Of a stretch of 64,000 bases of DNA, positions 1 to 64,000 are shown piece after piece (position 1 is the stretch's first letter; each line of letters starts with the position of its first letter). Source of the stretch: Phycisphaerae bacterium (GTDB lineage Bacteria; Planctomycetota; Phycisphaerae; Sedimentisphaerales; Anaerohalosphaeraceae); NCBI GenBank assembly GCA_012729675.1, contig JAAYCR010000058.1:1-64000 (forward strand), given 5' to 3'. Below the pieces are notes generated by a model. The model was given only the letters and a program-made list of their open reading frames with translations. It had not been told where the DNA came from and searched no databases. A program made the position numbers and the translations under genes.

Positions 1-61
1 ACATTTCTGTGCGGACTGACCGGGTCTGCCAGAGCGTCTTGGCAGACGGTTTTTCTTTTTT
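1..61 (+). repeat. Terminator-bearing repeat element, copy 1
   Basis: This 61-base element recurs almost exactly at about 19546-19606. Both copies begin with acatttctgtgcggactgac and end in a long T tract. Nothing codes here. The two copies lie about 19.5 kb apart in the same orientation and are the only long element shared between the left edge and the repeat-rich zone near 19.4 kb. Confidence 0.75.
24..60 (+). terminator. Rho-independent terminator for a plus-strand gene left of the window
   Basis: An 8-bp perfect stem (GTCTGCCA/TGGCAGAC) with an 8-base loop is followed by GG and a nearly unbroken T tract. The T tract is on the plus strand, so it would stop transcription entering from the left edge. 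It cannot end the minus-strand polysaccharide operon. Confidence 0.6.
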
Positions 62-420
62 CCCCGCTGATGTAAATATCGATGTCCGAAGCCATATAAA
101 AGTAACCGCGGATTTTCGCAGATTATCATGACTGGATAACTGGATTGTAACCATGAAGCACACGAAGAACTCGAAGATTTTGTTATGAAGTAAGAAAAAT
201 GAGGCGAAAAATGGGAACCACGGATTTCACGGATGTACGCAGATTATAAGATGGTTTTGGTATAAAATGGCGACAGCTCTCAGGTGGACGATGGACGAAT
301 GCTGTTCACACAAAATGAATGTTTCATTCCTATACCCACCACAAACAACACAGACGGTGCAGACAAAACATATTGAAACCACAGATTTCGCGGATTACAC
401 AGAATTTCTATATCAAAGTA
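62..420. repeat. Non-coding stretch of dispersed repeats
   Basis: No gene is seen here. The stretch holds degenerate copies of a dispersed repeat built from two modules. One is 'ccgcggatttcacggatttacgcag'; the other is 'aaccatgaagaacatgaag' followed by 'ttttgttatgaagtaag'. Copies lie at about 105-260 and 357-400, and better-preserved copies lie at 14452-14605, 19390-19505 and 19668-19830. The short open frames here are translations of the repeat. Confidence 0.7.
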
Positions 421-903
421 TTAACAGGTGTTTTGGGCCAGAAACGTGGTGATACGGTCGATGACGCCCTGGCGGTTTGGGACGCGGGTTTTGGGGGCAA
501 AGGTCTTGAGCTGCTTGATTTTCTCGGGCAGTTCTTCAGTATCATAAGCAACTAAGACATGTCCCAGCTCTTCAAATTTGCGGGCGGTATCGACTTGATG
601 ATCGTTGACCACTTCGCCGTACTTTTTTTGTCGCGGCATTACCAATAAAGGCTTATTTAAGTTCAAGGCCATCGCAATATTGCCCATGCCCGCATGGCTG
701 ATGACGGCGTCACAAGCAGCCAGTGTCTTGTCAAAGGTTTCTTTATCAAGCGAATGGACATACTCCATCTTTTGGGGCCGATATTCACCAGGCCCAATCT
801 GGGCAAAAACGGCCTCCGCAATCAGTCCGGCATCTATCGCCTCATCCATCGCCCTGACCAGCCGGTCGAAACCGAATTGTGTACCAACGGCAAGAAAGAT
901 CAT
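421..903 (-). CDS. Alg13/PssE-like glycosyltransferase subunit
   Basis: This 160-residue protein resembles the GT28 C-terminal (Alg13/PssE/EpsF) family, the UDP-sugar-binding half of a split glycosyltransferase. It starts MIFLAVGTQFGFDRLV, typical of the family. The donor-binding segment SHAGMGNIAMAL...KPLLVMPR lies at about residues 88-112, followed by GEVVNDHQ. The protein acts with an Alg14-like membrane subunit on a lipid-linked sugar at the inner face of the membrane. That partner is the gene just upstream, as in other bacterial pssD-pssE pairs. The 82-base gap between the two genes carries a TTAGTTCTTAGTT-type repeat and no clear ribosome site. This is the last gene of the operon. Confidence 0.88.
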   Translation of the reverse strand: MIFLAVGTQFGFDRLVRAMDEAIDAGLIAEAVFAQIGPGEYRPQKMEYVHSLDKETFDKTLAACDAVISHAGMGNIAMALNLNKPLLVMPRQKKYGEVVNDHQVDTARKFEELGHVLVAYDTEELPEKIKQLKTFAPKTRVPNRQGVIDRITTFLAQNTC

Positions 904-945
904 TAGTTAGTTCTTAGTTCGTAGTTCTTAGTTTTGAGTTATCGG
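904..945. repeat. Simple repeat of TTAGTT / TTTTGAGTT units
   Basis: The sequence is a run of ttagttcttagttcgtagttcttagttttgagtt. Closely similar runs occur at 19358-19386 and 19846-19872, and inside a glycosyltransferase gene at about 4658-4687. It sits between the Alg14-like and Alg13-like genes where a ribosome site for the latter would be expected. Confidence 0.7.
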
Positions 946-985
946 ATTAATTGCAACTTCTGAGCCTTTGCTGATGTTCGGGAAT

Positions 986-1444
986 CTATATCAGTTCGCC
1001 GGCGTATTCAACTTTTGGGTATTTTGCGGCGACGTCCGGCCACTGGCTGAGGATCACATCGGCAAAGGGGCGAATCATCCGGCCGCTCATGGACAGTTTT
1101 TCGGCGTTGGCGATGCTGTCCACCCATATCACCTTCGCGCCGAACAGTTTACCCCAAAAACACACCAAAAACCCGGCGGCCGCTCCGGTGCTGAGAACGA
1201 CGCTCGGCCGCTCATTCCAGACAATCTTGAGGCACTTGACCATCACCCCCAGCGTCTTGACGGGCTGTTGACGATTGCATTCGCCGACGATATAGGTGGT
1301 TCCGATTGCCTGTAGCTTTTCCTGAACCATCAGGCCGGTGGACACACAAACCACCTGATGCCCTTCCCAGACCGGCACCAGCGACAACAGTTGACTCAAA
1401 TGCCCCCCCGCCGAGGCCACCAGGCATATTTTTAAAGACTTCAT
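986..1444 (-). CDS. Alg14/PssD-like glycosyltransferase membrane subunit
   Basis: This 152-residue protein belongs to the Alg14/PssD family. That family anchors and positions the Alg13-like catalytic subunit and binds the lipid-linked acceptor. The N-terminal motif ICLVASAGGHLSQLL (residues 6-20) is the family signature. The middle segment VVLSTGAAAGFLVCFWGK and the motif WVDSIANAEKLSMSG are also typical. Its start codon overlaps the stop of the GT2 fragment upstream by four bases (ATGA), so translation is probably coupled. The Alg13-like partner follows 82 bases downstream. Confidence 0.88.
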   Translation of the reverse strand: MKSLKICLVASAGGHLSQLLSLVPVWEGHQVVCVSTGLMVQEKLQAIGTTYIVGECNRQQPVKTLGVMVKCLKIVWNERPSVVLSTGAAAGFLVCFWGKLFGAKVIWVDSIANAEKLSMSGRMIRPFADVILSQWPDVAAKYPKVEYAGELI

Positions 1445-1935
1445 TCAGATGCCTCTATTTGCATTTCACCGGGGATTTTGTTCCCTTTGAAAATACGGTC
1501 AAGCTGCTCTTTGCGTATAAACTGCACTAACTCATCAGGAATCTGTCGGTTTTCCCGCAGGTAATGTGCATAGACAAAACCGGCCAATCGCAACAAACCG
1601 CTGATGCCATAAGGAGGCTCTTTGAGGCACCGTCTTGCCGATTTGACCAGCATAAACAGCGGATGCGTGGCCAGAAAGTACTCCCCAACACCTTGGCGAA
1701 AGCGGATTTTGAAAAGCCCTTTGGCATGGCCGGTACCGATGGGCTTGTTGTGGATGGCCACAACATCGGGAAATGACCAAGTCTTGTAGCTTTTCATCCG
1801 TGCTGCAAAGCAAGCGACGGTGTCCTCACCACCATACTTCATCGGGTCAAAGCCGCCGATGTCATCGAAACATTCCTTTTTGAAGACCATCAAAGCCTTA
1901 GGTGTAGAGCGACGGTCGTTCAACACCTTGCGCAT
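1441..1935 (-). pseudogene. C-terminal half of a GT2 glycosyltransferase (remnant)
   Basis: The 164-codon frame matches only the second half of a GT2 enzyme. Shared signatures with the neighbour at 4035-4949 are DRRSTPKA, RYGGED / KYGGED, GTG, FLATHPLFM and a C-terminal ENRQ(I/L)PD stretch. The nucleotide-sugar-binding half with the Asp motifs is missing. Just upstream a different frame, from an ATG at 2021, reads MKVLLADCDRAIIRKQNVV... and ends in a stop at 1920. It appears to continue the same protein across a frameshift near 1935-1950. The remaining frame still couples to the Alg14-like gene. It is probably non-functional as a transferase, though it could be expressed. Confidence 0.75.
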
Positions 1936-2164
1936 ACGCCCTTGGCCGCATTGACCATACCCAGCACGACATTCTGTTTCCGGATAATCGCTCGATCACA
2001 ATCGGCCAACAGAACCTTCATAGTGACCTTGTGTATGGGTATTCGTAACAATTCAATTTTATCAATTTGATTCATCATCATGATATTTTAACGTCCCAAT
2101 CACAAGCTCAACCCGTCGATACTTACGGGCGCCATGAAAGTTTGGATATATAGCAATACCCTGT
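1936..2164 (-). other. Degenerate gap upstream of the GT2 remnant
   Basis: This 229-base gap inside an otherwise tightly packed operon contains no intact gene. Its part nearest the GT2 remnant holds a 33-codon out-of-frame coding trace (2021-1920). The rest is AT-rich sequence, including atgatgatgaatcaaattga on the minus strand, without recognisable coding content. Confidence 0.5.
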
Positions 2165-4027
2165 CTATGATTTTACATTGCCTTTTGTGGTACAGTTCTT
2201 AAACCATAATGCTAAACCCAGCAACGTCCAGATTTGCAGAAAATAATCTTTTCTGCCAGCACAATGCTCATCCAAGATATTTCGACAGACCGTTTTGGAC
2301 AACAAGGAATCAGGGATATAACCGTCAGAAATTACTGTATCGTAACAATAATCTTTTAATTTTCCTCTGAACCACCGGGCCAAAGGCATAACAAAACCCG
2401 CTTTAGGTCGATTAACAATTTCTTCAGGCAAGTATTTTAGGGCTATCTGTTTGACAGCCCATTTCCGAATATTGCCTCTTATTTTATATTGATTGGGCAA
2501 TGAGAAGACATATTCTACCAATTCATGATCTAAAAATGGTACGCGTCCCTCAATCGCAGCTCCCATCGTCATTCTGTCGCCGCGGTCCAGCAGATTATCC
2601 GGCAACCAGACCTTGCAATCGCAAAATAACATAGAATTCAAAGCATTAGGTAGATTATTATTCTCAACATAGTCGGCAATTGGATTGCCGAAAGAATTGC
2701 GGCCTGACAAAAGTGATCTTTTCTCATTTTCACTAAAAGGTGCGAACCACAAAGCCCATCTTTCGGCGTAATTGCCCTCAAACATCGCTTTTAGCGCCAC
2801 TTCAATCTTTCGGCCGCGGGAAGGGATCGCTTTGATGACTGCCGACTTAATGCGGTCGGGAAGCCAGCTGAAACCGCTGCTGTAGCCGTCATAGCGATAC
2901 TTCGGGTACCCGGCGAACAATTCGTCGCTGCCTTCGCCCGACAACAACACTTTCACCTCGGAGTTGGCCATTTTGGACAACAGATATAAAGGAATATCCG
3001 CCGGCTCGCTCAACGGAGCATCTCGCAAAATCGTCAACGACTCCAGAAGCTCCATGAACATTTCTTCCTTAAGAATCAGTTCGTGGTGATCCGTCTTATA
3101 CAGATCGGCTACAACTTTGGCATACGGCGCTTCATTGGATTTAAAATTATCAAAACCCACCGTGAATGTTTTGACAGGTTCTTTTGTCATCTGGCTCATC
3201 AGGGCAACGATCAGGCTGGAATCGACGCCGCCGCTCAAAAAAGCCCCCAGCGGCACATCGCTGATCAGTCGTCTTTGGATGGATCGTTTTAACAACGTCT
3301 CGGTGTTTTCCAGCACCGTAACGTCATCCTGATTCTCAAGCACCTGCTGTTGAATCGGAATGTCCCAGTATTTTTCTGTCTTTACCCCTTCGGGGGAAAC
3401 CTTCATAAAATGTCCCGGCAATAATTTATGAACCCCCTGATAAAGCGTTCCCGGCGCCGGCACGGATCGGAACGTCAGATAATGCCAGATGCCTTCCTGA
3501 GAAGGAGATGGAACGACCTGAGGATGCTTAAAAATGGCTTTTTGCTCTGACGCAAACACAAACACGCCATCCCGGGCATAATAAAACACCGGCTTGATTC
3601 CCATCCTGTCTCGCACCAGAAAAAGAGAGCGATCTTTATTGTCCCAGATTGCAAAGGCAAACATCCCGTAAAGACGGCTCAGCATCGCGGTGCCGTATTC
3701 TTCGTAAAGATGCACCAGCGTTTCGGTGTCGCCATGCGTTTTAAATCGGTGTCCCCGCTCGATCAGTTGCTGTCGTAATTCCTGATAATTATAAATCTCT
3801 CCATTAAATGTAATCCAGATGGAACCATCCTCATTACATAATGGCTGCTTACTTCCCTCCACATCAATAATACTTAAACGGACATGCCCTAACCCGCAAG
3901 AGTGATCATTGCTTAGGTAAACTCCATCACCATCTGGCCCCCGATGCTTAATAACACAATTCATCCGGTCAATGATCTGCATATCCACCTGGTGTTTATA
4001 ATCGATAATTCCATTTATCCCGCACAT
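2165..4027 (-). CDS. asnB: Asparagine synthase (glutamine-hydrolysing)-type amidotransferase
   Basis: This 620-residue protein has the class II glutaminase domain first, with Cys2 as the N-terminal nucleophile after Met removal (MCGINGIIDY) and RHRGPDGDG-like context near residue 30. The ATP-pyrophosphatase synthetase domain follows, with the P-loop LSGGVDSS at about residues 264-271 and GEGSDELFAGYPKY further on. In central metabolism the family makes asparagine from aspartate. Copies inside exopolysaccharide and exosortase loci, as here, are thought to amidate sugar acids or other glycan components. It lies 7 bases downstream of a GT2 gene, so it is part of the operon. Length is normal for AsnB. 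Confidence 0.93.
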   Translation of the reverse strand: MCGINGIIDYKHQVDMQIIDRMNCVIKHRGPDGDGVYLSNDHSCGLGHVRLSIIDVEGSKQPLCNEDGSIWITFNGEIYNYQELRQQLIERGHRFKTHGDTETLVHLYEEYGTAMLSRLYGMFAFAIWDNKDRSLFLVRDRMGIKPVFYYARDGVFVFASEQKAIFKHPQVVPSPSQEGIWHYLTFRSVPAPGTLYQGVHKLLPGHFMKVSPEGVKTEKYWDIPIQQQVLENQDDVTVLENTETLLKRSIQRRLISDVPLGAFLSGGVDSSLIVALMSQMTKEPVKTFTVGFDNFKSNEAPYAKVVADLYKTDHHELILKEEMFMELLESLTILRDAPLSEPADIPLYLLSKMANSEVKVLLSGEGSDELFAGYPKYRYDGYSSGFSWLPDRIKSAVIKAIPSRGRKIEVALKAMFEGNYAERWALWFAPFSENEKRSLLSGRNSFGNPIADYVENNNLPNALNSMLFCDCKVWLPDNLLDRGDRMTMGAAIEGRVPFLDHELVEYVFSLPNQYKIRGNIRKWAVKQIALKYLPEEIVNRPKAGFVMPLARWFRGKLKDYCYDTVISDGYIPDSLLSKTVCRNILDEHCAGRKDYFLQIWTLLGLALWFKNCTTKGNVKS

Positions 4028-4034
4028 TTTTGTT

Positions 4035-4949
4035 TCACTCCGGCTGCCACAATTTTTTTCCGAGCTTAATCATATTCAAAAGCCGATTCATCTGTTCCGC
4101 TCGAATAAAGTCTTTTGCATCATCCGGCAATTGCCGATTTTCTTTTTTCAAATAAGCGGCGACATACCCCAAAAGCCTTGCCAGCGATGACAGGATATAG
4201 GGTTTTTCCCAGAACGCTCTTTTCACGCACTTAAACACCATAAAAAGCGGATGGGTCGCCAGAAAATAATCCGTAAATCCCATCCTATATCTCGCCTTCA
4301 ACAGAGACCGCCCATCGCCTGTTCCCACTGGCCGGAGATGCTTAACCACAATATCATTGAACGACCACGTCTGCCATCCGTTCATCCGGGCCATAATTTC
4401 CATTCCGGAATCTTCACCCCCATATCTAAACGGAATATACCCTCCACACTTTTCATAACACTCCCCTTTGAATACCTGGATCGCCTTAGGGGTAGAACGC
4501 CTGTCAATCTTTGCCTCTTTCCATCGACTTCCTTCTTGTTCAAGATAAGTGCCGGTTGCAATTCCCAGTTTAGGATATTGTTTAAATTTCTGAAATATCT
4601 TTTCATAATAATCCGGACATAACTCTACATCTGCATCGAGGACAGCGAAATAATCAACGTTTTGAGTCTTAAGTTTTGAGTTTTGAACAACTTCAAGACC
4701 GCGCTGAATAGCGTAAACGTTGCTGGCATAATAGGTTTGATCCGTTTCCTTTGAGCGATAGACGTATTGAATCCATGCATATATCTGGGCGTATTGTTTG
4801 ACAATATCCGCCGTTTGATCGGTTGAGCCGTCATCGACAATGACCCATAACAGCGGCTTGCGTGTCTGGGCAACGACGCTTTGGATCGTTTGCTCAATGT
4901 ATGCGGCCTCATTAAAGGCCGGTGTTATGATGATAAAACTATCCTGCAT
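4035..4949 (-). CDS. GT2 family glycosyltransferase
   Basis: This 304-residue family 2 glycosyltransferase opens with FIIITPAFNEAAYIEQTI and VDDGSTDQT (residues 37-45) and has the metal-binding VLDADVELCPDYY at about residues 101-113. The C-terminal part resembles the fragment at 1441-1935. A peptide QNSKLKTQN just before the DAD motif is encoded by a TTTTGAG-type repeat (4658-4687). The same repeat is found between genes elsewhere, so it looks like an in-frame insertion. The start codon follows the previous gene's stop directly (TAAATG). It probably adds a sugar to the lipid-linked repeat unit on the cytoplasmic side; the sugar cannot be read from sequence. Confidence 0.92.
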   Translation of the reverse strand: MQDSFIIITPAFNEAAYIEQTIQSVVAQTRKPLLWVIVDDGSTDQTADIVKQYAQIYAWIQYVYRSKETDQTYYASNVYAIQRGLEVVQNSKLKTQNVDYFAVLDADVELCPDYYEKIFQKFKQYPKLGIATGTYLEQEGSRWKEAKIDRRSTPKAIQVFKGECYEKCGGYIPFRYGGEDSGMEIMARMNGWQTWSFNDIVVKHLRPVGTGDGRSLLKARYRMGFTDYFLATHPLFMVFKCVKRAFWEKPYILSSLARLLGYVAAYLKKENRQLPDDAKDFIRAEQMNRLLNMIKLGKKLWQPE

Positions 4950-5876
4950 TTATTTACCCATTAAAACTGCGCGACTGCCCTGCCAGTAGGCACTTGCAGT
5001 ATCCAGTGCACGGCGTCTCTGGGCTGGTTTGGCGGCGACACACAACCAATACGGTATTCGCAACACAAAAAACATTAATACCAATATTTTGGCAATTCCA
5101 TAATTAATCACTCCATGATTTTGTTTCATAAATTGTAAAATGGCTCTGCGAAGCTGGATCGTCATTGCCACACGAACTTGCTTGCTGCTCTGGCCGCCCA
5201 AGTGGATAATCTGGGCATCCGGATAAAATAGATTCTGCCAGCCTGCCTTTTTGAGCCGCCAGCACCAATCCGTCTCTTCGGCATACATAAAGAAATCTTC
5301 ATCCATCATACCGACCTGGTCAATCGCCTCGCGACGCACGAGCATAAAGCAACCGGTGACGACGTCCACTTGGCGAACATCATCGCGATTCCACCAGGAC
5401 ATTCGCTCCCGGCCGAAGAATCGGTTCCTGGGAAATATCTTATACAGATAGGTCGAAGACAGACATAGATTCAACAGGGAAGGAAACATAAAGCAGGTCG
5501 GTTGAAGGGTGCGATCAGGATTCAGCACTTTGCACCCTATTACCGCAGCCTCAGAGTGCTGCCCGGCAAAGGCAAGCGTCTTTTGGATGGCGCCGTCCAA
5601 AACGACCGTATCCGAATTGAGCAGCAGCACATACCGGCCTTTGGCGATCTGTATCCCCTGGTTGTTCGCGGCCGCAAAACCCTTATTTTCGGTATTCTCA
5701 ATCAAAATCACCTGCGGAAACTCGGCCTTGACCATCGCCGCCGAGCCATCCGAAGACGCATTATCCACAACAATGGCTTCATACTCGGCCCCCGTTGTCT
5801 GGGCATACACCGACGCCAGACAATCCCGCAGAATATCCCGCGTATTCCAGCTAACAATAATAACCGAAATGTCCAT
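4950..5876 (-). CDS. GT2 family glycosyltransferase (rhamnosyltransferase-like)
   Basis: This 308-residue protein is of the WcaE/RfbN-like GT2 group. Residues 1-10 read MDISVIIVSW, then VDNASSDGS, a complete LLLNSDTVV metal site near residue 88, and a later EETDWCWRLKKAGW acceptor-side motif near residue 205. The C-terminus has a hydrophobic helix (ILVLMFFVLRIPYWLCV) that could be a membrane contact. It overlaps the upstream GT4 stop by one base (TAATG), so the two are translationally linked. Rhamnosyltransferases are the usual assignment for such sequences, but the donor sugar is not certain. Confidence 0.92.
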   Translation of the reverse strand: MDISVIIVSWNTRDILRDCLASVYAQTTGAEYEAIVVDNASSDGSAAMVKAEFPQVILIENTENKGFAAANNQGIQIAKGRYVLLLNSDTVVLDGAIQKTLAFAGQHSEAAVIGCKVLNPDRTLQPTCFMFPSLLNLCLSSTYLYKIFPRNRFFGRERMSWWNRDDVRQVDVVTGCFMLVRREAIDQVGMMDEDFFMYAEETDWCWRLKKAGWQNLFYPDAQIIHLGGQSSKQVRVAMTIQLRRAILQFMKQNHGVINYGIAKILVLMFFVLRIPYWLCVAAKPAQRRRALDTASAYWQGSRAVLMGK

Positions 5877-7006
5877 TAAGAAAGATCTTGCTGGATTACA
5901 TTAATAATCTTTTGCGCAACAACATCCCAAGTATAATTATTGATGACATGATTTCTCCCTGCCTGTGCCATTGTTTCAAGCTTAAATTTATTTTTTAAAA
6001 GCTCAATAAGTTGATCTGCCAAAACAACTGAATCTACCGTATCTACCAAAATACCGGTTATTGCATTGATAATCGCATCCTCTCTACCCTGTCCTCGAAA
6101 AGTAACGGGCACAACCCCGTAATACTGGGCTTCTAAAAAGCAAATTCCGAACGGCTCAAATAAAGAGGGAACACACATCACCGAAGCCTCAAGAAGTGCG
6201 TTATCCAGTCTTAATAAATCTCTTGGACTATTCTTGTCAAGATAACCCCAGACTTCGACGCCTTGGCAGGTTATATTAGGACTACAGCCAACAATTATTA
6301 GTTTTGAGTCCTTTATTTCATTTTTGACTTTGCAAAAAGCATCCAGTAAAAGGGTTCCACCTTTTCGATCCCAGTCTCTTCCAATAAAAAGAATTGTGTT
6401 TTTATCATAAGATTTTGTATTCATATTTTTAGGACAGACAGAGGCACCCAGTCCAACGACAACAATGTTTTCGCTTGGAATATCATACTGTTCTATGATT
6501 GCTTTTTTTGTCCAATGGGATGTGACAAATATCCTTTTGCAACTCTTGAAAATCATTTTTTGAACTTTTACTGCCTGCTCAATTTCAATGCCATCCAATT
6601 TTTTTATGGAAAACTGTCCTGCTGTAGCGGCCTGTGAAATTGTCATATCCGTAAAGCAATAATGTAAATCTGGCTTATCATACCAAACCTGTGTGCCGAT
6701 TTGAAAGAAAACATTAAACCGACCATAACTATTTGTTTTTTGGGCAACTCTCCTAGACAATTTTTCAACATTCGAGACCCTCCATAACCAAGCCGGTTTT
6801 ATGCCGGGCCTGCCATAAGTACGTACTTTTGAAAAATCAACTATACCCGTCAAGAAATCTTGTGGACGTATTTGCTTGGTACTAATATAGCCCGCAATCA
6901 GCCCCCTGCGGTCAAATTCATCAAATAAATATCTGGCTACACCTGAAAAGGTTTTTTCACACAAAGGCGAGCCAAATGATGCTCCTATCATTGCTATTTT
7001 TTTCAT
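5876..7006 (-). CDS. GT4 family glycosyltransferase
   Basis: This 376-residue GT-B fold enzyme has an N-terminal acceptor half that starts MKKIAMIGASFGSPLCEKTFSG. The C-terminal half carries LFIGRDWDRKGG near residue 200 and the E-x7-E donor site in EPFGICFLE near residue 285, followed by VTFRGQGRED. The C-terminal half is clearly GT4-like. The N-terminal half is divergent. It is more AT-rich than most of the window, as is the asnB-to-wzx part of the locus in general, which is common for acquired polysaccharide genes. Confidence 0.9.
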   Translation of the reverse strand: MKKIAMIGASFGSPLCEKTFSGVARYLFDEFDRRGLIAGYISTKQIRPQDFLTGIVDFSKVRTYGRPGIKPAWLWRVSNVEKLSRRVAQKTNSYGRFNVFFQIGTQVWYDKPDLHYCFTDMTISQAATAGQFSIKKLDGIEIEQAVKVQKMIFKSCKRIFVTSHWTKKAIIEQYDIPSENIVVVGLGASVCPKNMNTKSYDKNTILFIGRDWDRKGGTLLLDAFCKVKNEIKDSKLIIVGCSPNITCQGVEVWGYLDKNSPRDLLRLDNALLEASVMCVPSLFEPFGICFLEAQYYGVVPVTFRGQGREDAIINAITGILVDTVDSVVLADQLIELLKNKFKLETMAQAGRNHVINNYTWDVVAQKIINVIQQDLS

Positions 7007-7035
7007 TTCTACAATCTTTTCTGAAAATTGTAAAT

Positions 7036-8370
7036 CTAATATTCAAGGTTTTTTCGTTTGCGTTGATTTATAGAGGAAACATTGCGGCTTGACATGCTCC
7101 CAATCATCGCCAGCAGCAAATACCAGATTAAGTAAATCTGCCCAAAATATGAAACCCCGATAAACATCACGCAATGCACGAACAGACTTACCCCCAATGC
7201 CCAGGATAGTGCCAGTTTAAAAGGATGGTTTGCATGTGATCTCCAAAGTCTGCCCACCTCACGAAAAGCAATTACAATAATCGCGATAAACAGCAGCATC
7301 GTCACAATTCCTCCCGTAACCCCCATCAAAAGGTATTGATTGGTCACATCCCCCGCCCAGATCCCCCACGAAGCAACCGTATCGCCTGAACACCCCACAA
7401 GCCACCAATCGCCGAAGTTAAGAATCGCCTGATTGATCAAATTAAACCTGTGCCAGCCGGTCGATCCGCCAACAGCACTAACGCGAGAGATTAAATGCCA
7501 GACGGGAGCCTGCATCATCAGATGCAAAGCCACCAAAAGGACCAGTAGGCTCCATCGTACAATTCGCATATAACGCCGAAATATAAAGAACAATCCTCCT
7601 ATAACTGCACTGAGTACTCCCAATACGGGGGTGCTTGAGGCACAACAGACCACGATAATCACTGACATCGTTAAGCCAATAATGCTGAAAACCCGACCTT
7701 TTGCGGATTTCCACGCATAGGCGGCCATCAGCGGCATCACCGACGCCCAAAAACAGCCCGCCAAAATCGCATGCGAAAAGGCCCCTTGGCAGCGAAGCCG
7801 GCCCTCCCGGGCAACCGTAATCGCATGGACACCGCCGAATACAGAGAACACGTTCCTGCCGGTGCGATTTTCCAGCAAAAAAAATGCGGCCACGGGGACG
7901 CTTATGAGAATCAGGCCGGTAATGATAGGGTCGACATCCGCCCAATCATGCACCAGACAGCGAAACAAAAAATACATCCCGAACGCATCAAATCCAACCC
8001 CCAAGCGATTGACTACGGCCGAAAATGAGCCTTCGCGAAGCACGTACAAAAACATAGCACTGAGCGTCCACAGCGTCATCGCCGTATCCAGCGGTTTCCA
8101 AACAAAGCCATGATACTCCTTGCGTAGAATCAGACGCATGGCGCCAAACAAAACCATAATCCGCAAAAAATCGAAATCCAAACTGGCAATGACAATGCGC
8201 TGTGCGGATGAGACAAAACATGCCATGACCAGCATCGGTAAAACAGACCACCGTCTCGGCAAAAAAAGCAAACACAAGCCGAGAACAGCTACTGCCAGCA
8301 ATCCCAAAGGATGAACTGTCGTCTGCCCCGCAAACTCCGATTGGCCAACTACTAACGCATCTTCGTTCAT
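7036..8370 (-). CDS. O-antigen ligase/polymerase-like membrane protein (Wzy-type)
   Basis: This 444-residue protein has at least ten predicted membrane segments, for example LGLLAVAVLGLCLLFL near the N-terminus and IVTMLLFIAIIVIAF near the C-terminus. A larger soluble loop lies at about residues 315-350 (ISRVSAVGGSTGWHRFNLIN...DWWLVG), with Arg, His and Gly-Trp residues like the periplasmic loop of Wzy/WaaL proteins. In a Wzx/Wzy locus this protein would join repeat units on the outer face of the membrane. A single flippase gene further upstream completes that pathway. Sequence alone does not separate a polymerase from a ligase. Confidence 0.82.
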   Translation of the reverse strand: MNEDALVVGQSEFAGQTTVHPLGLLAVAVLGLCLLFLPRRWSVLPMLVMACFVSSAQRIVIASLDFDFLRIMVLFGAMRLILRKEYHGFVWKPLDTAMTLWTLSAMFLYVLREGSFSAVVNRLGVGFDAFGMYFLFRCLVHDWADVDPIITGLILISVPVAAFFLLENRTGRNVFSVFGGVHAITVAREGRLRCQGAFSHAILAGCFWASVMPLMAAYAWKSAKGRVFSIIGLTMSVIIVVCCASSTPVLGVLSAVIGGLFFIFRRYMRIVRWSLLVLLVALHLMMQAPVWHLISRVSAVGGSTGWHRFNLINQAILNFGDWWLVGCSGDTVASWGIWAGDVTNQYLLMGVTGGIVTMLLFIAIIVIAFREVGRLWRSHANHPFKLALSWALGVSLFVHCVMFIGVSYFGQIYLIWYLLLAMIGSMSSRNVSSINQRKRKNLEY

Positions 8371-8422
8371 AAAATCACAGTTGAATTACAGATTCTATTC
8401 AGCTGACGAAAGCAAAACAACA

Positions 8423-9748
8423 TCATTGCGAAATAAAATCAAACACATTTGAAAGCTCTTTAGCCTGTTGCTTTCGTTCAAACTTATTGATGAATTCAAT
8501 ATCAGGGTGCAATAATATCCCGCGTTTCGACCTGTGTTGTTCAATGAGATTTAATAGCGTCTTGGAAATCTGTTCGATATCGGACGGTTCGCATATACAG
8601 CCCAGGCCTGATTTGAGAACAAAGTCGCAGGCGTCCCCCATCGGGACACAAGCAAGAATCGACCTTCGAGCGGCCAGATATTCATATGTCTTTCCCGGGA
8701 CGATCAAGGGGTCGCATCCATCGTCCAACTCATGCAAAGGAAGAAACAGGACATCCGCCTCATACAGCAGCTCAACGGATTTCTCATGATTCAGATACCC
8801 CCTGAATTCGGTAATCTCCGCAACCCTGAACGTTTCGGCAAGCTGTTTATCGTCAGGGGTTGCAGCCCCCGCAAAAATAAATCGCACGGCATCCGGCCGG
8901 ATGTGTTTACGCTCAACAAGCTTACGATAGGCCGCAAACAAATAGTACGGGCTTCGAGTCAAGAGATTGACCGGCCTGAATTTAGAATAGACATCATCGA
9001 CTGCACCATGCCAATAGACGACATGCGTCTTGGCATAGAAATACAATACGCCTGCAATCATTTTACCGTCAAGCCAGGATGCCCAGAGCTTGATATACGG
9101 AGAATTCATTTGTTGCAAAAATTCAAAAAGACGCCATTTGTAGCTGTATGTTGCCTTGTGACCCCAGCGATTAAGTGTGGCTTGATATAAGGCATAATAA
9201 GACTTCCAGTCATCAGGCCTCGCACCCTCTTGGGTATAAACCTTGTTTCGTAATGCTTTTTTAGTCGAATCTTTATTGCTTTTTGAGCATTTTTTATAAA
9301 CAGCGTCATACCCTGCGGACAAATTAATGACATAGGTTACGTCATCGTGGATCTTTTTAAGCGGACTGTGATCAGCAATAGGATTGTAGGGATTTTGAAG
9401 CAACACATAATAGTGTTTTGCGATCAGGTCGGCCAGCAACGCGGCATGGTCTTTGTCCAGCGGTTGGTCAGATATCCAGCCGCCGAATGTTCCGGCAATC
9501 GAACTGAGATAAGTCTTTATTCGTCCCTTCTGCTTGGTCTCATGGGACCAAGGAAGAAGGGCGTGCCGGTTATCGGAAAAAGTAATCAGCATTGGATCGG
9601 AAATGATTTTTTGGTTCGACGTGTGATTCCAAATCTGTGCCCATTGCCGCGAGTGAAAATAGGTCGCATAATCACAGTTTTTCCAGATCGCATCCCACTG
9701 ATCGTCGGTTGCGGCGGCAATGGATCGAATTGACAGCTTAGTATTCAT
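8423..9748 (-). CDS. Chimeric protein: FemAB-like acyltransferase domain joined to a GT4 C-terminal half
   Basis: This 441-residue protein has two parts that do not normally occur together. Residues 1-262 resemble the FemAB/GNAT-like family of polysaccharide loci: ATYFHSRQWAQIW near the start, LLQNPYNP, and VVYWHGAVDDVYSKFRPVNLL at the end. Residues about 265-441 match only the donor-binding half of a GT4 enzyme: VRFIFAG, GYLNHEKSVELLYEADVLFLPLH, IVPGKTYEYLAARRSILA. The GT4 acceptor half is absent. The join is in frame near bases 8950-8970, where FRPVNLL of FemAB meets TRSPYYL of the GT4. It may be a deletion fusion of two neighbouring genes. Whether either half still works is unknown. Confidence 0.8.
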   Translation of the reverse strand: MNTKLSIRSIAAATDDQWDAIWKNCDYATYFHSRQWAQIWNHTSNQKIISDPMLITFSDNRHALLPWSHETKQKGRIKTYLSSIAGTFGGWISDQPLDKDHAALLADLIAKHYYVLLQNPYNPIADHSPLKKIHDDVTYVINLSAGYDAVYKKCSKSNKDSTKKALRNKVYTQEGARPDDWKSYYALYQATLNRWGHKATYSYKWRLFEFLQQMNSPYIKLWASWLDGKMIAGVLYFYAKTHVVYWHGAVDDVYSKFRPVNLLTRSPYYLFAAYRKLVERKHIRPDAVRFIFAGAATPDDKQLAETFRVAEITEFRGYLNHEKSVELLYEADVLFLPLHELDDGCDPLIVPGKTYEYLAARRSILACVPMGDACDFVLKSGLGCICEPSDIEQISKTLLNLIEQHRSKRGILLHPDIEFINKFERKQQAKELSNVFDFISQ

Positions 9749-9785
9749 TGAACAGCGATCAGTATCTTGAGGATATTGCGTTCAT

Positions 9786-10781
9786 TTACCCGGATGACTG
9801 AGTAACGATCGATCTTTTGCGTCCCCGATAACGCTTTTTAGAATTTTGACTTGACGTGAATAGGCGATAACGTTTAATCAACCACAGGGGCAACAGCCGA
9901 TACATCAATGGCTTATAGTATGACAGACGCAACGGATGCAATCGAATAGACTGCATCGCCGTTTTAAGTGCCAATCTATAATTCTTTGCTTTACGAAGAT
10001 CAAGCACACTTTCCATAAAATGCGCCACAACACCGTATAATTGCTCACTTTCTGATCCCTCTTTATTTATGCAGGGCGGGTATTGTCTGTGGCGCCTTGC
10101 ATAGGCTCTTTTTAGTACCGCCTGTACTTTTTCGGCCCTTCGTTTGGCGTCTGAACGTGTGTTTGAAATAAGATTGATCCGATATGAATAAAGACACTGA
10201 CCAATAACCATCAAAGGAAATTTTTCACCGACGCGCAGGATATAATCCCAGCCCTGACCGATTCGCAATTCAGGATCATACCGGAAATCCCTGACCATAG
10301 ACATCCGAAACATGGCCGTCGGATCATGGGAGGGCATTCGCATCTGCGCAATATCCTCGCCGCATTCCTCGGTACTTTTGTCGCGAAAACGCGGTGCAAC
10401 ATGCTGCTTGTTAATAATCAGATCATACCCACTAAAGACTCCTGCTACTTGGGGGTGAGCAGTTAAGGCCTTGACAAGGCTTTCGATACGGTCGGGATAA
10501 CTTAAATCATCGGCGTCCTGGATGGCATAAAATTGCCCTTGGGCTATTTCCAATGCCTTATTCAAAGCAACCGACTTGCCGGAATTACTTTGTTTGAGAA
10601 TTTTAATGCGGCTATCCCTGACATCTGCTACCGTATCCAGACAACCGTCGGTACTGCCGTCATCGATAATAATGATCTCTAAATTACTGTAACTTTGACA
10701 GAGAATGCTCTCAAGGGAAGATCGCAAATATGGGCCAGCATTATAAACTGAAATTAAGATGGAAACAAGAGGGTCTGCCAT
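9786..10781 (-). CDS. GT2 family glycosyltransferase
   Basis: This 331-residue GT2 enzyme starts with PLVSILISVYNAGPYLRSSL, followed by IIDDGSTDG (residues 38-46) and the metal site AIQDADDLSYPDRI near residues 91-104. A typical conserved D/ExxxR-like region with RVGEKFPL follows near residue 184. The C-terminal 100 residues are basic and lack membrane helices (PLWLIKRYRLF). It lies 12 bases downstream of the chimeric acetyltransferase/GT2 gene. It is a normal, complete family member and the donor is unknown. Confidence 0.92.
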   Translation of the reverse strand: MADPLVSILISVYNAGPYLRSSLESILCQSYSNLEIIIIDDGSTDGCLDTVADVRDSRIKILKQSNSGKSVALNKALEIAQGQFYAIQDADDLSYPDRIESLVKALTAHPQVAGVFSGYDLIINKQHVAPRFRDKSTEECGEDIAQMRMPSHDPTAMFRMSMVRDFRYDPELRIGQGWDYILRVGEKFPLMVIGQCLYSYRINLISNTRSDAKRRAEKVQAVLKRAYARRHRQYPPCINKEGSESEQLYGVVAHFMESVLDLRKAKNYRLALKTAMQSIRLHPLRLSYYKPLMYRLLPLWLIKRYRLFTSSQNSKKRYRGRKRSIVTQSSG

Positions 10782-10793
10782 AACAGAGATCGT

Positions 10794-11582
10794 CTATGCA
10801 ATGATTTTCGTAAATTTGCGTCTCAACGTTCGTATACTTTTTCGCCAGCCGAAATAATACTTGACATCAAACGGGTCATCAAGCAGATTCCGAACGATAT
10901 CGTTCCGTCTCTTCATCCGCCCCTCGATATCATCATAATTGCCTGATTTGAGGCCGAATGTAATATTTTTGTGGGCGTTGAAGCTCTCGGTATCTTTGAT
11001 GACACAATATTTACTTTTGGGATCGTCCATGTGTTCCTGATAGATAAGTGGATGGTACCAGCCGTTGATATAGCCAGCACGGGCCATGTGCATAAAATAA
11101 TACGTTGTGCCTGTTCTGTCACCGGTTTTCCAAGGACCCTGCTCAAGAAATGTCTTGCGCTTCATTATAAAACCTGATCCGGCGATCCAGGGGTGACGGA
11201 AAATCTGATGGCCATTATACTGCTGAATCTTGTGGCTGGCCCGGTCGTAGTCAAAGTCTTCTTCAAAAAAGTGCCACATCCCCACTGCGCCAAGCTGAGG
11301 GATGTCCTGATGTGCCTGAGCAAAGATGCCCGTCCAGCCGGGCGTCGGCAGGCAGTCGTTGTCCAGTTTGCCGACCAAGTCGGCCTTGGTCTTTGACCAC
11401 GCCCCCTTGCGAATATGCACCTTATGGCCGATATGAATCGCCTTGGTACCAGTCAGCATGTCCGGCTTGACCAATCGCGAGCGAAAACCAAAACTCCCAA
11501 ATCGCCATCGCCAACGGACATAATAGTAGATGGCCATTATGCAATTTATGAGCCGACAAATGAGAAAAGAGTTATTATTCAT
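10794..11582 (-). CDS. Chimeric protein: acetyltransferase N-terminus joined to a GT2 C-terminal half
   Basis: This 262-residue protein is another unlikely join. Residues 15-61 read like the start of a left-handed beta-helix acetyltransferase of polysaccharide loci (WRWRFGSFGFRSRLVKP, GTKAIHIGHKVHIRKGAW), but the hexapeptide coils stop after the first turn. From residue 66 the sequence is a GT2 interior: ADLVGKLDNDCLPTPGW holds the DxD-like metal site and HPWIAGSGFIMKR the acceptor segment. The GT2 nucleotide-binding N-terminus is missing. The join is near bases 11385-11405. Neither enzyme is complete, so loss of function is likely, although the frame is intact. Confidence 0.75.
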   Translation of the reverse strand: MNNNSFLICRLINCIMAIYYYVRWRWRFGSFGFRSRLVKPDMLTGTKAIHIGHKVHIRKGAWSKTKADLVGKLDNDCLPTPGWTGIFAQAHQDIPQLGAVGMWHFFEEDFDYDRASHKIQQYNGHQIFRHPWIAGSGFIMKRKTFLEQGPWKTGDRTGTTYYFMHMARAGYINGWYHPLIYQEHMDDPKSKYCVIKDTESFNAHKNITFGLKSGNYDDIEGRMKRRNDIVRNLLDDPFDVKYYFGWRKSIRTLRRKFTKIIA

Positions 11583-11689
11583 TTCAAAAAAGCTTTATTC
11601 AAAACTTCTATCAAAGGACCGTACATGTTATTATAGGTTGCATGGCACTCCAATTATTCATATTGTTCACAGCAGAATCGACAAAGATG

Positions 11690-12634
11690 CTACCTGTTCT
11701 GGTTAATATTTCTTACATATTTCACTAACCAAGGCAGCAGCAGAACAAAAAGTGCTCTTCTGTAGCTTTTATAATGCCCTCTCATTTGCAGTGACTTAAA
11801 AGCACACGATCGTGCTTGAGTGTAATTTCCCAATAGACATTGATCTAACGCGTCAAGGGATAAATAATGCCCCAACATTGACTGAATCCGCTTAAAGTTC
11901 CTGCTGTTTTTCTTCGGTATTCTCTTATAAGTATCGTTCAATATCTGCAAGTGATATTGTTTATACTTACTGGCTGTCTGGGAGCAGCTATTAGCTAAAC
12001 CGTTTCGGTTTTCATTACGATTAACAATTGTCAACGGATAATTTATATATCCGAATTTCTCATTTAATGCTAGACCATATATTAGTTTTGTATCTTCCGC
12101 GACTTTCATGGTTTCGTCAAAACATCCCATTGATACAAGTAAACTTTTTTCAATAATCATGGTTGGCAACTTCGGACAAGTCTCTTGATTAAGAATTAAA
12201 TCAAACGGATCAGCAAAAACCCGGGTTTCAGTTTCTTCCTCATCAATCGAATAATTCTTATTATATACTTCGGCAATCTGGACAACTTTAACACCTGTAA
12301 AACATATCGTAAGATTATGTTTCCGTATAAAATTCATTTGGATTGCGAGCTTGTCTTTGTGAAAACAATCATCTGAGTCTAAAAAGGCAATCCATTCACC
12401 CGTCGCCGCTCGGATACCAGTATTGCGGGCGGCGCTGACGCCTTTGTTGGATTGAAAGATATAATGAATTTTGTCCATATAGGGCCGCAGGACTTCTTGG
12501 GTATTATCCGTCGAGCCGTCATCGACGACAATAATCTCATAATCGGTGTAGGTCTGCGTCAGGACACTATCAATTGCCATCGTAACATACGTAGCGCGGT
12601 TATAGGTTGGGATGATTATGCTTACTTGAGGCAT
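11690..12634 (-). CDS. GT2 family glycosyltransferase
   Basis: This GT2 enzyme of 314 residues is read from the ATG at 12634 (MPQVSIIIPTYNRATYV), which has a purine-rich GAAAAGAGAAA upstream. An upstream TTG in the same frame at 12658 is less likely. It has VVDDGSTDNT, the WIAFLDSDDCFHKDK metal site near residue 88, and a C-terminal TPR-like helical stretch (LDALDQCLLGNYTQARSC). It sits between the flippase and the chimeric acetyltransferase/GT2 gene, about 57 bases below the flippase stop. Acceptor and donor are not known. Confidence 0.9.
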   Translation of the reverse strand: MPQVSIIIPTYNRATYVTMAIDSVLTQTYTDYEIIVVDDGSTDNTQEVLRPYMDKIHYIFQSNKGVSAARNTGIRAATGEWIAFLDSDDCFHKDKLAIQMNFIRKHNLTICFTGVKVVQIAEVYNKNYSIDEEETETRVFADPFDLILNQETCPKLPTMIIEKSLLVSMGCFDETMKVAEDTKLIYGLALNEKFGYINYPLTIVNRNENRNGLANSCSQTASKYKQYHLQILNDTYKRIPKKNSRNFKRIQSMLGHYLSLDALDQCLLGNYTQARSCAFKSLQMRGHYKSYRRALFVLLLPWLVKYVRNINQNR

Positions 12635-12691
12635 CGTTTTTTTCTCTTTTCTTTGCAAGCAAGTAAAGAGGCTTCCTTGAATTGACCTGTA

Positions 12692-14242
12692 TTAATTTCG
12701 CAATTCCACATCCAGTTTCATTTTTTTGCCAAACAGTGGAATTGATGACATGAAAAATCTTCGAATAGTAAATGACATTAACACATTCAAAGCACAATAA
12801 CCCACCCCCCAAATCCCTATGGATAGCATCAAATATAGATACGAATTAGTTTCAAGATTGATTTTTAATAGGTAAACCAAAAACAGGTACACGCCAAGCA
12901 GTATGCCTGAAACTCCAAAAGCAGGCAAGATTGCTTTCAAATAAAGTTTTATGCTTATTTTGGCAATACGCGAAACATAGATGGGCTGGATGAATACCTT
13001 CATGAAAACCATCGGAATCGCCGTCCCAAATGCAACACCAACAATCACATAATTTCGTGCCAATAGTATGCTGAGCAAGACATTGGCTGTTGCTTCAACC
13101 AACGTTGCCGCTGCATAATAGCGGTGCTGATTTAGGGAATACATCAGACCAATCCCGGGGTTTTGAGCCAGATCAAAAACCCATGCAACAGCAAGTATCC
13201 ATAAAACAAAAACCGTTGTTTCAAAATCTGAACCTACCCAAAGAAAAATAAACGACCGACCAAACAACAACGCCATCAATCCAATTCCGCAGGCAATGAA
13301 ACTGGAAACAGAGAGAGACCGTAAAAATGTGGATTGAAGTTCTTGTTGTTTGCCTGCACCATCCAAGGCCGCAAAACGGGGATTTAGAACACCCATTCCT
13401 GCAACAACCACCTTCAGCATATATTGGATCAATAATGCAGCGACCCCGTAGATACCTACTTCCGACATCCCGATCATGCGGCCGATGACGATGCTGTCGA
13501 TTTTAAAGCGTAAAATATCCGTTACTACAAGAACCGTCGTAATTCCTCCATAAACCAGCAGCATTTTCAGGTTGGCTTTGCTTGCGAGGCTGGGCTGAAT
13601 GTGAAACTCCGGCACAACCTTCTTAGACAGCAACACAAAGGCGATGATGGATACCACCGTTGCCGCCAGCGTCGGATAGGCGATTCCCGCCAAGCCATGC
13701 CCGGCCAGCAGGATCACGACCGTCAAGCCGGTACGCAGCAAAGTCACCAAGATATTGACAATATTGACCGCAACATATCGCTCGCGGGCTGTAACCATGG
13801 CACCGAACACCCCGCTGGGAAAGCTCAGGCCGGTCGAAATGCCCAGCACCCAAATGATTTGCTTGAACTCAGTGAAATGTTCCGGCGTAACCTTGAAAAA
13901 ACGCGACAGCGGCTCGGCGACCAGAAAAGACAGGACAATCGCCAATAGCCCCGTGATGCAGAACATGACCAGAGCGGTGTTGGCGGTTTCATTAAGACTT
14001 TTTGTGTCGTTTTGTGCGGAATATCGGGCAATATAGCGGGTAATGGCCGACTCCACACCGAGATTCAGCAGGCCGTAATAGCCGATAAACGAGCCGACCA
14101 ATACCCAGATGCCATAACCACTCTTGCCCAGATGTGAGATGACAAAGGGCGTCAGAAAGAACCCAACCGCAATATGGACAAACAGAGAGGCCCAGTTGCT
14201 GAGGGCATTGATTTTTAGAGATGGCTTTTTCACACGTTTCAC
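12692..14242 (-). CDS. Wzx-type polysaccharide flippase
   Basis: This 516-residue membrane protein of the MOP exporter superfamily has about 12-14 transmembrane helices. The N-terminal region reads NWASLFVHIAVGFFLTPFVISHLGKSGYGIWVLV, a hallmark of oligosaccharide flippases. It would move the lipid-linked repeat unit across the cytoplasmic membrane for the Wzy-like protein. The start is a GTG at 14242, and a second in-frame GTG follows at 14233. No strong ribosome site is visible. This is the first gene of the minus-strand operon. Confidence 0.9.
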   Translation of the reverse strand: MKRVKKPSLKINALSNWASLFVHIAVGFFLTPFVISHLGKSGYGIWVLVGSFIGYYGLLNLGVESAITRYIARYSAQNDTKSLNETANTALVMFCITGLLAIVLSFLVAEPLSRFFKVTPEHFTEFKQIIWVLGISTGLSFPSGVFGAMVTARERYVAVNIVNILVTLLRTGLTVVILLAGHGLAGIAYPTLAATVVSIIAFVLLSKKVVPEFHIQPSLASKANLKMLLVYGGITTVLVVTDILRFKIDSIVIGRMIGMSEVGIYGVAALLIQYMLKVVVAGMGVLNPRFAALDGAGKQQELQSTFLRSLSVSSFIACGIGLMALLFGRSFIFLWVGSDFETTVFVLWILAVAWVFDLAQNPGIGLMYSLNQHRYYAAATLVEATANVLLSILLARNYVIVGVAFGTAIPMVFMKVFIQPIYVSRIAKISIKLYLKAILPAFGVSGILLGVYLFLVYLLKINLETNSYLYLMLSIGIWGVGYCALNVLMSFTIRRFFMSSIPLFGKKMKLDVELRN

Positions 14243-15040
14243 AACAGGCTCTTGTTGAGCAGATTTCTCGTTTTTGGTCGAAACGACCGGGGTTTACAGA
14301 CTCCGTCCCCGTCGGCTGCGCAACTGGCCGAAAAACAGGGTGTTAAACTCATCATTATATGTCTTTCTATCGGAAAATACCAGCCCGCAGTTTATGGAAT
14401 TATGACCGCCGGTTCTTTGCAGCCGTGGTAACGCCGAAAACCAATACATTGAACCGCGGATTTCACGGATTTACGCAGATTGTTTGACAGGATTACTGGA
14501 TTTTAACCATGAAGAACATGAAGAACACGAAGGTTTTGTTATGGGGTAAGAAAAACGAGGCGAGATAAAAGGAACCGCGGATTTCACGGATTTCACCGAT
14601 CAAGGGTTTACATAAGCTGTTTATTGACAAAAGGTTAGAAAAGGCTTTAGAGGAAATGCGGATAAAACAAGGTATTTCCCTATTGCAGTATAGAAGATCG
14701 CAAAGGAAAGCCTTTTTATTCACTAAGCTCTTCGTGTTTCTTCGTGCCCTTTGTGGTTAAATTCTTTGCAAATCGGTTATTTTATATCTTCATGATTCCT
14801 TTTCAGGAATATTTTACGTTCTATGTCCCGTACCCCTGCCTTTCAAAACAGTCCCATAATATCATACCTATTGACCCCTTCGTAGATTTGTGCTATAATA
14901 GCGGATTTCTGCGAATGAAACATCCTGAGAGCGATAGCTACCCCTAAACTGCCTGTTCTTTGCAGAAGGTGATTTGTTTCCTATATTTTACAGGAATACC
15001 GGACATTCGAGAAGATAATTGTTTAATCGTGAGGTAGTTT
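14243..15040. repeat. Divergent intergenic region with dispersed repeats
   Basis: This region between the polysaccharide operon (minus) and the secreted repeat protein (plus) has no gene. Bases 14452-14605 hold two copies of the 'ccgcggatttcacggatt' module and one 'accatgaagaacatgaagaacacgaaggttttgttatg' module. Bases 14735-14760 hold an inverted trace of the second module. Between them lies a 45-codon coding-like trace (FIDKRLEKALEEMRIKQG...) of unknown origin. A TATAAT at 14354-14359 on the minus strand could serve the operon, but I see no good -35 box. Confidence 0.6.
14871..14899 (+). promoter_or_regulatory. Sigma70-type promoter for the secreted repeat protein
   Basis: TTGACC at 14871-14876 and TATAAT at 14894-14899 are separated by 17 bases. 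TG precedes the -10 box (TGCTATAAT), giving an extended -10. Transcription would start near 14906 and leave a leader of about 135 bases before the ATG at 15041. Confidence 0.7.
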
Positions 15041-18000
15041 ATGCGCAGTTATATGTCACAGAAACAATGGATGATGGTTCTGCTGATTTCGCTGGCGGGG
15101 CTTGCGGCGGCAGATGTCGGTCCGACCTGGATTGAGCAATGGGGCATCCGCTGGACCTTTGATAAAAACATCTCCCTGAACGGCGCACCAAACACCTACC
15201 GCTACGGCCAGTTTGTCAACGGGGACTACTGGGTCGTCGGACCGGTGAATATCACGGGTATTTCGCCGGAGTTCCGTATCGGCGACGGCGCGACGGAGTT
15301 TGAGGGATGGGCCGTTCCCGACGGCTGGCACATCAACGGGTCGATGATTAACCCGCGTGCAATGGTGTCAACGCAGGGATATACCTACAACAGTGTGTAT
15401 GGCAGCTATAACAGTGCTCTGAATGTCGGTATCGGCGTCAGCGGCGAGACGCCCTTGGCCGTTCCGGTGGGCAGTTCGTTGGTTTCCACGAAAAGCCGAT
15501 CTCGAACAGGACCGGGCGGCGGTCAGGGCGGTAGTGATTCGGATGTCAAAACGGCCGCAGTGCTGACCGTATTGGCAGAAGCTCCGCCTGCCGACAGCTT
15601 CCGGCCTCCGTACTGCGGGCTGGTCAAGACGCTGTACCGTGCCGACAACCTGCAACGCGAGCGATTGACCTCCCTGACGTCGGTTTCCGGGACGCCGAAT
15701 ATTGAGGACGTAGCGGCCCTGTTTCAAAAGCCGTGGATTTGTCATCTCGGGGGATGGAGCGGCAAATACATCTTCCCGGTGGACAGTATCCCCACCAACT
15801 ACGGGCGGGAAATCCATCGGGATATTGGGATTGCGGCCTTGATGCTCAATCTGGATTATACCGAAGAGCAGAAAGAGCCGCTGTTGATTAACTTTGTCCA
15901 GCGGGGTATTGACCTGTACGGCATTGTCGCCGATGGAGGGATAACCCACTGGGGGGCCAACGGCGGACACATGGGTGGGCGAAAGTGGCCTATCCTGTTT
16001 GCCGGGCTGATGCTGGACGATGCGGCAATGAAGGGAGTCGGAGCCAAAAGCGGGGCCTACCTGTACAGTGCCAAGCCCGGCGGCGGCAATTACGGCCCCG
16101 GCGGCGGTTACGGCTGCCCCGTGCCGCTCAATAGGCCGTCAGATTATATCCATTTTGGCGAGGATGATCAGACGTTTCATATCGCCCAGCTGGATGTGGA
16201 CCTGACCGACACGTCCGGCCCCTATGGGGATGTCTGGCGTCCGGATACACGAGACGCCGCGTTTATTCCCTATCCGTCGTCGGATATCGGAGTGCCGGAA
16301 TGGGGCGTCGGTCACGCCTTGCGTCCGCATGTCAGCAATTATCACTATTCGGCCGCCTATCGGAGCGTTGCCACGCTGCCATTTGCGGGGACGGCGCTGG
16401 CGGCGTTGATTATGAACGCCAAGACGCTATGGAACCATGATGCATATTTTGACTATACCGACCGGCACATGACGCTGACGGCCTCGGGCGGTGAATGGTC
16501 CGGAAAGATCGGACGCACCAACAGCGCGTTCCTGACGGCGATGTGGGACACCTACCGCGCCGACTACGGCCCGATCTGGCCAAGCAAGGCCTCAGCGGGC
16601 ACCGGCAATAATGCACCGGTCATCGCTCCCATCTCCGCAAAGACTGTTACCGCGGGACAAAAGTTGGAATTTGTTGTTATGGCGACGGATGCGGACAATG
16701 ACGTGCTGAGCTATTCCGCCTCCGGATTGCCCTTAGGGTCGTTATTCAGCATTGCCACAAAAACATTCAACTGGACGCCTGGAAGCGCCCAAACAGGCGT
16801 ATTTACGGTTACCTTTTCCGTCTCTGACGGCAAGGGAGGCACGGCTACCGCTACGGTTTCCATTACCGTAAATCCTCCGCCTGATTATATCCTCTCGATT
16901 TCGTCCGCAAACGGCAGCGTCACCAAGCGGGTCAACGGTGTGGTGACCACGGCCACCAGCTTTGCTCACGGAACCGTCGTCAGCCTGACCGCTGCGCCTA
17001 ATACCGGCTATACCTTCGCTAGCTGGTCGGGCAGTGTCACCAGCACGAACAACCCCGTCAGCATTACGATGGACGGAAACAGGTCCGTCACCGCCAACTT
17101 TACGCCGATCGCTGTGCCGACTTATACCGTCACTTTCAACCTGGACGGCAAGGGCACACGCACCGGCGGCGGCGCGCTGACACAGACGATTGCACACGGC
17201 GGCGCAGCGGCGGCGCCTACCGTCACTGCCAACACCGGCTGGGTCTTTGCCGGCTGGGACAAGGCATTTAATAACATCACTGGCAATCTGACCGTCAATG
17301 CCGTGTACACGGCGCAGACCTATACCGTCACCTTTAACTTGGACGGCAAGGGTACGCGCACGGGCGGCGGGGCCTTGACACAAACGGTTGCACACGGCAG
17401 CGCAGCAACCGCACCTACGGTCGTGGCCAACACCGGCTGGGTATTTGCCGGCTGGGACAAGGCGTTTAACAATATCACCAGCAACCTGACTGTCAATGCG
17501 CTGTACACACAGCAGACCTATACGCTGGGTATCACCGCGGCCAACGGCAGCGTGACCAAGCGGGTCAACGGCGTGGTGACTACGGCCACCAGCTTTGCGC
17601 ACGGCACCGTTGTCAGCCTGACCGCTACCGCCAATACCGGCTATACCTTTGCCAACTGGTCGGGCAGCGCATCGGGCACGGCCAACCCCGTCAGCATCAC
17701 GATGGATGGCAACAAGGCCGTCACTGTAAACTTTACGCAGAATACCTACACGCTGGGGATCACAGCTAACAACGGCAGCGTGACCAAACGGGTTAACGGC
17801 GTGGTGACCACGGCCACCAGCTTTGCACATGGAACGGTCGTCAGCCTGACCGCTGCGCCCAACACCGGCTACACGTTCGCCAACTGGTCGGGCAACGCAA
17901 CCGGTACGGCCAACCCCATCAGTATCACGATGGACGGCAACAAGGCTGTCACCGCCAACTTTACACAGAATACCTATACGCTGGGCATCACCGCGACTAA

Positions 18001-19330
18001 CGGCAGCGTCACCAAGCGAGTTAACGGCGTGATCACCACGGCGACCAGCTTTGCACATGGAACCGTCGTCAGCCTGACCGCTGCGCCCAACACCGGCTAC
18101 ACCTTCGCCAATTGGTCCGGCAGTGCATCAGGCACGGCCAATCCCGTCAGTATCACGATGGACGGCAACAAGGCTGTCACCGCTAATTTTACACAGAATA
18201 CCTACACGCTGGCCATTACCGCTACTAACGGCAGTGTCACCAAGCGGGTCAACGGCGTGATTACTACAGCCACCAGCTTTGCCCACGGAACTATCGTCAG
18301 CCTGACGGCTGCCGCCAACACCGGCTACACCTTTGCCAACTGGTCCGGCAGCGCAACCGGCACGGCCAACCCCGTCAGCATCACAATGGACGCCAACAAG
18401 GCCGTAACTGCCAACTTTGCACAGGTTTCTCTCGATCTGAATCCCGTCGCCCAGTGGCTGTTTAACGAGCCTTATCAAGCGACCGCGATTGATCTTGTCA
18501 GCGGGCAACCTGCAAGCCTGATCAACGATCCTGAATGGGGTGAAGGCTGGGCGCAAGAGCACTTTGTTCGACTGGGCAGTGCACAGCAGGCCGTGCAGGT
18601 GCCGATGAGCGAGTGTCGCCCTCAGGCCGGAACAGTCGCCCTGTGGGTAATGCCTCAGGCCTCCAATGGCACCCAATACCTGTTCGGACATACCTTCAAC
18701 GGCGCCAACCGGATTGCCCTGTACACGGTGTTCACGGCCAACGGCAATGCCTTGACGCTGGGCATGGGCAATACGATCGCGCTGCATCAGAACATTGCCA
18801 TTCTGTCACCCGACGTCTTGTACCACATCGTGCTGACCTGGAACAACGGCAGCTATGCGGTCTATGTCGATGGCATCGAAGCCGCCGCCGGCAGCTATTC
18901 GGGCCTGAATGCCCTAAACACCTACGCAGATGTCGGCAACTACGGCAATGCTGCGACGCGAACGCTCGGTTTCCGCGGGCTGGTTGAAGAAGTGCAACTG
19001 CATTCACGGGCACTGGCTCCCAGTGAGGTGCAGGCGCTCTTTTTGACGCACAACGTCAAAGAAAACCGTCCGATCCAGTTCGTGGTCAACGGGACGGACG
19101 GCCTGGGCAACCCCATCAGCTACACCGCCTCAAATCTGCCCCAAGGCGCGACCTTTGACTTCGCCACACAGACCTTCTCATGGCGGCCTGCGTTGTACAA
19201 CACCGCCGGACGGTACGAAATATTCCTATCCGCACCCGGACAACCTACTGAAACCGTTACGATAGCCGTACAGGATGTGCAGCGCGCGGGCTGGTATGAG
19301 GCATTTTTGGCACACCTGGGGCTGAATTGA
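15041..19330 (+). CDS. Large secreted multidomain repeat protein
   Basis: This 1429-residue protein has an N-terminal signal peptide (WMMVLLISLAGLAAA). Residues about 25-525 form an unassigned domain rich in Trp, Gly and Tyr (IHRDIGIAALMLNLDY, ITHWGANGGHMGGRKWP). It may be an alpha-helical carbohydrate-active domain, but I cannot name a family. A putative-Ig/cadherin-like domain follows (NNAPVIAPISAKTV, about 527-612). Next come one InlB-B-type repeat, two Flg_new-type repeats (YTVTFNLDGKGTRTGGG) and four InlB-B-type repeats (YTLGITA.NGSVTKRVNG). A LamG-like domain (about 1140-1325) and a second Ig-like domain end the protein. There is no sorting tail. GAGG lies 7 bases before the ATG. It is probably a cell-surface or matrix protein that binds glycans. 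Confidence 0.88.
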   Translation: MRSYMSQKQWMMVLLISLAGLAAADVGPTWIEQWGIRWTFDKNISLNGAPNTYRYGQFVNGDYWVVGPVNITGISPEFRIGDGATEFEGWAVPDGWHINGSMINPRAMVSTQGYTYNSVYGSYNSALNVGIGVSGETPLAVPVGSSLVSTKSRSRTGPGGGQGGSDSDVKTAAVLTVLAEAPPADSFRPPYCGLVKTLYRADNLQRERLTSLTSVSGTPNIEDVAALFQKPWICHLGGWSGKYIFPVDSIPTNYGREIHRDIGIAALMLNLDYTEEQKEPLLINFVQRGIDLYGIVADGGITHWGANGGHMGGRKWPILFAGLMLDDAAMKGVGAKSGAYLYSAKPGGGNYGPGGGYGCPVPLNRPSDYIHFGEDDQTFHIAQLDVDLTDTSGPYGDVWRPDTRDAAFIPYPSSDIGVPEWGVGHALRPHVSNYHYSAAYRSVATLPFAGTALAALIMNAKTLWNHDAYFDYTDRHMTLTASGGEWSGKIGRTNSAFLTAMWDTYRADYGPIWPSKASAGTGNNAPVIAPISAKTVTAGQKLEFVVMATDADNDVLSYSASGLPLGSLFSIATKTFNWTPGSAQTGVFTVTFSVSDGKGGTATATVSITVNPPPDYILSISSANGSVTKRVNGVVTTATSFAHGTVVSLTAAPNTGYTFASWSGSVTSTNNPVSITMDGNRSVTANFTPIAVPTYTVTFNLDGKGTRTGGGALTQTIAHGGAAAAPTVTANTGWVFAGWDKAFNNITGNLTVNAVYTAQTYTVTFNLDGKGTRTGGGALTQTVAHGSAATAPTVVANTGWVFAGWDKAFNNITSNLTVNALYTQQTYTLGITAANGSVTKRVNGVVTTATSFAHGTVVSLTATANTGYTFANWSGSASGTANPVSITMDGNKAVTVNFTQNTYTLGITANNGSVTKRVNGVVTTATSFAHGTVVSLTAAPNTGYTFANWSGNATGTANPISITMDGNKAVTANFTQNTYTLGITATNGSVTKRVNGVITTATSFAHGTVVSLTAAPNTGYTFANWSGSASGTANPVSITMDGNKAVTANFTQNTYTLAITATNGSVTKRVNGVITTATSFAHGTIVSLTAAANTGYTFANWSGSATGTANPVSITMDANKAVTANFAQVSLDLNPVAQWLFNEPYQATAIDLVSGQPASLINDPEWGEGWAQEHFVRLGSAQQAVQVPMSECRPQAGTVALWVMPQASNGTQYLFGHTFNGANRIALYTVFTANGNALTLGMGNTIALHQNIAILSPDVLYHIVLTWNNGSYAVYVDGIEAAAGSYSGLNALNTYADVGNYGNAATRTLGFRGLVEEVQLHSRALAPSEVQALFLTHNVKENRPIQFVVNGTDGLGNPISYTASNLPQGATFDFATQTFSWRPALYNTAGRYEIFLSAPGQPTETVTIAVQDVQRAGWYEAFLAHLGLN
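17120..17515 (+). repeat. Two tandem 198-bp coding repeats
   Basis: Two direct copies of 66 codons start at 17120 and 17318. Each encodes a Flg_new / Listeria-Bacteroides-type unit with GGGALTQT, ANTGWVFAGWDKAFNNIT and NLTVNA. Identity between copies is high at DNA level. Confidence 0.85.
17516..18427 (+). repeat. Four tandem 228-bp coding repeats
   Basis: Direct copies start at 17516, 17744, 17972 and 18200, exactly 228 bases (76 codons) apart. Each encodes an InlB-B-type unit with NGSVTKRVNGV, TTATSFAHGT, NTGYTFANWSG and MDGNKAVT. A fifth, earlier unit starts near 16885. The near-identity suggests recent expansion and a tendency for copy-number change. Confidence 0.88.
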
Positions 19331-20090
19331 ATACGTTTCGGAACCACGGATAGGGGTAGTTTTTAGTTCGTAGTTCTTAGTTCTTACTGGAACCACGGAT
19401 TTCGCGGATTTACGCAGATTGTTTGACAGGGTTACTGGATTGTAACCATGAAGAACATGAAGCACACGAAGGTTTTGTTATGAAGTAAGAAAAACGAGGC
19501 GAGATCGCCCCTATACCGACAGGCCCGGTAGAACCTGCTCGAAACACATTTCTGTGCGGACTGACCGGATATGTCAGAGCGTCTTGCAGACGGTTTTTCT
19601 TTTTTTTGCCATTGATGCAAGTGGCGATATCAGAGGACAGAGGTTAGAGGTTAGAGGTTAGAAAATAGGAACCGCGGATTTCACGGATTTACGCAGATTG
19701 TTTGACGGGATTACTGGGATTGTAACCATGAAGAACATGAAGCACACGAAGGTTTTGTTATGAAGTAAGAAAAACGAGGCGAGAAAATAGGAACCACGGA
19801 TTTCACGGATGTACGCAGATTTACGCAGATTGTTGAGTAGTTTTGAGTGTTGAATTTTTAGTTTTGAGTTGATAAGCGGCGATCCGCTTCCAGCTTCCCG
19901 CGGCCATCGGATTGACGATGGACGAAGGGGGGATTTTGTATTGCCGATTTCCTGTTTCCGATTGTATATGTCTGACTTCTGGTTGCTGATTTCTGGCTTT
20001 TGGCCGCTGAGATTCAGGCCGGTTCGGCTGGATTAGCTCGCCAGTCTGAGGGAGACGGGCGTTTGTTGGGCATTATGATTGGTTTTTTTC
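19331..20090. repeat. Non-coding repeat cluster
   Basis: No gene is seen here. Two further copies of the 'ccacggatttcgcggatttacgcag ... accatgaagaacatgaagcacacgaagg' repeat lie at about 19390-19505 and 19668-19830. The left-edge terminator element recurs at 19546-19606, with a weaker hairpin. Simple AGGTTAG runs lie at 19640-19662, TTAGTT runs at 19358-19386 and 19846-19872, and the first copy of an 80-base direct repeat at about 19908-19982. Confidence 0.7.
19908..19982 (+). repeat. Direct repeat copy 1 flanking the small surface protein
   Basis: The stretch 'cggattgacgatggacgaagg...gattttgtattgccgatttcctgtttccgattgtatat' recurs at about 20951-21034 with few differences. The pair brackets the gene at 20266-20925 in the same orientation, about 1 kb apart. 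Confidence 0.7.
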
Positions 20091-20119
20091 TTGAATTGCA
20101 GCAGAAATTATGGTATAAT
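20091..20119 (+). promoter_or_regulatory. Sigma70-type promoter for the small PAPS-tail protein
   Basis: TTGAAT at 20091-20096 and TATAAT at 20114-20119 are 17 bases apart, with TGG before the -10 box (extended -10). The predicted leader is about 140 bases to the ATG at 20266, much like the leaders of the other two surface-protein genes here. Confidence 0.65.
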
Positions 20120-20265
20120 GATCTTTTATGCCCGCGAGAAAAAAAAGGGAGTGGAAGAGAGAAAATGGTGATTTTGGATAAAGGAACTATTTCTTTACAG
20201 AACTGGCAATGTGTCTGCTGGCAGCAGGTTTAGGGAGAGAAAACTTTTGCTTAAAGGATGGGAAA

Positions 20266-20925
20266 ATGAGAAATGAGAAAATCGCGATTGGTTTGGTAAT
20301 GATGTGTATATTGGCGGTTCCAGCCTACAGCAGTGTAACGATTTTGTGGGAACAATATCATTGTTCAGGAGAAACGCCGTGGGATTCACCGGAAACTGCT
20401 TATTGCATTACAGATTCAAGTCCCGTTTCCGGAGGTGATTTATACGCCGCAATATCTTCAGCATGGAAGCTTGGAGCATTGGCCGAAACGGGGTCGGATA
20501 ATGGGTGGGCAAGTGCGTCTTCAATGTTTGTTTTTACAGTTGATCAGCCCCAGTTAACATTAAAACTTGATGGCTATCTCTGGTCGCAAGCGTTTCCTGA
20601 TATGTGGGGAGGAATCTCTTATACGCTCACTGACGGTATAACTGAAGAAATCATTGGAAGTCAGAGCTGGAGTCTTTCATGGGAAGATGAAGATTTGGAA
20701 TATTGCAGTTGGTTTCGGAGCATCGAAGATACTATAACCTATAATCTCGTCATTGGTCATGAGTATAAACTCTTCCTTTTTACAAATGTAACCAACGCGG
20801 ATGGTACAATTGCTTATCTTGAGGCAACACTCCTCGCCGCACCTATTCCCGCTCCCAGTGCCGTCTTCTTGGCCGGTATTGGTATGAGCATGGTCGGCTG
20901 GCTGCGTCGGCGGCGAGTAGTGTAA
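20266..20925 (+). CDS. Secreted protein with PEP-CTERM-like sorting tail
   Basis: This 219-residue protein is read from the ATG at 20266, which has AGGATGGG just upstream. It has a signal peptide (KIAIGLVMMCILAVPAYS), a beta-rich middle of unknown family (SMFVFTVDQPQLTLKLDGYLW), and the tail IPAPSAVFLAGIGMSMVGWLRRRR. The tail has the PEP-CTERM plan of a short Pro motif, a transmembrane helix and an Arg cluster, with PAPS in place of PEP. Such proteins are handed to an exosortase and anchored or secreted together with exopolysaccharide. An EpsI-like protein is encoded convergently next door. The protein's own role is unknown. Confidence 0.88.
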   Translation: MRNEKIAIGLVMMCILAVPAYSSVTILWEQYHCSGETPWDSPETAYCITDSSPVSGGDLYAAISSAWKLGALAETGSDNGWASASSMFVFTVDQPQLTLKLDGYLWSQAFPDMWGGISYTLTDGITEEIIGSQSWSLSWEDEDLEYCSWFRSIEDTITYNLVIGHEYKLFLFTNVTNADGTIAYLEATLLAAPIPAPSAVFLAGIGMSMVGWLRRRRVV

Positions 20926-20950
20926 GTTCTGAGCATGCTGCTCCAGCGGC

Positions 20951-21034
20951 CAGCGGATTGACGATTGACGATGGACGAAGGGGGATTTTGTATTGCCGAT
21001 TTCCTGTTTCCGATTGTATATTTCTAACTTCTGA
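20951..21034 (+). repeat. Direct repeat copy 2 flanking the small surface protein
   Basis: This is a near-identical copy of the 19908-19982 element ('gacgatggacgaagggggattttgtattgccgatttcc'). It fills the 126-base gap between the convergent surface-protein gene and the epsI-like gene. Confidence 0.7.
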
Positions 21035-21051
21035 CTTCGGGCTTCGGAATT

Positions 21052-21711
21052 TCAGGGCATATAAGTCATCATGGGGTCGGCGACGTCTTTGGCCAAGGCA
21101 AGGATGGCCTGCTCGGAAGCGGAACTGATCTGGATCTGGGCAACATACTCTATACGACCGCTGCCATCCTTTCGAGGGCGTCGCCAGCTGAGGCCGGAAA
21201 ACTGGCCTTCATCGGTGGTTAACCGGCCGTTAAGCACATAGTAATTCAGCACAAAAACCTCCCTGTGTTCCTGGCCGGGCCAATAAAAGCGATGAATTAA
21301 GACCTGTATCTCTCGGCCGTTGGATGTACGCAGTGTTTCCGGGCGTGTGTAATCGTGTATCCAGCCGCTGCCGACGTAGCACACCTGTGGTCGATGGCCC
21401 AGCATCCGACGCGGTTCGGTGGTGTAGCCGATATACAGGGTCGCCGCTGTGCGCATTTGTTGGTTTGTGTAACTTCTGCTGATGTGGTCGTCCACACCCG
21501 CGACCTTGAGTACAGTATCGGAGATGGGGACATCACTGCCCTGCCACTGGCCCAACTCCATAGGGAAGTTTTTCAGAGGCACGGGAGGCATAAGCGGCGT
21601 TGCGGCAAGCAGGTTGTATTTTTCGGCCCAAAGGCGATAATATACCCCCGTGCCAGCCAGAATGGCCAGTCCCAGCAACCCGAACAGGATGATGCGAGGT
21701 GTTGACTTCAT
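21052..21711 (-). CDS. Exosortase-associated EpsI-like protein
   Basis: This 219-residue protein resembles the EpsI/DUF3485 family. It has one N-terminal membrane helix (IILFGLLGLAILAGTGVYY). The family core follows: PMELGQWQGSDVPI, then DDHISRSYTN, then YIGYTTEPRRMLGHRPQVCYVGSGW, where the GHRPQVCY..GW stretch is the conserved signature. The start is set at the ATG at 21711; an upstream in-frame TTG (21750) would overlap the terminator hairpin. EpsI usually sits beside or is fused to an exosortase, which is absent from this window. Here it stands alone, convergent to one PEP-CTERM-like gene and downstream of another. Confidence 0.85.
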   Translation of the reverse strand: MKSTPRIILFGLLGLAILAGTGVYYRLWAEKYNLLAATPLMPPVPLKNFPMELGQWQGSDVPISDTVLKVAGVDDHISRSYTNQQMRTAATLYIGYTTEPRRMLGHRPQVCYVGSGWIHDYTRPETLRTSNGREIQVLIHRFYWPGQEHREVFVLNYYVLNGRLTTDEGQFSGLSWRRPRKDGSGRIEYVAQIQISSASEQAILALAKDVADPMMTYMP

Positions 21712-21749
21712 CACTTCATTATAGACAGGATGAACAGAATTTTCAAACA

Positions 21750-21780
21750 AAAAGCCGCGGCATTTAGCGCCGCGGCTTTT
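21750..21780 (-). terminator. Rho-independent terminator of the PAPG-tail gene
   Basis: A perfect 12-bp stem (AAAAGCCGCGGC/GCCGCGGCTTTT) encloses a 7-base loop and is followed on the minus strand by more T. It lies 31 bases below the stop at 21811. Confidence 0.85.
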
Positions 21781-21810
21781 GATTGTGAAACAAAGTAACT
21801 TAACTCAGGG

Positions 21811-22395
21811 TTAGATGCTCTTGCGACGACGCAGCCAACCGACCAAGCTTGTACCGATACCGGCCAGCAGAATTGCACCGGGGGCGGGTACCATAACTAA
21901 TTGCGATTGGACATCATCACCTGCTTGTGTCCACGTATTCAACACTTTAACGTCCCAATATCGATCAATGTTGGCACCCGAAAGAAATGCGTACTGGTTC
22001 GTAATATCAGTCCAAGTCGCGGCCGGATTCTGTTCAGAATACCAAATCGCAGCTCCATAATTGGTCGCCGAGTTAAAGTCGGGCGAGCCAGCATTCACAT
22101 AAGCTGCATAAATCATTTTGGTTTCTTCGCGTAGAAGTGTTCCGCTGCCCAAGTACTCAACCGTGTCACTGATGGTGTAGTTATAAGGTGTATTGTAGGA
22201 TAACGTTGCATTATCCCACTCGACACACCACGTTCGAAATGTCTCGCCCGTTCCGAGATTTGCTTGGAATGGACCACTAGAGGACACTCCGGGTGTTACC
22301 GTGAAAACAACTGTACCCGTTGTAGGAATTGCCAGCACCGGGCTGGCGAGAATGGCCAACGCAGCCAATCCTAACAAAAGTTTTCTCGTGTTCAT
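21811..22395 (-). CDS. Secreted protein with PEP-CTERM-like sorting tail
   Basis: This 194-residue protein starts at the ATG at 22395, which has a perfect AAGGAG 8 bases upstream. The signal peptide is KLLLGLAALAILASPVLA. The middle matches no family I know for certain. It has GTGETFRTWCVEWDN and AIWYSEQNPAATWTDITNQYAFLS, a pattern seen in other small PEP-CTERM proteins with a lone Cys. The tail is VPAPGAILLAGIGTSLVGWLRRRKS, the PAPG variant of PEP-CTERM. A strong promoter lies about 140 bases upstream and a terminator directly downstream, so it is a single-gene unit. It is a likely exosortase substrate for surface or matrix display. Confidence 0.9.
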   Translation of the reverse strand: MNTRKLLLGLAALAILASPVLAIPTTGTVVFTVTPGVSSSGPFQANLGTGETFRTWCVEWDNATLSYNTPYNYTISDTVEYLGSGTLLREETKMIYAAYVNAGSPDFNSATNYGAAIWYSEQNPAATWTDITNQYAFLSGANIDRYWDVKVLNTWTQAGDDVQSQLVMVPAPGAILLAGIGTSLVGWLRRRKSI

Positions 22396-22534
22396 TGTAC
22401 TTCTCCTTTCGAAACAACTAAACATACTTAGAGTTTTCTGTACGAGGTTGAAACCCCCGCATTCAATCAGGTTTCTTCCCTCACGGTTTAATTACAAAAC
22501 ATTCATTGCAAAAGCGCATTCCCAATTGTTTCTC
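22396..22534 (-). other. Long 5' leader of the PAPG-tail gene
   Basis: This is about 130 bases of predicted untranslated leader between the promoter at 22535-22562 and the AAGGAG/ATG at 22395. I recognise no riboswitch class. The remaining upstream sequence (22563-22883) is AT-rich, with A/T runs, and no gene is seen in it. Confidence 0.4.
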
Positions 22535-22562
22535 ATTATAGCCAAGACAGAGACTATTGCAA
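22535..22562 (-). promoter_or_regulatory. Sigma70-type promoter of the PAPG-tail gene
   Basis: On the minus strand TTGCAA (22562-22557) and TATAAT (22540-22535) are 16 bases apart. Confidence 0.65.
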
Positions 22563-22883
22563 GGACGAATTTTGCATTTATTTCCACATCTTTTGTAAGT
22601 AATTTAAGAGTAGAGGCTTATAGAAATAAAAATTTTTTTATTTTTTTGATTTTATGGGACTGTTGATGGCTTGATTCGAAAATTTTCGGTGGTTTGACAC
22701 GCCCCCCCTTGGTTTTTTGGGACAACGCACTCAAATACACAAAATAATGGTATTAATATATATTAATTGCCCTTAATACTTGTCTGATTCGTCCACTCAG
22801 TTAAAATACACCCCTGATGCCGTTGGGTATTCTTTTCGATAGAAAGGCTCACCGACTGGACGGCCAAACAGTAGAAAAGCAAT

Positions 22884-23276
22884 CTACACGTTCAGCGGCC
22901 CGTCCCCGACGAGCGGGCGGATGCGATCCACCTGAAAATATACCAGGAACTTGTCCGAATCGTCCTCGGCCGGATAAATGCAGGGCTGTTTTTTGCGCAG
23001 CGCGGCCACAACCGTCTGGTTCTTCTCTTCGCGAAGCATGGTCAGATACAGCCGAACGCCCTTCTGGCCCGATCCGTCTTCGATGAACATATACGCCGCC
23101 TGCAAGTTGGCCCGCAGATTCCGGTGGCTGAGGCGTTCCTTCATCACAAATACGACTGTCTTGTCGTCCACGACATGCGGCTTGGCATAAATCGCCAGGT
23201 CCACCTCATGCCCGGGATCGCACGTCGCCAAAATCCCCGTCCCTGACACCTTATCAAAATACCCTGACATATCCAT
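22884..23276 (-). CDS. Pyridoxamine 5'-phosphate oxidase-like flavin-fold protein
   Basis: This 130-residue protein resembles the small PNPOx-like split-barrel family, which binds FMN or a related cofactor. It starts MDMSGYFDKVSGTGILAT, followed by VDLAIYAKPHVVDDKTVVFVM, RLSHRNLRANLQAAYMFIE and a C-terminal VYFQVDRIRPLVGDGP. The ATG at 23276 is chosen because GGAGAAACC lies 10 bases upstream; an upstream in-frame ATG (23321) has no such site. The substrate is unknown. It stands alone between the surface-protein cluster and tRNA-Tyr. Confidence 0.8.
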   Translation of the reverse strand: MDMSGYFDKVSGTGILATCDPGHEVDLAIYAKPHVVDDKTVVFVMKERLSHRNLRANLQAAYMFIEDGSGQKGVRLYLTMLREEKNQTVVAALRKKQPCIYPAEDDSDKFLVYFQVDRIRPLVGDGPLNV

Positions 23277-23571
23277 AAACTGGTTTCTCCACTGTGCTGC
23301 ATAGCCTGATATACCCGACACATCGAGGAGTTATGCGTCAAAAAGCATCACGTGTCAAGAGGAAAGGTAAAAATGCATCCTCACATCATCACCGCCTGAC
23401 CCGAAATGCGGGGGCGTCGTATGCGATGACGCACTGTTATTGTTCGCTTACGGCAGTAAATGTCTGGCCCTTGTCGATTTTTATGGATAACTGCCGTCAG
23501 GTTTGTGGCAATCACGGGACACGCTGGAAACATGGGTTTCTTTTCAGGGGATCAGTATCGCGGCGCATTAA
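23277..23571. other. Intergenic stretch without a recognisable gene
   Basis: I see no supported gene. A plus-strand frame from 23332 onward runs through the antisense of tRNA-Tyr and is therefore spurious, although GAGGAG happens to precede its ATG. Confidence 0.5.
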
Positions 23572-23608
23572 AAATCCTAAGCTGTTCATTTTCAACAGCT
23601 TAGGATTT
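23572..23608 (-). terminator. Rho-independent terminator of tRNA-Tyr
   Basis: A 15-bp perfect stem (AAATCCTAAGCTGTT/AACAGCTTAGGATTT) with a 7-base loop begins 4 bases past the tRNA 3' end. On the minus strand it is followed by TT. Confidence 0.85.
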
Positions 23609-23611
23609 ATG

Positions 23612-23694
23612 TGGGCCGGGCTGGATTCGAACCAGCGTAAGCTTCCGCTAATGGATTTACAGTCCATCCCCTTTAGCCACTCGGGCACCGACCC
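23612..23694 (-). tRNA. tRNA-Tyr (GTA anticodon)
   Basis: This 83-base class II tRNA has a 7-bp acceptor stem (GGGTCGG/CCGGCCC, discriminator A), an anticodon loop ACTGTAAAT with GTA, a long variable arm, and TTCGAATC in the T loop. CCA is not encoded. A strong terminator follows immediately, so it is transcribed as a single-tRNA unit. Confidence 0.95.
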
Positions 23695-23743
23695 GGAGAA
23701 GGCAATAGAATACCGAAGTCGCCGAAAAATGCAACCCTAAAAA

Positions 23744-25132
23744 TTACCATTTTCCTGTTTTTCGCACCTGCGGCTGCGGATAGGCCTTCAGACAGGCCTC
23801 GGTCTTTTCCAGCATCTCATCGGGCAGACTGTACGGCGTCAGCTTGCCGCTCATAAAGGCGTCGTAACCGGACAGGTCCATCAGCCCGTGTCCGCTGTAA
23901 TTGAACAGGATCGTCTTTTCCTTGCCTTCTTCTTTGGCTTTTTTGGCTTCCTGAATGGTTGCCGCGATGGCGTGGCTGGTCTCGGGCGCACAGATAAAGC
24001 CCTCGGTCTTGGCCCAGGTCAGCGCCGCCTCGTAGCACTCGATCTGATCAATCGCCCGCGGGGTGTGCAGCCCTTCGACCACGCACTGGCTGACCATCGG
24101 TGCGATCCCGTGATATCGCAGCCCTCCGGCGTGGATCGGCGGCGGCATAAAATCATGACCCAAGCTGTACATCGCCAATAGCGGCGTCATACAGGCCGTA
24201 TCGCCGTGGTCGTAGGCATACGGCGCCCGCGTCAATGTCGGACAGGCCGTCGGCTCGACCGGAATAATCTCGATGTTGGCCCCGTTGATCTTGTCGGCCG
24301 TGAACGGGAACGACAGCCCCGCAAAGTTACTGCCGCCGCCGGCGCAGCCAATGATGATATCCGGCAGCCCCTCGCCAATGCTCTTGAGCTGAGCCTTGGC
24401 CTCCAGCCCGATGATCGTCTGATGCAGCATGACGTGGTTGAGCACACTGCCCAGCGAATAGCGGGTTTTGCCCGTCGGATCGGTGACGGCCTGCTCAATC
24501 GCCTCGGAGATCGCTACCCCCAGACTCCCGGCGGTATCGGGGTACTTTTCGAGAATATCGCGTCCGGCCTTTGTTTCAGTGCTCGGGCTGGCCACGCAGT
24601 TGCCGCCCCAGACCTGCATCATCAGCTTGCGGAAGGGCTTCTGGTCAAAACTGATGCGTACCATAAATACCTTGCATTCCAGCCCGATCAGACGGCACGC
24701 AAACGCCAGTGCCGAACCCCACTGCCCTGCCCCGGTCTCGGTCGTCAGCCGCTCGATGCCGAACTGCTTATTGTACCACGCCTGCGGCACGGCCGTATTC
24801 GGCTTGTGGCTGCCGGCGGGACTGATGCTTTCGTCTTTGTAATAAATCTTGGCCGGAGTATCCAAAAAACGCTCCAGATACACCGCACGCCGCAGCGGCG
24901 CAGGCCGCCAGCGATATAAAATATCCAGAATCTCTTCGGGAATATCGATCCAGCGCTGCGTGCTGACCTCCTGTTCGATCAGGTTCATCGGAAACACCGG
25001 CGCCAACATCTCCGGCCTGATGGGGTTGCCGTCCGGCCCCAGCGGCGGCAGCGGCGGATTCGGCAGATCGGCATTCAGGTTATACCACTGACGGGGGATG
25101 TCTTTTTCATCCAGCAATATCTTACGATTCAT
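23744..25132 (-). CDS. trpB: Tryptophan synthase beta chain, TrpB2 type
   Basis: This 462-residue PLP enzyme condenses indole with serine. It is the TrpB2 form: about 60 residues longer than TrpB1, with an extended N-terminus (PRQWYNLNADLP) and the RPAPLRRAVYLE segment. The PLP lysine is K110 in SPAGSHKPNTA, and the phosphate loop CAGGGSNFAG is near residue 283. TrpB2 often occurs without an adjacent trpA and may salvage free indole. No other trp biosynthetic genes are in the window. Its start overlaps the stop of the TrpR-like gene by four bases (ATGA). Confidence 0.93.
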   Translation of the reverse strand: MNRKILLDEKDIPRQWYNLNADLPNPPLPPLGPDGNPIRPEMLAPVFPMNLIEQEVSTQRWIDIPEEILDILYRWRPAPLRRAVYLERFLDTPAKIYYKDESISPAGSHKPNTAVPQAWYNKQFGIERLTTETGAGQWGSALAFACRLIGLECKVFMVRISFDQKPFRKLMMQVWGGNCVASPSTETKAGRDILEKYPDTAGSLGVAISEAIEQAVTDPTGKTRYSLGSVLNHVMLHQTIIGLEAKAQLKSIGEGLPDIIIGCAGGGSNFAGLSFPFTADKINGANIEIIPVEPTACPTLTRAPYAYDHGDTACMTPLLAMYSLGHDFMPPPIHAGGLRYHGIAPMVSQCVVEGLHTPRAIDQIECYEAALTWAKTEGFICAPETSHAIAATIQEAKKAKEEGKEKTILFNYSGHGLMDLSGYDAFMSGKLTPYSLPDEMLEKTEACLKAYPQPQVRKTGKW

Positions 25133-25428
25133 TGAGGTCTCCTTGACAATAATTGTTGTTTGCTGACCGAATCGGTCTGTTTCAGTATCCGCACGCCGCG
25201 GGTTATCTTACATAAGCTCACGCCCAGCTCGTCGGCGATCTGACGCTGCGCGTCGCCGTCCATCAGCCGCCGCATCAGTTCCCATCGCAGGGCAACGGCT
25301 TTTCGCTCGGCCGGCGTCAAAATCTCTTTAAGAAGACGACGCATCTGGTCGGTATCCTGAATCTGGCACAATACCGAGCAGATTTCATCCAAATAGGCCG
25401 ATGTTATCCCTTGTTTGTTACTGGACAT
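25129..25428 (-). CDS. TrpR-like repressor (TrpR/YerC family)
   Basis: This 99-residue protein is of the TrpR superfamily. All-helical N-terminal sequence leads to ILTPAERKAVALRWELMRRLMDG, then the helix-turn-helix QRQIADELGVSLCKITRGVRIL (about 60-82). True TrpR binds tryptophan as co-repressor; YerC/YecD relatives may not. Coupling to trpB2 strongly suggests autoregulation of a tryptophan-salvage operon. No ribosome site precedes the ATG at 25428. The nearby -10-like box would place the transcript start at or near the ATG, so the message may be leaderless. Confidence 0.85.
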   Translation of the reverse strand: MSSNKQGITSAYLDEICSVLCQIQDTDQMRRLLKEILTPAERKAVALRWELMRRLMDGDAQRQIADELGVSLCKITRGVRILKQTDSVSKQQLLSRRPQ

Positions 25429-25434
25429 AGAAAC

Positions 25435-25463
25435 ATTTTAAAATAGACAGGCCAAAAAGTAAA
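25435..25463 (-). promoter_or_regulatory. Candidate trpR-trpB2 promoter and overlapping palindrome
   Basis: On the minus strand TTTACT (25463-25458) and TAAAAT (25440-25435) are 17 bases apart. The -10 box lies in a perfect 10-bp palindrome ATTTTAAAAT (25435-25444), which could be part of a repressor site. The spacing puts +1 near the start codon. Confidence 0.4.
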
Positions 25464-25998
25464 GCCCTTAACTCTAAAAAAACTGAAAATCCTATTAATT
25501 TAATACATTAAAAACAAAAACACTTAGGAGATGTTGATTTGCCTGTACTCGAGTTGCAGCTAAACCCTTCACCTTGAGGGCGTTATCGGCCGTTGACAAA
25601 CCGGGCGTCTAATCCTTAAAAAAAGGCTTACTGAACTCACTGCCCCTTGCGTGTTTTCACCCTGACATCTTCCGAATGAAACGTAGGATTGTCTTATTTG
25701 CCGACATTGCAAGCTCCAATAATAACTCTATAATGACGAGTAATAACACTCACTCGCTCAAGTTTTACGCTTCATCCCTGCTGAAAGACAAATCCGCCCA
25801 TCTATGCAGCATCCGTATTATTCCTCTCCCAAACCAAGCATGTCGTTGAATTCTTTTATCAGAGCCAAGCTATCTCCCTATGCGATAGGCACAAAAAACA
25901 CCCACAGAACATGCCGCAAATAATAGTATAGAGTAATCAATCAGAACTAGTACCGAGACAGTAATAGCCATAAAACCCTATACAGGAAAGGGAAATGT
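25464..25998. other. Intergenic stretch without a recognisable gene
   Basis: No coding region, repeat family or terminator stands out in this 535-base AT-leaning stretch between the trpR-like gene and the chemotaxis cluster. It presumably contains the chemotaxis promoter, but I could not pick one with confidence. Confidence 0.4.
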
Positions 25999-26214
25999 AT
26001 GGCACGCGCGACAGTATCACTTCCCAAGGCCGTGCCCGACGGCCTCGAACTGTCTGGCACGTATCTGACGTTCACTCTTGGGGCCGAGGAGTTCGGCCTG
26101 CAAATCCTCAAGGTCCGCGAGATGATCAGGGTATCGCGTCCTCGGATCATCTCCGAGTTATCGGACAGATTGTGTTTTGCGGGAGTAGTTGTGAATCATT
26201 TTGTATCCCGGTAA
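25999..26214 (+). pseudogene. Broken 5' copy of cheW
   Basis: This 71-codon frame has a good ribosome site (AGGAAAGGG). Its residues 20-41 (GTYLTFTLGAEEFGLQILKVRE) copy the start of the intact CheW 400 bases downstream; DNA identity runs for about 75 bases. After KVREMI the sequence departs into unrelated residues and stops, so the SH3-like fold cannot form. It is a partial duplication of the cheW 5' end or the remnant of a second cheW. It may still be translated as a short peptide. Confidence 0.75.
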
Positions 26215-26380
26215 TGGTAGATAAATGCGATTTTCCAGGTTTTTCATCATGACAGGTTAACCCCTGACGCCAATTGTACGACAAAGGCACCAAACCAAAT
26301 AGACACATTAAACAACAGTTGCAGGAATTGATTCGAGGAATCTTTAGAGAATGACTCTATTTTGTGGAAAGGCTGAGACG

Positions 26381-26893
26381 ATGTCACATGAAGCAAAGAC
26401 TGCCCCGCTAACCGGGGCGGGCGGTATATCCCTTTCGGGAAAGTACCTGACGTTCACACTGGGGGCCGAAGAGTTCGGCCTGCAAATCCTCAAGGTTCGC
26501 GAGATCATCGGCTATATGGACATCACGGCCGTGCCGCGGGCGCCCCACGATGTACGCGGGGTCATCAACCTGCGCGGACAAGTCGTGCCCATTGTCGATA
26601 TGCGGGCACGGTTTGAGATGGAAGCGGCCGAGGTCACCGACCAGACCTGTATCATCGTCGTCGAGGTCAAGGCGGGCAAGCACAGTTTTCACACCGGTAT
26701 CATCGTCGATCAGGTTTGCGAGGTGCTGGATATAGACGGCAAGGACATCGAGCCAACGCCGCAGTTTGACGGCAGTGTCGATACGTCGTTCATCCTCGGC
26801 ATGGGCAAAATCGGCAGCGCCGTCAAGATTCTGCTGGACATCGACAAAGTCCTCCATACACGAGAACTGGCTCAACTGACCGAAAACACATAA
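26381..26893 (+). CDS. cheW: Chemotaxis coupling protein CheW
   Basis: This 170-residue protein links receptors to CheA. The CheW fold spans about residues 20-165, with KYLTFTLGAEEFGLQILKVREII, then VPRAPHDVRGVINLRGQVVPIVDMR, the classic receptor/CheA contact segment, and ILGMGKIGSAVKILLDIDKVL at the end. The ATG at 26381 is favoured because GGAAAGG lies upstream; an earlier in-frame ATG (26351) is poorer. It is the first intact gene of the chemotaxis cluster and lies 71 bases before the receptor. Confidence 0.93.
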   Translation: MSHEAKTAPLTGAGGISLSGKYLTFTLGAEEFGLQILKVREIIGYMDITAVPRAPHDVRGVINLRGQVVPIVDMRARFEMEAAEVTDQTCIIVVEVKAGKHSFHTGIIVDQVCEVLDIDGKDIEPTPQFDGSVDTSFILGMGKIGSAVKILLDIDKVLHTRELAQLTENT

Positions 26894-26964
26894 ACGCTTT
26901 GTGAGCATGCGTAATTTTGATGTTTGTATAATAAAACGTGCAAAAATATAAACCAGGAGACAAA

Positions 26965-28944
26965 ATGTTTAAGAACATGAAGTTATCAATGAAGATTTCA
27001 GCGGGTTTTTTCATGCTGTTGGTTATCTCGCTTATCATGGGCGGGTTTGCATGGCATGGCCTTGGGCGGATATTGCAGTTATCGGACATCAATGAAGGCG
27101 GCGTTCAAGCCCTGACCTATATGAACCAATGTGCGACGACGCGGCGGGATTTCGCTATCCAGGGCTTCAATGTCCCAGAAGGACAAACCAAAAATGCCGC
27201 GGAGTTGTTCCGTGAAGCACACAGCGGGTTCTCAAGTGCTCTGGCGGAACTGGTGGGGCAGCCAAGGCTGAATGATGATGATCGTCGGTTGGTTACGGAA
27301 GTGCAGCGTAGCAGCGAACAGTATCTGGAGATATTCGGTCGAACCGTTGCCGCGCAGCAAAGCATCGGTGATGCATTTGCGGTATGGCGCCAAAACGGCA
27401 ACATAATCACACAGACCATCAACGGGGCAATTGACAATGTGTTGACGCCGGAAATGCAAAAGGCACTGGACAACAAGAATCTTGAGGGGTACGCACATTT
27501 TGCAGCGATCAGGAATTCACTGAACGAAGATGTGATTGCACGGTTTTTGCTGTTGAGGGTTGAGGCGACAGCCCTGACCCGAACAGAACGACAGCGCGAA
27601 TACCAGGTCTATCAGGAACAGCTTCAAAGGACAATTGATGGTCTGGATCGCTGGGCGGTTTTGGTTAAAGACAACAGCACTCTCACGAACGCAGCCCAGG
27701 CGATCCGTGAATCGCTGACAGGGTATGATGGGGCGGGCCGGACGTTTTATGACAGTGCCGTTCAGAAGCAGCGAGCCGATGCCGACATGGGACAGACGGC
27801 AGGTGCCATTTTTCAGAGAATGAACGAAGTCAGTCAAAATCTTCAGGCTCAGATGGCGACAGTTGGCGTACAGACCAATGTCTTTTTGATCAGTTTGATC
27901 ATCGGCGGTATCGTGTCAGGCGTATTATTGGCTATCTTCATCACCCGTGCTATCACCCGGCCGATCAATCAGATCATCGCCGGTCTGACCGAAGGGGCAC
28001 AACAGGTGGCATCCGCCTCCGGGCAGGTTTCGGCGGCGTCGCAGTCGCTGGCCGAAGGGGCGACCGAGCAAGCGGCGGGACTGGAAGAGACATCCTCCAG
28101 TCTTGAGGAAATGAGTTCGATGACCAAGCAAAATGCCGACAATGCGCAGCAGGCCAATACGCTGGCCGCCGAGGCCCGCAACGCCGCCCAGGGGGGGGCC
28201 GAGTCGATGCAGCGGATGAGCAAGGCGATTGACGACATCCAGAAGTCGTCCGACCAGACGGCCAAGATCATCAAGGTCATTGACGAAATCGCGTTCCAGA
28301 CGAATCTGCTGGCGCTCAATGCCGCGGTCGAAGCGGCACGGGCGGGCGAAGCAGGCAAGGGCTTTGCCGTGGTGGCCGAAGAAGTGCGAAACCTGGCGAT
28401 GCGAAGCGCCGAAGCGGCCAAGAACACGGCCAATATGATCGAGGAATCGGTCAAGAATTCCAAAAACGGCGTTGAGATTTCCAACGAGGTCAGCAAGGCA
28501 CTCGAAGAAATCGTCGGCGGCATCGCCAAGACGACCGATCTGGTCGGCGAAATCGCCGCGGCCAGTCAGGAACAGGCCCAGGGCATCGATCAGGTCAACA
28601 CCGCCGTCGCTCAGATGGACAAAGTCACCCAGCAGAACGCTGCCAACGCCGAAGAATCGGCCAGCGCCAGCGAAGAGTTGAGCGCCCAGGCCGAAACCAT
28701 GCAGGGCATCGTCGAAGAGCTGGTCGCGCTGGTCGAAGGCGCCTCGGCCCAAGCCACCCGCAGCCGCCAGAGTGCCCCGTGTCGCACCGCCGGCAAAGGG
28801 ACCTCCAAACCCAAACTGGGACTGGCCGACCACACGTTTCATCACATCGCCGATGGCAGGGCCGAATGCAAAGCGACCCCTGTGAAAGCCGCCTCCAAAA
28901 AGGCACTGCCGCTGGAAGAGGATTTCTCGGACTTTAACGGATAA
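26965..28944 (+). CDS. Methyl-accepting chemotaxis protein
   Basis: This 659-residue receptor is read from the ATG at 26965 (CAGGAG upstream). TM1 is at about 10-30 ([16 protein letters not shown]). The periplasmic helical sensor spans about 31-305 without a recognisable Cache or PAS domain. TM2 is at about 308-330 ([21 protein letters not shown]), followed by a HAMP-like segment. The cytoplasmic coiled coil has the hairpin tip [20 protein letters not shown] near 440-460 and Gln/Glu-rich methylation stretches. The C-terminal EDFSDFNG has no NWETF-type CheR tether. A strong terminator follows. Confidence 0.93.
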
Positions 28945-28968
28945 ATAGCGTTATGTTTGAAGCGAATG

Positions 28969-28999
28969 CGGCGGAAAGTCACTTTCCGCCGTTTTTTTT
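28969..28999 (+). terminator. Rho-independent terminator after the receptor gene
   Basis: CGGCGGAAAGTCACTTTCCGCCG forms a 9-bp stem with a 5-base loop and is followed by eight T. It separates cheW-receptor from the cheY-to-cheB group. The remaining gap to 29194 holds no gene. Confidence 0.85.
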
Positions 29000-29194
29000 G
29001 TCTGTCTGAAAATCGCCGATAAAATATGCAGAACGGCGTCCAGAGAATAAACCGATTTCAATACAGGGCACCTTTCAGCGTTAAGTCGGCGTTCAAAACA
29101 GTCGAAAAGGAACATTACTGAAGAGACGTTGAGCAATGGATCCTGAACGACGGGAACATTTGCATATCATTGAAACAATCAGAAAGGCAAGACG

Positions 29195-29569
29195 ATGGCA
29201 AAATCACTGATGATTGTTGATGACTCGGCAACAATGCGAAAGATCATCATCCGCACCGTACGAATGTCCGGACTGGAGTTTGACCGTACCGAAGAAGCCG
29301 GCAACGGCAAAGAGGCACTGGAAAAACTGCAAGAGTCTCCGGTGGATATTGTGTTGTGCGATATCAATATGCCCGAAATGTCCGGCACCGAGATGGTCAA
29401 AGAGGCGCGAAAACTTGACTGTTGCAAGGAGACCAAGATCATTATGGTCTCGACCGAAAGTGCCGAGGAACTGATCAGCGGCGTGATGGCCGACGGCGCC
29501 AACGGATATATCACCAAACCATTCACGCCGGAAAAATTTCAGGAAAAACTGACCCCGTTTATGAACTGA
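29195..29569 (+). CDS. cheY: Chemotaxis response regulator CheY
   Basis: This 124-residue single receiver domain has acidic pocket D9/D10, phospho-acceptor D56 (CDINMPEM), T87 in VSTES, and K108 in YITKPF. CheA phosphorylates it and it would act on a motor or other output. The ribosome site is AAAGGCAAG. With no flagellar genes nearby and a pilus locus in the window, twitching or another output is possible. It opens the second chemotaxis transcription group. Confidence 0.94.
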   Translation: MAKSLMIVDDSATMRKIIIRTVRMSGLEFDRTEEAGNGKEALEKLQESPVDIVLCDINMPEMSGTEMVKEARKLDCCKETKIIMVSTESAEELISGVMADGANGYITKPFTPEKFQEKLTPFMN

Positions 29570-29608
29570 CCTTACGACCTCACCGATACTCAAATTCAGG
29601 AGTTCTAC

Positions 29609-30088
29609 ATGCTGGATCAAATGACGCTCAACGACACGGTACTCGACGCCGCACGCGAAGTGTTCGAAACGATGATTTATATGGACGTGGAAACCAACAA
29701 TGAGGCCAGCCCCGTTATCGAAGGCCAGTCTCTGCTTGGCTCGATTACTTTCAAGGGCTGTCTTGAGGGATGCCTGGCGGTCTGTGTCAGCCAGTCCTGC
29801 GCCGAACGCATTGCCAAGAATATGCTCGGCATGGAGCCGGAGGAGTCGCTGGCTATCGATGAAACCTGCGACGCCGTCGGCGAGGTGGCCAATATGGTCA
29901 TGGGCAGCATCAAGACGCGGCTTCAGGGCACCTATCCAACGATTGAGGTTTCGATCCCGTCAGTCATCACCGGGCGCGAACTGCGAAACACGCTTGGCGA
30001 CAAGGCCGTCAAGGCCGTCGTCAGCGCTTGGCTCGATGAGCAGGAAGCGGTCGAATTCTCATTCCTGTACCGAGAGGCCAAGCACTGA
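29609..30088 (+). CDS. cheX: CheX-like CheY-P phosphatase
   Basis: This 159-residue protein is of the CheC/CheX family, which dephosphorylates CheY-P. The single active-site helix is D88-AVG-E92-VA-N95-MVMG, matching the family pattern D/S-x3-E-x2-N. It starts DTVLDAAREVFETMI, typical of CheX. It lies 39 bases after cheY and 7 bases before a CheC-like/CBS gene, so two candidate phosphatases are encoded side by side. Confidence 0.9.
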   Translation: MLDQMTLNDTVLDAAREVFETMIYMDVETNNEASPVIEGQSLLGSITFKGCLEGCLAVCVSQSCAERIAKNMLGMEPEESLAIDETCDAVGEVANMVMGSIKTRLQGTYPTIEVSIPSVITGRELRNTLGDKAVKAVVSAWLDEQEAVEFSFLYREAKH

Positions 30089-30095
30089 CCGCCCG

Positions 30096-31358
30096 ATGAC
30101 AACCCCAACCGAACAACTTGCCGCCTCGCTGGATGCACTGACGCTTCGTGGATTTGAAGCGTTCTGTGAGGACATCGCATCAATGTTCGGCAACACCGCC
30201 GAGTGCGCCGCCGACAGTGCCGGACAGGGTTGCTTGTCCGATCTGAAAAAGGTATTCAATAAACTGGCCTCCGTCAACCAGGTACAGGCGGAGGGCGTTC
30301 TCAATGGGCCGTTCCAGCTCTTTCTGGATCAGGCGGGTCTGTTCGTGCTGGCCGGGGTCTTTGTGATGCTGCCGGAAAAACGGGTTCTTGAAACTATCCG
30401 CGGCGGAACGCTCAAGGACGCCGACTATATCAACGACGCGATCAAAGAAGTCGGCAATCTGTTGATCGGCTCGTGGGATCGCGTCTTTCGGGAAGAACAA
30501 AAAGGCCACAAACACTTCAAACAGACCGGCACATTCGTCGGCTCGATCTGGGATAATCCCGAAGAAAGCATTGGCTTGGCCGTAGAACAGCCCTGCCGAT
30601 ATGTCATCTGCCGGATGAAGGTAGATGATTTTCCCGAATTTAAATGTGCGGCGGTCTTTTCAGAACAATTATTTGCAGCCGAAGACCCGCTCCAAGCGCC
30701 GCAAGACGCCGAGCCGGCTGCCGCTCCGGAGCCGGAGCCGCAGACTGAACCGAAAGCCACCCCTTTGCCGGAAATAACCTATACCGAAGACAATCCCGGA
30801 CCCGTTTCCGAATCCATTCGGCAAATGACGCAGCACATCGAACAGAATGACACGACCGGTACAACAGCGGCTGCGTCGGCACAAGCCTTGCCGAAACTTT
30901 CCGCCGGTCAGATTATGAACCCGGCCGTACTGTGGGTCGATCCGGAAGACACCGTTGAAGATGTGTTACGCCAGATGCAGCAGCACAATGTCGGTTATGT
31001 GCTGGCCGGACGCGATGGACAAATCGAAGGCCTGATCTCGCGCAGCGATATCGCCGCGGCCATCAGTCCCTACACCCGGCCGGTGTTTTCCCACTGGCGA
31101 CGGCCAATGGACGATGCCGCGCTCCAGATTCGCATCAAGTGGTTTATGAGCCGCCCCGTGCATACGATTCGCCCCGACGTGTCACTGCAGACGGTCATGG
31201 AGACGATGCTGCGCTGTTCGGTGCGCGGACTGCCGGTCGTCGATGCGGGTGGAACCCCGTTGGGATTGGTCTCGGCGTACGATGTCTTCGGCGCTCTTCT
31301 GGCCGATGCAGGCGTGAGTATGTCCGGTCGCCCGCAACAGGCTCCGTGCGGCGGATAA
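30096..31358 (+). CDS. CheC-like phosphatase domain fused to a pair of CBS domains
   Basis: This 420-residue protein begins at the ATG at 30096. Residues 1-192 look like a CheC/CheX-type domain: D114-AIK-E118-VG-N121-LLIG matches the phosphatase helix with the same spacing as the CheX next door. A Pro/Ala/Glu linker (about 195-268) leads to two CBS domains, about 272-322 (MNPAVLWVDPEDTVEDVLRQM, GLISRSDIA) and 348-402 (MSRPVHTIRPDVSLQTVM, GLVSAYDVFGA). CBS pairs bind adenine nucleotides in many proteins. The fusion would let energy state tune CheY-P breakdown. That role is an inference, and the CheC-like assignment is less certain than the CBS one. Confidence 0.85.
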   Translation: MTTPTEQLAASLDALTLRGFEAFCEDIASMFGNTAECAADSAGQGCLSDLKKVFNKLASVNQVQAEGVLNGPFQLFLDQAGLFVLAGVFVMLPEKRVLETIRGGTLKDADYINDAIKEVGNLLIGSWDRVFREEQKGHKHFKQTGTFVGSIWDNPEESIGLAVEQPCRYVICRMKVDDFPEFKCAAVFSEQLFAAEDPLQAPQDAEPAAAPEPEPQTEPKATPLPEITYTEDNPGPVSESIRQMTQHIEQNDTTGTTAAASAQALPKLSAGQIMNPAVLWVDPEDTVEDVLRQMQQHNVGYVLAGRDGQIEGLISRSDIAAAISPYTRPVFSHWRRPMDDAALQIRIKWFMSRPVHTIRPDVSLQTVMETMLRCSVRGLPVVDAGGTPLGLVSAYDVFGALLADAGVSMSGRPQQAPCGG

Positions 31359-31410
31359 CACCGCCCATCCAAACTGAAACACAATAGAGACAGCAGGCAG
31401 GATACGGATT

Positions 31411-33480
31411 ATGGATAGCAGACAAGAACTTTCGGCATTACTTGAGCAGGCCGCCTCGAAAATAACGATGCTCGACGCCAAAGACGCCGACGAAATGAAA
31501 GCCGTTCAGGGCGTGCTGGCGCAACTTCAGTCGCTGGCTGCCCAGACCGCCGAGGCGGACGAAACACTTAAGGCATTTTCAAAGGTGAGCCAAAATGCCG
31601 CAGAATGGGCAAAAGACCTGCTGAAAAAATCCAATAAAAAAACGGATACCCAAGTCGCCGCGATTACCTCGGCCGTGATGGATATGCAGCGTCTGCTGGA
31701 TGAGGCCGCAGCCCCCCCGCCGTCGCCGCAAGCCGGAACCGCCCCGCCGACGGCCCTCAGTGAGGATGATATCCCGCTGATCCAGGATTTTATCGCCGAA
31801 TCACGCGAACACATCGAGTCGGCCGAGGCGGCGCTAATCGAACTGGAAAACACCCCCGACAACAACGAAATCCTGAACCAGATATTCCGCTCGTTTCATA
31901 CCATCAAGGGAATGGCGGGCTTCCTGAATTTGACCGACATCAATGGGTTGGCTCACGCCGCCGAAAACCTGCTTGACCTGGCCCGTAAAAACCAACTGGT
32001 CTTGACCGGCGGCAACAGCGACGCCGTTTTTGCATCCATCGATATGCTCAAAGGCATGCTGATCGATCTCGAAAACGCGATTGAAAACGGCGTCGGCGTG
32101 TGTCGTCCGTCCGGAATAGACGCACTGCTGGAGCATCTGCACGCCTGCGCCAACGGTCAGGCACAACAAGCCGCCCCCGCCGACATTGGCGGCGAATCGG
32201 AACCGGCCCCCGAACCGGACGAAGCGTCGGATCACACATTGGACGCGATACTGGACACTCCCGCGCAAACGGCCGACGCACCGCGCGAAAACACCTCAGC
32301 ATCCGCGGCGACAGTCGAAAAGATTAAAGTCAACACGCTCAAGCTGGACGATTTGATCAATATGACCGGCGAACTGGCGATTGCCCAGTTGATGATCGCC
32401 GAAGAAGTCAAAAAAGCCGTCCACACCGACAGCGACCTGTACCGAAAAGTCGCACTACAAAACAAAATCGTTCGCGAGCTTCAGGAATTGTCGATGTCGA
32501 TGCGTATGGTGCCGATCCAAGGCGCCTTTCAAAAGATGAGCCGACTGGTGCGGGACCTGTCCAAAAAAGCCGGCAAAAACATCCAGTTGATCACCACCGG
32601 CGAAGAGACCGAGCTGGATCGTAACATTGTCGATAAGATCACCGACCCGCTGGTGCACATGATGCGCAACTCCGTCGATCACGGCGTCGAACCCCCCGGC
32701 GAACGCACGCAAAACGGCAAATCCCCGCAAGGTAAAATTCGCTTGAGCGCCTACCATCAGGCAGGAAATATCGTTATTGAAATCCAAGACGACGGGCGAG
32801 GCCTGCGGCGCGAAAAGCTCATCCAAAAAGCCGTCGAAAAAGGGCTGATCTCCGACCATCAGGAACTCAGCGACGACGAGGCCTTCCGGCTCATCTTTCA
32901 GGCCGGGTTTTCGACAGCCGAGAAAATCTCGGATGTCTCCGGCCGCGGCGTCGGGATGGATGTCGTCCGCAAAAACATTGAAAGCCTCGGCGGCAAAATC
33001 GATATTCAAAGCGTCCCCAATAAAGGCACCACCTTTATCATCCGCCTGCCTCTGACACTGGCGATTATCGACGGCCAGATCGTGACTGTCGGCAATCAGC
33101 GGTACATCATCCCGATCAACGCCATTGTCGGCAGCGTACGCCCGACACCGGAACAAATTTCAACCATTCAGGGAAAAGGCGAAATGGCCCATGTCCGCGG
33201 CGACCTGCTCCGCTTGATTCGGATGAGCCGTTTGTTCGGCGTCAGCGGCGCCATCGAAAATCCAACCGACGGCCTGCTGGTTATCGTCGAAGAAGGCGGC
33301 AGAAAATGCGCCTTGCTTGTCGATGATCTCATTGGCCAGCAGCAGGTGGTCATCAAGAATCTTTCCGGCATGGGCAAGATCAAAGGCGTCTCCGGCGGCG
33401 CTATCATGGGCGACGGACGCATCAGTCTGATTCTCGACATTCCGGGCCTTATCGACCCCTCCGGAGCCGGTTTGAATTGA
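31411..33480 (+). CDS. cheA: Chemotaxis histidine kinase CheA
   Basis: This 689-residue kinase has an unusual N-terminal extension of about 115 residues, helical and Ala/Gln/Asp-rich, ahead of the HPt domain. The phospho-accepting His is H163 in SFHTIKGMAGF. No clear P2 domain is seen; a Pro/Glu/Asp-rich linker occupies about 255-300. Dimerisation (about 308-365, LDDLINMTGELAIAQLM), the ATPase (MRNSVDHGVE, IQDDGRGL, GRGVGMDVVRKNI) and the C-terminal CheW-like domain follow. It phosphorylates CheY and CheB. It lies 10 bases before cheR. Confidence 0.94.
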   Translation: MDSRQELSALLEQAASKITMLDAKDADEMKAVQGVLAQLQSLAAQTAEADETLKAFSKVSQNAAEWAKDLLKKSNKKTDTQVAAITSAVMDMQRLLDEAAAPPPSPQAGTAPPTALSEDDIPLIQDFIAESREHIESAEAALIELENTPDNNEILNQIFRSFHTIKGMAGFLNLTDINGLAHAAENLLDLARKNQLVLTGGNSDAVFASIDMLKGMLIDLENAIENGVGVCRPSGIDALLEHLHACANGQAQQAAPADIGGESEPAPEPDEASDHTLDAILDTPAQTADAPRENTSASAATVEKIKVNTLKLDDLINMTGELAIAQLMIAEEVKKAVHTDSDLYRKVALQNKIVRELQELSMSMRMVPIQGAFQKMSRLVRDLSKKAGKNIQLITTGEETELDRNIVDKITDPLVHMMRNSVDHGVEPPGERTQNGKSPQGKIRLSAYHQAGNIVIEIQDDGRGLRREKLIQKAVEKGLISDHQELSDDEAFRLIFQAGFSTAEKISDVSGRGVGMDVVRKNIESLGGKIDIQSVPNKGTTFIIRLPLTLAIIDGQIVTVGNQRYIIPINAIVGSVRPTPEQISTIQGKGEMAHVRGDLLRLIRMSRLFGVSGAIENPTDGLLVIVEEGGRKCALLVDDLIGQQQVVIKNLSGMGKIKGVSGGAIMGDGRISLILDIPGLIDPSGAGLN

Positions 33481-33490
33481 GGAAACCGAT

Positions 33491-34345
33491 ATGTTTAATG
33501 CCATTGCAATTGACGATAAACTGACGCTGACCGATGCCGAATTCGAGCAAATCAGCGATAGGGTCTATGACCACTGCGGCATCAATCTGCACGACGGTAA
33601 AAAGGAGCTGGTGCGGGCACGGCTGGCCAAGATTATCCGACAGGGACGTTTTGACAGCTTCTCTCAGTATATGGAGCATGTCGCCGCCGATGCCTCCGGG
33701 CAGGCGTTTTCCGACCTGATCGACTCACTCAGCACCAATCTGACCAGCTTCTTTCGAGAATCGATTCACTTTGATTATCTGGCCCGCAGTTATCTGCCGG
33801 AACTGGTTGCCCACAAACAACGCAGCGGCCAACTCCGTCTCCGCGCCTGGAGTGCGGGCTGTTCGTCCGGCGAGGAACCCTATACCATCGCCATCACCCT
33901 GCTGGAATCGCTGCCCGACCGTGCCCGCTGGGATATCAAATTACTGGCGACGGATATTTCCACACGGATTCTCAAACGTGCCCGGGAGGGGATTTATGAA
34001 CGCGAACGCATCGAGCCGGTTCCACCGGCATTGAAAAACCGGTATCTGACGATGCGCACCCAAAACGGTCAAAAACAATTTGAGGTGGCCTCGACCCTGC
34101 GAAACATCATCACCTTTAAATATCTCAATCTGATGCAGGAATGGCCCTTCCGCGGGCCGTTTGATTTTATCTTCTGCCGGAATGTGATGATTTATTTTGA
34201 CAAACCCACCCAGCAGCGTCTGATCGACCGTTTTTGGAAAGTGCTGGCGCCGGGCGGGGTGTTGTTTACCGGACACTCCGAATCGCTGACCGGTATCCGC
34301 CATCAATTTCAATATGTGCAGCCTACGATCTACAGGAAGCGATAG
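33491..34345 (+). CDS. cheR: Chemotaxis receptor methyltransferase CheR
   Basis: This 284-residue SAM-dependent enzyme methylates receptor glutamates. The small N-terminal helical domain (DRVYDHCGINLHDGKKELVRARL) is followed by SLSTNLTSFFRES and the SAM-binding segment AWSAGCSSGEEPYTIAI near residue 119. FDFIFCRNVMIYFD and GVLFTGHSESL complete the fold. Length is standard. The next gene starts 2 bases after its stop. Confidence 0.94.
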   Translation: MFNAIAIDDKLTLTDAEFEQISDRVYDHCGINLHDGKKELVRARLAKIIRQGRFDSFSQYMEHVAADASGQAFSDLIDSLSTNLTSFFRESIHFDYLARSYLPELVAHKQRSGQLRLRAWSAGCSSGEEPYTIAITLLESLPDRARWDIKLLATDISTRILKRAREGIYERERIEPVPPALKNRYLTMRTQNGQKQFEVASTLRNIITFKYLNLMQEWPFRGPFDFIFCRNVMIYFDKPTQQRLIDRFWKVLAPGGVLFTGHSESLTGIRHQFQYVQPTIYRKR

Positions 34346-34347
34346 CG

Positions 34348-34836
34348 ATGCAAACGAAACGAAACATTGTGGTGCAGGTCTCCGATGCCCGTATCTCGCG
34401 GGACAAAGACACCGTGCTGGTGACTTACTCGCTCGGTTCCTGCATTGCGGTCACGCTGTATGATCCGGCGCTGGCCGTCGGCGGTATGATACATTATCAG
34501 CTTCCGGATTCCAAAATGGACGAGGATCGCGCCCGCCGTGACCCGTTTATGTTTGCCGATTCCGGCCTGCATGTCTTGATCAACAAAATGCTGGAGATGG
34601 GCGCCAACAAAAAACACATGACCATCCACGCCGCCGGCGGCGCCGCCATGGCCACCGGGCCGAAAGGATTTGACATCGGCAAACGCAATTTTCTGTCGCT
34701 GCGAAAGGTGCTCTGGCAATACGGCATTATGATGAACAGCCACGATGTCGGCGGCGGCAACCCACGCAATATGTATCTCGACATCGAAACCGGAACGGTG
34801 CTGGTCAAGTCCAACGGCGTCGAAAAGAAACTCTAA
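34348..34836 (+). CDS. cheD: Chemoreceptor glutamine deamidase CheD
   Basis: This 162-residue enzyme is read from the ATG at 34348 (AGGAAGCGATAGCG upstream). Catalytic C32 in YSLGSCIAVTLYD and H49 in GGMIHYQLP are both present, as is AGGAAMATGPKGFDIGKRN further on. CheD deamidates receptor Gln residues and in other bacteria is stimulated by or docks with CheC. A CheC-like protein is encoded three genes upstream, so the classic CheC-CheD feedback could operate here. Confidence 0.92.
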   Translation: MQTKRNIVVQVSDARISRDKDTVLVTYSLGSCIAVTLYDPALAVGGMIHYQLPDSKMDEDRARRDPFMFADSGLHVLINKMLEMGANKKHMTIHAAGGAAMATGPKGFDIGKRNFLSLRKVLWQYGIMMNSHDVGGGNPRNMYLDIETGTVLVKSNGVEKKL

Positions 34837-35907
<1,071 letters not shown>

Positions 35908-35939
35908 ATCCTGAATCGTGTAACTTTGATAGTCTGCGG

Positions 35940-38216
35940 TCATGGCAGTTTTATGCCCAAGGTATCTCCGAACTCACGTTGGACTTGCTGTGGTTTTGGG
36001 GGCTTGTTGTTTCTTGACGAAGGTACGGGGGATTTGCTCTTCTCAGCTCTTTTTTCAGGCCGTTTTTCTTTGGTTTCCGGCAACCGCTCTTTTTTCATGC
36101 TGAGAGCGATGCGTTTTCGAGGGATGTCAATCTCAAGCACCCGGACGGTGACGTTCTGATGCACCTTGACCACATCGGCAGGGTCTTTGACAAACCGGTC
36201 GGCCATCTCGCTGATATGCACCAGGCCGTCCTGATGCACCCCGATATCCACAAAGGCCCCGAAGGCGGTAATATTGGTTACGATGCCCGGCAGTTCCATC
36301 CCGATTTCCAGGTCGGTCATTTCGTGGATACCTTCGGCAAAGCTGAACGTCTCGAACTTTTCGCGCGGATCGCGCCCGGGCTTGCTCAGCTCAGATTTGA
36401 TATCCATCAGGGTCGGCATCCCCACGGTCTCGGTCACGTATTTTTGAAAGTCAATTTTTTCCCGAAGCGGTGCGTTGTGTATCAAGTCGGCCACCGAACA
36501 GCCCAGATCGTCGGCCATTTGATGGACGACGGGATAGCTTTCGGGGTGGACGGCGCTGGCGTCCAGCGGATTTTCGGCATTGCGAACCCGCAGAAACCCC
36601 GCGCATTGCTCAAACGTTTTCTCGCCCAGCCCCGGAACACCCTTGATGCTTTGTCGGGAGGCGAACGGGCCGTTTTGGTCGCGGAAGGTGACAATGCTTT
36701 CAGCAAGCCGCGGCCCGACGCCGGAGACGTAGGTTAACAACTGCCGGCTGGCCGTGTTGACCTCCACGCCGACGGCATTGACGCAACTGATGACCGTATC
36801 GTCGAGGCTGCGTTTGAGCATGGGCTGGTCCACATCGTGCTGATACTGTCCGACGCCGATGGATTTGGGGTCGATCTTGACCAGTTCCGCCAAGGGATCC
36901 ATCAGCCGCCGTCCGATGGATACGGCGCCGCGAACGGTGATATCCTTGTCGGGAAATTCCTCACGCGCGGCCTCCGAGGCGGAATAGACACTGGCCCCGC
37001 TTTCATTGACCATGACCACCGGAATCGCGGCGGGCAGGCCGATGCTCTGGACAAACGCCTCGGTCTCCCGGCTGGCGGTGCCGTTGCCGATGGCGATGGC
37101 CTCGATGTTGAATTTGTCACACCAGGCCAGTACCTTTAAGCCCTCACGCCGGGCGGCGTCGGGAGACATCAGCGGAAATATCGCATCATGATACAGCAGG
37201 CGTCCCTGCCGATCCAGGCAGACCACCTTGCAGCCCGTCCGAAAGGCGGGGTCTATCGCAAGGATGCTTTTTTGGCCCAGCGGCGAGCTGAGCAAAAGCT
37301 GCCGCAGATTTTCGGCAAAGACCTTAATCGCCGCTTCGTCTGCCCTGATCTTGCTTTCCATGCGTATCTCCGTTTCCATAGAAAGGGAGATCAGCCGTTT
37401 GAAGCTGTCCCTAATCGCCGCCTTGACCTGTTCGGCTGCGGCGTTGTCGCGCTTGACGAACAGCGCGTTCAGACACTCAACGGCACGCTCCTCATCGACG
37501 ACCACACGCAGGATCAGCAGCTTTTCCTTGGCGCCCCGCCGCATCGCCAGCACCCGGTGCGAGGGCGCCTTGGCCACCGGCTCACTCCAGTCAAAGTAAT
37601 CTTTGTATTTGGCCGCTTCCTCTTCCTTGCCGGCAATGACGCTGCACTCAAACAGTGCCGTGTTTTGATACAACGCCCGGATTTGCGTCCGCGCCTCCTG
37701 ATCCTCACTAATCCACTCGGCGATGATGTCCCGCGCCCCAGCCAAGGCGTCCTCGACCGTGTGGACCTCCTTTTCCGGATTCACAAAACTCTTCGCCTCA
37801 AGAGCCGGGTCGCATTCGCCCTGCTCAAACAGGAGCTTTGCAAGCGGCTCAAGCCCCTTCTCTTTGGCCATGGTCGCCCGTGTGCGGCGCTTGGGGCGGT
37901 ACGGCAGGTAAATATCCTCAAGAACGGTCATGGTCTCGGCCGCCATAATCTTTGCTTTAAGTTCCGGTGTCAGCTTCTCCAACTTTTCCAGCGATTCGAG
38001 AATCGCCTCCCGTCGTTTGTCCAGTTCGGCCAGTTGTTCGAGCCGGTCGCGAATCGCGGTAATCGCCACTTCATCAAGACTGCCGGTCGCCTCTTTGCGG
38101 TAACGGGCGATAAACGGCACGGTGGCATTTTCGTTCAGCAGCAGAGCCGTCGCCATCACCTGCTTATGCTGGATATTCAGTTCCTGTGCTATCGTTTGCA
38201 GATATTTTTCTTCCAT
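35940..38216 (-). CDS. tex: Tex-family RNA-binding transcription accessory protein
   Basis: This 758-residue protein is read from the ATG at 38216 (ACAGGAATC upstream). It has the full Tex plan: N-terminal HTH-like helices (NATVPFIARYRKEATG), a YqgF/RuvX-like RNase H-fold domain (ILAIDPAFRTGCKVVCLD near 317), HhH motifs (VSGVGPRLAESIV, GVPGLGEKTFEQ) and a C-terminal S1 domain (ELPGIVTNITAFGAFVDIGVHQDGLVHIS). Tex binds nucleic acid and RNA polymerase and influences transcription. A lysine/proline-rich tail follows S1. Length is normal. Confidence 0.94.
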   Translation of the reverse strand: MEEKYLQTIAQELNIQHKQVMATALLLNENATVPFIARYRKEATGSLDEVAITAIRDRLEQLAELDKRREAILESLEKLEKLTPELKAKIMAAETMTVLEDIYLPYRPKRRTRATMAKEKGLEPLAKLLFEQGECDPALEAKSFVNPEKEVHTVEDALAGARDIIAEWISEDQEARTQIRALYQNTALFECSVIAGKEEEAAKYKDYFDWSEPVAKAPSHRVLAMRRGAKEKLLILRVVVDEERAVECLNALFVKRDNAAAEQVKAAIRDSFKRLISLSMETEIRMESKIRADEAAIKVFAENLRQLLLSSPLGQKSILAIDPAFRTGCKVVCLDRQGRLLYHDAIFPLMSPDAARREGLKVLAWCDKFNIEAIAIGNGTASRETEAFVQSIGLPAAIPVVMVNESGASVYSASEAAREEFPDKDITVRGAVSIGRRLMDPLAELVKIDPKSIGVGQYQHDVDQPMLKRSLDDTVISCVNAVGVEVNTASRQLLTYVSGVGPRLAESIVTFRDQNGPFASRQSIKGVPGLGEKTFEQCAGFLRVRNAENPLDASAVHPESYPVVHQMADDLGCSVADLIHNAPLREKIDFQKYVTETVGMPTLMDIKSELSKPGRDPREKFETFSFAEGIHEMTDLEIGMELPGIVTNITAFGAFVDIGVHQDGLVHISEMADRFVKDPADVVKVHQNVTVRVLEIDIPRKRIALSMKKERLPETKEKRPEKRAEKSKSPVPSSRNNKPPKPQQVQREFGDTLGIKLP

Positions 38217-38565
38217 GATTCCTGTCTCTGTCGCCATCATACGCATTGATTGATATTGTTGTCGATAAACCTAAAATTATACCGTAAAAGCGACAGCAAC
38301 GCAACGAGTTCTTCTATGCCGTATGCCGCCGGAAAGACCACTCGCGATATCCGAAATGCAACTGGAAATTTTCTCAAATCTTTATTGACATTGACCGGCT
38401 TGTGAATACACTTTATGTGTGTTTTTGAAAAGATTTTGCCGCTGAGTTTACATTGGGAAAAATCGTGCCATAGTACCGGATAAATTGGATAGTGTTTGGG
38501 TCCCCCATGCTCACGGCCCCGAGCGCCCCCGCTTTAAGACAACCTTCAATACGAAAGGACTCACA
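38217..38565. other. Divergent tex/mscS intergenic region
   Basis: No gene is seen. A TTGACA at 38385-38390, followed after 16 bases by TACACT (38407-38412), is the best plus-strand promoter candidate for mscS. A plus-strand frame reaches back to a TTG at 38485 but has no ribosome site there. Confidence 0.4.
38385..38412 (+). promoter_or_regulatory. Candidate mscS promoter
   Basis: A perfect -35 box TTGACA and a moderate -10 box TACACT are spaced 16 bases apart. The predicted start is near 38419, giving a leader of about 145 bases. Confidence 0.35.
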
Positions 38566-39369
38566 TTGGAAGATAAGATCGTTGAATATCTGGCTACCTA
38601 TGGACTTCAGGTGCTTGCAGCCGTCATTATTATTGTGGTCGGGCGATGGGTTGCCCGGCTCGTCACCAACATGGTCGGCCGGCTGATGCGGCGGTCACAT
38701 GTTGAAGAGACGCTGACCAAATTTGTGGAGAACCTTTGTTTTATCGGCTTGTTGACGTTTGTCATCATCGCCGCATTAAACACATTAGGCATCGAAACCG
38801 CCTCGCTGGCAGTGGTCATTGGTGCGGCGGGCCTGGCCATCGGCTTAGCCTTACAAGGATCGCTGGCCAATTTCGCCGCCGGTGTGATACTTATCATTTT
38901 TAAGCCGTTCAAAGTCGGCGATTATATCGAGGCCGGGGGAAAGGCCGGGTCGGTGCAGGAGATTCAAATCTTTAATACGATTCTCAACTCGCCGGACAAT
39001 ATCCGCATCATTATCCCCAACAGCCAGGTAACCGGTTCAAGCATCAGCAATTACACTACCACCGGCAAGCGACGGCTGGATTTGGTGGTGCGCGTTTCGT
39101 ATGAGTCCGACCTGAAACAAGCCAAGCAGCTCCTGCAGGAGATTGTTGGCGCTGACAGCCGCGTTTTGCCGGAACCGGCGCCCACGGTTGCAGTTGCGGA
39201 ACTGGGCGACAGCAGTGTGAATTTTGTGGTACGGCCGTGGGTCAATACCGGCGACTACTGGGACTTGAAATTCGACCTGACCGAGAAGATCAAGCTGACC
39301 TTTGACGAAAACGATATTTCGATTCCGTACCCCCAACACACGGTTCACATGGCTGCGCCGCAATCGTGA
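38566..39369 (+). CDS. mscS: Small-conductance mechanosensitive channel, MscS family
   Basis: This protein of about 267 residues uses a TTG start at 38566, chosen because GAAAGGA lies 6 bases upstream and family members begin near here. Three TM helices are seen: VLAAVIIIVVGRWVARLV, LCFIGLLTFVIIAALNTLG, and the Gly/Ala-rich pore helix VVIGAAGLAIGLALQGSLANFAAGVILI. The beta domain follows (FKVGDYIEAGGKAGSVQEI), then a C-terminal alpha-beta domain ending ENDISIPYPQHTV. It opens on membrane tension and releases solutes after osmotic down-shock. Confidence 0.92.
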   Translation: MEDKIVEYLATYGLQVLAAVIIIVVGRWVARLVTNMVGRLMRRSHVEETLTKFVENLCFIGLLTFVIIAALNTLGIETASLAVVIGAAGLAIGLALQGSLANFAAGVILIIFKPFKVGDYIEAGGKAGSVQEIQIFNTILNSPDNIRIIIPNSQVTGSSISNYTTTGKRRLDLVVRVSYESDLKQAKQLLQEIVGADSRVLPEPAPTVAVAELGDSSVNFVVRPWVNTGDYWDLKFDLTEKIKLTFDENDISIPYPQHTVHMAAPQS

Positions 39370-39535
39370 TAACGCAATCACATGATGTCATCAGAGCGGC
39401 ATGTATGCGTGTGATGCGGGCTGGGCACGACCCCCCAATGAAAAACGTCGGTACTATTTTCCTGGTTTTGCAGGGAAAGAACCGCCTATAAGAGAACTTC
39501 TGTTTTTGAGAAATTATTTAACGAAAGGATTGACA

Positions 39536-40561
39536 ATGAAATTCACAAGTGTCTGTATTATCGGGTTGCTTCTGTCTTGCGTATTGCCGGCGGTCGGCGG
39601 ACAAGTGGTATTGGTCAATGGTGACACGTTGACCGGAACGATCGACAGCATTGTCGGCGGCAAATTACAGCTTCGTTCACCGCTGCTGGGGACCGTCGAG
39701 ATCGATATGATTCACGTGGACTCGGTAACCAGCGACGAACTGGTGACGGTCGTGTTGTCCGATGGGCGCAGTGTTGTACGTCGGCTGCGAGCCGCTGCGC
39801 CGCGTACGGCGCAATTGCAGGACGACGCCGGCCACGTCGATCTGGATGTTGCATTGGATGAAATTGATGCAATCAACCCGCCGCCGAAGCCCGAACCCCA
39901 ATGGACCGGCAGCATCACCGGCAGCGTTACCTCCATTCACGGCAATACGCGTTCGCAATCGATTCAAGCCAGCGTTTCCGTTTCCAAACGTACCGAGACA
40001 GATCGCACCTCCGCGGGCGCCGACTACGGACGCGCCACACGGCGTAATGACTCAACCGGCAAAGACGATACGACCGAGGACTGGTGGCGGCTCCGCGCCA
40101 AATATGACCGCTTCTTCAGCGAAAAATTTTACGGCTATATCGAAGGCCGTTACGCCGTCGATAAGGTCGCCGATCTGGACCGCCGTATTATCGGCGGCGC
40201 CGGCGTCGGGTATCAGTGGATTGAATCCGAACGGATGAATTTCTCGACCGAGGCGGGTGCAGCCTATATTTCCGAAAAATATAAAAACGACGGCACCGAC
40301 GACCGTATCACCGCACAGCTCGGCTACCACTTTGATACGCAGCTCAACAGCATTCTGACATTCAATCACGATTTGTCGTATTTTCCGAGTACCGAGACAT
40401 TTTCAGACTATTATCTGACCACGACGTTTGAATTGCGGGCACGGCTGACGGAAAAAATGTATACCAGCTTCAGAACGATCTTTGACTACGACGCCACCCC
40501 GGCGCCGGACAAAACCAGCACGGACATCAGGCATATTCTGGGCGTCGGCTGGGACTTTTAA
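39536..40561 (+). CDS. DUF481 outer-membrane-type protein
   Basis: This 341-residue protein has a signal peptide (SVCIIGLLLSCVLPAVGG) and starts at the ATG at 39536 with AAAGGATTG upstream. An SH3-like N-terminal part (VVLVNGDTLTGTIDSIVGGKLQLRS) leads to a C-terminal DUF481 beta-barrel region (WTGSITGSVTSIHGNTRSQSI ... DIRHILGVGWDF), with alternating residues and a terminal aromatic residue typical of outer-membrane barrels. YdiY-like proteins of this family are linked to salt or alkali stress. The exact role here is unknown. Confidence 0.85.
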   Translation: MKFTSVCIIGLLLSCVLPAVGGQVVLVNGDTLTGTIDSIVGGKLQLRSPLLGTVEIDMIHVDSVTSDELVTVVLSDGRSVVRRLRAAAPRTAQLQDDAGHVDLDVALDEIDAINPPPKPEPQWTGSITGSVTSIHGNTRSQSIQASVSVSKRTETDRTSAGADYGRATRRNDSTGKDDTTEDWWRLRAKYDRFFSEKFYGYIEGRYAVDKVADLDRRIIGGAGVGYQWIESERMNFSTEAGAAYISEKYKNDGTDDRITAQLGYHFDTQLNSILTFNHDLSYFPSTETFSDYYLTTTFELRARLTEKMYTSFRTIFDYDATPAPDKTSTDIRHILGVGWDF

Positions 40562-40569
40562 TAATATAA

Positions 40570-40986
40570 ATGAAAACGCTGACCAAAGAAATCTGGGTTG
40601 ATATCCCGCAGCGGCGGGCGATTGTGTCCATTCACAACGAAGTTGAGCGGCTGGTCGCGGAAAGCGGCGTCAAAGACGGCCTTGTGCTTGTCAATGCGAT
40701 GCACATCACCGCCTCGGTCTTCATCAACGACCACGAATCCGGCCTGCATCACGATTATGAAGTCTGGCTGGAAAAGCTCGCCCCCGAAAAGCCGTATGAG
40801 CAGTACCGTCACAACGGCTACGAAGACAATGCCGACGCCCACTTGAAGCGGCAGGTCATGGGCCGTGAGGTCGTAGTCGCCATCACCGACGGTCAATTGC
40901 ACCTTGGCCCGTGGGAGCATATCTTCTATTATGAATTTGACGGCCGCCGAAAAAAACGTTTGCTCGTAAAGATCATTGGTGAATGA
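40570..40986 (+). CDS. YjbQ/UPF0047 family protein
   Basis: This 138-residue protein is of the YjbQ family, some members of which have weak thiamine-phosphate synthase activity. Conserved motifs are [21 protein letters not shown], the [15 protein letters not shown] core and [21 protein letters not shown] near the C-terminus. The His and Glu residues that line the family's putative metal site are in place. The start lies 8 bases after the DUF481 stop, so the two may be co-transcribed. Confidence 0.92.
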
Positions 40987-41138
40987 AGCCCCCTCAAGTA
41001 AGGGTATTTCCAATAACTGGATAGAGAAGCACCTTTGAGCCAGGTAGGGTAGTCTATTTCGCCAAATAAGAGTTGAATTCCGGCTCCAAATCCGTTTTAA
41101 TAGGGGAAAACTTATGAATCCCCAATGAAGGGTAAGTG

Positions 41139-41882
41139 ATGATTAAGCAATTTTTCTCGAAGATGTGCGGGCGCGGCGACAAATCCTCTTCCGGCAGTGT
41201 TTTAATTAAGGATTACTCGCCTGACAGCCCGGCCGGCGACCATAGCGCGGTCGTCCCGCTGCGCGGATCAAAGGGAGGGCCAGAAAACGCGGTCGCCCGC
41301 AAAAAAGAGCCTATGGAGCAGTTCACCGAATCCGTAAACCAACTGGTCGAAAAGCTCGAGAAAATAAACGACAATCTAAGTCGCCAAGCACTGCAAAATG
41401 AGCGACTTGTCCAGAAGCTGGACGAGCTGCCGACTCTCCTGTCCCCCGTGCCGGACGCCGTGAACCAACAGCGGCAGGCCCTGTACCACATGGCCGAGCA
41501 ACTCAAGCGGAAAATCGAGCAGGATGAGGCCTTGACGCATCTTCTGGCCAAATTGCCCGAACAGACCGAACGCCAAACCGAATCACTGGAGGCGATTGAA
41601 GATCGGCTCTCGAAGGCGGCGGATGCGGATGTCAAAATGTCCGAAACCTTTGAGCGGGTCACCGAAAGTCTGGGCAAACTCGACGCCGACACCGCCAGCC
41701 AAGCGGAGTGGCTTCAAAAAATGAGCCGCACGTTTGCCGACAATGAAAAACTGGTGAAAGACACCCTGGCCGCGCAGCAGCGGCGGTTTTTCACGGTCTT
41801 TTTCGTCTCGGTTGTGATTTCATTGGCGGCGATAGCAGGACTGGTCGTTGCCCTGATGAACCTGCTTGGCAAGCAACAATAA
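41139..41882 (+). CDS. Coiled-coil protein with C-terminal membrane anchor
   Basis: This 247-residue protein belongs to no family I recognise. It uses the ATG at 41139, preceded by GAAGGG; a GTG sits directly before it. The first 60 residues are polar and probably disordered. Residues about 60-215 form a long heptad-rich coiled coil (QLVEKLEKINDNLSRQALQNERL). A single C-terminal helix (FFTVFFVSVVISLAAIAGLVVALMNL) would anchor it with the bulk in the cytoplasm. No partner can be read from context; the neighbouring beta-galactosidase is convergent. Confidence 0.75.
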   Translation: MIKQFFSKMCGRGDKSSSGSVLIKDYSPDSPAGDHSAVVPLRGSKGGPENAVARKKEPMEQFTESVNQLVEKLEKINDNLSRQALQNERLVQKLDELPTLLSPVPDAVNQQRQALYHMAEQLKRKIEQDEALTHLLAKLPEQTERQTESLEAIEDRLSKAADADVKMSETFERVTESLGKLDADTASQAEWLQKMSRTFADNEKLVKDTLAAQQRRFFTVFFVSVVISLAAIAGLVVALMNLLGKQQ

Positions 41883-41922
41883 CCACCGATTGGCGAAATG
41901 ATACCGCCATCTCGGTTTCATC

Positions 41923-41963
41923 AAAAAAAACCGGTTCTGTGATGATATTTCACAGAACCGGTT
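41923..41963 (-). terminator. Rho-independent terminator of the LamG-bearing beta-galactosidase
   Basis: A perfect 14-bp stem (AACCGGTTCTGTGA/TCACAGAACCGGTT) with a 7-base loop is followed on the minus strand by eight T. On the plus strand no T tract follows, so it mainly serves the minus-strand gene. Confidence 0.88.
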
Positions 41964-41996
41964 CTATGTTAAACTTTCGTTTAAAAATCTATTGCA

Positions 41997-47226
<5,230 letters not shown>

Positions 47227-47319
47227 GATGGTTACTATAACGAAAAACCGGTCCGAGAGAAGCGTTTTTTGAAAAACCGGCATATGGTCTGATGGATTAA
47301 TTAACAGGAGTACAAAGCG

Positions 47320-49698
47320 ATGGCAGCAACACGAGGTGTCTGGGCCATAGACATAGGGTCGAATGCATTAAAGGCGCTCCGCATGCGGGAAGGCGAGCAA
47401 GGCCTTGAAGTAATCGGATTTGATTATATTGAGCACAGCCAAATCCTGTCGTCCGGCGAAGTAGACACGGTGGAAAAGGAACGGATCATTGTTGAGACAC
47501 TTCAGAAGTTTCTGGCTCAAAATGATTTGACCAAAGAAGAAGCGGCCATTTCAATCGCCGGCCAAAACAGCTTTGCCCGCTTTATTAAACTGCCCCCCGT
47601 TGAAACCAAAAAAATACCTGAAATTGTCCAGTTTGAAGCGGTTCAGCAAATCCCCTTTGACATTAACGAAGTGGAATGGGACTGGCAACTGATGGAAAAC
47701 CCGGACAGCCCCGATACGGAAGTGGGGATTTTTGCGATCAAAAATGAGCTGATCGCCGAAGTGATGGATCACTTTACCCACGAGAACCTGCGTGTCTCCT
47801 GTGTCCAGATCGCCCCGATGGCTCTCTACAACTACGCCTGTTACGACCGCACAGAAATCAATGATTCGCCGAACAAAGCGGTTGTCATCCTTGATATGGG
47901 TGCGGAAAACACAACTTTGGTGGTGTGTACGCGCGATACGGTGTGGCAGCGCAGCATCCGCATCGGCGGCAATGCATTTACGCAGGCCATCGCCGATGCC
48001 TTTAAACTGCGTTTCCAGAAAGCTGAAAAACTCAAACGCTCCGCCCCGGTCAGTAAATATATGCGCCAAATCTATACGGCCATGAAGCCGGTTTATACGG
48101 AGTTGGGCGGCGAATTGCAGCGGAGTCTGGGCTTTTACAGCAGCAGCGCCCAAGGCCGTGACAAAACATTTACCCATTTGATCGCCACCGGCGGCGGGAT
48201 GAAACTGCAGGGATTGGCCAAATATCTACAGCAGACGCTGGGGATCACGGTCGTCAAACCCGATGCCTTTGAACGGCTCACCCTGTCGTCGGATATCTCA
48301 ACCGCCAAATTCCACGAAAATGTATCCGACTTCCCGATTGCCTATGGGCTGGGCGTGCAGTTGTTCAAACAAGCCAAGATACAGACCAATCTGCTGCCGC
48401 GCAAAATCGCTCGCGCGATGGCCTGGACACGCAAAGCACGGATTTTTACTGCTGCCGCAAGCATCCTCGTGTTTGTGATGTTGCTGTCGCTGGGACGTGC
48501 GTTTCGGGATTTAAGCCAGTACAACAGGCATTCCTCCGTTCGCGTCGAGGTCGCCTCCATCATCGGACAGGTACAGCAGATCCAACGGGAGGTCTCCTCC
48601 GAGGAGGCTCGCAAGGCCCCGTTACTGGATAAGGTCAAAATGCACAAAGACGTTTTCGCATTTCGGGATATTGTGCCGCGGTTAAATGAGACGATCCTTG
48701 CCTGCTTACCGAACGCCGACAATACTCCCGAACAATCTGCGTTGTTCGACGCCTTTCGAAGAGGCGACGCGGTAACGGTGATGAACACTCCGCGGAAAGA
48801 ACGTAAGCAGTTGTTTATAACGCGGCTGATGATCGAGCCGGCACAGGATGTGTCCGTCGCCCCGTTCCCGCAAACAGAAACGCGCAGAGGCGATTACTAC
48901 CGTCCCCCAACTGCGACGGTCAGGCCGCCGGCCGGATCGAGTCCCCCAGTACAATCGATGGTGGAAAGCGGTATGGGCGGAATGGAGACCCAGGAAATAG
49001 AAAACAAAACCGGGTTTGTTCTGCTGATTGAGGGCTACAGCCCTTATGAAAGCATTGCCGAACTGCTGGATCCGCCCGGCGTCAGCGGCGACATGACACG
49101 ATGGGGCCTGGTAACCCGGCTTGAGAATCTCAGTAAGGTGATCCCCGGGAGCCCGTTCGCGTTGTATAAGAAAGGCGAAATTACACACTTTAAGGTTGAA
49201 TGGGGCCGGGTCGATCCAGCCTCAACGAACATGCCGGCCGGCATCGGTATCGCCAAAGAAATCGAACGCGTCCCCCGAGAACTGGTTCAGCCCGGCGCAG
49301 GCCAGAGGGCGCCGACGATGCCGATGGGGCCAACGATGCCGACGGGGCCGACGATGCCGACGGGGCCAACAATGCCGACGGGGCCAACGATGCCGATCAG
49401 ACCCGGCATGAGAGGGGGTGGCGCTGTACCCGAACGTATTTTCACTGAGCTGGTGCTGGTCGATCCGATGACGCAGGAAGAAATCAGCCGAACCTATGAT
49501 ATCATCTTACAGGACGACATCCGCCGAAACCCCGAACTGACCGACCGAGACCTGGGACGGGTCAAACTGACTCCTCTCGGCACCGAACAATATATTGAAC
49601 GGGATCATTGGTTTCGGATACAGTTGAAGTTTATCTGGAAAGACGCCCCGACCCCTGTCGCAACCGACGACGGAATGATGGGCAGAAGTACCTTTTAA
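47320..49698 (+). CDS. PilM-like protein with membrane anchor and long periplasmic extension
   Basis: This 792-residue protein opens with a PilM/FtsA-like actin fold (GVWAIDIGSNALKALRMREG; VILDMGAENTTLVV; THLIATGGGMKLQGLAKYL) over residues 1-355. Ordinary PilM is cytoplasmic and about 350 residues. Here a PilN-like segment follows: a basic patch, one TM helix (about 370-393, FTAAASILVFVMLLSLG) and a periplasmic part with coiled coil. A run of TMPTGP repeats lies at about 666-695. AGGAG precedes the ATG. It probably joins the inner-membrane platform of a type IV pilus or related secretion system with the two genes downstream. Confidence 0.88.
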   Translation: MAATRGVWAIDIGSNALKALRMREGEQGLEVIGFDYIEHSQILSSGEVDTVEKERIIVETLQKFLAQNDLTKEEAAISIAGQNSFARFIKLPPVETKKIPEIVQFEAVQQIPFDINEVEWDWQLMENPDSPDTEVGIFAIKNELIAEVMDHFTHENLRVSCVQIAPMALYNYACYDRTEINDSPNKAVVILDMGAENTTLVVCTRDTVWQRSIRIGGNAFTQAIADAFKLRFQKAEKLKRSAPVSKYMRQIYTAMKPVYTELGGELQRSLGFYSSSAQGRDKTFTHLIATGGGMKLQGLAKYLQQTLGITVVKPDAFERLTLSSDISTAKFHENVSDFPIAYGLGVQLFKQAKIQTNLLPRKIARAMAWTRKARIFTAAASILVFVMLLSLGRAFRDLSQYNRHSSVRVEVASIIGQVQQIQREVSSEEARKAPLLDKVKMHKDVFAFRDIVPRLNETILACLPNADNTPEQSALFDAFRRGDAVTVMNTPRKERKQLFITRLMIEPAQDVSVAPFPQTETRRGDYYRPPTATVRPPAGSSPPVQSMVESGMGGMETQEIENKTGFVLLIEGYSPYESIAELLDPPGVSGDMTRWGLVTRLENLSKVIPGSPFALYKKGEITHFKVEWGRVDPASTNMPAGIGIAKEIERVPRELVQPGAGQRAPTMPMGPTMPTGPTMPTGPTMPTGPTMPIRPGMRGGGAVPERIFTELVLVDPMTQEEISRTYDIILQDDIRRNPELTDRDLGRVKLTPLGTEQYIERDHWFRIQLKFIWKDAPTPVATDDGMMGRSTF
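49315..49404 (+). repeat. Five tandem 18-bp coding repeats
   Basis: Five units of acgatgccgacggggcca encode (TMPTGP)n inside the PilM-like gene. Near-identity of the units suggests slippage-type length variation in a flexible linker. Confidence 0.88.
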
Positions 49699-49754
49699 CG
49701 GCGACTAATCGTCATTGAACCAAAGCAGAAGTTCGAACTGCAACGGAGAACAGA

Positions 49755-51053
49755 ATGGGATTTATTAAAAATTTTATAAAGAAATACGCAGCGTTGCTGC
49801 CGCCGATGGGCTTGTTGGTTTTTGCCGTGCTTTTACTGCTGCCGACACTGTGGATCGGCAGCAAAGTGCGCGCCCAGATGGATAACAGCGTTCGCCAGGC
49901 AAAGACGATTCAGGGGTTGTCCGCCAACGTGCCGTCGCGAAATACGCCGCCTCTGGTTAAGGCCTATATGGATCGCCTTGAAAATGAAGTGACACTGATC
50001 GATGACCTTGTCCGCCAAAGCAGCCAGCGTGAATTGATCGCCTGGAACATCTTCCCGGAGCCGAAAGACACGTCGTCGCAAGTCTATTTGGAATACGGCA
50101 GGAACTATAACCGAGCGATCGAGACTATGTTTCAAACGCTAAACGCACTGGACGCCCCCAGCGAAACAGAGATCCGCCAACGTACCGGCACGATGACGCG
50201 CCCCGTTGTCGGCGGCGGTATGATCAACCGCCCCGCAACGGCACGCCGGGCGGGGACACTGGATCCGATGATTGACGCCTTGTGCATTGCCCGTGCGGAA
50301 AGCATTTCGGTTTATGCAAGCCCCACGGCCTTTGCGTGGTATGACTTCTGGAACAATTATACCTTTGAGGGAAAGACGACCGCCCTTCAGGACTGCTGGA
50401 ATTCTCAGATCGCCTTGTGGATCTATAACGACATCGCCAAAACCATTCAGGCAATGAATACCGGATCCACCCGCGTCGCGACGTCGCCGGTCAAACGGAT
50501 ATTGGGCGTCAGTTTCAGCGGACCGGTAGCGACCGGAGACAGCCGGCGCCCCGCCGGCGGCGTGACGAGTGAAACTGCAACACGCCGAGATACCGGACGC
50601 GACAACCCCAATTATGTGACGGCAACGTCGCCGAGTGTGTTCGTTCAGCCGCTTCCCTGGACCGGCAGAATCGGCGGCACTGACTATGATGTTGTGCATT
50701 TCGCGGTGTCGGTCATTATTGACAATCGTCACGTCTTGAGTTTTATGCAGGAGTTATGCAGCGAAAAAGAACATACGTTCCGTGAAGACTTCCAGGAAGA
50801 TGGACGCGTCATCGCATCTCGCCATAATCAGATTACGATCCTTGAAAGCGCTGCCAGTGCCGTCGAAAAAGATAACCCCGACCATGAACTGTACCGCTAT
50901 GGCGATGGAGCGGTGATGCGGCTGGACTTGGTGGGCGAGTACCTGTTAGATCGAAAAGGTTATGACGCCATCAAGCCGGACCCGATCAAAGAGTCGCTGG
51001 GGCAATTGGAAACCCAGCCCGGTACGCCGGGAGCGGGCGGGAGCAACTGGTAG
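49755..51053 (+). CDS. Pilus-platform protein, PilO/Amuc_1100-like topology
   Basis: This 432-residue protein has one N-terminal TM helix (LLPPMGLLVFAVLLLLPTLWIG, about 15-36) and a periplasmic body. A coiled stretch (PLVKAYMDRLENEVTLIDDLV) is followed by a low-complexity centre and a C-terminal alpha-beta part (VVHFAVSVIIDNRHVLSFMQELC) like the ferredoxin-type fold of PilO. In Verrucomicrobia, PilM-like Amuc_1101 neighbours the similarly built Amuc_1100. The order here is alike, but sequence similarity is too low for me to claim the family. It lies 56 bases after the PilM-like gene. Confidence 0.75.
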   Translation: MGFIKNFIKKYAALLPPMGLLVFAVLLLLPTLWIGSKVRAQMDNSVRQAKTIQGLSANVPSRNTPPLVKAYMDRLENEVTLIDDLVRQSSQRELIAWNIFPEPKDTSSQVYLEYGRNYNRAIETMFQTLNALDAPSETEIRQRTGTMTRPVVGGGMINRPATARRAGTLDPMIDALCIARAESISVYASPTAFAWYDFWNNYTFEGKTTALQDCWNSQIALWIYNDIAKTIQAMNTGSTRVATSPVKRILGVSFSGPVATGDSRRPAGGVTSETATRRDTGRDNPNYVTATSPSVFVQPLPWTGRIGGTDYDVVHFAVSVIIDNRHVLSFMQELCSEKEHTFREDFQEDGRVIASRHNQITILESAASAVEKDNPDHELYRYGDGAVMRLDLVGEYLLDRKGYDAIKPDPIKESLGQLETQPGTPGAGGSNW

Positions 51054-51134
51054 CATTAATTCTATACGGTAGGCAATTAACAAAACGGGCGAATTTTTTT
51101 GGCAGCGTCCGCACAAAATTGATGGGAAATCGAT

Positions 51135-53078
51135 ATGAGCAAGAAACAAAATATACAGGACATGCTTGAAGCCCACTTGGATAAAATCGTTCTGGGTCTG
51201 ATCGGACTGATCAGTATGTATCTGCTCTGGGCATTTGTCTTGGGTAATCCTTATGGCGCTCAGGTTGCCGGGCGAAAAATCGGCCCCGGCCGGATCGACC
51301 TGGAGAACCGACAGCAGGCTAACCAATTGGAAGATCAGATGGCCGCACCGGCTCCGCGAAGGGAATACGACTTACGGCTTGTCTCCGAGTTTGAGGACCT
51401 GCTTAGAATATCGCTGCCGCAACTGGGCGTCGCGCGGATCATTCCGCTTCCCGGCGCTGGCGAAGAGCTTCTTGATGATGATCGTGTCTATCCGACGCCG
51501 GAGATCGTTGCCTTGACCGATGTTCAGGTTGCGGTGCTGCGCGGAGCCGTATTCAAACCGGTCGAAGAAGTGTCACCGGATATCCCCTATGACGCAGTCG
51601 AGACCGAACTGGCTGACTTGGATCTGGTCAGCATCTCCGGCCGCATTAATGTGGCGACGTTGTATCAGAATTTCCAGCAATCCTTTAACGGGCCGCGACT
51701 GAATGCTTCCTGGCGCGAACCGGCGTTTGCCAAACCGGTGATTGCTCGGCTGGAATTGCAGCGGCGACAAAAGCATGCCGACGGCTCTTGGAGTGAGTGG
51801 AACACGCTGCCGCCCACGCAAATCGACCCCTTCCGTAAACTCAAGGAACAGACGCCGATGACCACCGAAGCAATGGAATTCGGCGGCGTGATGCTATGGC
51901 TCAAACAATATGAAGACCCGCGTATGCAGGTCAATCTGCTGCAGCCAGCAGCCTATGATTTTGCTTCGGGACAAACGGGGTGGTTGCCGCCGAAGTATCT
52001 GGATGAAACCCAGACAATTCTCAGACGGCAGGAAGAAGAACTCCGTCGTCAGTTGCGTGAAGAGCGGCTTCGTGCCCGTGAAACCGGCGGCGACGAGATG
52101 ACCGGCGGGGCACGCCAGCCAGCAACACGTACCCCGACTCGAACTCAGCCTCAGCCCCAGCCGCGCGGCGGCCTAACTCCGGAACCCACAACCCCCCGAA
52201 CCGCAGCCGCAGCACGCCGCGAACGAACACTGGAAGATGTACTGCGTGATCTGCAGCAGGAACGTATTGACGAACAAACCAAACTCGAAAACCGCCGCGA
52301 TCCCCTGCTGGTCTGGACGCACGACGATACCGCTCGCCAGGGTGAAACCTACCAGTACCGTGTTCGATTGGGCGTCTTCAACCCCATCGCAGGACGCAAC
52401 TGGTTCCGGGACGATCAGCGCCATAACAAAAACCAAGTGGTTCTGTGGAGCGCGTATTCCGAGCCGACCAACCCGGTCGAAATTCCCAAAATGCTGCACC
52501 TGTTTCCGACGGATATGCTGGTACGCGAGACGGGCAACGGCGTGAAGGTGGAGGTGGCCCGCTATTATCTTGGGCAGTGGCGTACACAGGAATTTGAGGT
52601 GTTCCCCGGCCAAACCATCGGCCAACGCACCGAGTACACCCCCCCCGCTCCCCCTGCCGCCAGACCCGGCATCACGGGAATGGGGATGGAAATACCGGGA
52701 ATGGAGATGGCGAGGATGGGAGCAATGCAAGGCGGCATGGACACAGCGGCGTCGTCTTCAGACCCTCAAACAGTGGATTTCACAACGCCGTATATGCTGG
52801 TGGATATCAACAGCCACGCAGAGTGGGTGGCCAATTTCAGCAATCGCTCAGAGTACTGGCAGATGTTGTATTACGGACCGGATCAGGCGATGCTGGCCAT
52901 GCCCGTCGGAAGCCGCAACTGGCCGAGTGATATGCGGCGACAACAGGAAGAGATCAAAAATGCCGAGCAAAACGCGATGCCGCTGAACATGACCCGCACC
53001 ACAGCACAGGGAATGTCGCTCGGTGACACAAGAATGACCGGAGGAATGGGCAGCGACCTTATGATGCGGGGGCTGTAA
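51135..53078 (+). CDS. TM-anchored periplasmic protein of the pilus locus, unknown family
   Basis: I do not recognise a family for this 647-residue protein. It has an N-terminal TM helix (IVLGLIGLISMYLLWAFVLG, about 19-38), then a basic periplasmic body. Two fibronectin-like stretches are suggested (ARLELQRRQKHADGSWSEWNTLP; GETYQYRVRLGVFNPIAGRNWF). An Arg/Glu coiled coil (LRRQEEELRRQLREERLRARE) and a Pro/Thr/Gln-rich linker lie between about 290 and 355. A Met/Gly-rich tail ends the protein. Position and topology suggest a third partner of the PilM-like platform, possibly in the place of PilP. No secretin is in the window. Confidence 0.7.
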   Translation: MSKKQNIQDMLEAHLDKIVLGLIGLISMYLLWAFVLGNPYGAQVAGRKIGPGRIDLENRQQANQLEDQMAAPAPRREYDLRLVSEFEDLLRISLPQLGVARIIPLPGAGEELLDDDRVYPTPEIVALTDVQVAVLRGAVFKPVEEVSPDIPYDAVETELADLDLVSISGRINVATLYQNFQQSFNGPRLNASWREPAFAKPVIARLELQRRQKHADGSWSEWNTLPPTQIDPFRKLKEQTPMTTEAMEFGGVMLWLKQYEDPRMQVNLLQPAAYDFASGQTGWLPPKYLDETQTILRRQEEELRRQLREERLRARETGGDEMTGGARQPATRTPTRTQPQPQPRGGLTPEPTTPRTAAAARRERTLEDVLRDLQQERIDEQTKLENRRDPLLVWTHDDTARQGETYQYRVRLGVFNPIAGRNWFRDDQRHNKNQVVLWSAYSEPTNPVEIPKMLHLFPTDMLVRETGNGVKVEVARYYLGQWRTQEFEVFPGQTIGQRTEYTPPAPPAARPGITGMGMEIPGMEMARMGAMQGGMDTAASSSDPQTVDFTTPYMLVDINSHAEWVANFSNRSEYWQMLYYGPDQAMLAMPVGSRNWPSDMRRQQEEIKNAEQNAMPLNMTRTTAQGMSLGDTRMTGGMGSDLMMRGL

Positions 53079-53093
53079 CCAAAGCAGGCTCTC

Positions 53094-55637
53094 TCAGCAT
53101 ATTCTGCAGGGAATCGAACAGAGGCCGACCGGGACGCTCGGATGGGGCGGCCTGTCTGTAAAGCGGATGTGGATATCGCGCTGCTGACCGGCGGGCAAAT
53201 CAATGTAATTGTCCGAAACGACCGCTGCGGCCGGCGGTTCAAGGGTCAGGTCGCGCACCAGCGTCGCCGAACGTAAGCGGACTGTCCAGCACAAAAGGTC
53301 CGTTGCGGTGATGTCGATATCCAGCTTGGCCGCGGGCCAGTCAATGTGTTTGTCCGGCAGGTAATAGAATCGGTTTTCGGCGGCAAGCCCCCTTTCATTG
53401 ATCACTTCAAGATGTAAAAAACTTCGGGACGGAGCCTGCGGACAGGCCAGCGTTCGCGGCAAGGTGCGCGGCGGCGATTTTGAGTACGGCCCCAGCACGG
53501 CCGGATATTCCATCGCATCCAGCGTCCGCCCGTAAAAGTCCATACAGCGGCACCGCACCGTCGCCGTCAGCGGCGCGGGGGTGTCGTTGACGACCACGAT
53601 GCCGCTGCCTTTCAAATACGGCTTCAGATACGCCTCTTTGTCCAGTTCCAGCGTGATCAGATGCGGCTGAAAGAATCGCCGGGCGTAATAATACAGCGCC
53701 TTGGGGCGGCCGCACGCATCAATCGCCGAAAAGCCCGCCGCGGGCGCACAGTCGTTGGCCGTCCAGAGCAGAAGCCCGCCGTTGATGTCGTTGTTGGCGC
53801 GAAGATGTTCGGCGCACAGCTTCACCGCGCGGGCCTGTACAAGCTGCGTCTGAGCGATCTGCTCGGCCAGTGTCTTCGGCGGGACAAACAGCTCGGCACA
53901 ATACCGTGCCATCCGCCCGTCCCCTTCGGGCTGATAGCTGTGTTTTTCAATCGCCGCAGAACCCATCGTCAGCCTGTTGGGGGCACAAATGCGCCGAAGG
54001 CACGACATCCCCGGCAGCGATTGCAGCCCGAACTCCGCCAAAAAAGGCGGGATTTGCGACAACTCAAATAGATATTCGCGCGTCGGGGAAAGGCCGTTCC
54101 ACACCTCCCAGTGATGGCACGTCCCCTCGCTCGGCGCGTTGAGGTCTTTGGCCTCGCTGTCGCAAAACGGCGTCGTCGGCACGTAGTCCCGATCAGGGTC
54201 CAGTTCGGTCAGCAGCGACGGCAGCAGCTCGTGATAAATCCCACGGCCGTAAAATTTGCGTCCGGTGCCCAGCCGTCCGCTTTCGTGCAGATGGTCGATC
54301 CGGCTGTTTCCGCACCACATCACCAGACAGGCGTGATTGCGCAGCCGCCGCACCACGGCCTGCGTTTCTTGGGCGACAAGGTCCATAAACCACTGGCGAT
54401 CGGGATAGTACGCGCTGGCAAACGCAAAGTCCTGCCAAACGAGGATGCCCAGTTTGTCGCACAGGCGATAAAAGGTGTCATCTTCATAAACCCCGCCGCC
54501 CCAGACGCGCAGCATATTGACGTGGGCGTCTTTGAGGGCGGTCAGCAACCGCTCGTAATCCTGCGGCTGGGCCGTGCCGGGCAGCATCGACAGCGGCATC
54601 CAATTGGCCCCCTTGACATAGACGGGCGTGTCGTTGACCTCAAAGCGAAAGGATTTTTCCGACGGCTCTTTGCCTCGCTGCAGACGAATCCGGCGTACGC
54701 CGAAATCGGTTTGACACTCGTCCAGCGGTGTGCCTTCCCGATCAGTCAACCGTGTCGTCAAGTGATACAAATGCGGCACACCGTATCCGACCGGCTGCCA
54801 GAAGAAAGGACGATCAATGCGAATCACGGTGGTGTTCAGCGTCTCCAGCGGCTCGAATTGCAACGCTTGGTCTATCGCCAACCCGCCGCCGCCAAGAGTA
54901 AGATGCACCGTCAGCGGTTTATTCTCTTGGCCGGGCAAACGCTCGATTTGGATCGCCGCGCGGATGTCTGCGTAATGCTGATTGCAGTCGATGGTGCGGA
55001 CGTGAACGTCTTCGATCCGTGCCGTCTGATACCGCTCCAAACGAACAGGCCGAAAGATGCCGCAGCCCGGCAGCGCCGGTCCCAGCACCGAGCCGAATTG
55101 ATATTGCGCCTTGCGCACATACGACCGTCGCGGATCACCGAAATGGTGGTCGCTCATCGTGCCGTAGCGCTGCATCAGCCGTTCGGCATGTCCCGTGGCC
55201 GAGAGGAGTTTGACCATCAGGGTATTGCGTCCCGCCCGCAACTGGTCGCCGACCTCGAAACGATGGGCGATGAACATATTTTCGGTCTTGCCGATCAGCT
55301 TGTCGTTGAACCATATCTGACTAACAGTGTCCAGTCCCTCAAAAACAAGCTGAACGCTGTCGCAACCACAAAAGGATGCATCCAGATCGAAGCATTTGCG
55401 ATACACCCACGCCCGCTGACTGACCCAGTCGAAATCCTCGGGATTGGCCTCCAGTTCGAACCGGCGCACACAGCCCGCCTCTATCAGGCTGGTAAAGATC
55501 GAGCCGGGCACCTGCGTCGGCGTCCATTGCCCGTCGTCCAGATCGCGTATCCGCCGCGCAGACTCCGGAAATTCCATAAACTCCCAGCCCCCGCCTAAAT
55601 CAATCATCCGTTTTTCCATCAAACCATTATCTATCAT
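53094..55637 (-). CDS. GH2 beta-mannosidase-like protein lacking the usual acid/base Glu
   Basis: This protein of about 847 residues lacks a signal peptide, so it is presumably cytoplasmic. It has the GH2 mannosidase plan: MIDLGGGWEF start, sugar-binding domain (AWVYRKCFDLD, VFEGLDTVSQIWFND), Ig domain and barrel (GANWMPLSMLP, LRVWGGGVYEDDTFY, VWQDFAFASAYYP). The nucleophile segment FLAEFGLQSLPG is intact. Where relatives have WCGNNE this protein has WCGNSR (codon at 54302-54300), replacing the acid/base Glu by Arg without frameshift. Hydrolysis by the usual route should be impaired. Starts at 55637 and 55619 are both possible. Confidence 0.88.
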   Translation of the reverse strand: MIDNGLMEKRMIDLGGGWEFMEFPESARRIRDLDDGQWTPTQVPGSIFTSLIEAGCVRRFELEANPEDFDWVSQRAWVYRKCFDLDASFCGCDSVQLVFEGLDTVSQIWFNDKLIGKTENMFIAHRFEVGDQLRAGRNTLMVKLLSATGHAERLMQRYGTMSDHHFGDPRRSYVRKAQYQFGSVLGPALPGCGIFRPVRLERYQTARIEDVHVRTIDCNQHYADIRAAIQIERLPGQENKPLTVHLTLGGGGLAIDQALQFEPLETLNTTVIRIDRPFFWQPVGYGVPHLYHLTTRLTDREGTPLDECQTDFGVRRIRLQRGKEPSEKSFRFEVNDTPVYVKGANWMPLSMLPGTAQPQDYERLLTALKDAHVNMLRVWGGGVYEDDTFYRLCDKLGILVWQDFAFASAYYPDRQWFMDLVAQETQAVVRRLRNHACLVMWCGNSRIDHLHESGRLGTGRKFYGRGIYHELLPSLLTELDPDRDYVPTTPFCDSEAKDLNAPSEGTCHHWEVWNGLSPTREYLFELSQIPPFLAEFGLQSLPGMSCLRRICAPNRLTMGSAAIEKHSYQPEGDGRMARYCAELFVPPKTLAEQIAQTQLVQARAVKLCAEHLRANNDINGGLLLWTANDCAPAAGFSAIDACGRPKALYYYARRFFQPHLITLELDKEAYLKPYLKGSGIVVVNDTPAPLTATVRCRCMDFYGRTLDAMEYPAVLGPYSKSPPRTLPRTLACPQAPSRSFLHLEVINERGLAAENRFYYLPDKHIDWPAAKLDIDITATDLLCWTVRLRSATLVRDLTLEPPAAAVVSDNYIDLPAGQQRDIHIRFTDRPPHPSVPVGLCSIPCRIC

Positions 55638-55668
55638 CAATTCAAACGCATAGGTATTTGTATTTTTC

Positions 55669-56565
55669 TCACGGGCTGGAAGCCCGTGCCACGTTAATAC
55701 ATCCCGTCATCGTCGCTCGGCATAGATTCAAAGCCTTGTACTGAACCCGGCAATGTTTTTTCTTCCGAGGTAAGCTTTCGTTCCAGCTTTTGATGTCTTC
55801 TTCCGGTGGCAGTTCTTCGGGCTTGATGTTTCGTTTGACAAGCAATTTGCGAACATCCTGATTGTTCTTGACGTGCTCGCGCGTAATTCCCGCTTCGGTT
55901 TTCAGGTCGTCCCGCTTAATATTGAAATTGGTTATTTCATTCGCAAAATCCTTGGCCTTGATCGTTATCGTCGGCAGGAAATCGGCCAGCGGTCGCCCCT
56001 TCGGGACACTCAGTCGTTGTTTCATTTGCTCGGTCGTTTTTCCGAACAACGCCTTGTCGCCTTGGCTGCGAATCCGGCCGAACCCCTTCTGATCGCCGAT
56101 GCGCTCAAAGATAATCCCGGACAATTCCTTTTCAGACAGCGTCAACTTCTTACGTGCGTTAAGTCGTTCAACTTCCGCAATCCGCTGTTCAATAATCTCC
56201 TGCCTGCGGGTCTGAACCGCAAAATAAGTCTGGGCAAATGCAATGGCCTCTTTGGCAGGGTCGCCGTTTTGGGCAATCAGATAACAGGCATATCGCGTCA
56301 ACGCGATATCATCCACTTCCCGAACCGTTCCCATACCCAGCTTTACCATTTTCCTGATATCAGGAAAATGGTCTGACGGCTCAAAACCGGCGTTTTTACA
56401 GGAAATCTTAGCTTTGTCGATGACTTTTGTGAAGTTTTCCCATTTGGCATATCCCAGCAGTTCCTGAAGCTCTCTGGCCAGCCAAAACTCAACCCCGCTG
56501 TCCTGATCGACATAGACGCGCTTTTCAAAATCCCCATGCAATTGCCGGACAATGTCTTTTTCCAT
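55669..56565 (-). CDS. dinD: DinD-like DNA-damage-inducible protein with late frameshift
   Basis: The frame of 298 codons starts at the ATG at 56565 (AAGGA upstream). Residues 1-100 form the BRO-N-like domain (FWLARELQELLGYAKWENF). The rest matches DinD (ELSGIIFERIGDQKGFGRIRS, DFLPTITIKAKDFANEITNFN, KPEELPPEEDIK). After EEDIK the reading becomes SWNESLPRKKKHC, foreign to the family. Adding one base in the A run at 55788-55791 restores KLERKLTSEEKTLPGSV and a stop at 55696-55694. So a single-base loss has altered the last 40 or so residues. DinD inhibits RecA-filament function in E. coli. It lies just below a restriction-modification remnant. Confidence 0.85.
   Translation of the reverse strand: MEKDIVRQLHGDFEKRVYVDQDSGVEFWLARELQELLGYAKWENFTKVIDKAKISCKNAGFEPSDHFPDIRKMVKLGMGTVREVDDIALTRYACYLIAQNGDPAKEAIAFAQTYFAVQTRRQEIIEQRIAEVERLNARKKLTLSEKELSGIIFERIGDQKGFGRIRSQGDKALFGKTTEQMKQRLSVPKGRPLADFLPTITIKAKDFANEITNFNIKRDDLKTEAGITREHVKNNQDVRKLLVKRNIKPEELPPEEDIKSWNESLPRKKKHCRVQYKALNLCRATMTGCINVARASSP
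55670..55688. repeat. Palindrome CACGGGCT-GGA-AGCCCGTG
   Basis: An 8-bp perfect inverted repeat with a 3-base loop. This motif (acgggcttccagcccgt) is widely dispersed in planctomycete genomes, from my general knowledge. Here it forms the shifted end of the dinD frame. It lacks a minus-strand T tract, so it is not a standard terminator. Confidence 0.5.
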
Positions 56566-56625
56566 AAATACACATTCCTTTAAATCACCCCGCCGTCTCA
56601 CATATCAATTGACAGGGGTTCATTG

Positions 56626-56841
56626 TTAAGTTGCCTCTAATCTGTTGTCCGCCATCAGGCGGATCGTCTCGGCCAAGGCGACGGAGAATTCTTTATAATG
56701 TTCGATATCGTCGTAGCCCAGCATGCTGCCGCGGCGGTCTTTGAGCCACTTGTCGCAGACCTGATAGCCGCCGATCATAAACCCATCGGCGGTATCCTTC
56801 AATAAACAAGGGGCATATCGGTATCGGCTGCGATTGCCGGT
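56626..56841 (-). pseudogene. C-terminal remnant of a restriction-modification enzyme
   Basis: An open stretch of 72 codons without a proper start reads RYRYAPCLLKDTADGF, then MIGGYQVCDKWLKDRRGSML, then YDDIEHYKEFSVALAETIRLM, and ends in TAA at 56626. The IGGYQVCDKWLKDR...L.YDDIEHY pattern is the typical C-terminus of type ISP and other large fused N6-adenine methyltransferase/restriction proteins. An upstream stop at 56842-56844 and lack of other matching sequence show that the rest of the gene is gone. It sits 61 bases above the dinD start. Confidence 0.72.
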
Positions 56842-56938
56842 CTATTCCGATATGTTATACACGGATTGTGGGCTTGGAATCAAGGGAATTATTCCATTGA
56901 TGATTGATTATTCGAGGTGTGCCGTTGCGGCGCGGGAG

Positions 56939-57586
56939 TTAAAGCGGGTGATTGGCATGGTCGGCAATGAGGCCCTGCCAGTGGGTGTGCCATTCGGCGG
57001 CACCGTGTTGGACGAAATACTCGAACGACTCATCCCCGGCCAAACGACCTAAAACCGCCTTTCGCTGATCAGGGTCGTCTATCGCCTCAAGGGTCTGACG
57101 GCGTGCCTGGTCGAGCGCATCGAGAAATTGCCCGTGTGTCTCGGTGAACAGCGTTTCCAGTTTTTTGCGCAGATGACCGGCGTAGGCGGGGCAATGCCCG
57201 TCGGTGCTGACGGCAATCTGCAAATCGCCGCGCGTAACGACCGCCGGCACAAAAAAATCACACAAATCCGGCTGGTCCACCACATTGCACAAAATCTCCA
57301 ACTCCTGACAATCGGCAAATACCTGTCGATTCAGCACTTGGTCATTGGTCGCCGCTATCACCAGCGTCGCCCCGACCAGATACGCCTTTTGATAGGGGCT
57401 GAGCACCAGTTCCACATGCGGCAGATGAAAGGCCTCTTCGAGAATGGGCTGGACCTGCTGGGCAACGACGGTGACCCGTGCCCCGGCCTCTTGAAGGGAT
57501 TGTACTTTTCTGGCCGCAACCGGGCCGGCGCCGATCACCACGGCCCTGCGTCCGCTCATTTCAAGTGTAATCGGATATTTTGCCAT
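56939..57586 (-). CDS. Precorrin-2 dehydrogenase / sirohydrochlorin ferrochelatase-type protein
   Basis: This 215-residue protein resembles Met8 and the N-terminal half of CysG, which convert precorrin-2 to sirohydrochlorin with NAD and then insert metal. The NAD site is AVVIGAGPVAARKV (residues 15-28). The catalytic region has VIAATNDQVLNRQV and CNVVDQPDLCDFFVPAVVTRGDLQIAVSTDGHCPAYA, with the conserved Asp after N-V-V. The helical C-terminal part is present. It starts MAKYPITLEM. The gene stands alone here. Confidence 0.9.
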   Translation of the reverse strand: MAKYPITLEMSGRRAVVIGAGPVAARKVQSLQEAGARVTVVAQQVQPILEEAFHLPHVELVLSPYQKAYLVGATLVIAATNDQVLNRQVFADCQELEILCNVVDQPDLCDFFVPAVVTRGDLQIAVSTDGHCPAYAGHLRKKLETLFTETHGQFLDALDQARRQTLEAIDDPDQRKAVLGRLAGDESFEYFVQHGAAEWHTHWQGLIADHANHPL

Positions 57587-57672
57587 GACTTCAGTATATC
57601 AGAATACCTCCCGGAGTGCAAATTCATTTGGTGATTTTTCTATAAGACTATTCATTTCAGGAGGATTCAAGA

Positions 57673-57702
57673 TTGACACAAAGCCTTAATATAGATTATA
57701 AT
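57673..57702 (+). promoter_or_regulatory. Strong sigma70-type promoter for the FHA-GAF gene
   Basis: Perfect hexamers TTGACA (57673-57678) and TATAAT (57697-57702) are spaced 18 bases apart. The start would be near 57709, giving a short leader of about 31 bases with GGGTG before the ATG at 57740. Confidence 0.72.
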
Positions 57703-57739
57703 AATGTTTGATGGAATAAAAAGCTAAAAAGGGTGTTTT

Positions 57740-58612
57740 ATGAGGCTTTTTGTCAGTTTAGGTTCCAGCAGCGTCAACGAACTCAAGTTCGACCGCGGTC
57801 CAATCTACGTGGGACGCCAAATGGGAAGTCAGGTCTTCCTGCCCGACAAATCTGTCTCGCGCCAGCATGCCGTTTTTTACACCACCAAAGACGGCGAATG
57901 GATCATCGAAGACCTCGGCTCGTCCAACAAAACCTACCTGAACGACCAAGCCATTCATAAAGCGGAAATCAAGCACAACGACGCCATCCGTATCGCCGAT
58001 TTTTCCATCCGGGTCAGCCTCGAAGACGACGAAGATTCGGACAAGCGTATGGTTCTCGAAGACACCCTCGTTGGCGAAAGTCAAATTCGTCGCGAACTGC
58101 ACACCGTGGATCGAAAGATTGACGCCGCCGACGCCCCGCCCATCCGTTTTCCGCCAAAACGCATCCACCAATTGCATGAATCCGTGGATACACTCGGAGC
58201 ACAAAAAAAACTCGATGGACTTTTCAAGGCTCTGAATGACTTGCTCTTCCGCCAGTTTTCAGCGTTGAATGTATGGGTCTCTCTTCGCTTGGAACCGTCC
58301 GGCCCGATGGACATTCAGGGCGGCCGGAAAATCACCACCGAACAAATCGAACGAGTCGATCTGGCCATCCCCAAAAGCTTGGCCGACGCGATCGAAAAAA
58401 ATCAATACCTTTTGGTCCACCAACTGCCCCGACAGATAACCAACCGCGGGATCCGTTCGGTAATGATTTGCCCCATCATGCTGCAACAAGAATGCTACGG
58501 CATCCTCTACGTCGAAAATTCCACCGAACACCCGCACTACAGCCTGCCCGACCTGGATTATCTGATGGTCGTCAGTATCTTCGCCGGGTATATGATCCGA
58601 AAAGTCAAGTAG
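57740..58612 (+). CDS. FHA-GAF signalling protein
   Basis: This 290-residue protein has an N-terminal FHA domain (about 1-95) with the phosphothreonine-binding core YVGRQMGSQVFLPDKSVSRQHAVF and LGSSNKTYLN. A helical linker leads to a C-terminal GAF domain (about 145-288: LNVWVSLRLEP ... MICPIMLQQECYGILYVEN). FHA binds phospho-Thr peptides and GAF binds small ligands or mediates dimerisation. Such FHA-GAF proteins in other bacteria precede adenylate cyclase or sigma54-activator output domains. Here no output domain is attached. No Ser/Thr kinase gene is in the window. Confidence 0.9.
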   Translation: MRLFVSLGSSSVNELKFDRGPIYVGRQMGSQVFLPDKSVSRQHAVFYTTKDGEWIIEDLGSSNKTYLNDQAIHKAEIKHNDAIRIADFSIRVSLEDDEDSDKRMVLEDTLVGESQIRRELHTVDRKIDAADAPPIRFPPKRIHQLHESVDTLGAQKKLDGLFKALNDLLFRQFSALNVWVSLRLEPSGPMDIQGGRKITTEQIERVDLAIPKSLADAIEKNQYLLVHQLPRQITNRGIRSVMICPIMLQQECYGILYVENSTEHPHYSLPDLDYLMVVSIFAGYMIRKVK

Positions 58613-58793
58613 CCGTCACACAAAAGTACGGCTGGTTGGCATCGGTTCTGCGCAGCAGACCGATGGGAAAACCGTCATTTCTCCAAGGACTTGCCAAGAA
58701 TACCCAAAACACCTATAATAATCGACAGCATCGGAAAGACGCGTTGTCCTTCCTGACTAAATGTGCTGTTTTTATCTTAACAAGAGGACATTT

Positions 58794-59324
58794 TTGGCTG
58801 ATTCGGACGTGAAAAAATACGATATTTCAATGGTGCGTCCGCCCATTTTGCACAACCAGATTGTGCTGCGCGGCCACCATTTGTCCCCACAGTCCCGCAG
58901 CAAGGTCAAAAACGCCCTGCGTACCCTGCACTCGCTCGAAATCATGGCGGTCAACACCTACCGCTTCCAGATCACGCAGACTGATGACGCCCTGAACCGC
59001 GAATTAATCGCCGCGATGTGCAACGAAATGACCCACGTCCAGGATTTCACTGTCAAACTCTACGAATATGGGTTGACGCCGAGCCTGTTTCGATGGGCGT
59101 GGTGGCTGGTCGGCTTTGGCATCGGCTTCGGCTCACGTCTGTTGGGCAAAAAAGCCATCCTCAAGACCGGCATTTTCGTCGAGACAAAGGCCGTGCATCA
59201 TTACGCCGAGTTGCTCAACGCCGCCGAATGGGACGACCCAACCCGCCACGTCATCGAAAAAGACCAAGCCGACGAAGACGGCCACATACAAACATGGTCC
59301 CGCTTGTTAAGCGAGACGGCCTGA
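58794..59324 (+). CDS. COQ7-like di-iron protein
   Basis: This protein of about 176 residues uses a TTG at 58794 (AAGAGGA upstream); an ATG at 58830 is an alternative. The ferritin-like four-helix bundle has the di-iron ligand pattern of COQ7/CatA hydroxylases: E in LHSLEIMAVNTYRF, ExxH in CNEMTHVQDF, E and H in FVETKAVHHYAEL, and EDGH in DQADEDGHIQTW. COQ7 hydroxylates demethoxyubiquinone. Ubiquinone genes are not seen here and such planctomycetes are not known for it, so another substrate is likely. The central helix (WWLVGFGIGFGSRLLGKKA) could lie in the membrane. Confidence 0.8.
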   Translation: MADSDVKKYDISMVRPPILHNQIVLRGHHLSPQSRSKVKNALRTLHSLEIMAVNTYRFQITQTDDALNRELIAAMCNEMTHVQDFTVKLYEYGLTPSLFRWAWWLVGFGIGFGSRLLGKKAILKTGIFVETKAVHHYAELLNAAEWDDPTRHVIEKDQADEDGHIQTWSRLLSETA

Positions 59325-59340
59325 CGAAGAAATAAACGCC

Positions 59341-60231
59341 ATGATCGAACAATTCAACACAACCCATTGCGGCCTGCTGGTGTATGCCCCGGCCAAGATT
59401 AATTTGTTTTTGCTGATCACCGGCAAACGTCCGGACGGGTTTCATGAACTGGAGACCCTGATGACCAAGATTGACTGGTATGATGAGCTGCTGTTTGAGC
59501 CGGGCAAAACCGACGGCATCGAGCTGGTCTGCCGGGGGCCGCACTGGGCGCCGGACGGAGAGGACAATCTGGTCTGGCGGGCGTGTGTCCTGCTGCTCGA
59601 AAAAGCGGGACGCTCGACCCCTTTGCGTATTACGTTGACCAAAAATATCCCCGCCGGAACCGGCCTGGGCAGCGCCAGCAGCGACTGCGCGGCCGCACTG
59701 CTGGGGCTGAACCGCTTTGCTGAGCTGAACCAGCCGGCCGACGTGCTGCACGACATCGCCGCACAACTCGGCAGCGACATCGCCTTTTTCCTCTATGGAC
59801 CGGCCGCCCTTTGCTCTGGACGCGGGGAAAAAATTCGCCCGCCGGCCGAAAATTTCGCATTTGACGCACTGGTATTGACGCCAAACATAAGTGTCCCTAC
59901 AAAAAGCGTTTACGGAAAATACAGACACGACCCGGCCAGCTATGAGCGATTTTTCGAACAAATAAAACCGCTTCTCGGCAAAAAGAGTATTGATTCCCTC
60001 GCAAAAATATGCGCAAATATGCTGGAAACGAGCTGTTTCGAGCTGTATCCGAAACTGGCAGAGCTGAAAAATCGCTGCGAGGCCTACTGCGGCCGCAAGG
60101 TCTGCCTCAGCGGAAGCGGGTCGGCGATGTTTATCCTCAACCCCGACCGACAGCGGTTGCCTCAGTTGCAGAGTTGGCTCAAGAACGAGTTTAACTGCGA
60201 AAGCAGGTGCGTCCACAACAATAGCTGGTAA
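59341..60231 (+). CDS. ispE: 4-diphosphocytidyl-2-C-methyl-D-erythritol kinase
   Basis: This 296-residue GHMP kinase of the non-mevalonate isoprenoid pathway phosphorylates CDP-ME at the 2-hydroxyl. Substrate motif APAKINLFLLITGKRPDGFHEL is at residues 16-37. The ATP loop LTKNIPAGTGLGSASSDCAAAL is at about 99-120. AQLGSDIAFFLYGPAALCSGRGE and LSGSGSAMFIL complete the signature. It lies 16 bases after the COQ7-like gene and 19 before spoVG. Confidence 0.94.
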   Translation: MIEQFNTTHCGLLVYAPAKINLFLLITGKRPDGFHELETLMTKIDWYDELLFEPGKTDGIELVCRGPHWAPDGEDNLVWRACVLLLEKAGRSTPLRITLTKNIPAGTGLGSASSDCAAALLGLNRFAELNQPADVLHDIAAQLGSDIAFFLYGPAALCSGRGEKIRPPAENFAFDALVLTPNISVPTKSVYGKYRHDPASYERFFEQIKPLLGKKSIDSLAKICANMLETSCFELYPKLAELKNRCEAYCGRKVCLSGSGSAMFILNPDRQRLPQLQSWLKNEFNCESRCVHNNSW

Positions 60232-60250
60232 CGATTATGCGAGGCACACT

Positions 60251-60688
60251 ATGGAAATCAGCGAAGTTCGAGTCAAACTTGTGTCCAATCAGGACGACCG
60301 TCTCAAGGCGTTTTGCTCAATGACGCTCGACAATAGCTTCGTCGTCCGGGACATCAAAATCATCGAAGGAACCGGCGGCCTGTTCGTTGCAATGCCCTCC
60401 CGCAAAATGAGCGATCATTGCAGTCATTGCGGCGGGAAAAATCCACTGCGATCAAAATTCTGCAGTTCCTGCGGGTCCAAACTCCCCGAAGACCGCGTTC
60501 ATCAGGATACCAAGGGACGGGTAAAGCTGCACGCCGACATCGCGCATCCAATCAATGCTCAATGCCGAAGACAAATCCAGGATGCCGTTGTCAAGGCTTT
60601 TAACGAAGAGCTTGAGCGTTCCAAGCAGCCAGGCTACAAGCCGATCGATCTGGACGAAGACGACTACCACCCGGACGACATCCATTAA
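60251..60688 (+). CDS. spoVG: SpoVG family protein with inserted zinc ribbon
   Basis: This 145-residue protein has the SpoVG fold: MEISEVRVKLVSN..DRLKAFCSMTLDNSFVVRDIKIIEGTGGLFVAMPSRK, then ADIAHPINAQCRRQIQDAVVKAF. In Bacillus SpoVG about 10 residues join PSRK to the DIAHPI segment. Here about 40 do, and they contain CSHC-x8-KFCSSC, a rubredoxin-type zinc ribbon. SpoVG is an RNA/DNA-binding regulator. The ispE-spoVG order is also found in Firmicutes. A charged acidic tail (DLDEDDYHPDDIH) ends the protein. Confidence 0.92.
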   Translation: MEISEVRVKLVSNQDDRLKAFCSMTLDNSFVVRDIKIIEGTGGLFVAMPSRKMSDHCSHCGGKNPLRSKFCSSCGSKLPEDRVHQDTKGRVKLHADIAHPINAQCRRQIQDAVVKAFNEELERSKQPGYKPIDLDEDDYHPDDIH

Positions 60689-61151
60689 TTGCGATAAGTC
60701 CCTTCATATCAGGGACACTGCGTTAGAGTCCGTAGGGGTGAACCTGCGCGCGTGTTCGCCCGTCGGCATCCTGCTGTCACCACAGGCCCAAGGGCCAAGA
60801 GACACCGGCCCGCGGCGCCATGGGGCTATGTCCTGCGAAAGCAGAAAGTCGAACTGCTGTTCGGGCATACCACATACAACCTGGGCATTAACGGTTTTTT
60901 GTTACGGGGCCCGAAAGGGTGAATGCGGAGTTTGGGGTGCTGACGACCTGCGTTTATGGAATCCCCCCCTGTCGGCTCAAAGTCGCCTGATATTTGAAAC
61001 AACTGTCTGCTCAGACAACTCCGTCTTTATATCCGAAAGACCCGTTCGGGAAAATCTGTTCCGACACAGCCTGTCGGCGAGGGGGAGTTGAAAGGCGGAA
61101 GTTTGCGGATGTTTAAAGAAATTGCCGCTTGTTGTCCGATATTTATTAAGA
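60689..61151. other. GC-rich intergenic region, possibly with a structured RNA
   Basis: I see no supported gene. The 60715-60935 part is much richer in GC than the following 200 bases and contains several hairpins. The remainder is ordinary spacer leading to the mltA promoter. Confidence 0.45.
60735..60925 (+). ncRNA. Candidate structured RNA, class unknown
   Basis: The sequence has an 8-bp hairpin GGGTGAAC...GTTCGCCC (about 60736-60763), GAAA tetraloops closed by CTGC/GCAG (60833-60844) and CCC/GGG (60910-60919), and a T6 run at 60895-60900. The ACCTG...GTGTTCGCC segment recalls the 5' arm of some 6S RNAs. That is only a resemblance; I could not build a convincing full 6S fold. The strand is uncertain. 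Confidence 0.25.
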
Positions 61152-61179
61152 TTGACAGTATTCTCTGTGCGCTCATAAT
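61152..61179 (+). promoter_or_regulatory. Sigma70-type promoter for mltA
   Basis: TTGACA (61152-61157) and CATAAT (61174-61179) are 16 bases apart. The leader would be about 48 bases to the ATG at 61235. Confidence 0.6.
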
Positions 61180-61234
61180 AGGCAGGACGTGTGGTTGGAA
61201 AGAATACTGAGTTTTTGGTTCTTGTGGAGTCGTT

Positions 61235-62458
61235 ATGAAGTATAAAGGATTGTGGGTCGGTACGGCGGTGATTATAGCGGTGATTGCGGGGTGTAAGACG
61301 CCGCCAGTGGTCGAAGAGCCGGATTATGAGCGGCAGCTCCCGCCCGGCAAGCACGCTCTGCGCAAAATCACCGATCCGGCTATGATCCCCGATTTTACGT
61401 TTGCCTGCTACAATACGCTTGACCTGCGGCGGGCGCTTGACCACAGCCTCAGCTACCTGTCCAAGACGTCCAGCCGGCATTTTTTCCCCAGCAACGGCAT
61501 CACCCACGACCATGCAGTCGCCAGCCTGCGGGCATTCGGTACGCTGCTCGATCAGGGACTCGTCGGCCGCCCGCTTGAGGAGGCGATCCGGGCACAATTT
61601 GACTTTTATATGTCCGTCGGCTGCGATGACCGGGGGACGGTGCTTTATACCGGCTATTATACACCGATATTCGACGGTTCAATGACGCGAACCGAGCGTT
61701 TCCGCTATCCGCTTTATGCCCAGCCGAAAGACCTGGTCAAAGGGCCGCAGGGTGAGATTCTGGGACGCCAGTTGCCTGGCGGCGCGATAGAACGCTACCC
61801 CGACCGACGACAAATCGACCAATCGGGAATGCTTCAGGGGCAGGAAATCGCCTGGATGGCCGATCCGTTTGAGGTCTATATCACGCACGTCCAAGGCTCG
61901 GCCAAACTGCGTCTGCCGGACGGCAGCCTCAAAACGCTCGGCTACACGGCCACCAACGGACACGAGTACCAGAGCGTCGGTCAAAAGATGATCGCCGACG
62001 GCATCGTGCCGGCGTCGGGATTGAGTCTCAAGGCGATGATCGATTACTTCAAAGCCAACCCGAACCAGATCGACAAATATATTTATCACAACCCGCGTTA
62101 TGTGTTCTTCCGCACCGACGAGGGGGACCCTCGCGGCAGTCTGAACGAGCCGGTGATTCCGCTGCGGTCGATTGCCACGGACAAGGCCATTTACCCGCGT
62201 GCCTCGATGACGCTGCTCCAGACGCGCCTGCCGCGCCCGCTCGGCGGCGGCATCAGCCGAATGCCCTATACCGGCTTTGCGCTGGATCAGGACACCGGCG
62301 GCGCGATCCGGGCGCCGGGACGCTGCGATGTCTATATGGGCGTCGGCGACGAGGCCGGACGGATGGCAGGGCAGGTCTATGAAGAAGGGACGCTGTATTA
62401 TCTATTCCTTAAACCCGGCCTATCGCCGACACTGACACTGGCGACTGCGATACGCTGA
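61235..62458 (+). CDS. mltA: Membrane-bound lytic murein transglycosylase A
   Basis: This 407-residue lipoprotein has the lipobox VIAGC with C20. The MltA/3D double-barrel domain follows: VLYTGYYTPIFDGSMTRTERFRYPLY, then IAWMADPFEVYITHVQGSAKLRLPDG. The C-terminal 3D part GFALDQDTGGAI...GRCDVYMGVG holds the catalytic Asp. It cleaves peptidoglycan glycan strands to 1,6-anhydromuramyl ends from the envelope. Its presence agrees with planctomycetes having peptidoglycan. Confidence 0.94.
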   Translation: MKYKGLWVGTAVIIAVIAGCKTPPVVEEPDYERQLPPGKHALRKITDPAMIPDFTFACYNTLDLRRALDHSLSYLSKTSSRHFFPSNGITHDHAVASLRAFGTLLDQGLVGRPLEEAIRAQFDFYMSVGCDDRGTVLYTGYYTPIFDGSMTRTERFRYPLYAQPKDLVKGPQGEILGRQLPGGAIERYPDRRQIDQSGMLQGQEIAWMADPFEVYITHVQGSAKLRLPDGSLKTLGYTATNGHEYQSVGQKMIADGIVPASGLSLKAMIDYFKANPNQIDKYIYHNPRYVFFRTDEGDPRGSLNEPVIPLRSIATDKAIYPRASMTLLQTRLPRPLGGGISRMPYTGFALDQDTGGAIRAPGRCDVYMGVGDEAGRMAGQVYEEGTLYYLFLKPGLSPTLTLATAIR

Positions 62459-62478
62459 CAACAGATGAAAGAGGTACA

Positions 62479-63885
62479 ATGAATATTAGATTACGTTTTC
62501 TCGGAGCGGCCGAAAATGTCACTGGCTCGCGGCACCTGCTGGAGTTTAACCATTCCAAGGTCATGATCGACTGCGGCCTGTATCAGGAACGCAACCTGCA
62601 ATATCGCAACTGGGAGGATTTCGGTGTCGAACCGGACAAAGTGGATGCGATTCTCCTGACGCACGCCCATCTGGACCACTGCGGCCTGATCCCAAAATTT
62701 GTCAAACAAGGCTTCAAAGGGCCGATTTACGCGACGGAGGCCACCGCCGAGATCGCCAAGATCGTGCTGCTGGACGCCGGCAAGTTGCAGGAAGAAGACG
62801 CCGAGTTCAAGAAAAAACGCCACATAAAAGAAGGCCGTCAGGGGCCGCGTCCCGTCGAGCCGCTTTATACCGTTCTGGACGCTGAGGCCAGTTTTGCGCA
62901 GTTCCGTCCCATCAAGTTCAAAGAGGTCATCCCCGTCGGCGACGGCATCGAAGCGGCGTTTCACACCGCCGGGCATATTCTCGGTGCCGCAGTCATCAAA
63001 GTCGATGTCTGCCGCAACGGCGAGTGCCGTACGATCCTCTTTACCGGTGATTTCGGCCGCACCGACAAACCCATCCTGAAAGACCCGGCGACGTTCACTC
63101 AGGCCGACTATCTGCTGGTCGAGTCCACCTACGGCGACCGCGTCCACTCAACCGTCGAGGACACCAAAACGCAGCTTTGCGACGCGGTCAATGAGACACA
63201 CAAGGCAGGCGGCAACATCATCGTGCCCAGTTTTTCGGTCGGCCGCAGTCAGGAAGTGCTGTATTATATGAACGAACTGCTGCGCGAAGACCGTATCCCG
63301 CATATTATGACATTTCTGGATAGCCCGATGGCCGTCAAAGTCACCGAAGTTTTTCGCAAGCATCCTGAGTTGTATGATGAAAAAATGGCACAACTGGTGA
63401 TGCGAAATGAATCGCCCTTCAGCTTTCAGGGGCTAAAGCTCGTCCAGTCCACCTCCGAATCCAAGGCGATCAACCACATTCGCGGAACGATTATGATTAT
63501 TGCCGGATCGGGGATGTGCACCGGCGGCCGCGTCAAACACCATCTGGTCAACAATATCACCCGCCCCGAAAGTACCATTTTGTTTGTCGGCTATCAGGCC
63601 AACGGGACACTGGGCCGCTCGATTCTCAACGGCGACCCGGAGGTGCGTATTCTGGGGCAGACGTATCCGGTAACAGCACGCATCGCGCAGGTACACGGCT
63701 TCAGCGCCCACGCCGACCGGCAGGAAATTCTCGACTGGCTCCGCCATATCGAGACCCCGCCGCGGAAGGTCTTTCTCGTCCACGGTGAAAAAGAATCCGC
63801 CCACGCCTTCAAGGATTTTCTCGTCGAAAACACAGGATGGGATATTGTCGTCCCAAAATATCAGGATATCGCAGAGATCAACTGA
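62479..63885 (+). CDS. Beta-CASP metallo-beta-lactamase-fold RNA hydrolase
   Basis: This 468-residue protein is of the Ysh1/CPSF-73-like MBL-beta-CASP group. Metal-binding motifs are LTHAHLDHCGLIPK (about 60-73), AGHILGAAVI, FTGDFGR, and VHGFSAHADR. Beta-CASP motifs are STYGDR, PSFSVGRSQEVLYY and IAGSGMCTGGRVKHHL. Members act on RNA as endo- or 5'-exonucleases; bacterial members of this branch are less studied than RNase J. The start has GAAAGAGG upstream. It follows mltA by 20 bases, so the two are probably co-transcribed. Confidence 0.93.
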   Translation: MNIRLRFLGAAENVTGSRHLLEFNHSKVMIDCGLYQERNLQYRNWEDFGVEPDKVDAILLTHAHLDHCGLIPKFVKQGFKGPIYATEATAEIAKIVLLDAGKLQEEDAEFKKKRHIKEGRQGPRPVEPLYTVLDAEASFAQFRPIKFKEVIPVGDGIEAAFHTAGHILGAAVIKVDVCRNGECRTILFTGDFGRTDKPILKDPATFTQADYLLVESTYGDRVHSTVEDTKTQLCDAVNETHKAGGNIIVPSFSVGRSQEVLYYMNELLREDRIPHIMTFLDSPMAVKVTEVFRKHPELYDEKMAQLVMRNESPFSFQGLKLVQSTSESKAINHIRGTIMIIAGSGMCTGGRVKHHLVNNITRPESTILFVGYQANGTLGRSILNGDPEVRILGQTYPVTARIAQVHGFSAHADRQEILDWLRHIETPPRKVFLVHGEKESAHAFKDFLVENTGWDIVVPKYQDIAEIN

Positions 63886-64000
63886 CTTCGTATCGCGGCG
63901 GTATCCGTCTGTTTTTTCCGACTTGCCAAATCAGGGCTTGCTTTCGACCTTATAAGAGGATACGATTGTCGAAATAGTTCAGCCCAATGAAAACCATGTT
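63886..64000. other. Right-edge sequence, possible start of a further gene
   Basis: AAGAGGA at about 63953-63959 precedes a frame that reads IVEIVQPNENHV from an ATT codon to the window edge. A rare ATT start with a good ribosome site is possible but cannot be tested in 40 bases. Confidence 0.25.

Follow-up and report, generated by a model that had tools for sequence, protein, structure and literature searches.

In this study, we have characterised a 420-residue protein of a flagellated planctomycete in which an N-terminal domain, whose membership of the CheC superfamily is supported, is joined to a C-terminal pair of CBS domains. The pairing is conserved among members of one bacterial order, and through it the energy state of the cell could bear on the control of swimming. 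We give an even chance to the reading that we have here a second response-regulator phosphatase of the CheC superfamily, one that acts as a partner of CheX under the control of its CBS module. Our direct observations concern domain anatomy, the predicted fold, motif conservation, gene order and the coupling of motif retention to cheX, from which we infer CheY-P dephosphorylation, nucleotide binding and coupling of the two halves.

Gene, operon and domain anatomy

The window is the whole stretch of DNA that was analysed (64,000 nucleotides). The gene lies, as the initial annotation had it, in a chemotaxis operon, and its stop is where that annotation placed it:

26351 to 26893, plus strand: cheW (Pfam CheW)
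26938 to 28944, plus strand: chemoreceptor, MCP (Pfam MCPsignal)
29195 to 29569, plus strand: cheY, the probable substrate (Pfam Response_reg; conserved gene order)
29609 to 30088, plus strand: cheX, directly upstream partner gene (Pfam CheX, 67.7 bits; adjacency kept in 53 loci)
30096 to 31358, plus strand: CheC-like/CBS gene, ORF of 420 residues with its ATG at 30096
31411 to 33480, plus strand: cheA (Pfam Hpt, H-kinase_dim, HATPase_c, CheW)
33491 to 34345, plus strand: cheR (Pfam CheR)
34348 to 34836, plus strand: cheD (Pfam CheD; the ORF opens at 34234, with the internal ATG at 34348 as the likely start)
34849 to 35907, plus strand: cheB (Pfam CheB_methylest and Response_reg)

Seven bases separate the end of cheX from the ATG of the CheC-like/CBS gene. 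The in-frame ORF could open earlier, at 29700 within cheX; this start was ruled out, since it overlaps cheX and the alignment of relatives begins at the 30096 methionine (a methionine stands there in 43 of 52). By Pfam search of the whole genome, the neighbouring cheX is the only CheX, and separate FliM and FliN type genes are found on another contig. Just upstream of cheW, a 71-residue CheW-like ORF (window 25999-26214) is possibly a truncated duplicate. Another protein encoded in the window (15041-19330; 1429 residues) combines InlB-type repeats with Ig-like domains and one laminin-G-like domain, and is likely located at the surface.

The protein itself divides as follows:

30096 to 30674, plus strand: residues 1-193, domain of predicted CheC/FliM/FliY/CheX fold (AlphaFold2, Foldseek, VIA-align, conservation)
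30435 to 30458, plus strand: D114-x3-E118-x2-N121 motif on the long helix 113-134 (conservation; intact in 53/53 copies beside cheX)
30675 to 30890, plus strand: flexible Glu/Ala/Pro-rich linker, 43-275 residues long among relatives
30906 to 31067, plus strand: CBS domain 1, residues 271-324, with S315-x2-D318 (Pfam; motif kept in 42/50 relatives)
31068 to 31136, plus strand: inter-CBS segment, residues 325-347, strongly conserved, consensus PYLRPxFAKWRRPxDDATLQIKx
31137 to 31304, plus strand: CBS domain 2, about residues 348-403, with S393-x2-D396 (second Pfam stretch; alignment)

The two CBS domains that had been proposed for the C-terminal half are recognised by Pfam (E 1.2e-24, 86.8 bits). 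The profile search suggested by the initial annotation had a divided outcome, as neither Pfam nor NCBIfam assigns the N-terminal half itself to a CheC or CheX family, while relatives do match: Pfam CheX is reached at E<1 by 21 of 51, weakly (best 9.1e-6), Pfam CheC by nine of the 51, and one relative (G462) lies just over the profile cut-off with its neighbours in the frame. The sole PDB sequence-profile match of the 51-relative profile was T. maritima FliY (E 0.0049), and hhalign of the N-domain family against the neighbouring CheX family (E 2.9e-4, probability 41%) places D114/E118/N121 over D88/E92/N95 of CheX. Profile searches alone would thus leave the CheC-type assignment undecided. With a fold nearly invisible to family profiles, annotation pipelines would call this protein just a CBS protein.

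Structure prediction, the other check that had been proposed, gave a CheC-superfamily fold, so that the lack of such a fold, named in the initial annotation as a refuting outcome, did not occur. The AlphaFold2 model of residues 1-195, built from an input alignment of 5 sequences taken from the window and its related loci, reached pLDDT 87.8 and pTM 0.85, and every Foldseek match below E 0.001 was a FliY, FliM, CheC or CheX. In VIA-align, the best match was the FliM middle domain (Z 20.3, rmsd 2.5 over 178 residues), followed by FliY (19.2), CheC (16.4) and CheX (13.0), with the highest unrelated fold at Z 3.8. The fold assignment is therefore firm as a prediction. The full-length model, at pLDDT 46, is unusable for placing both halves.

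These fold matches bear on two other readings of the protein. As FliM gives the best of them, the domain might be FliM/FliY-like and join or touch the C-ring, where its CBS pair would sense metabolism and act on the motor without any involvement of CheY turnover. We regard this as rather unlikely: there is no FliN-like tail, a separate FliM is present, the gene is located in the che operon in most genomes, and such a role would not require keeping the catalytic motif. Outright identity with FliM was ruled out, as the protein lacks a FliN-like domain and the genome encodes FliM separately. The T. maritima CheC-CheD complex (2f9z) is also among the fold matches, cheD is in the same operon, and the genome's only CheC-profile match is the neighbouring cheX, all of which would suit a CheC-like partner of CheD that acts as an adaptation regulator rather than mainly as a phosphatase. 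The supply of CheD to the receptors would then depend on CheY-P binding and on the CBS ligand, and the E/N motif would serve CheY-P binding with slow turnover. We consider this reading unlikely; several loci have cheY, cheX and the CheC-like/CBS gene without cheD on the stretch examined, which speaks against it.

Distribution of the family and fate of the motif

In a sample of 397 genomes of the class, 50 encode the N-domain; in the order (Sedimentisphaerales), 71 of 161 do. The domain is fused to a CBS pair in almost all loci examined, and the three exceptions are due to the end of a contig, to unknown bases and to a change of frame. In these loci the usual order is cheY, cheX and the CheC-like/CBS gene, often followed by cheA, cheR, cheD and cheB. 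Within the order, 60 genomes have both this protein and CheX, 11 have only the former and 18 only CheX, a co-occurrence (Fisher 6e-17) computed ignoring kinship. No relatives were found in the viral contigs or plasmids searched. Other planctomycete families have, immediately downstream of cheX, a gene whose product is distantly related to the N-domain (profile E 1e-10 to 1e-6):

L096:6668-7663: CheC-like protein with a receiver
L094:6551-7582 and L081:8083-9105: CheC-like proteins with a receiver-like tail
L095:6530-7105: CheC-like protein without a tail

None of these four proteins carries a CBS domain, and the tail of L081 and L094 is unrecognised by Pfam, its receiver likeness being judged by eye. 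The position of the CBS pair is thus empty or filled by a receiver or a receiver-like tail, and the C-terminal module looks exchangeable. Together these proteins would make up a wider family of cheX partners. Other fusions were seen in the course of this survey. A receiver-CheX fusion of about 280-290 residues (L080:3357-4190, minus strand; Pfam Response_reg and CheX) sits between cheD and cheB in a che operon, and CheX-matching ORFs of 283-297 residues in G467, G643, G763, G799, G803, G805 and G813 may be the same fusion.

The residues of the motif stand exactly as numbered in the initial annotation (YIND114AIKE118VGN121LLIGSWDRVFREE in the 420-residue translation) and make up a D/S-x3-E-x2-N phosphatase motif. 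Among relatives, D114 is conserved in 48 of 52, E118 in 49 and N121 in 50. The alignment has no conserved E-x2-N in the first helix of the domain, leaving one motif per chain. Conservation and fold rule out a chance motif. Close by, H138 (51/52) and H140 (48/52) are nearly invariant (window 30507-30515).

The fate of the motif was then compared across the 63 copies for which the gene upstream was assessable; 53 lie beside cheX and 10 do not. D, E and N are all kept in every one of the 53 cheX-adjacent copies, which rules out a decayed duplicate of CheX; at least one of them is lost in 7 of the 10 others, and E or N in 6 (Fisher 2e-7). In those 10 copies, other near-invariant positions are kept in 186 of 220 cases, against 15 of 30 for the motif residues (p 6e-5), so that the loss is not general decay. 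At least five losses are placed on the tree (in which locus L005 is identical to G749), and G607, which has a copy of each kind, has an intact motif in the cheX-adjacent one and not in the other. The strictest phylogenetic pairing gave 4 supported pairs, a mean of 3.4 in the expected direction and 0 against, too few for significance. His140 and Thr146 tend to vanish together with the motif, H140 being mostly lost where E or N is lost; both may be part of the same surface as the motif, and H140 may belong to an active or binding face. Retention of the motif beside cheX and its frequent loss elsewhere lend indirect support to catalysis, and we argue from them that the motif functions jointly with the chemotaxis proteins. 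Most simply, the E/N pair would act alongside CheY, CheX and CheA, which is what one would expect of a motif for phosphatase activity or for CheY-P binding.

The copies outside the chemotaxis operon complicate this picture. Most genomes with the protein and without CheX also lack CheA and retain FliM/FliN type genes, and in three of them (L117, L118 and L119, in G732, G754 and G538, respectively) the gene is 9-15 kb from FlhA and FliM/FliN genes; both points count in favour of the role at the C-ring weighed above. The single arrangement shared by these three loci suggests a link to the motor or an older position of the gene. That some flagellated genomes retain the protein without CheX or CheA weakens the notion of a strictly chemotaxis-bound gene and counts against the phosphatase reading. 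In three of them (G538, G491 and G769) the motif is intact, and in G491 the intact protein comes after a receiver and a hybrid kinase. In G525, where no CheA was found, the motif E is replaced by Q and the gene directly downstream (L051:7612-8496, minus strand) encodes an Hpt-CBS fusion, a further pairing of CBS with a phosphotransfer domain. A copy with a lost motif in G663 has directly upstream a gene (L045:9494-11986, minus strand) for an 830-residue coiled-coil protein with the same type of CBS pair at its end. Several of the CheX-less genomes are incomplete, making the absence of CheX or CheA uncertain. In view of these copies, a function at the motor or in some other phosphorelay is conceivable.

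CBS module and proposed mechanism

Nucleotide binding is usual for CBS pairs. Here each CBS domain has the nucleotide-contact motif [ST]xx[DN], at S315/D318 and S393/D396; the second, counted as [ST]xx[DEN], is kept in 45 of 50 relatives. Profile matches of the pair include the nucleotide-binding MJ1225 and AMPK gamma, from which the ligand itself is not readable. Judging from its conserved motifs, the pair is a candidate ligand-binding module, with an adenine nucleotide as the most likely ligand. CBS pairs also frequently dimerise, and the domain could be an active phosphatase that its CBS pair merely dimerises or tethers, without control by a ligand. The long and variable linker suits this idea, as do the relatives in other families, whose C-terminal part is a receiver, resembles one or is missing; on the other side, the nucleotide-contact motifs are retained in most copies and the inter-CBS segment is unusually conserved, being among the best-conserved parts of the protein. 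We consider such a purely structural role to be quite unlikely.

In the ligand-controlled phosphatase that we favour, a function already suggested in the initial annotation, the N-terminal domain would dock onto CheY-P, where E118 would touch the active-site lysine of CheY and N121 would position the water for attack, the roles that their counterparts have in CheX and CheC (mechanism of CheC/CheX/FliY, PMC3035606). The CBS pair would take up its ligand, most likely an adenine nucleotide, and through its pairing or conformation would set the availability of the phosphatase domain via the long flexible linker, so that the ligand would govern access to CheY-P. With a linker so long and variable, a rigid interface is a less likely route of coupling than dimerisation or tethering. 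The nucleotide state would thereby be passed on to CheY-P lifetime and from there to motor switching. Because this linker separates the domains, the idea is open to direct testing in vitro.

A broader proposal, which we advance tentatively, is that planctomycetes have a distinct class of CheC-family phosphatases that act as partners of CheX and carry an exchangeable C-terminal sensor, a receiver or receiver-like tail in some families and the CBS pair in the present case, where a CBS ligand such as ATP, ADP or AMP would directly set CheY-P lifetime. With cheX already in the operon, a second phosphatase is not obviously needed; one that reads nucleotides would explain why a second CheC-family protein is kept beside CheX. 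Energy taxis is usually ascribed to receptors. If our proposal is true, the energy state would act downstream of the receptors, at the phosphatase step, and metabolism would thereby control the pathway at its output.

Comparison with known systems

No CheC or CheX joined with CBS domains is described in the literature searched, where the few papers sharing both terms appear, from the parts available, to be genome or transcript surveys; to that extent, the literature agrees with the initial annotation, which knew of no described protein of this kind. That annotation did not mention the cheX gene directly upstream, the single motif where CheC has two, or the different C-terminal modules of other planctomycete families. 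CheX (T. maritima 1xko/1squ; B. burgdorferi CheX-CheY 3hzh) has in common with our protein the CheC fold and one D-x3-E-x2-N per chain. However, CheX has about 155 residues and no sensor module, as against 420 residues and a CBS pair here, and its structural match (Z 13.0) is below those of FliM, FliY and CheC. The present protein also has no Pfam CheX match and does not stand alone, true CheX being the neighbouring gene. CheC (T. maritima 1xkr) shares the fold (Z 16.4) and the motif of its second half, but has two motifs and no CBS domains, whereas one motif was found here. With its single motif and extra module, the protein is therefore neither CheC nor CheX proper. The closest folds are those of FliY and FliM (4hyn, 5x0z; Z 19.2 and 20.3), which differ in having a FliN-like tail where Pfam finds only CBS in our protein. 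FliM, in addition, is without the phosphatase motif.

Fusions of CheA with CheC/CheX are known in Leptospirae (PMC10542144) and likewise hold a CheC-family phosphatase domain within a multidomain chemotaxis protein; they carry a kinase, in place of which the protein described here carries a CBS module. Finally, the CBS (Bateman) modules of MJ1225 and AMPK gamma resemble ours in their two CBS domains with [ST]xx[DN] motifs, from which the present module is set apart by the attached domain of predicted CheC fold and by a conserved inter-CBS segment specific to this family.
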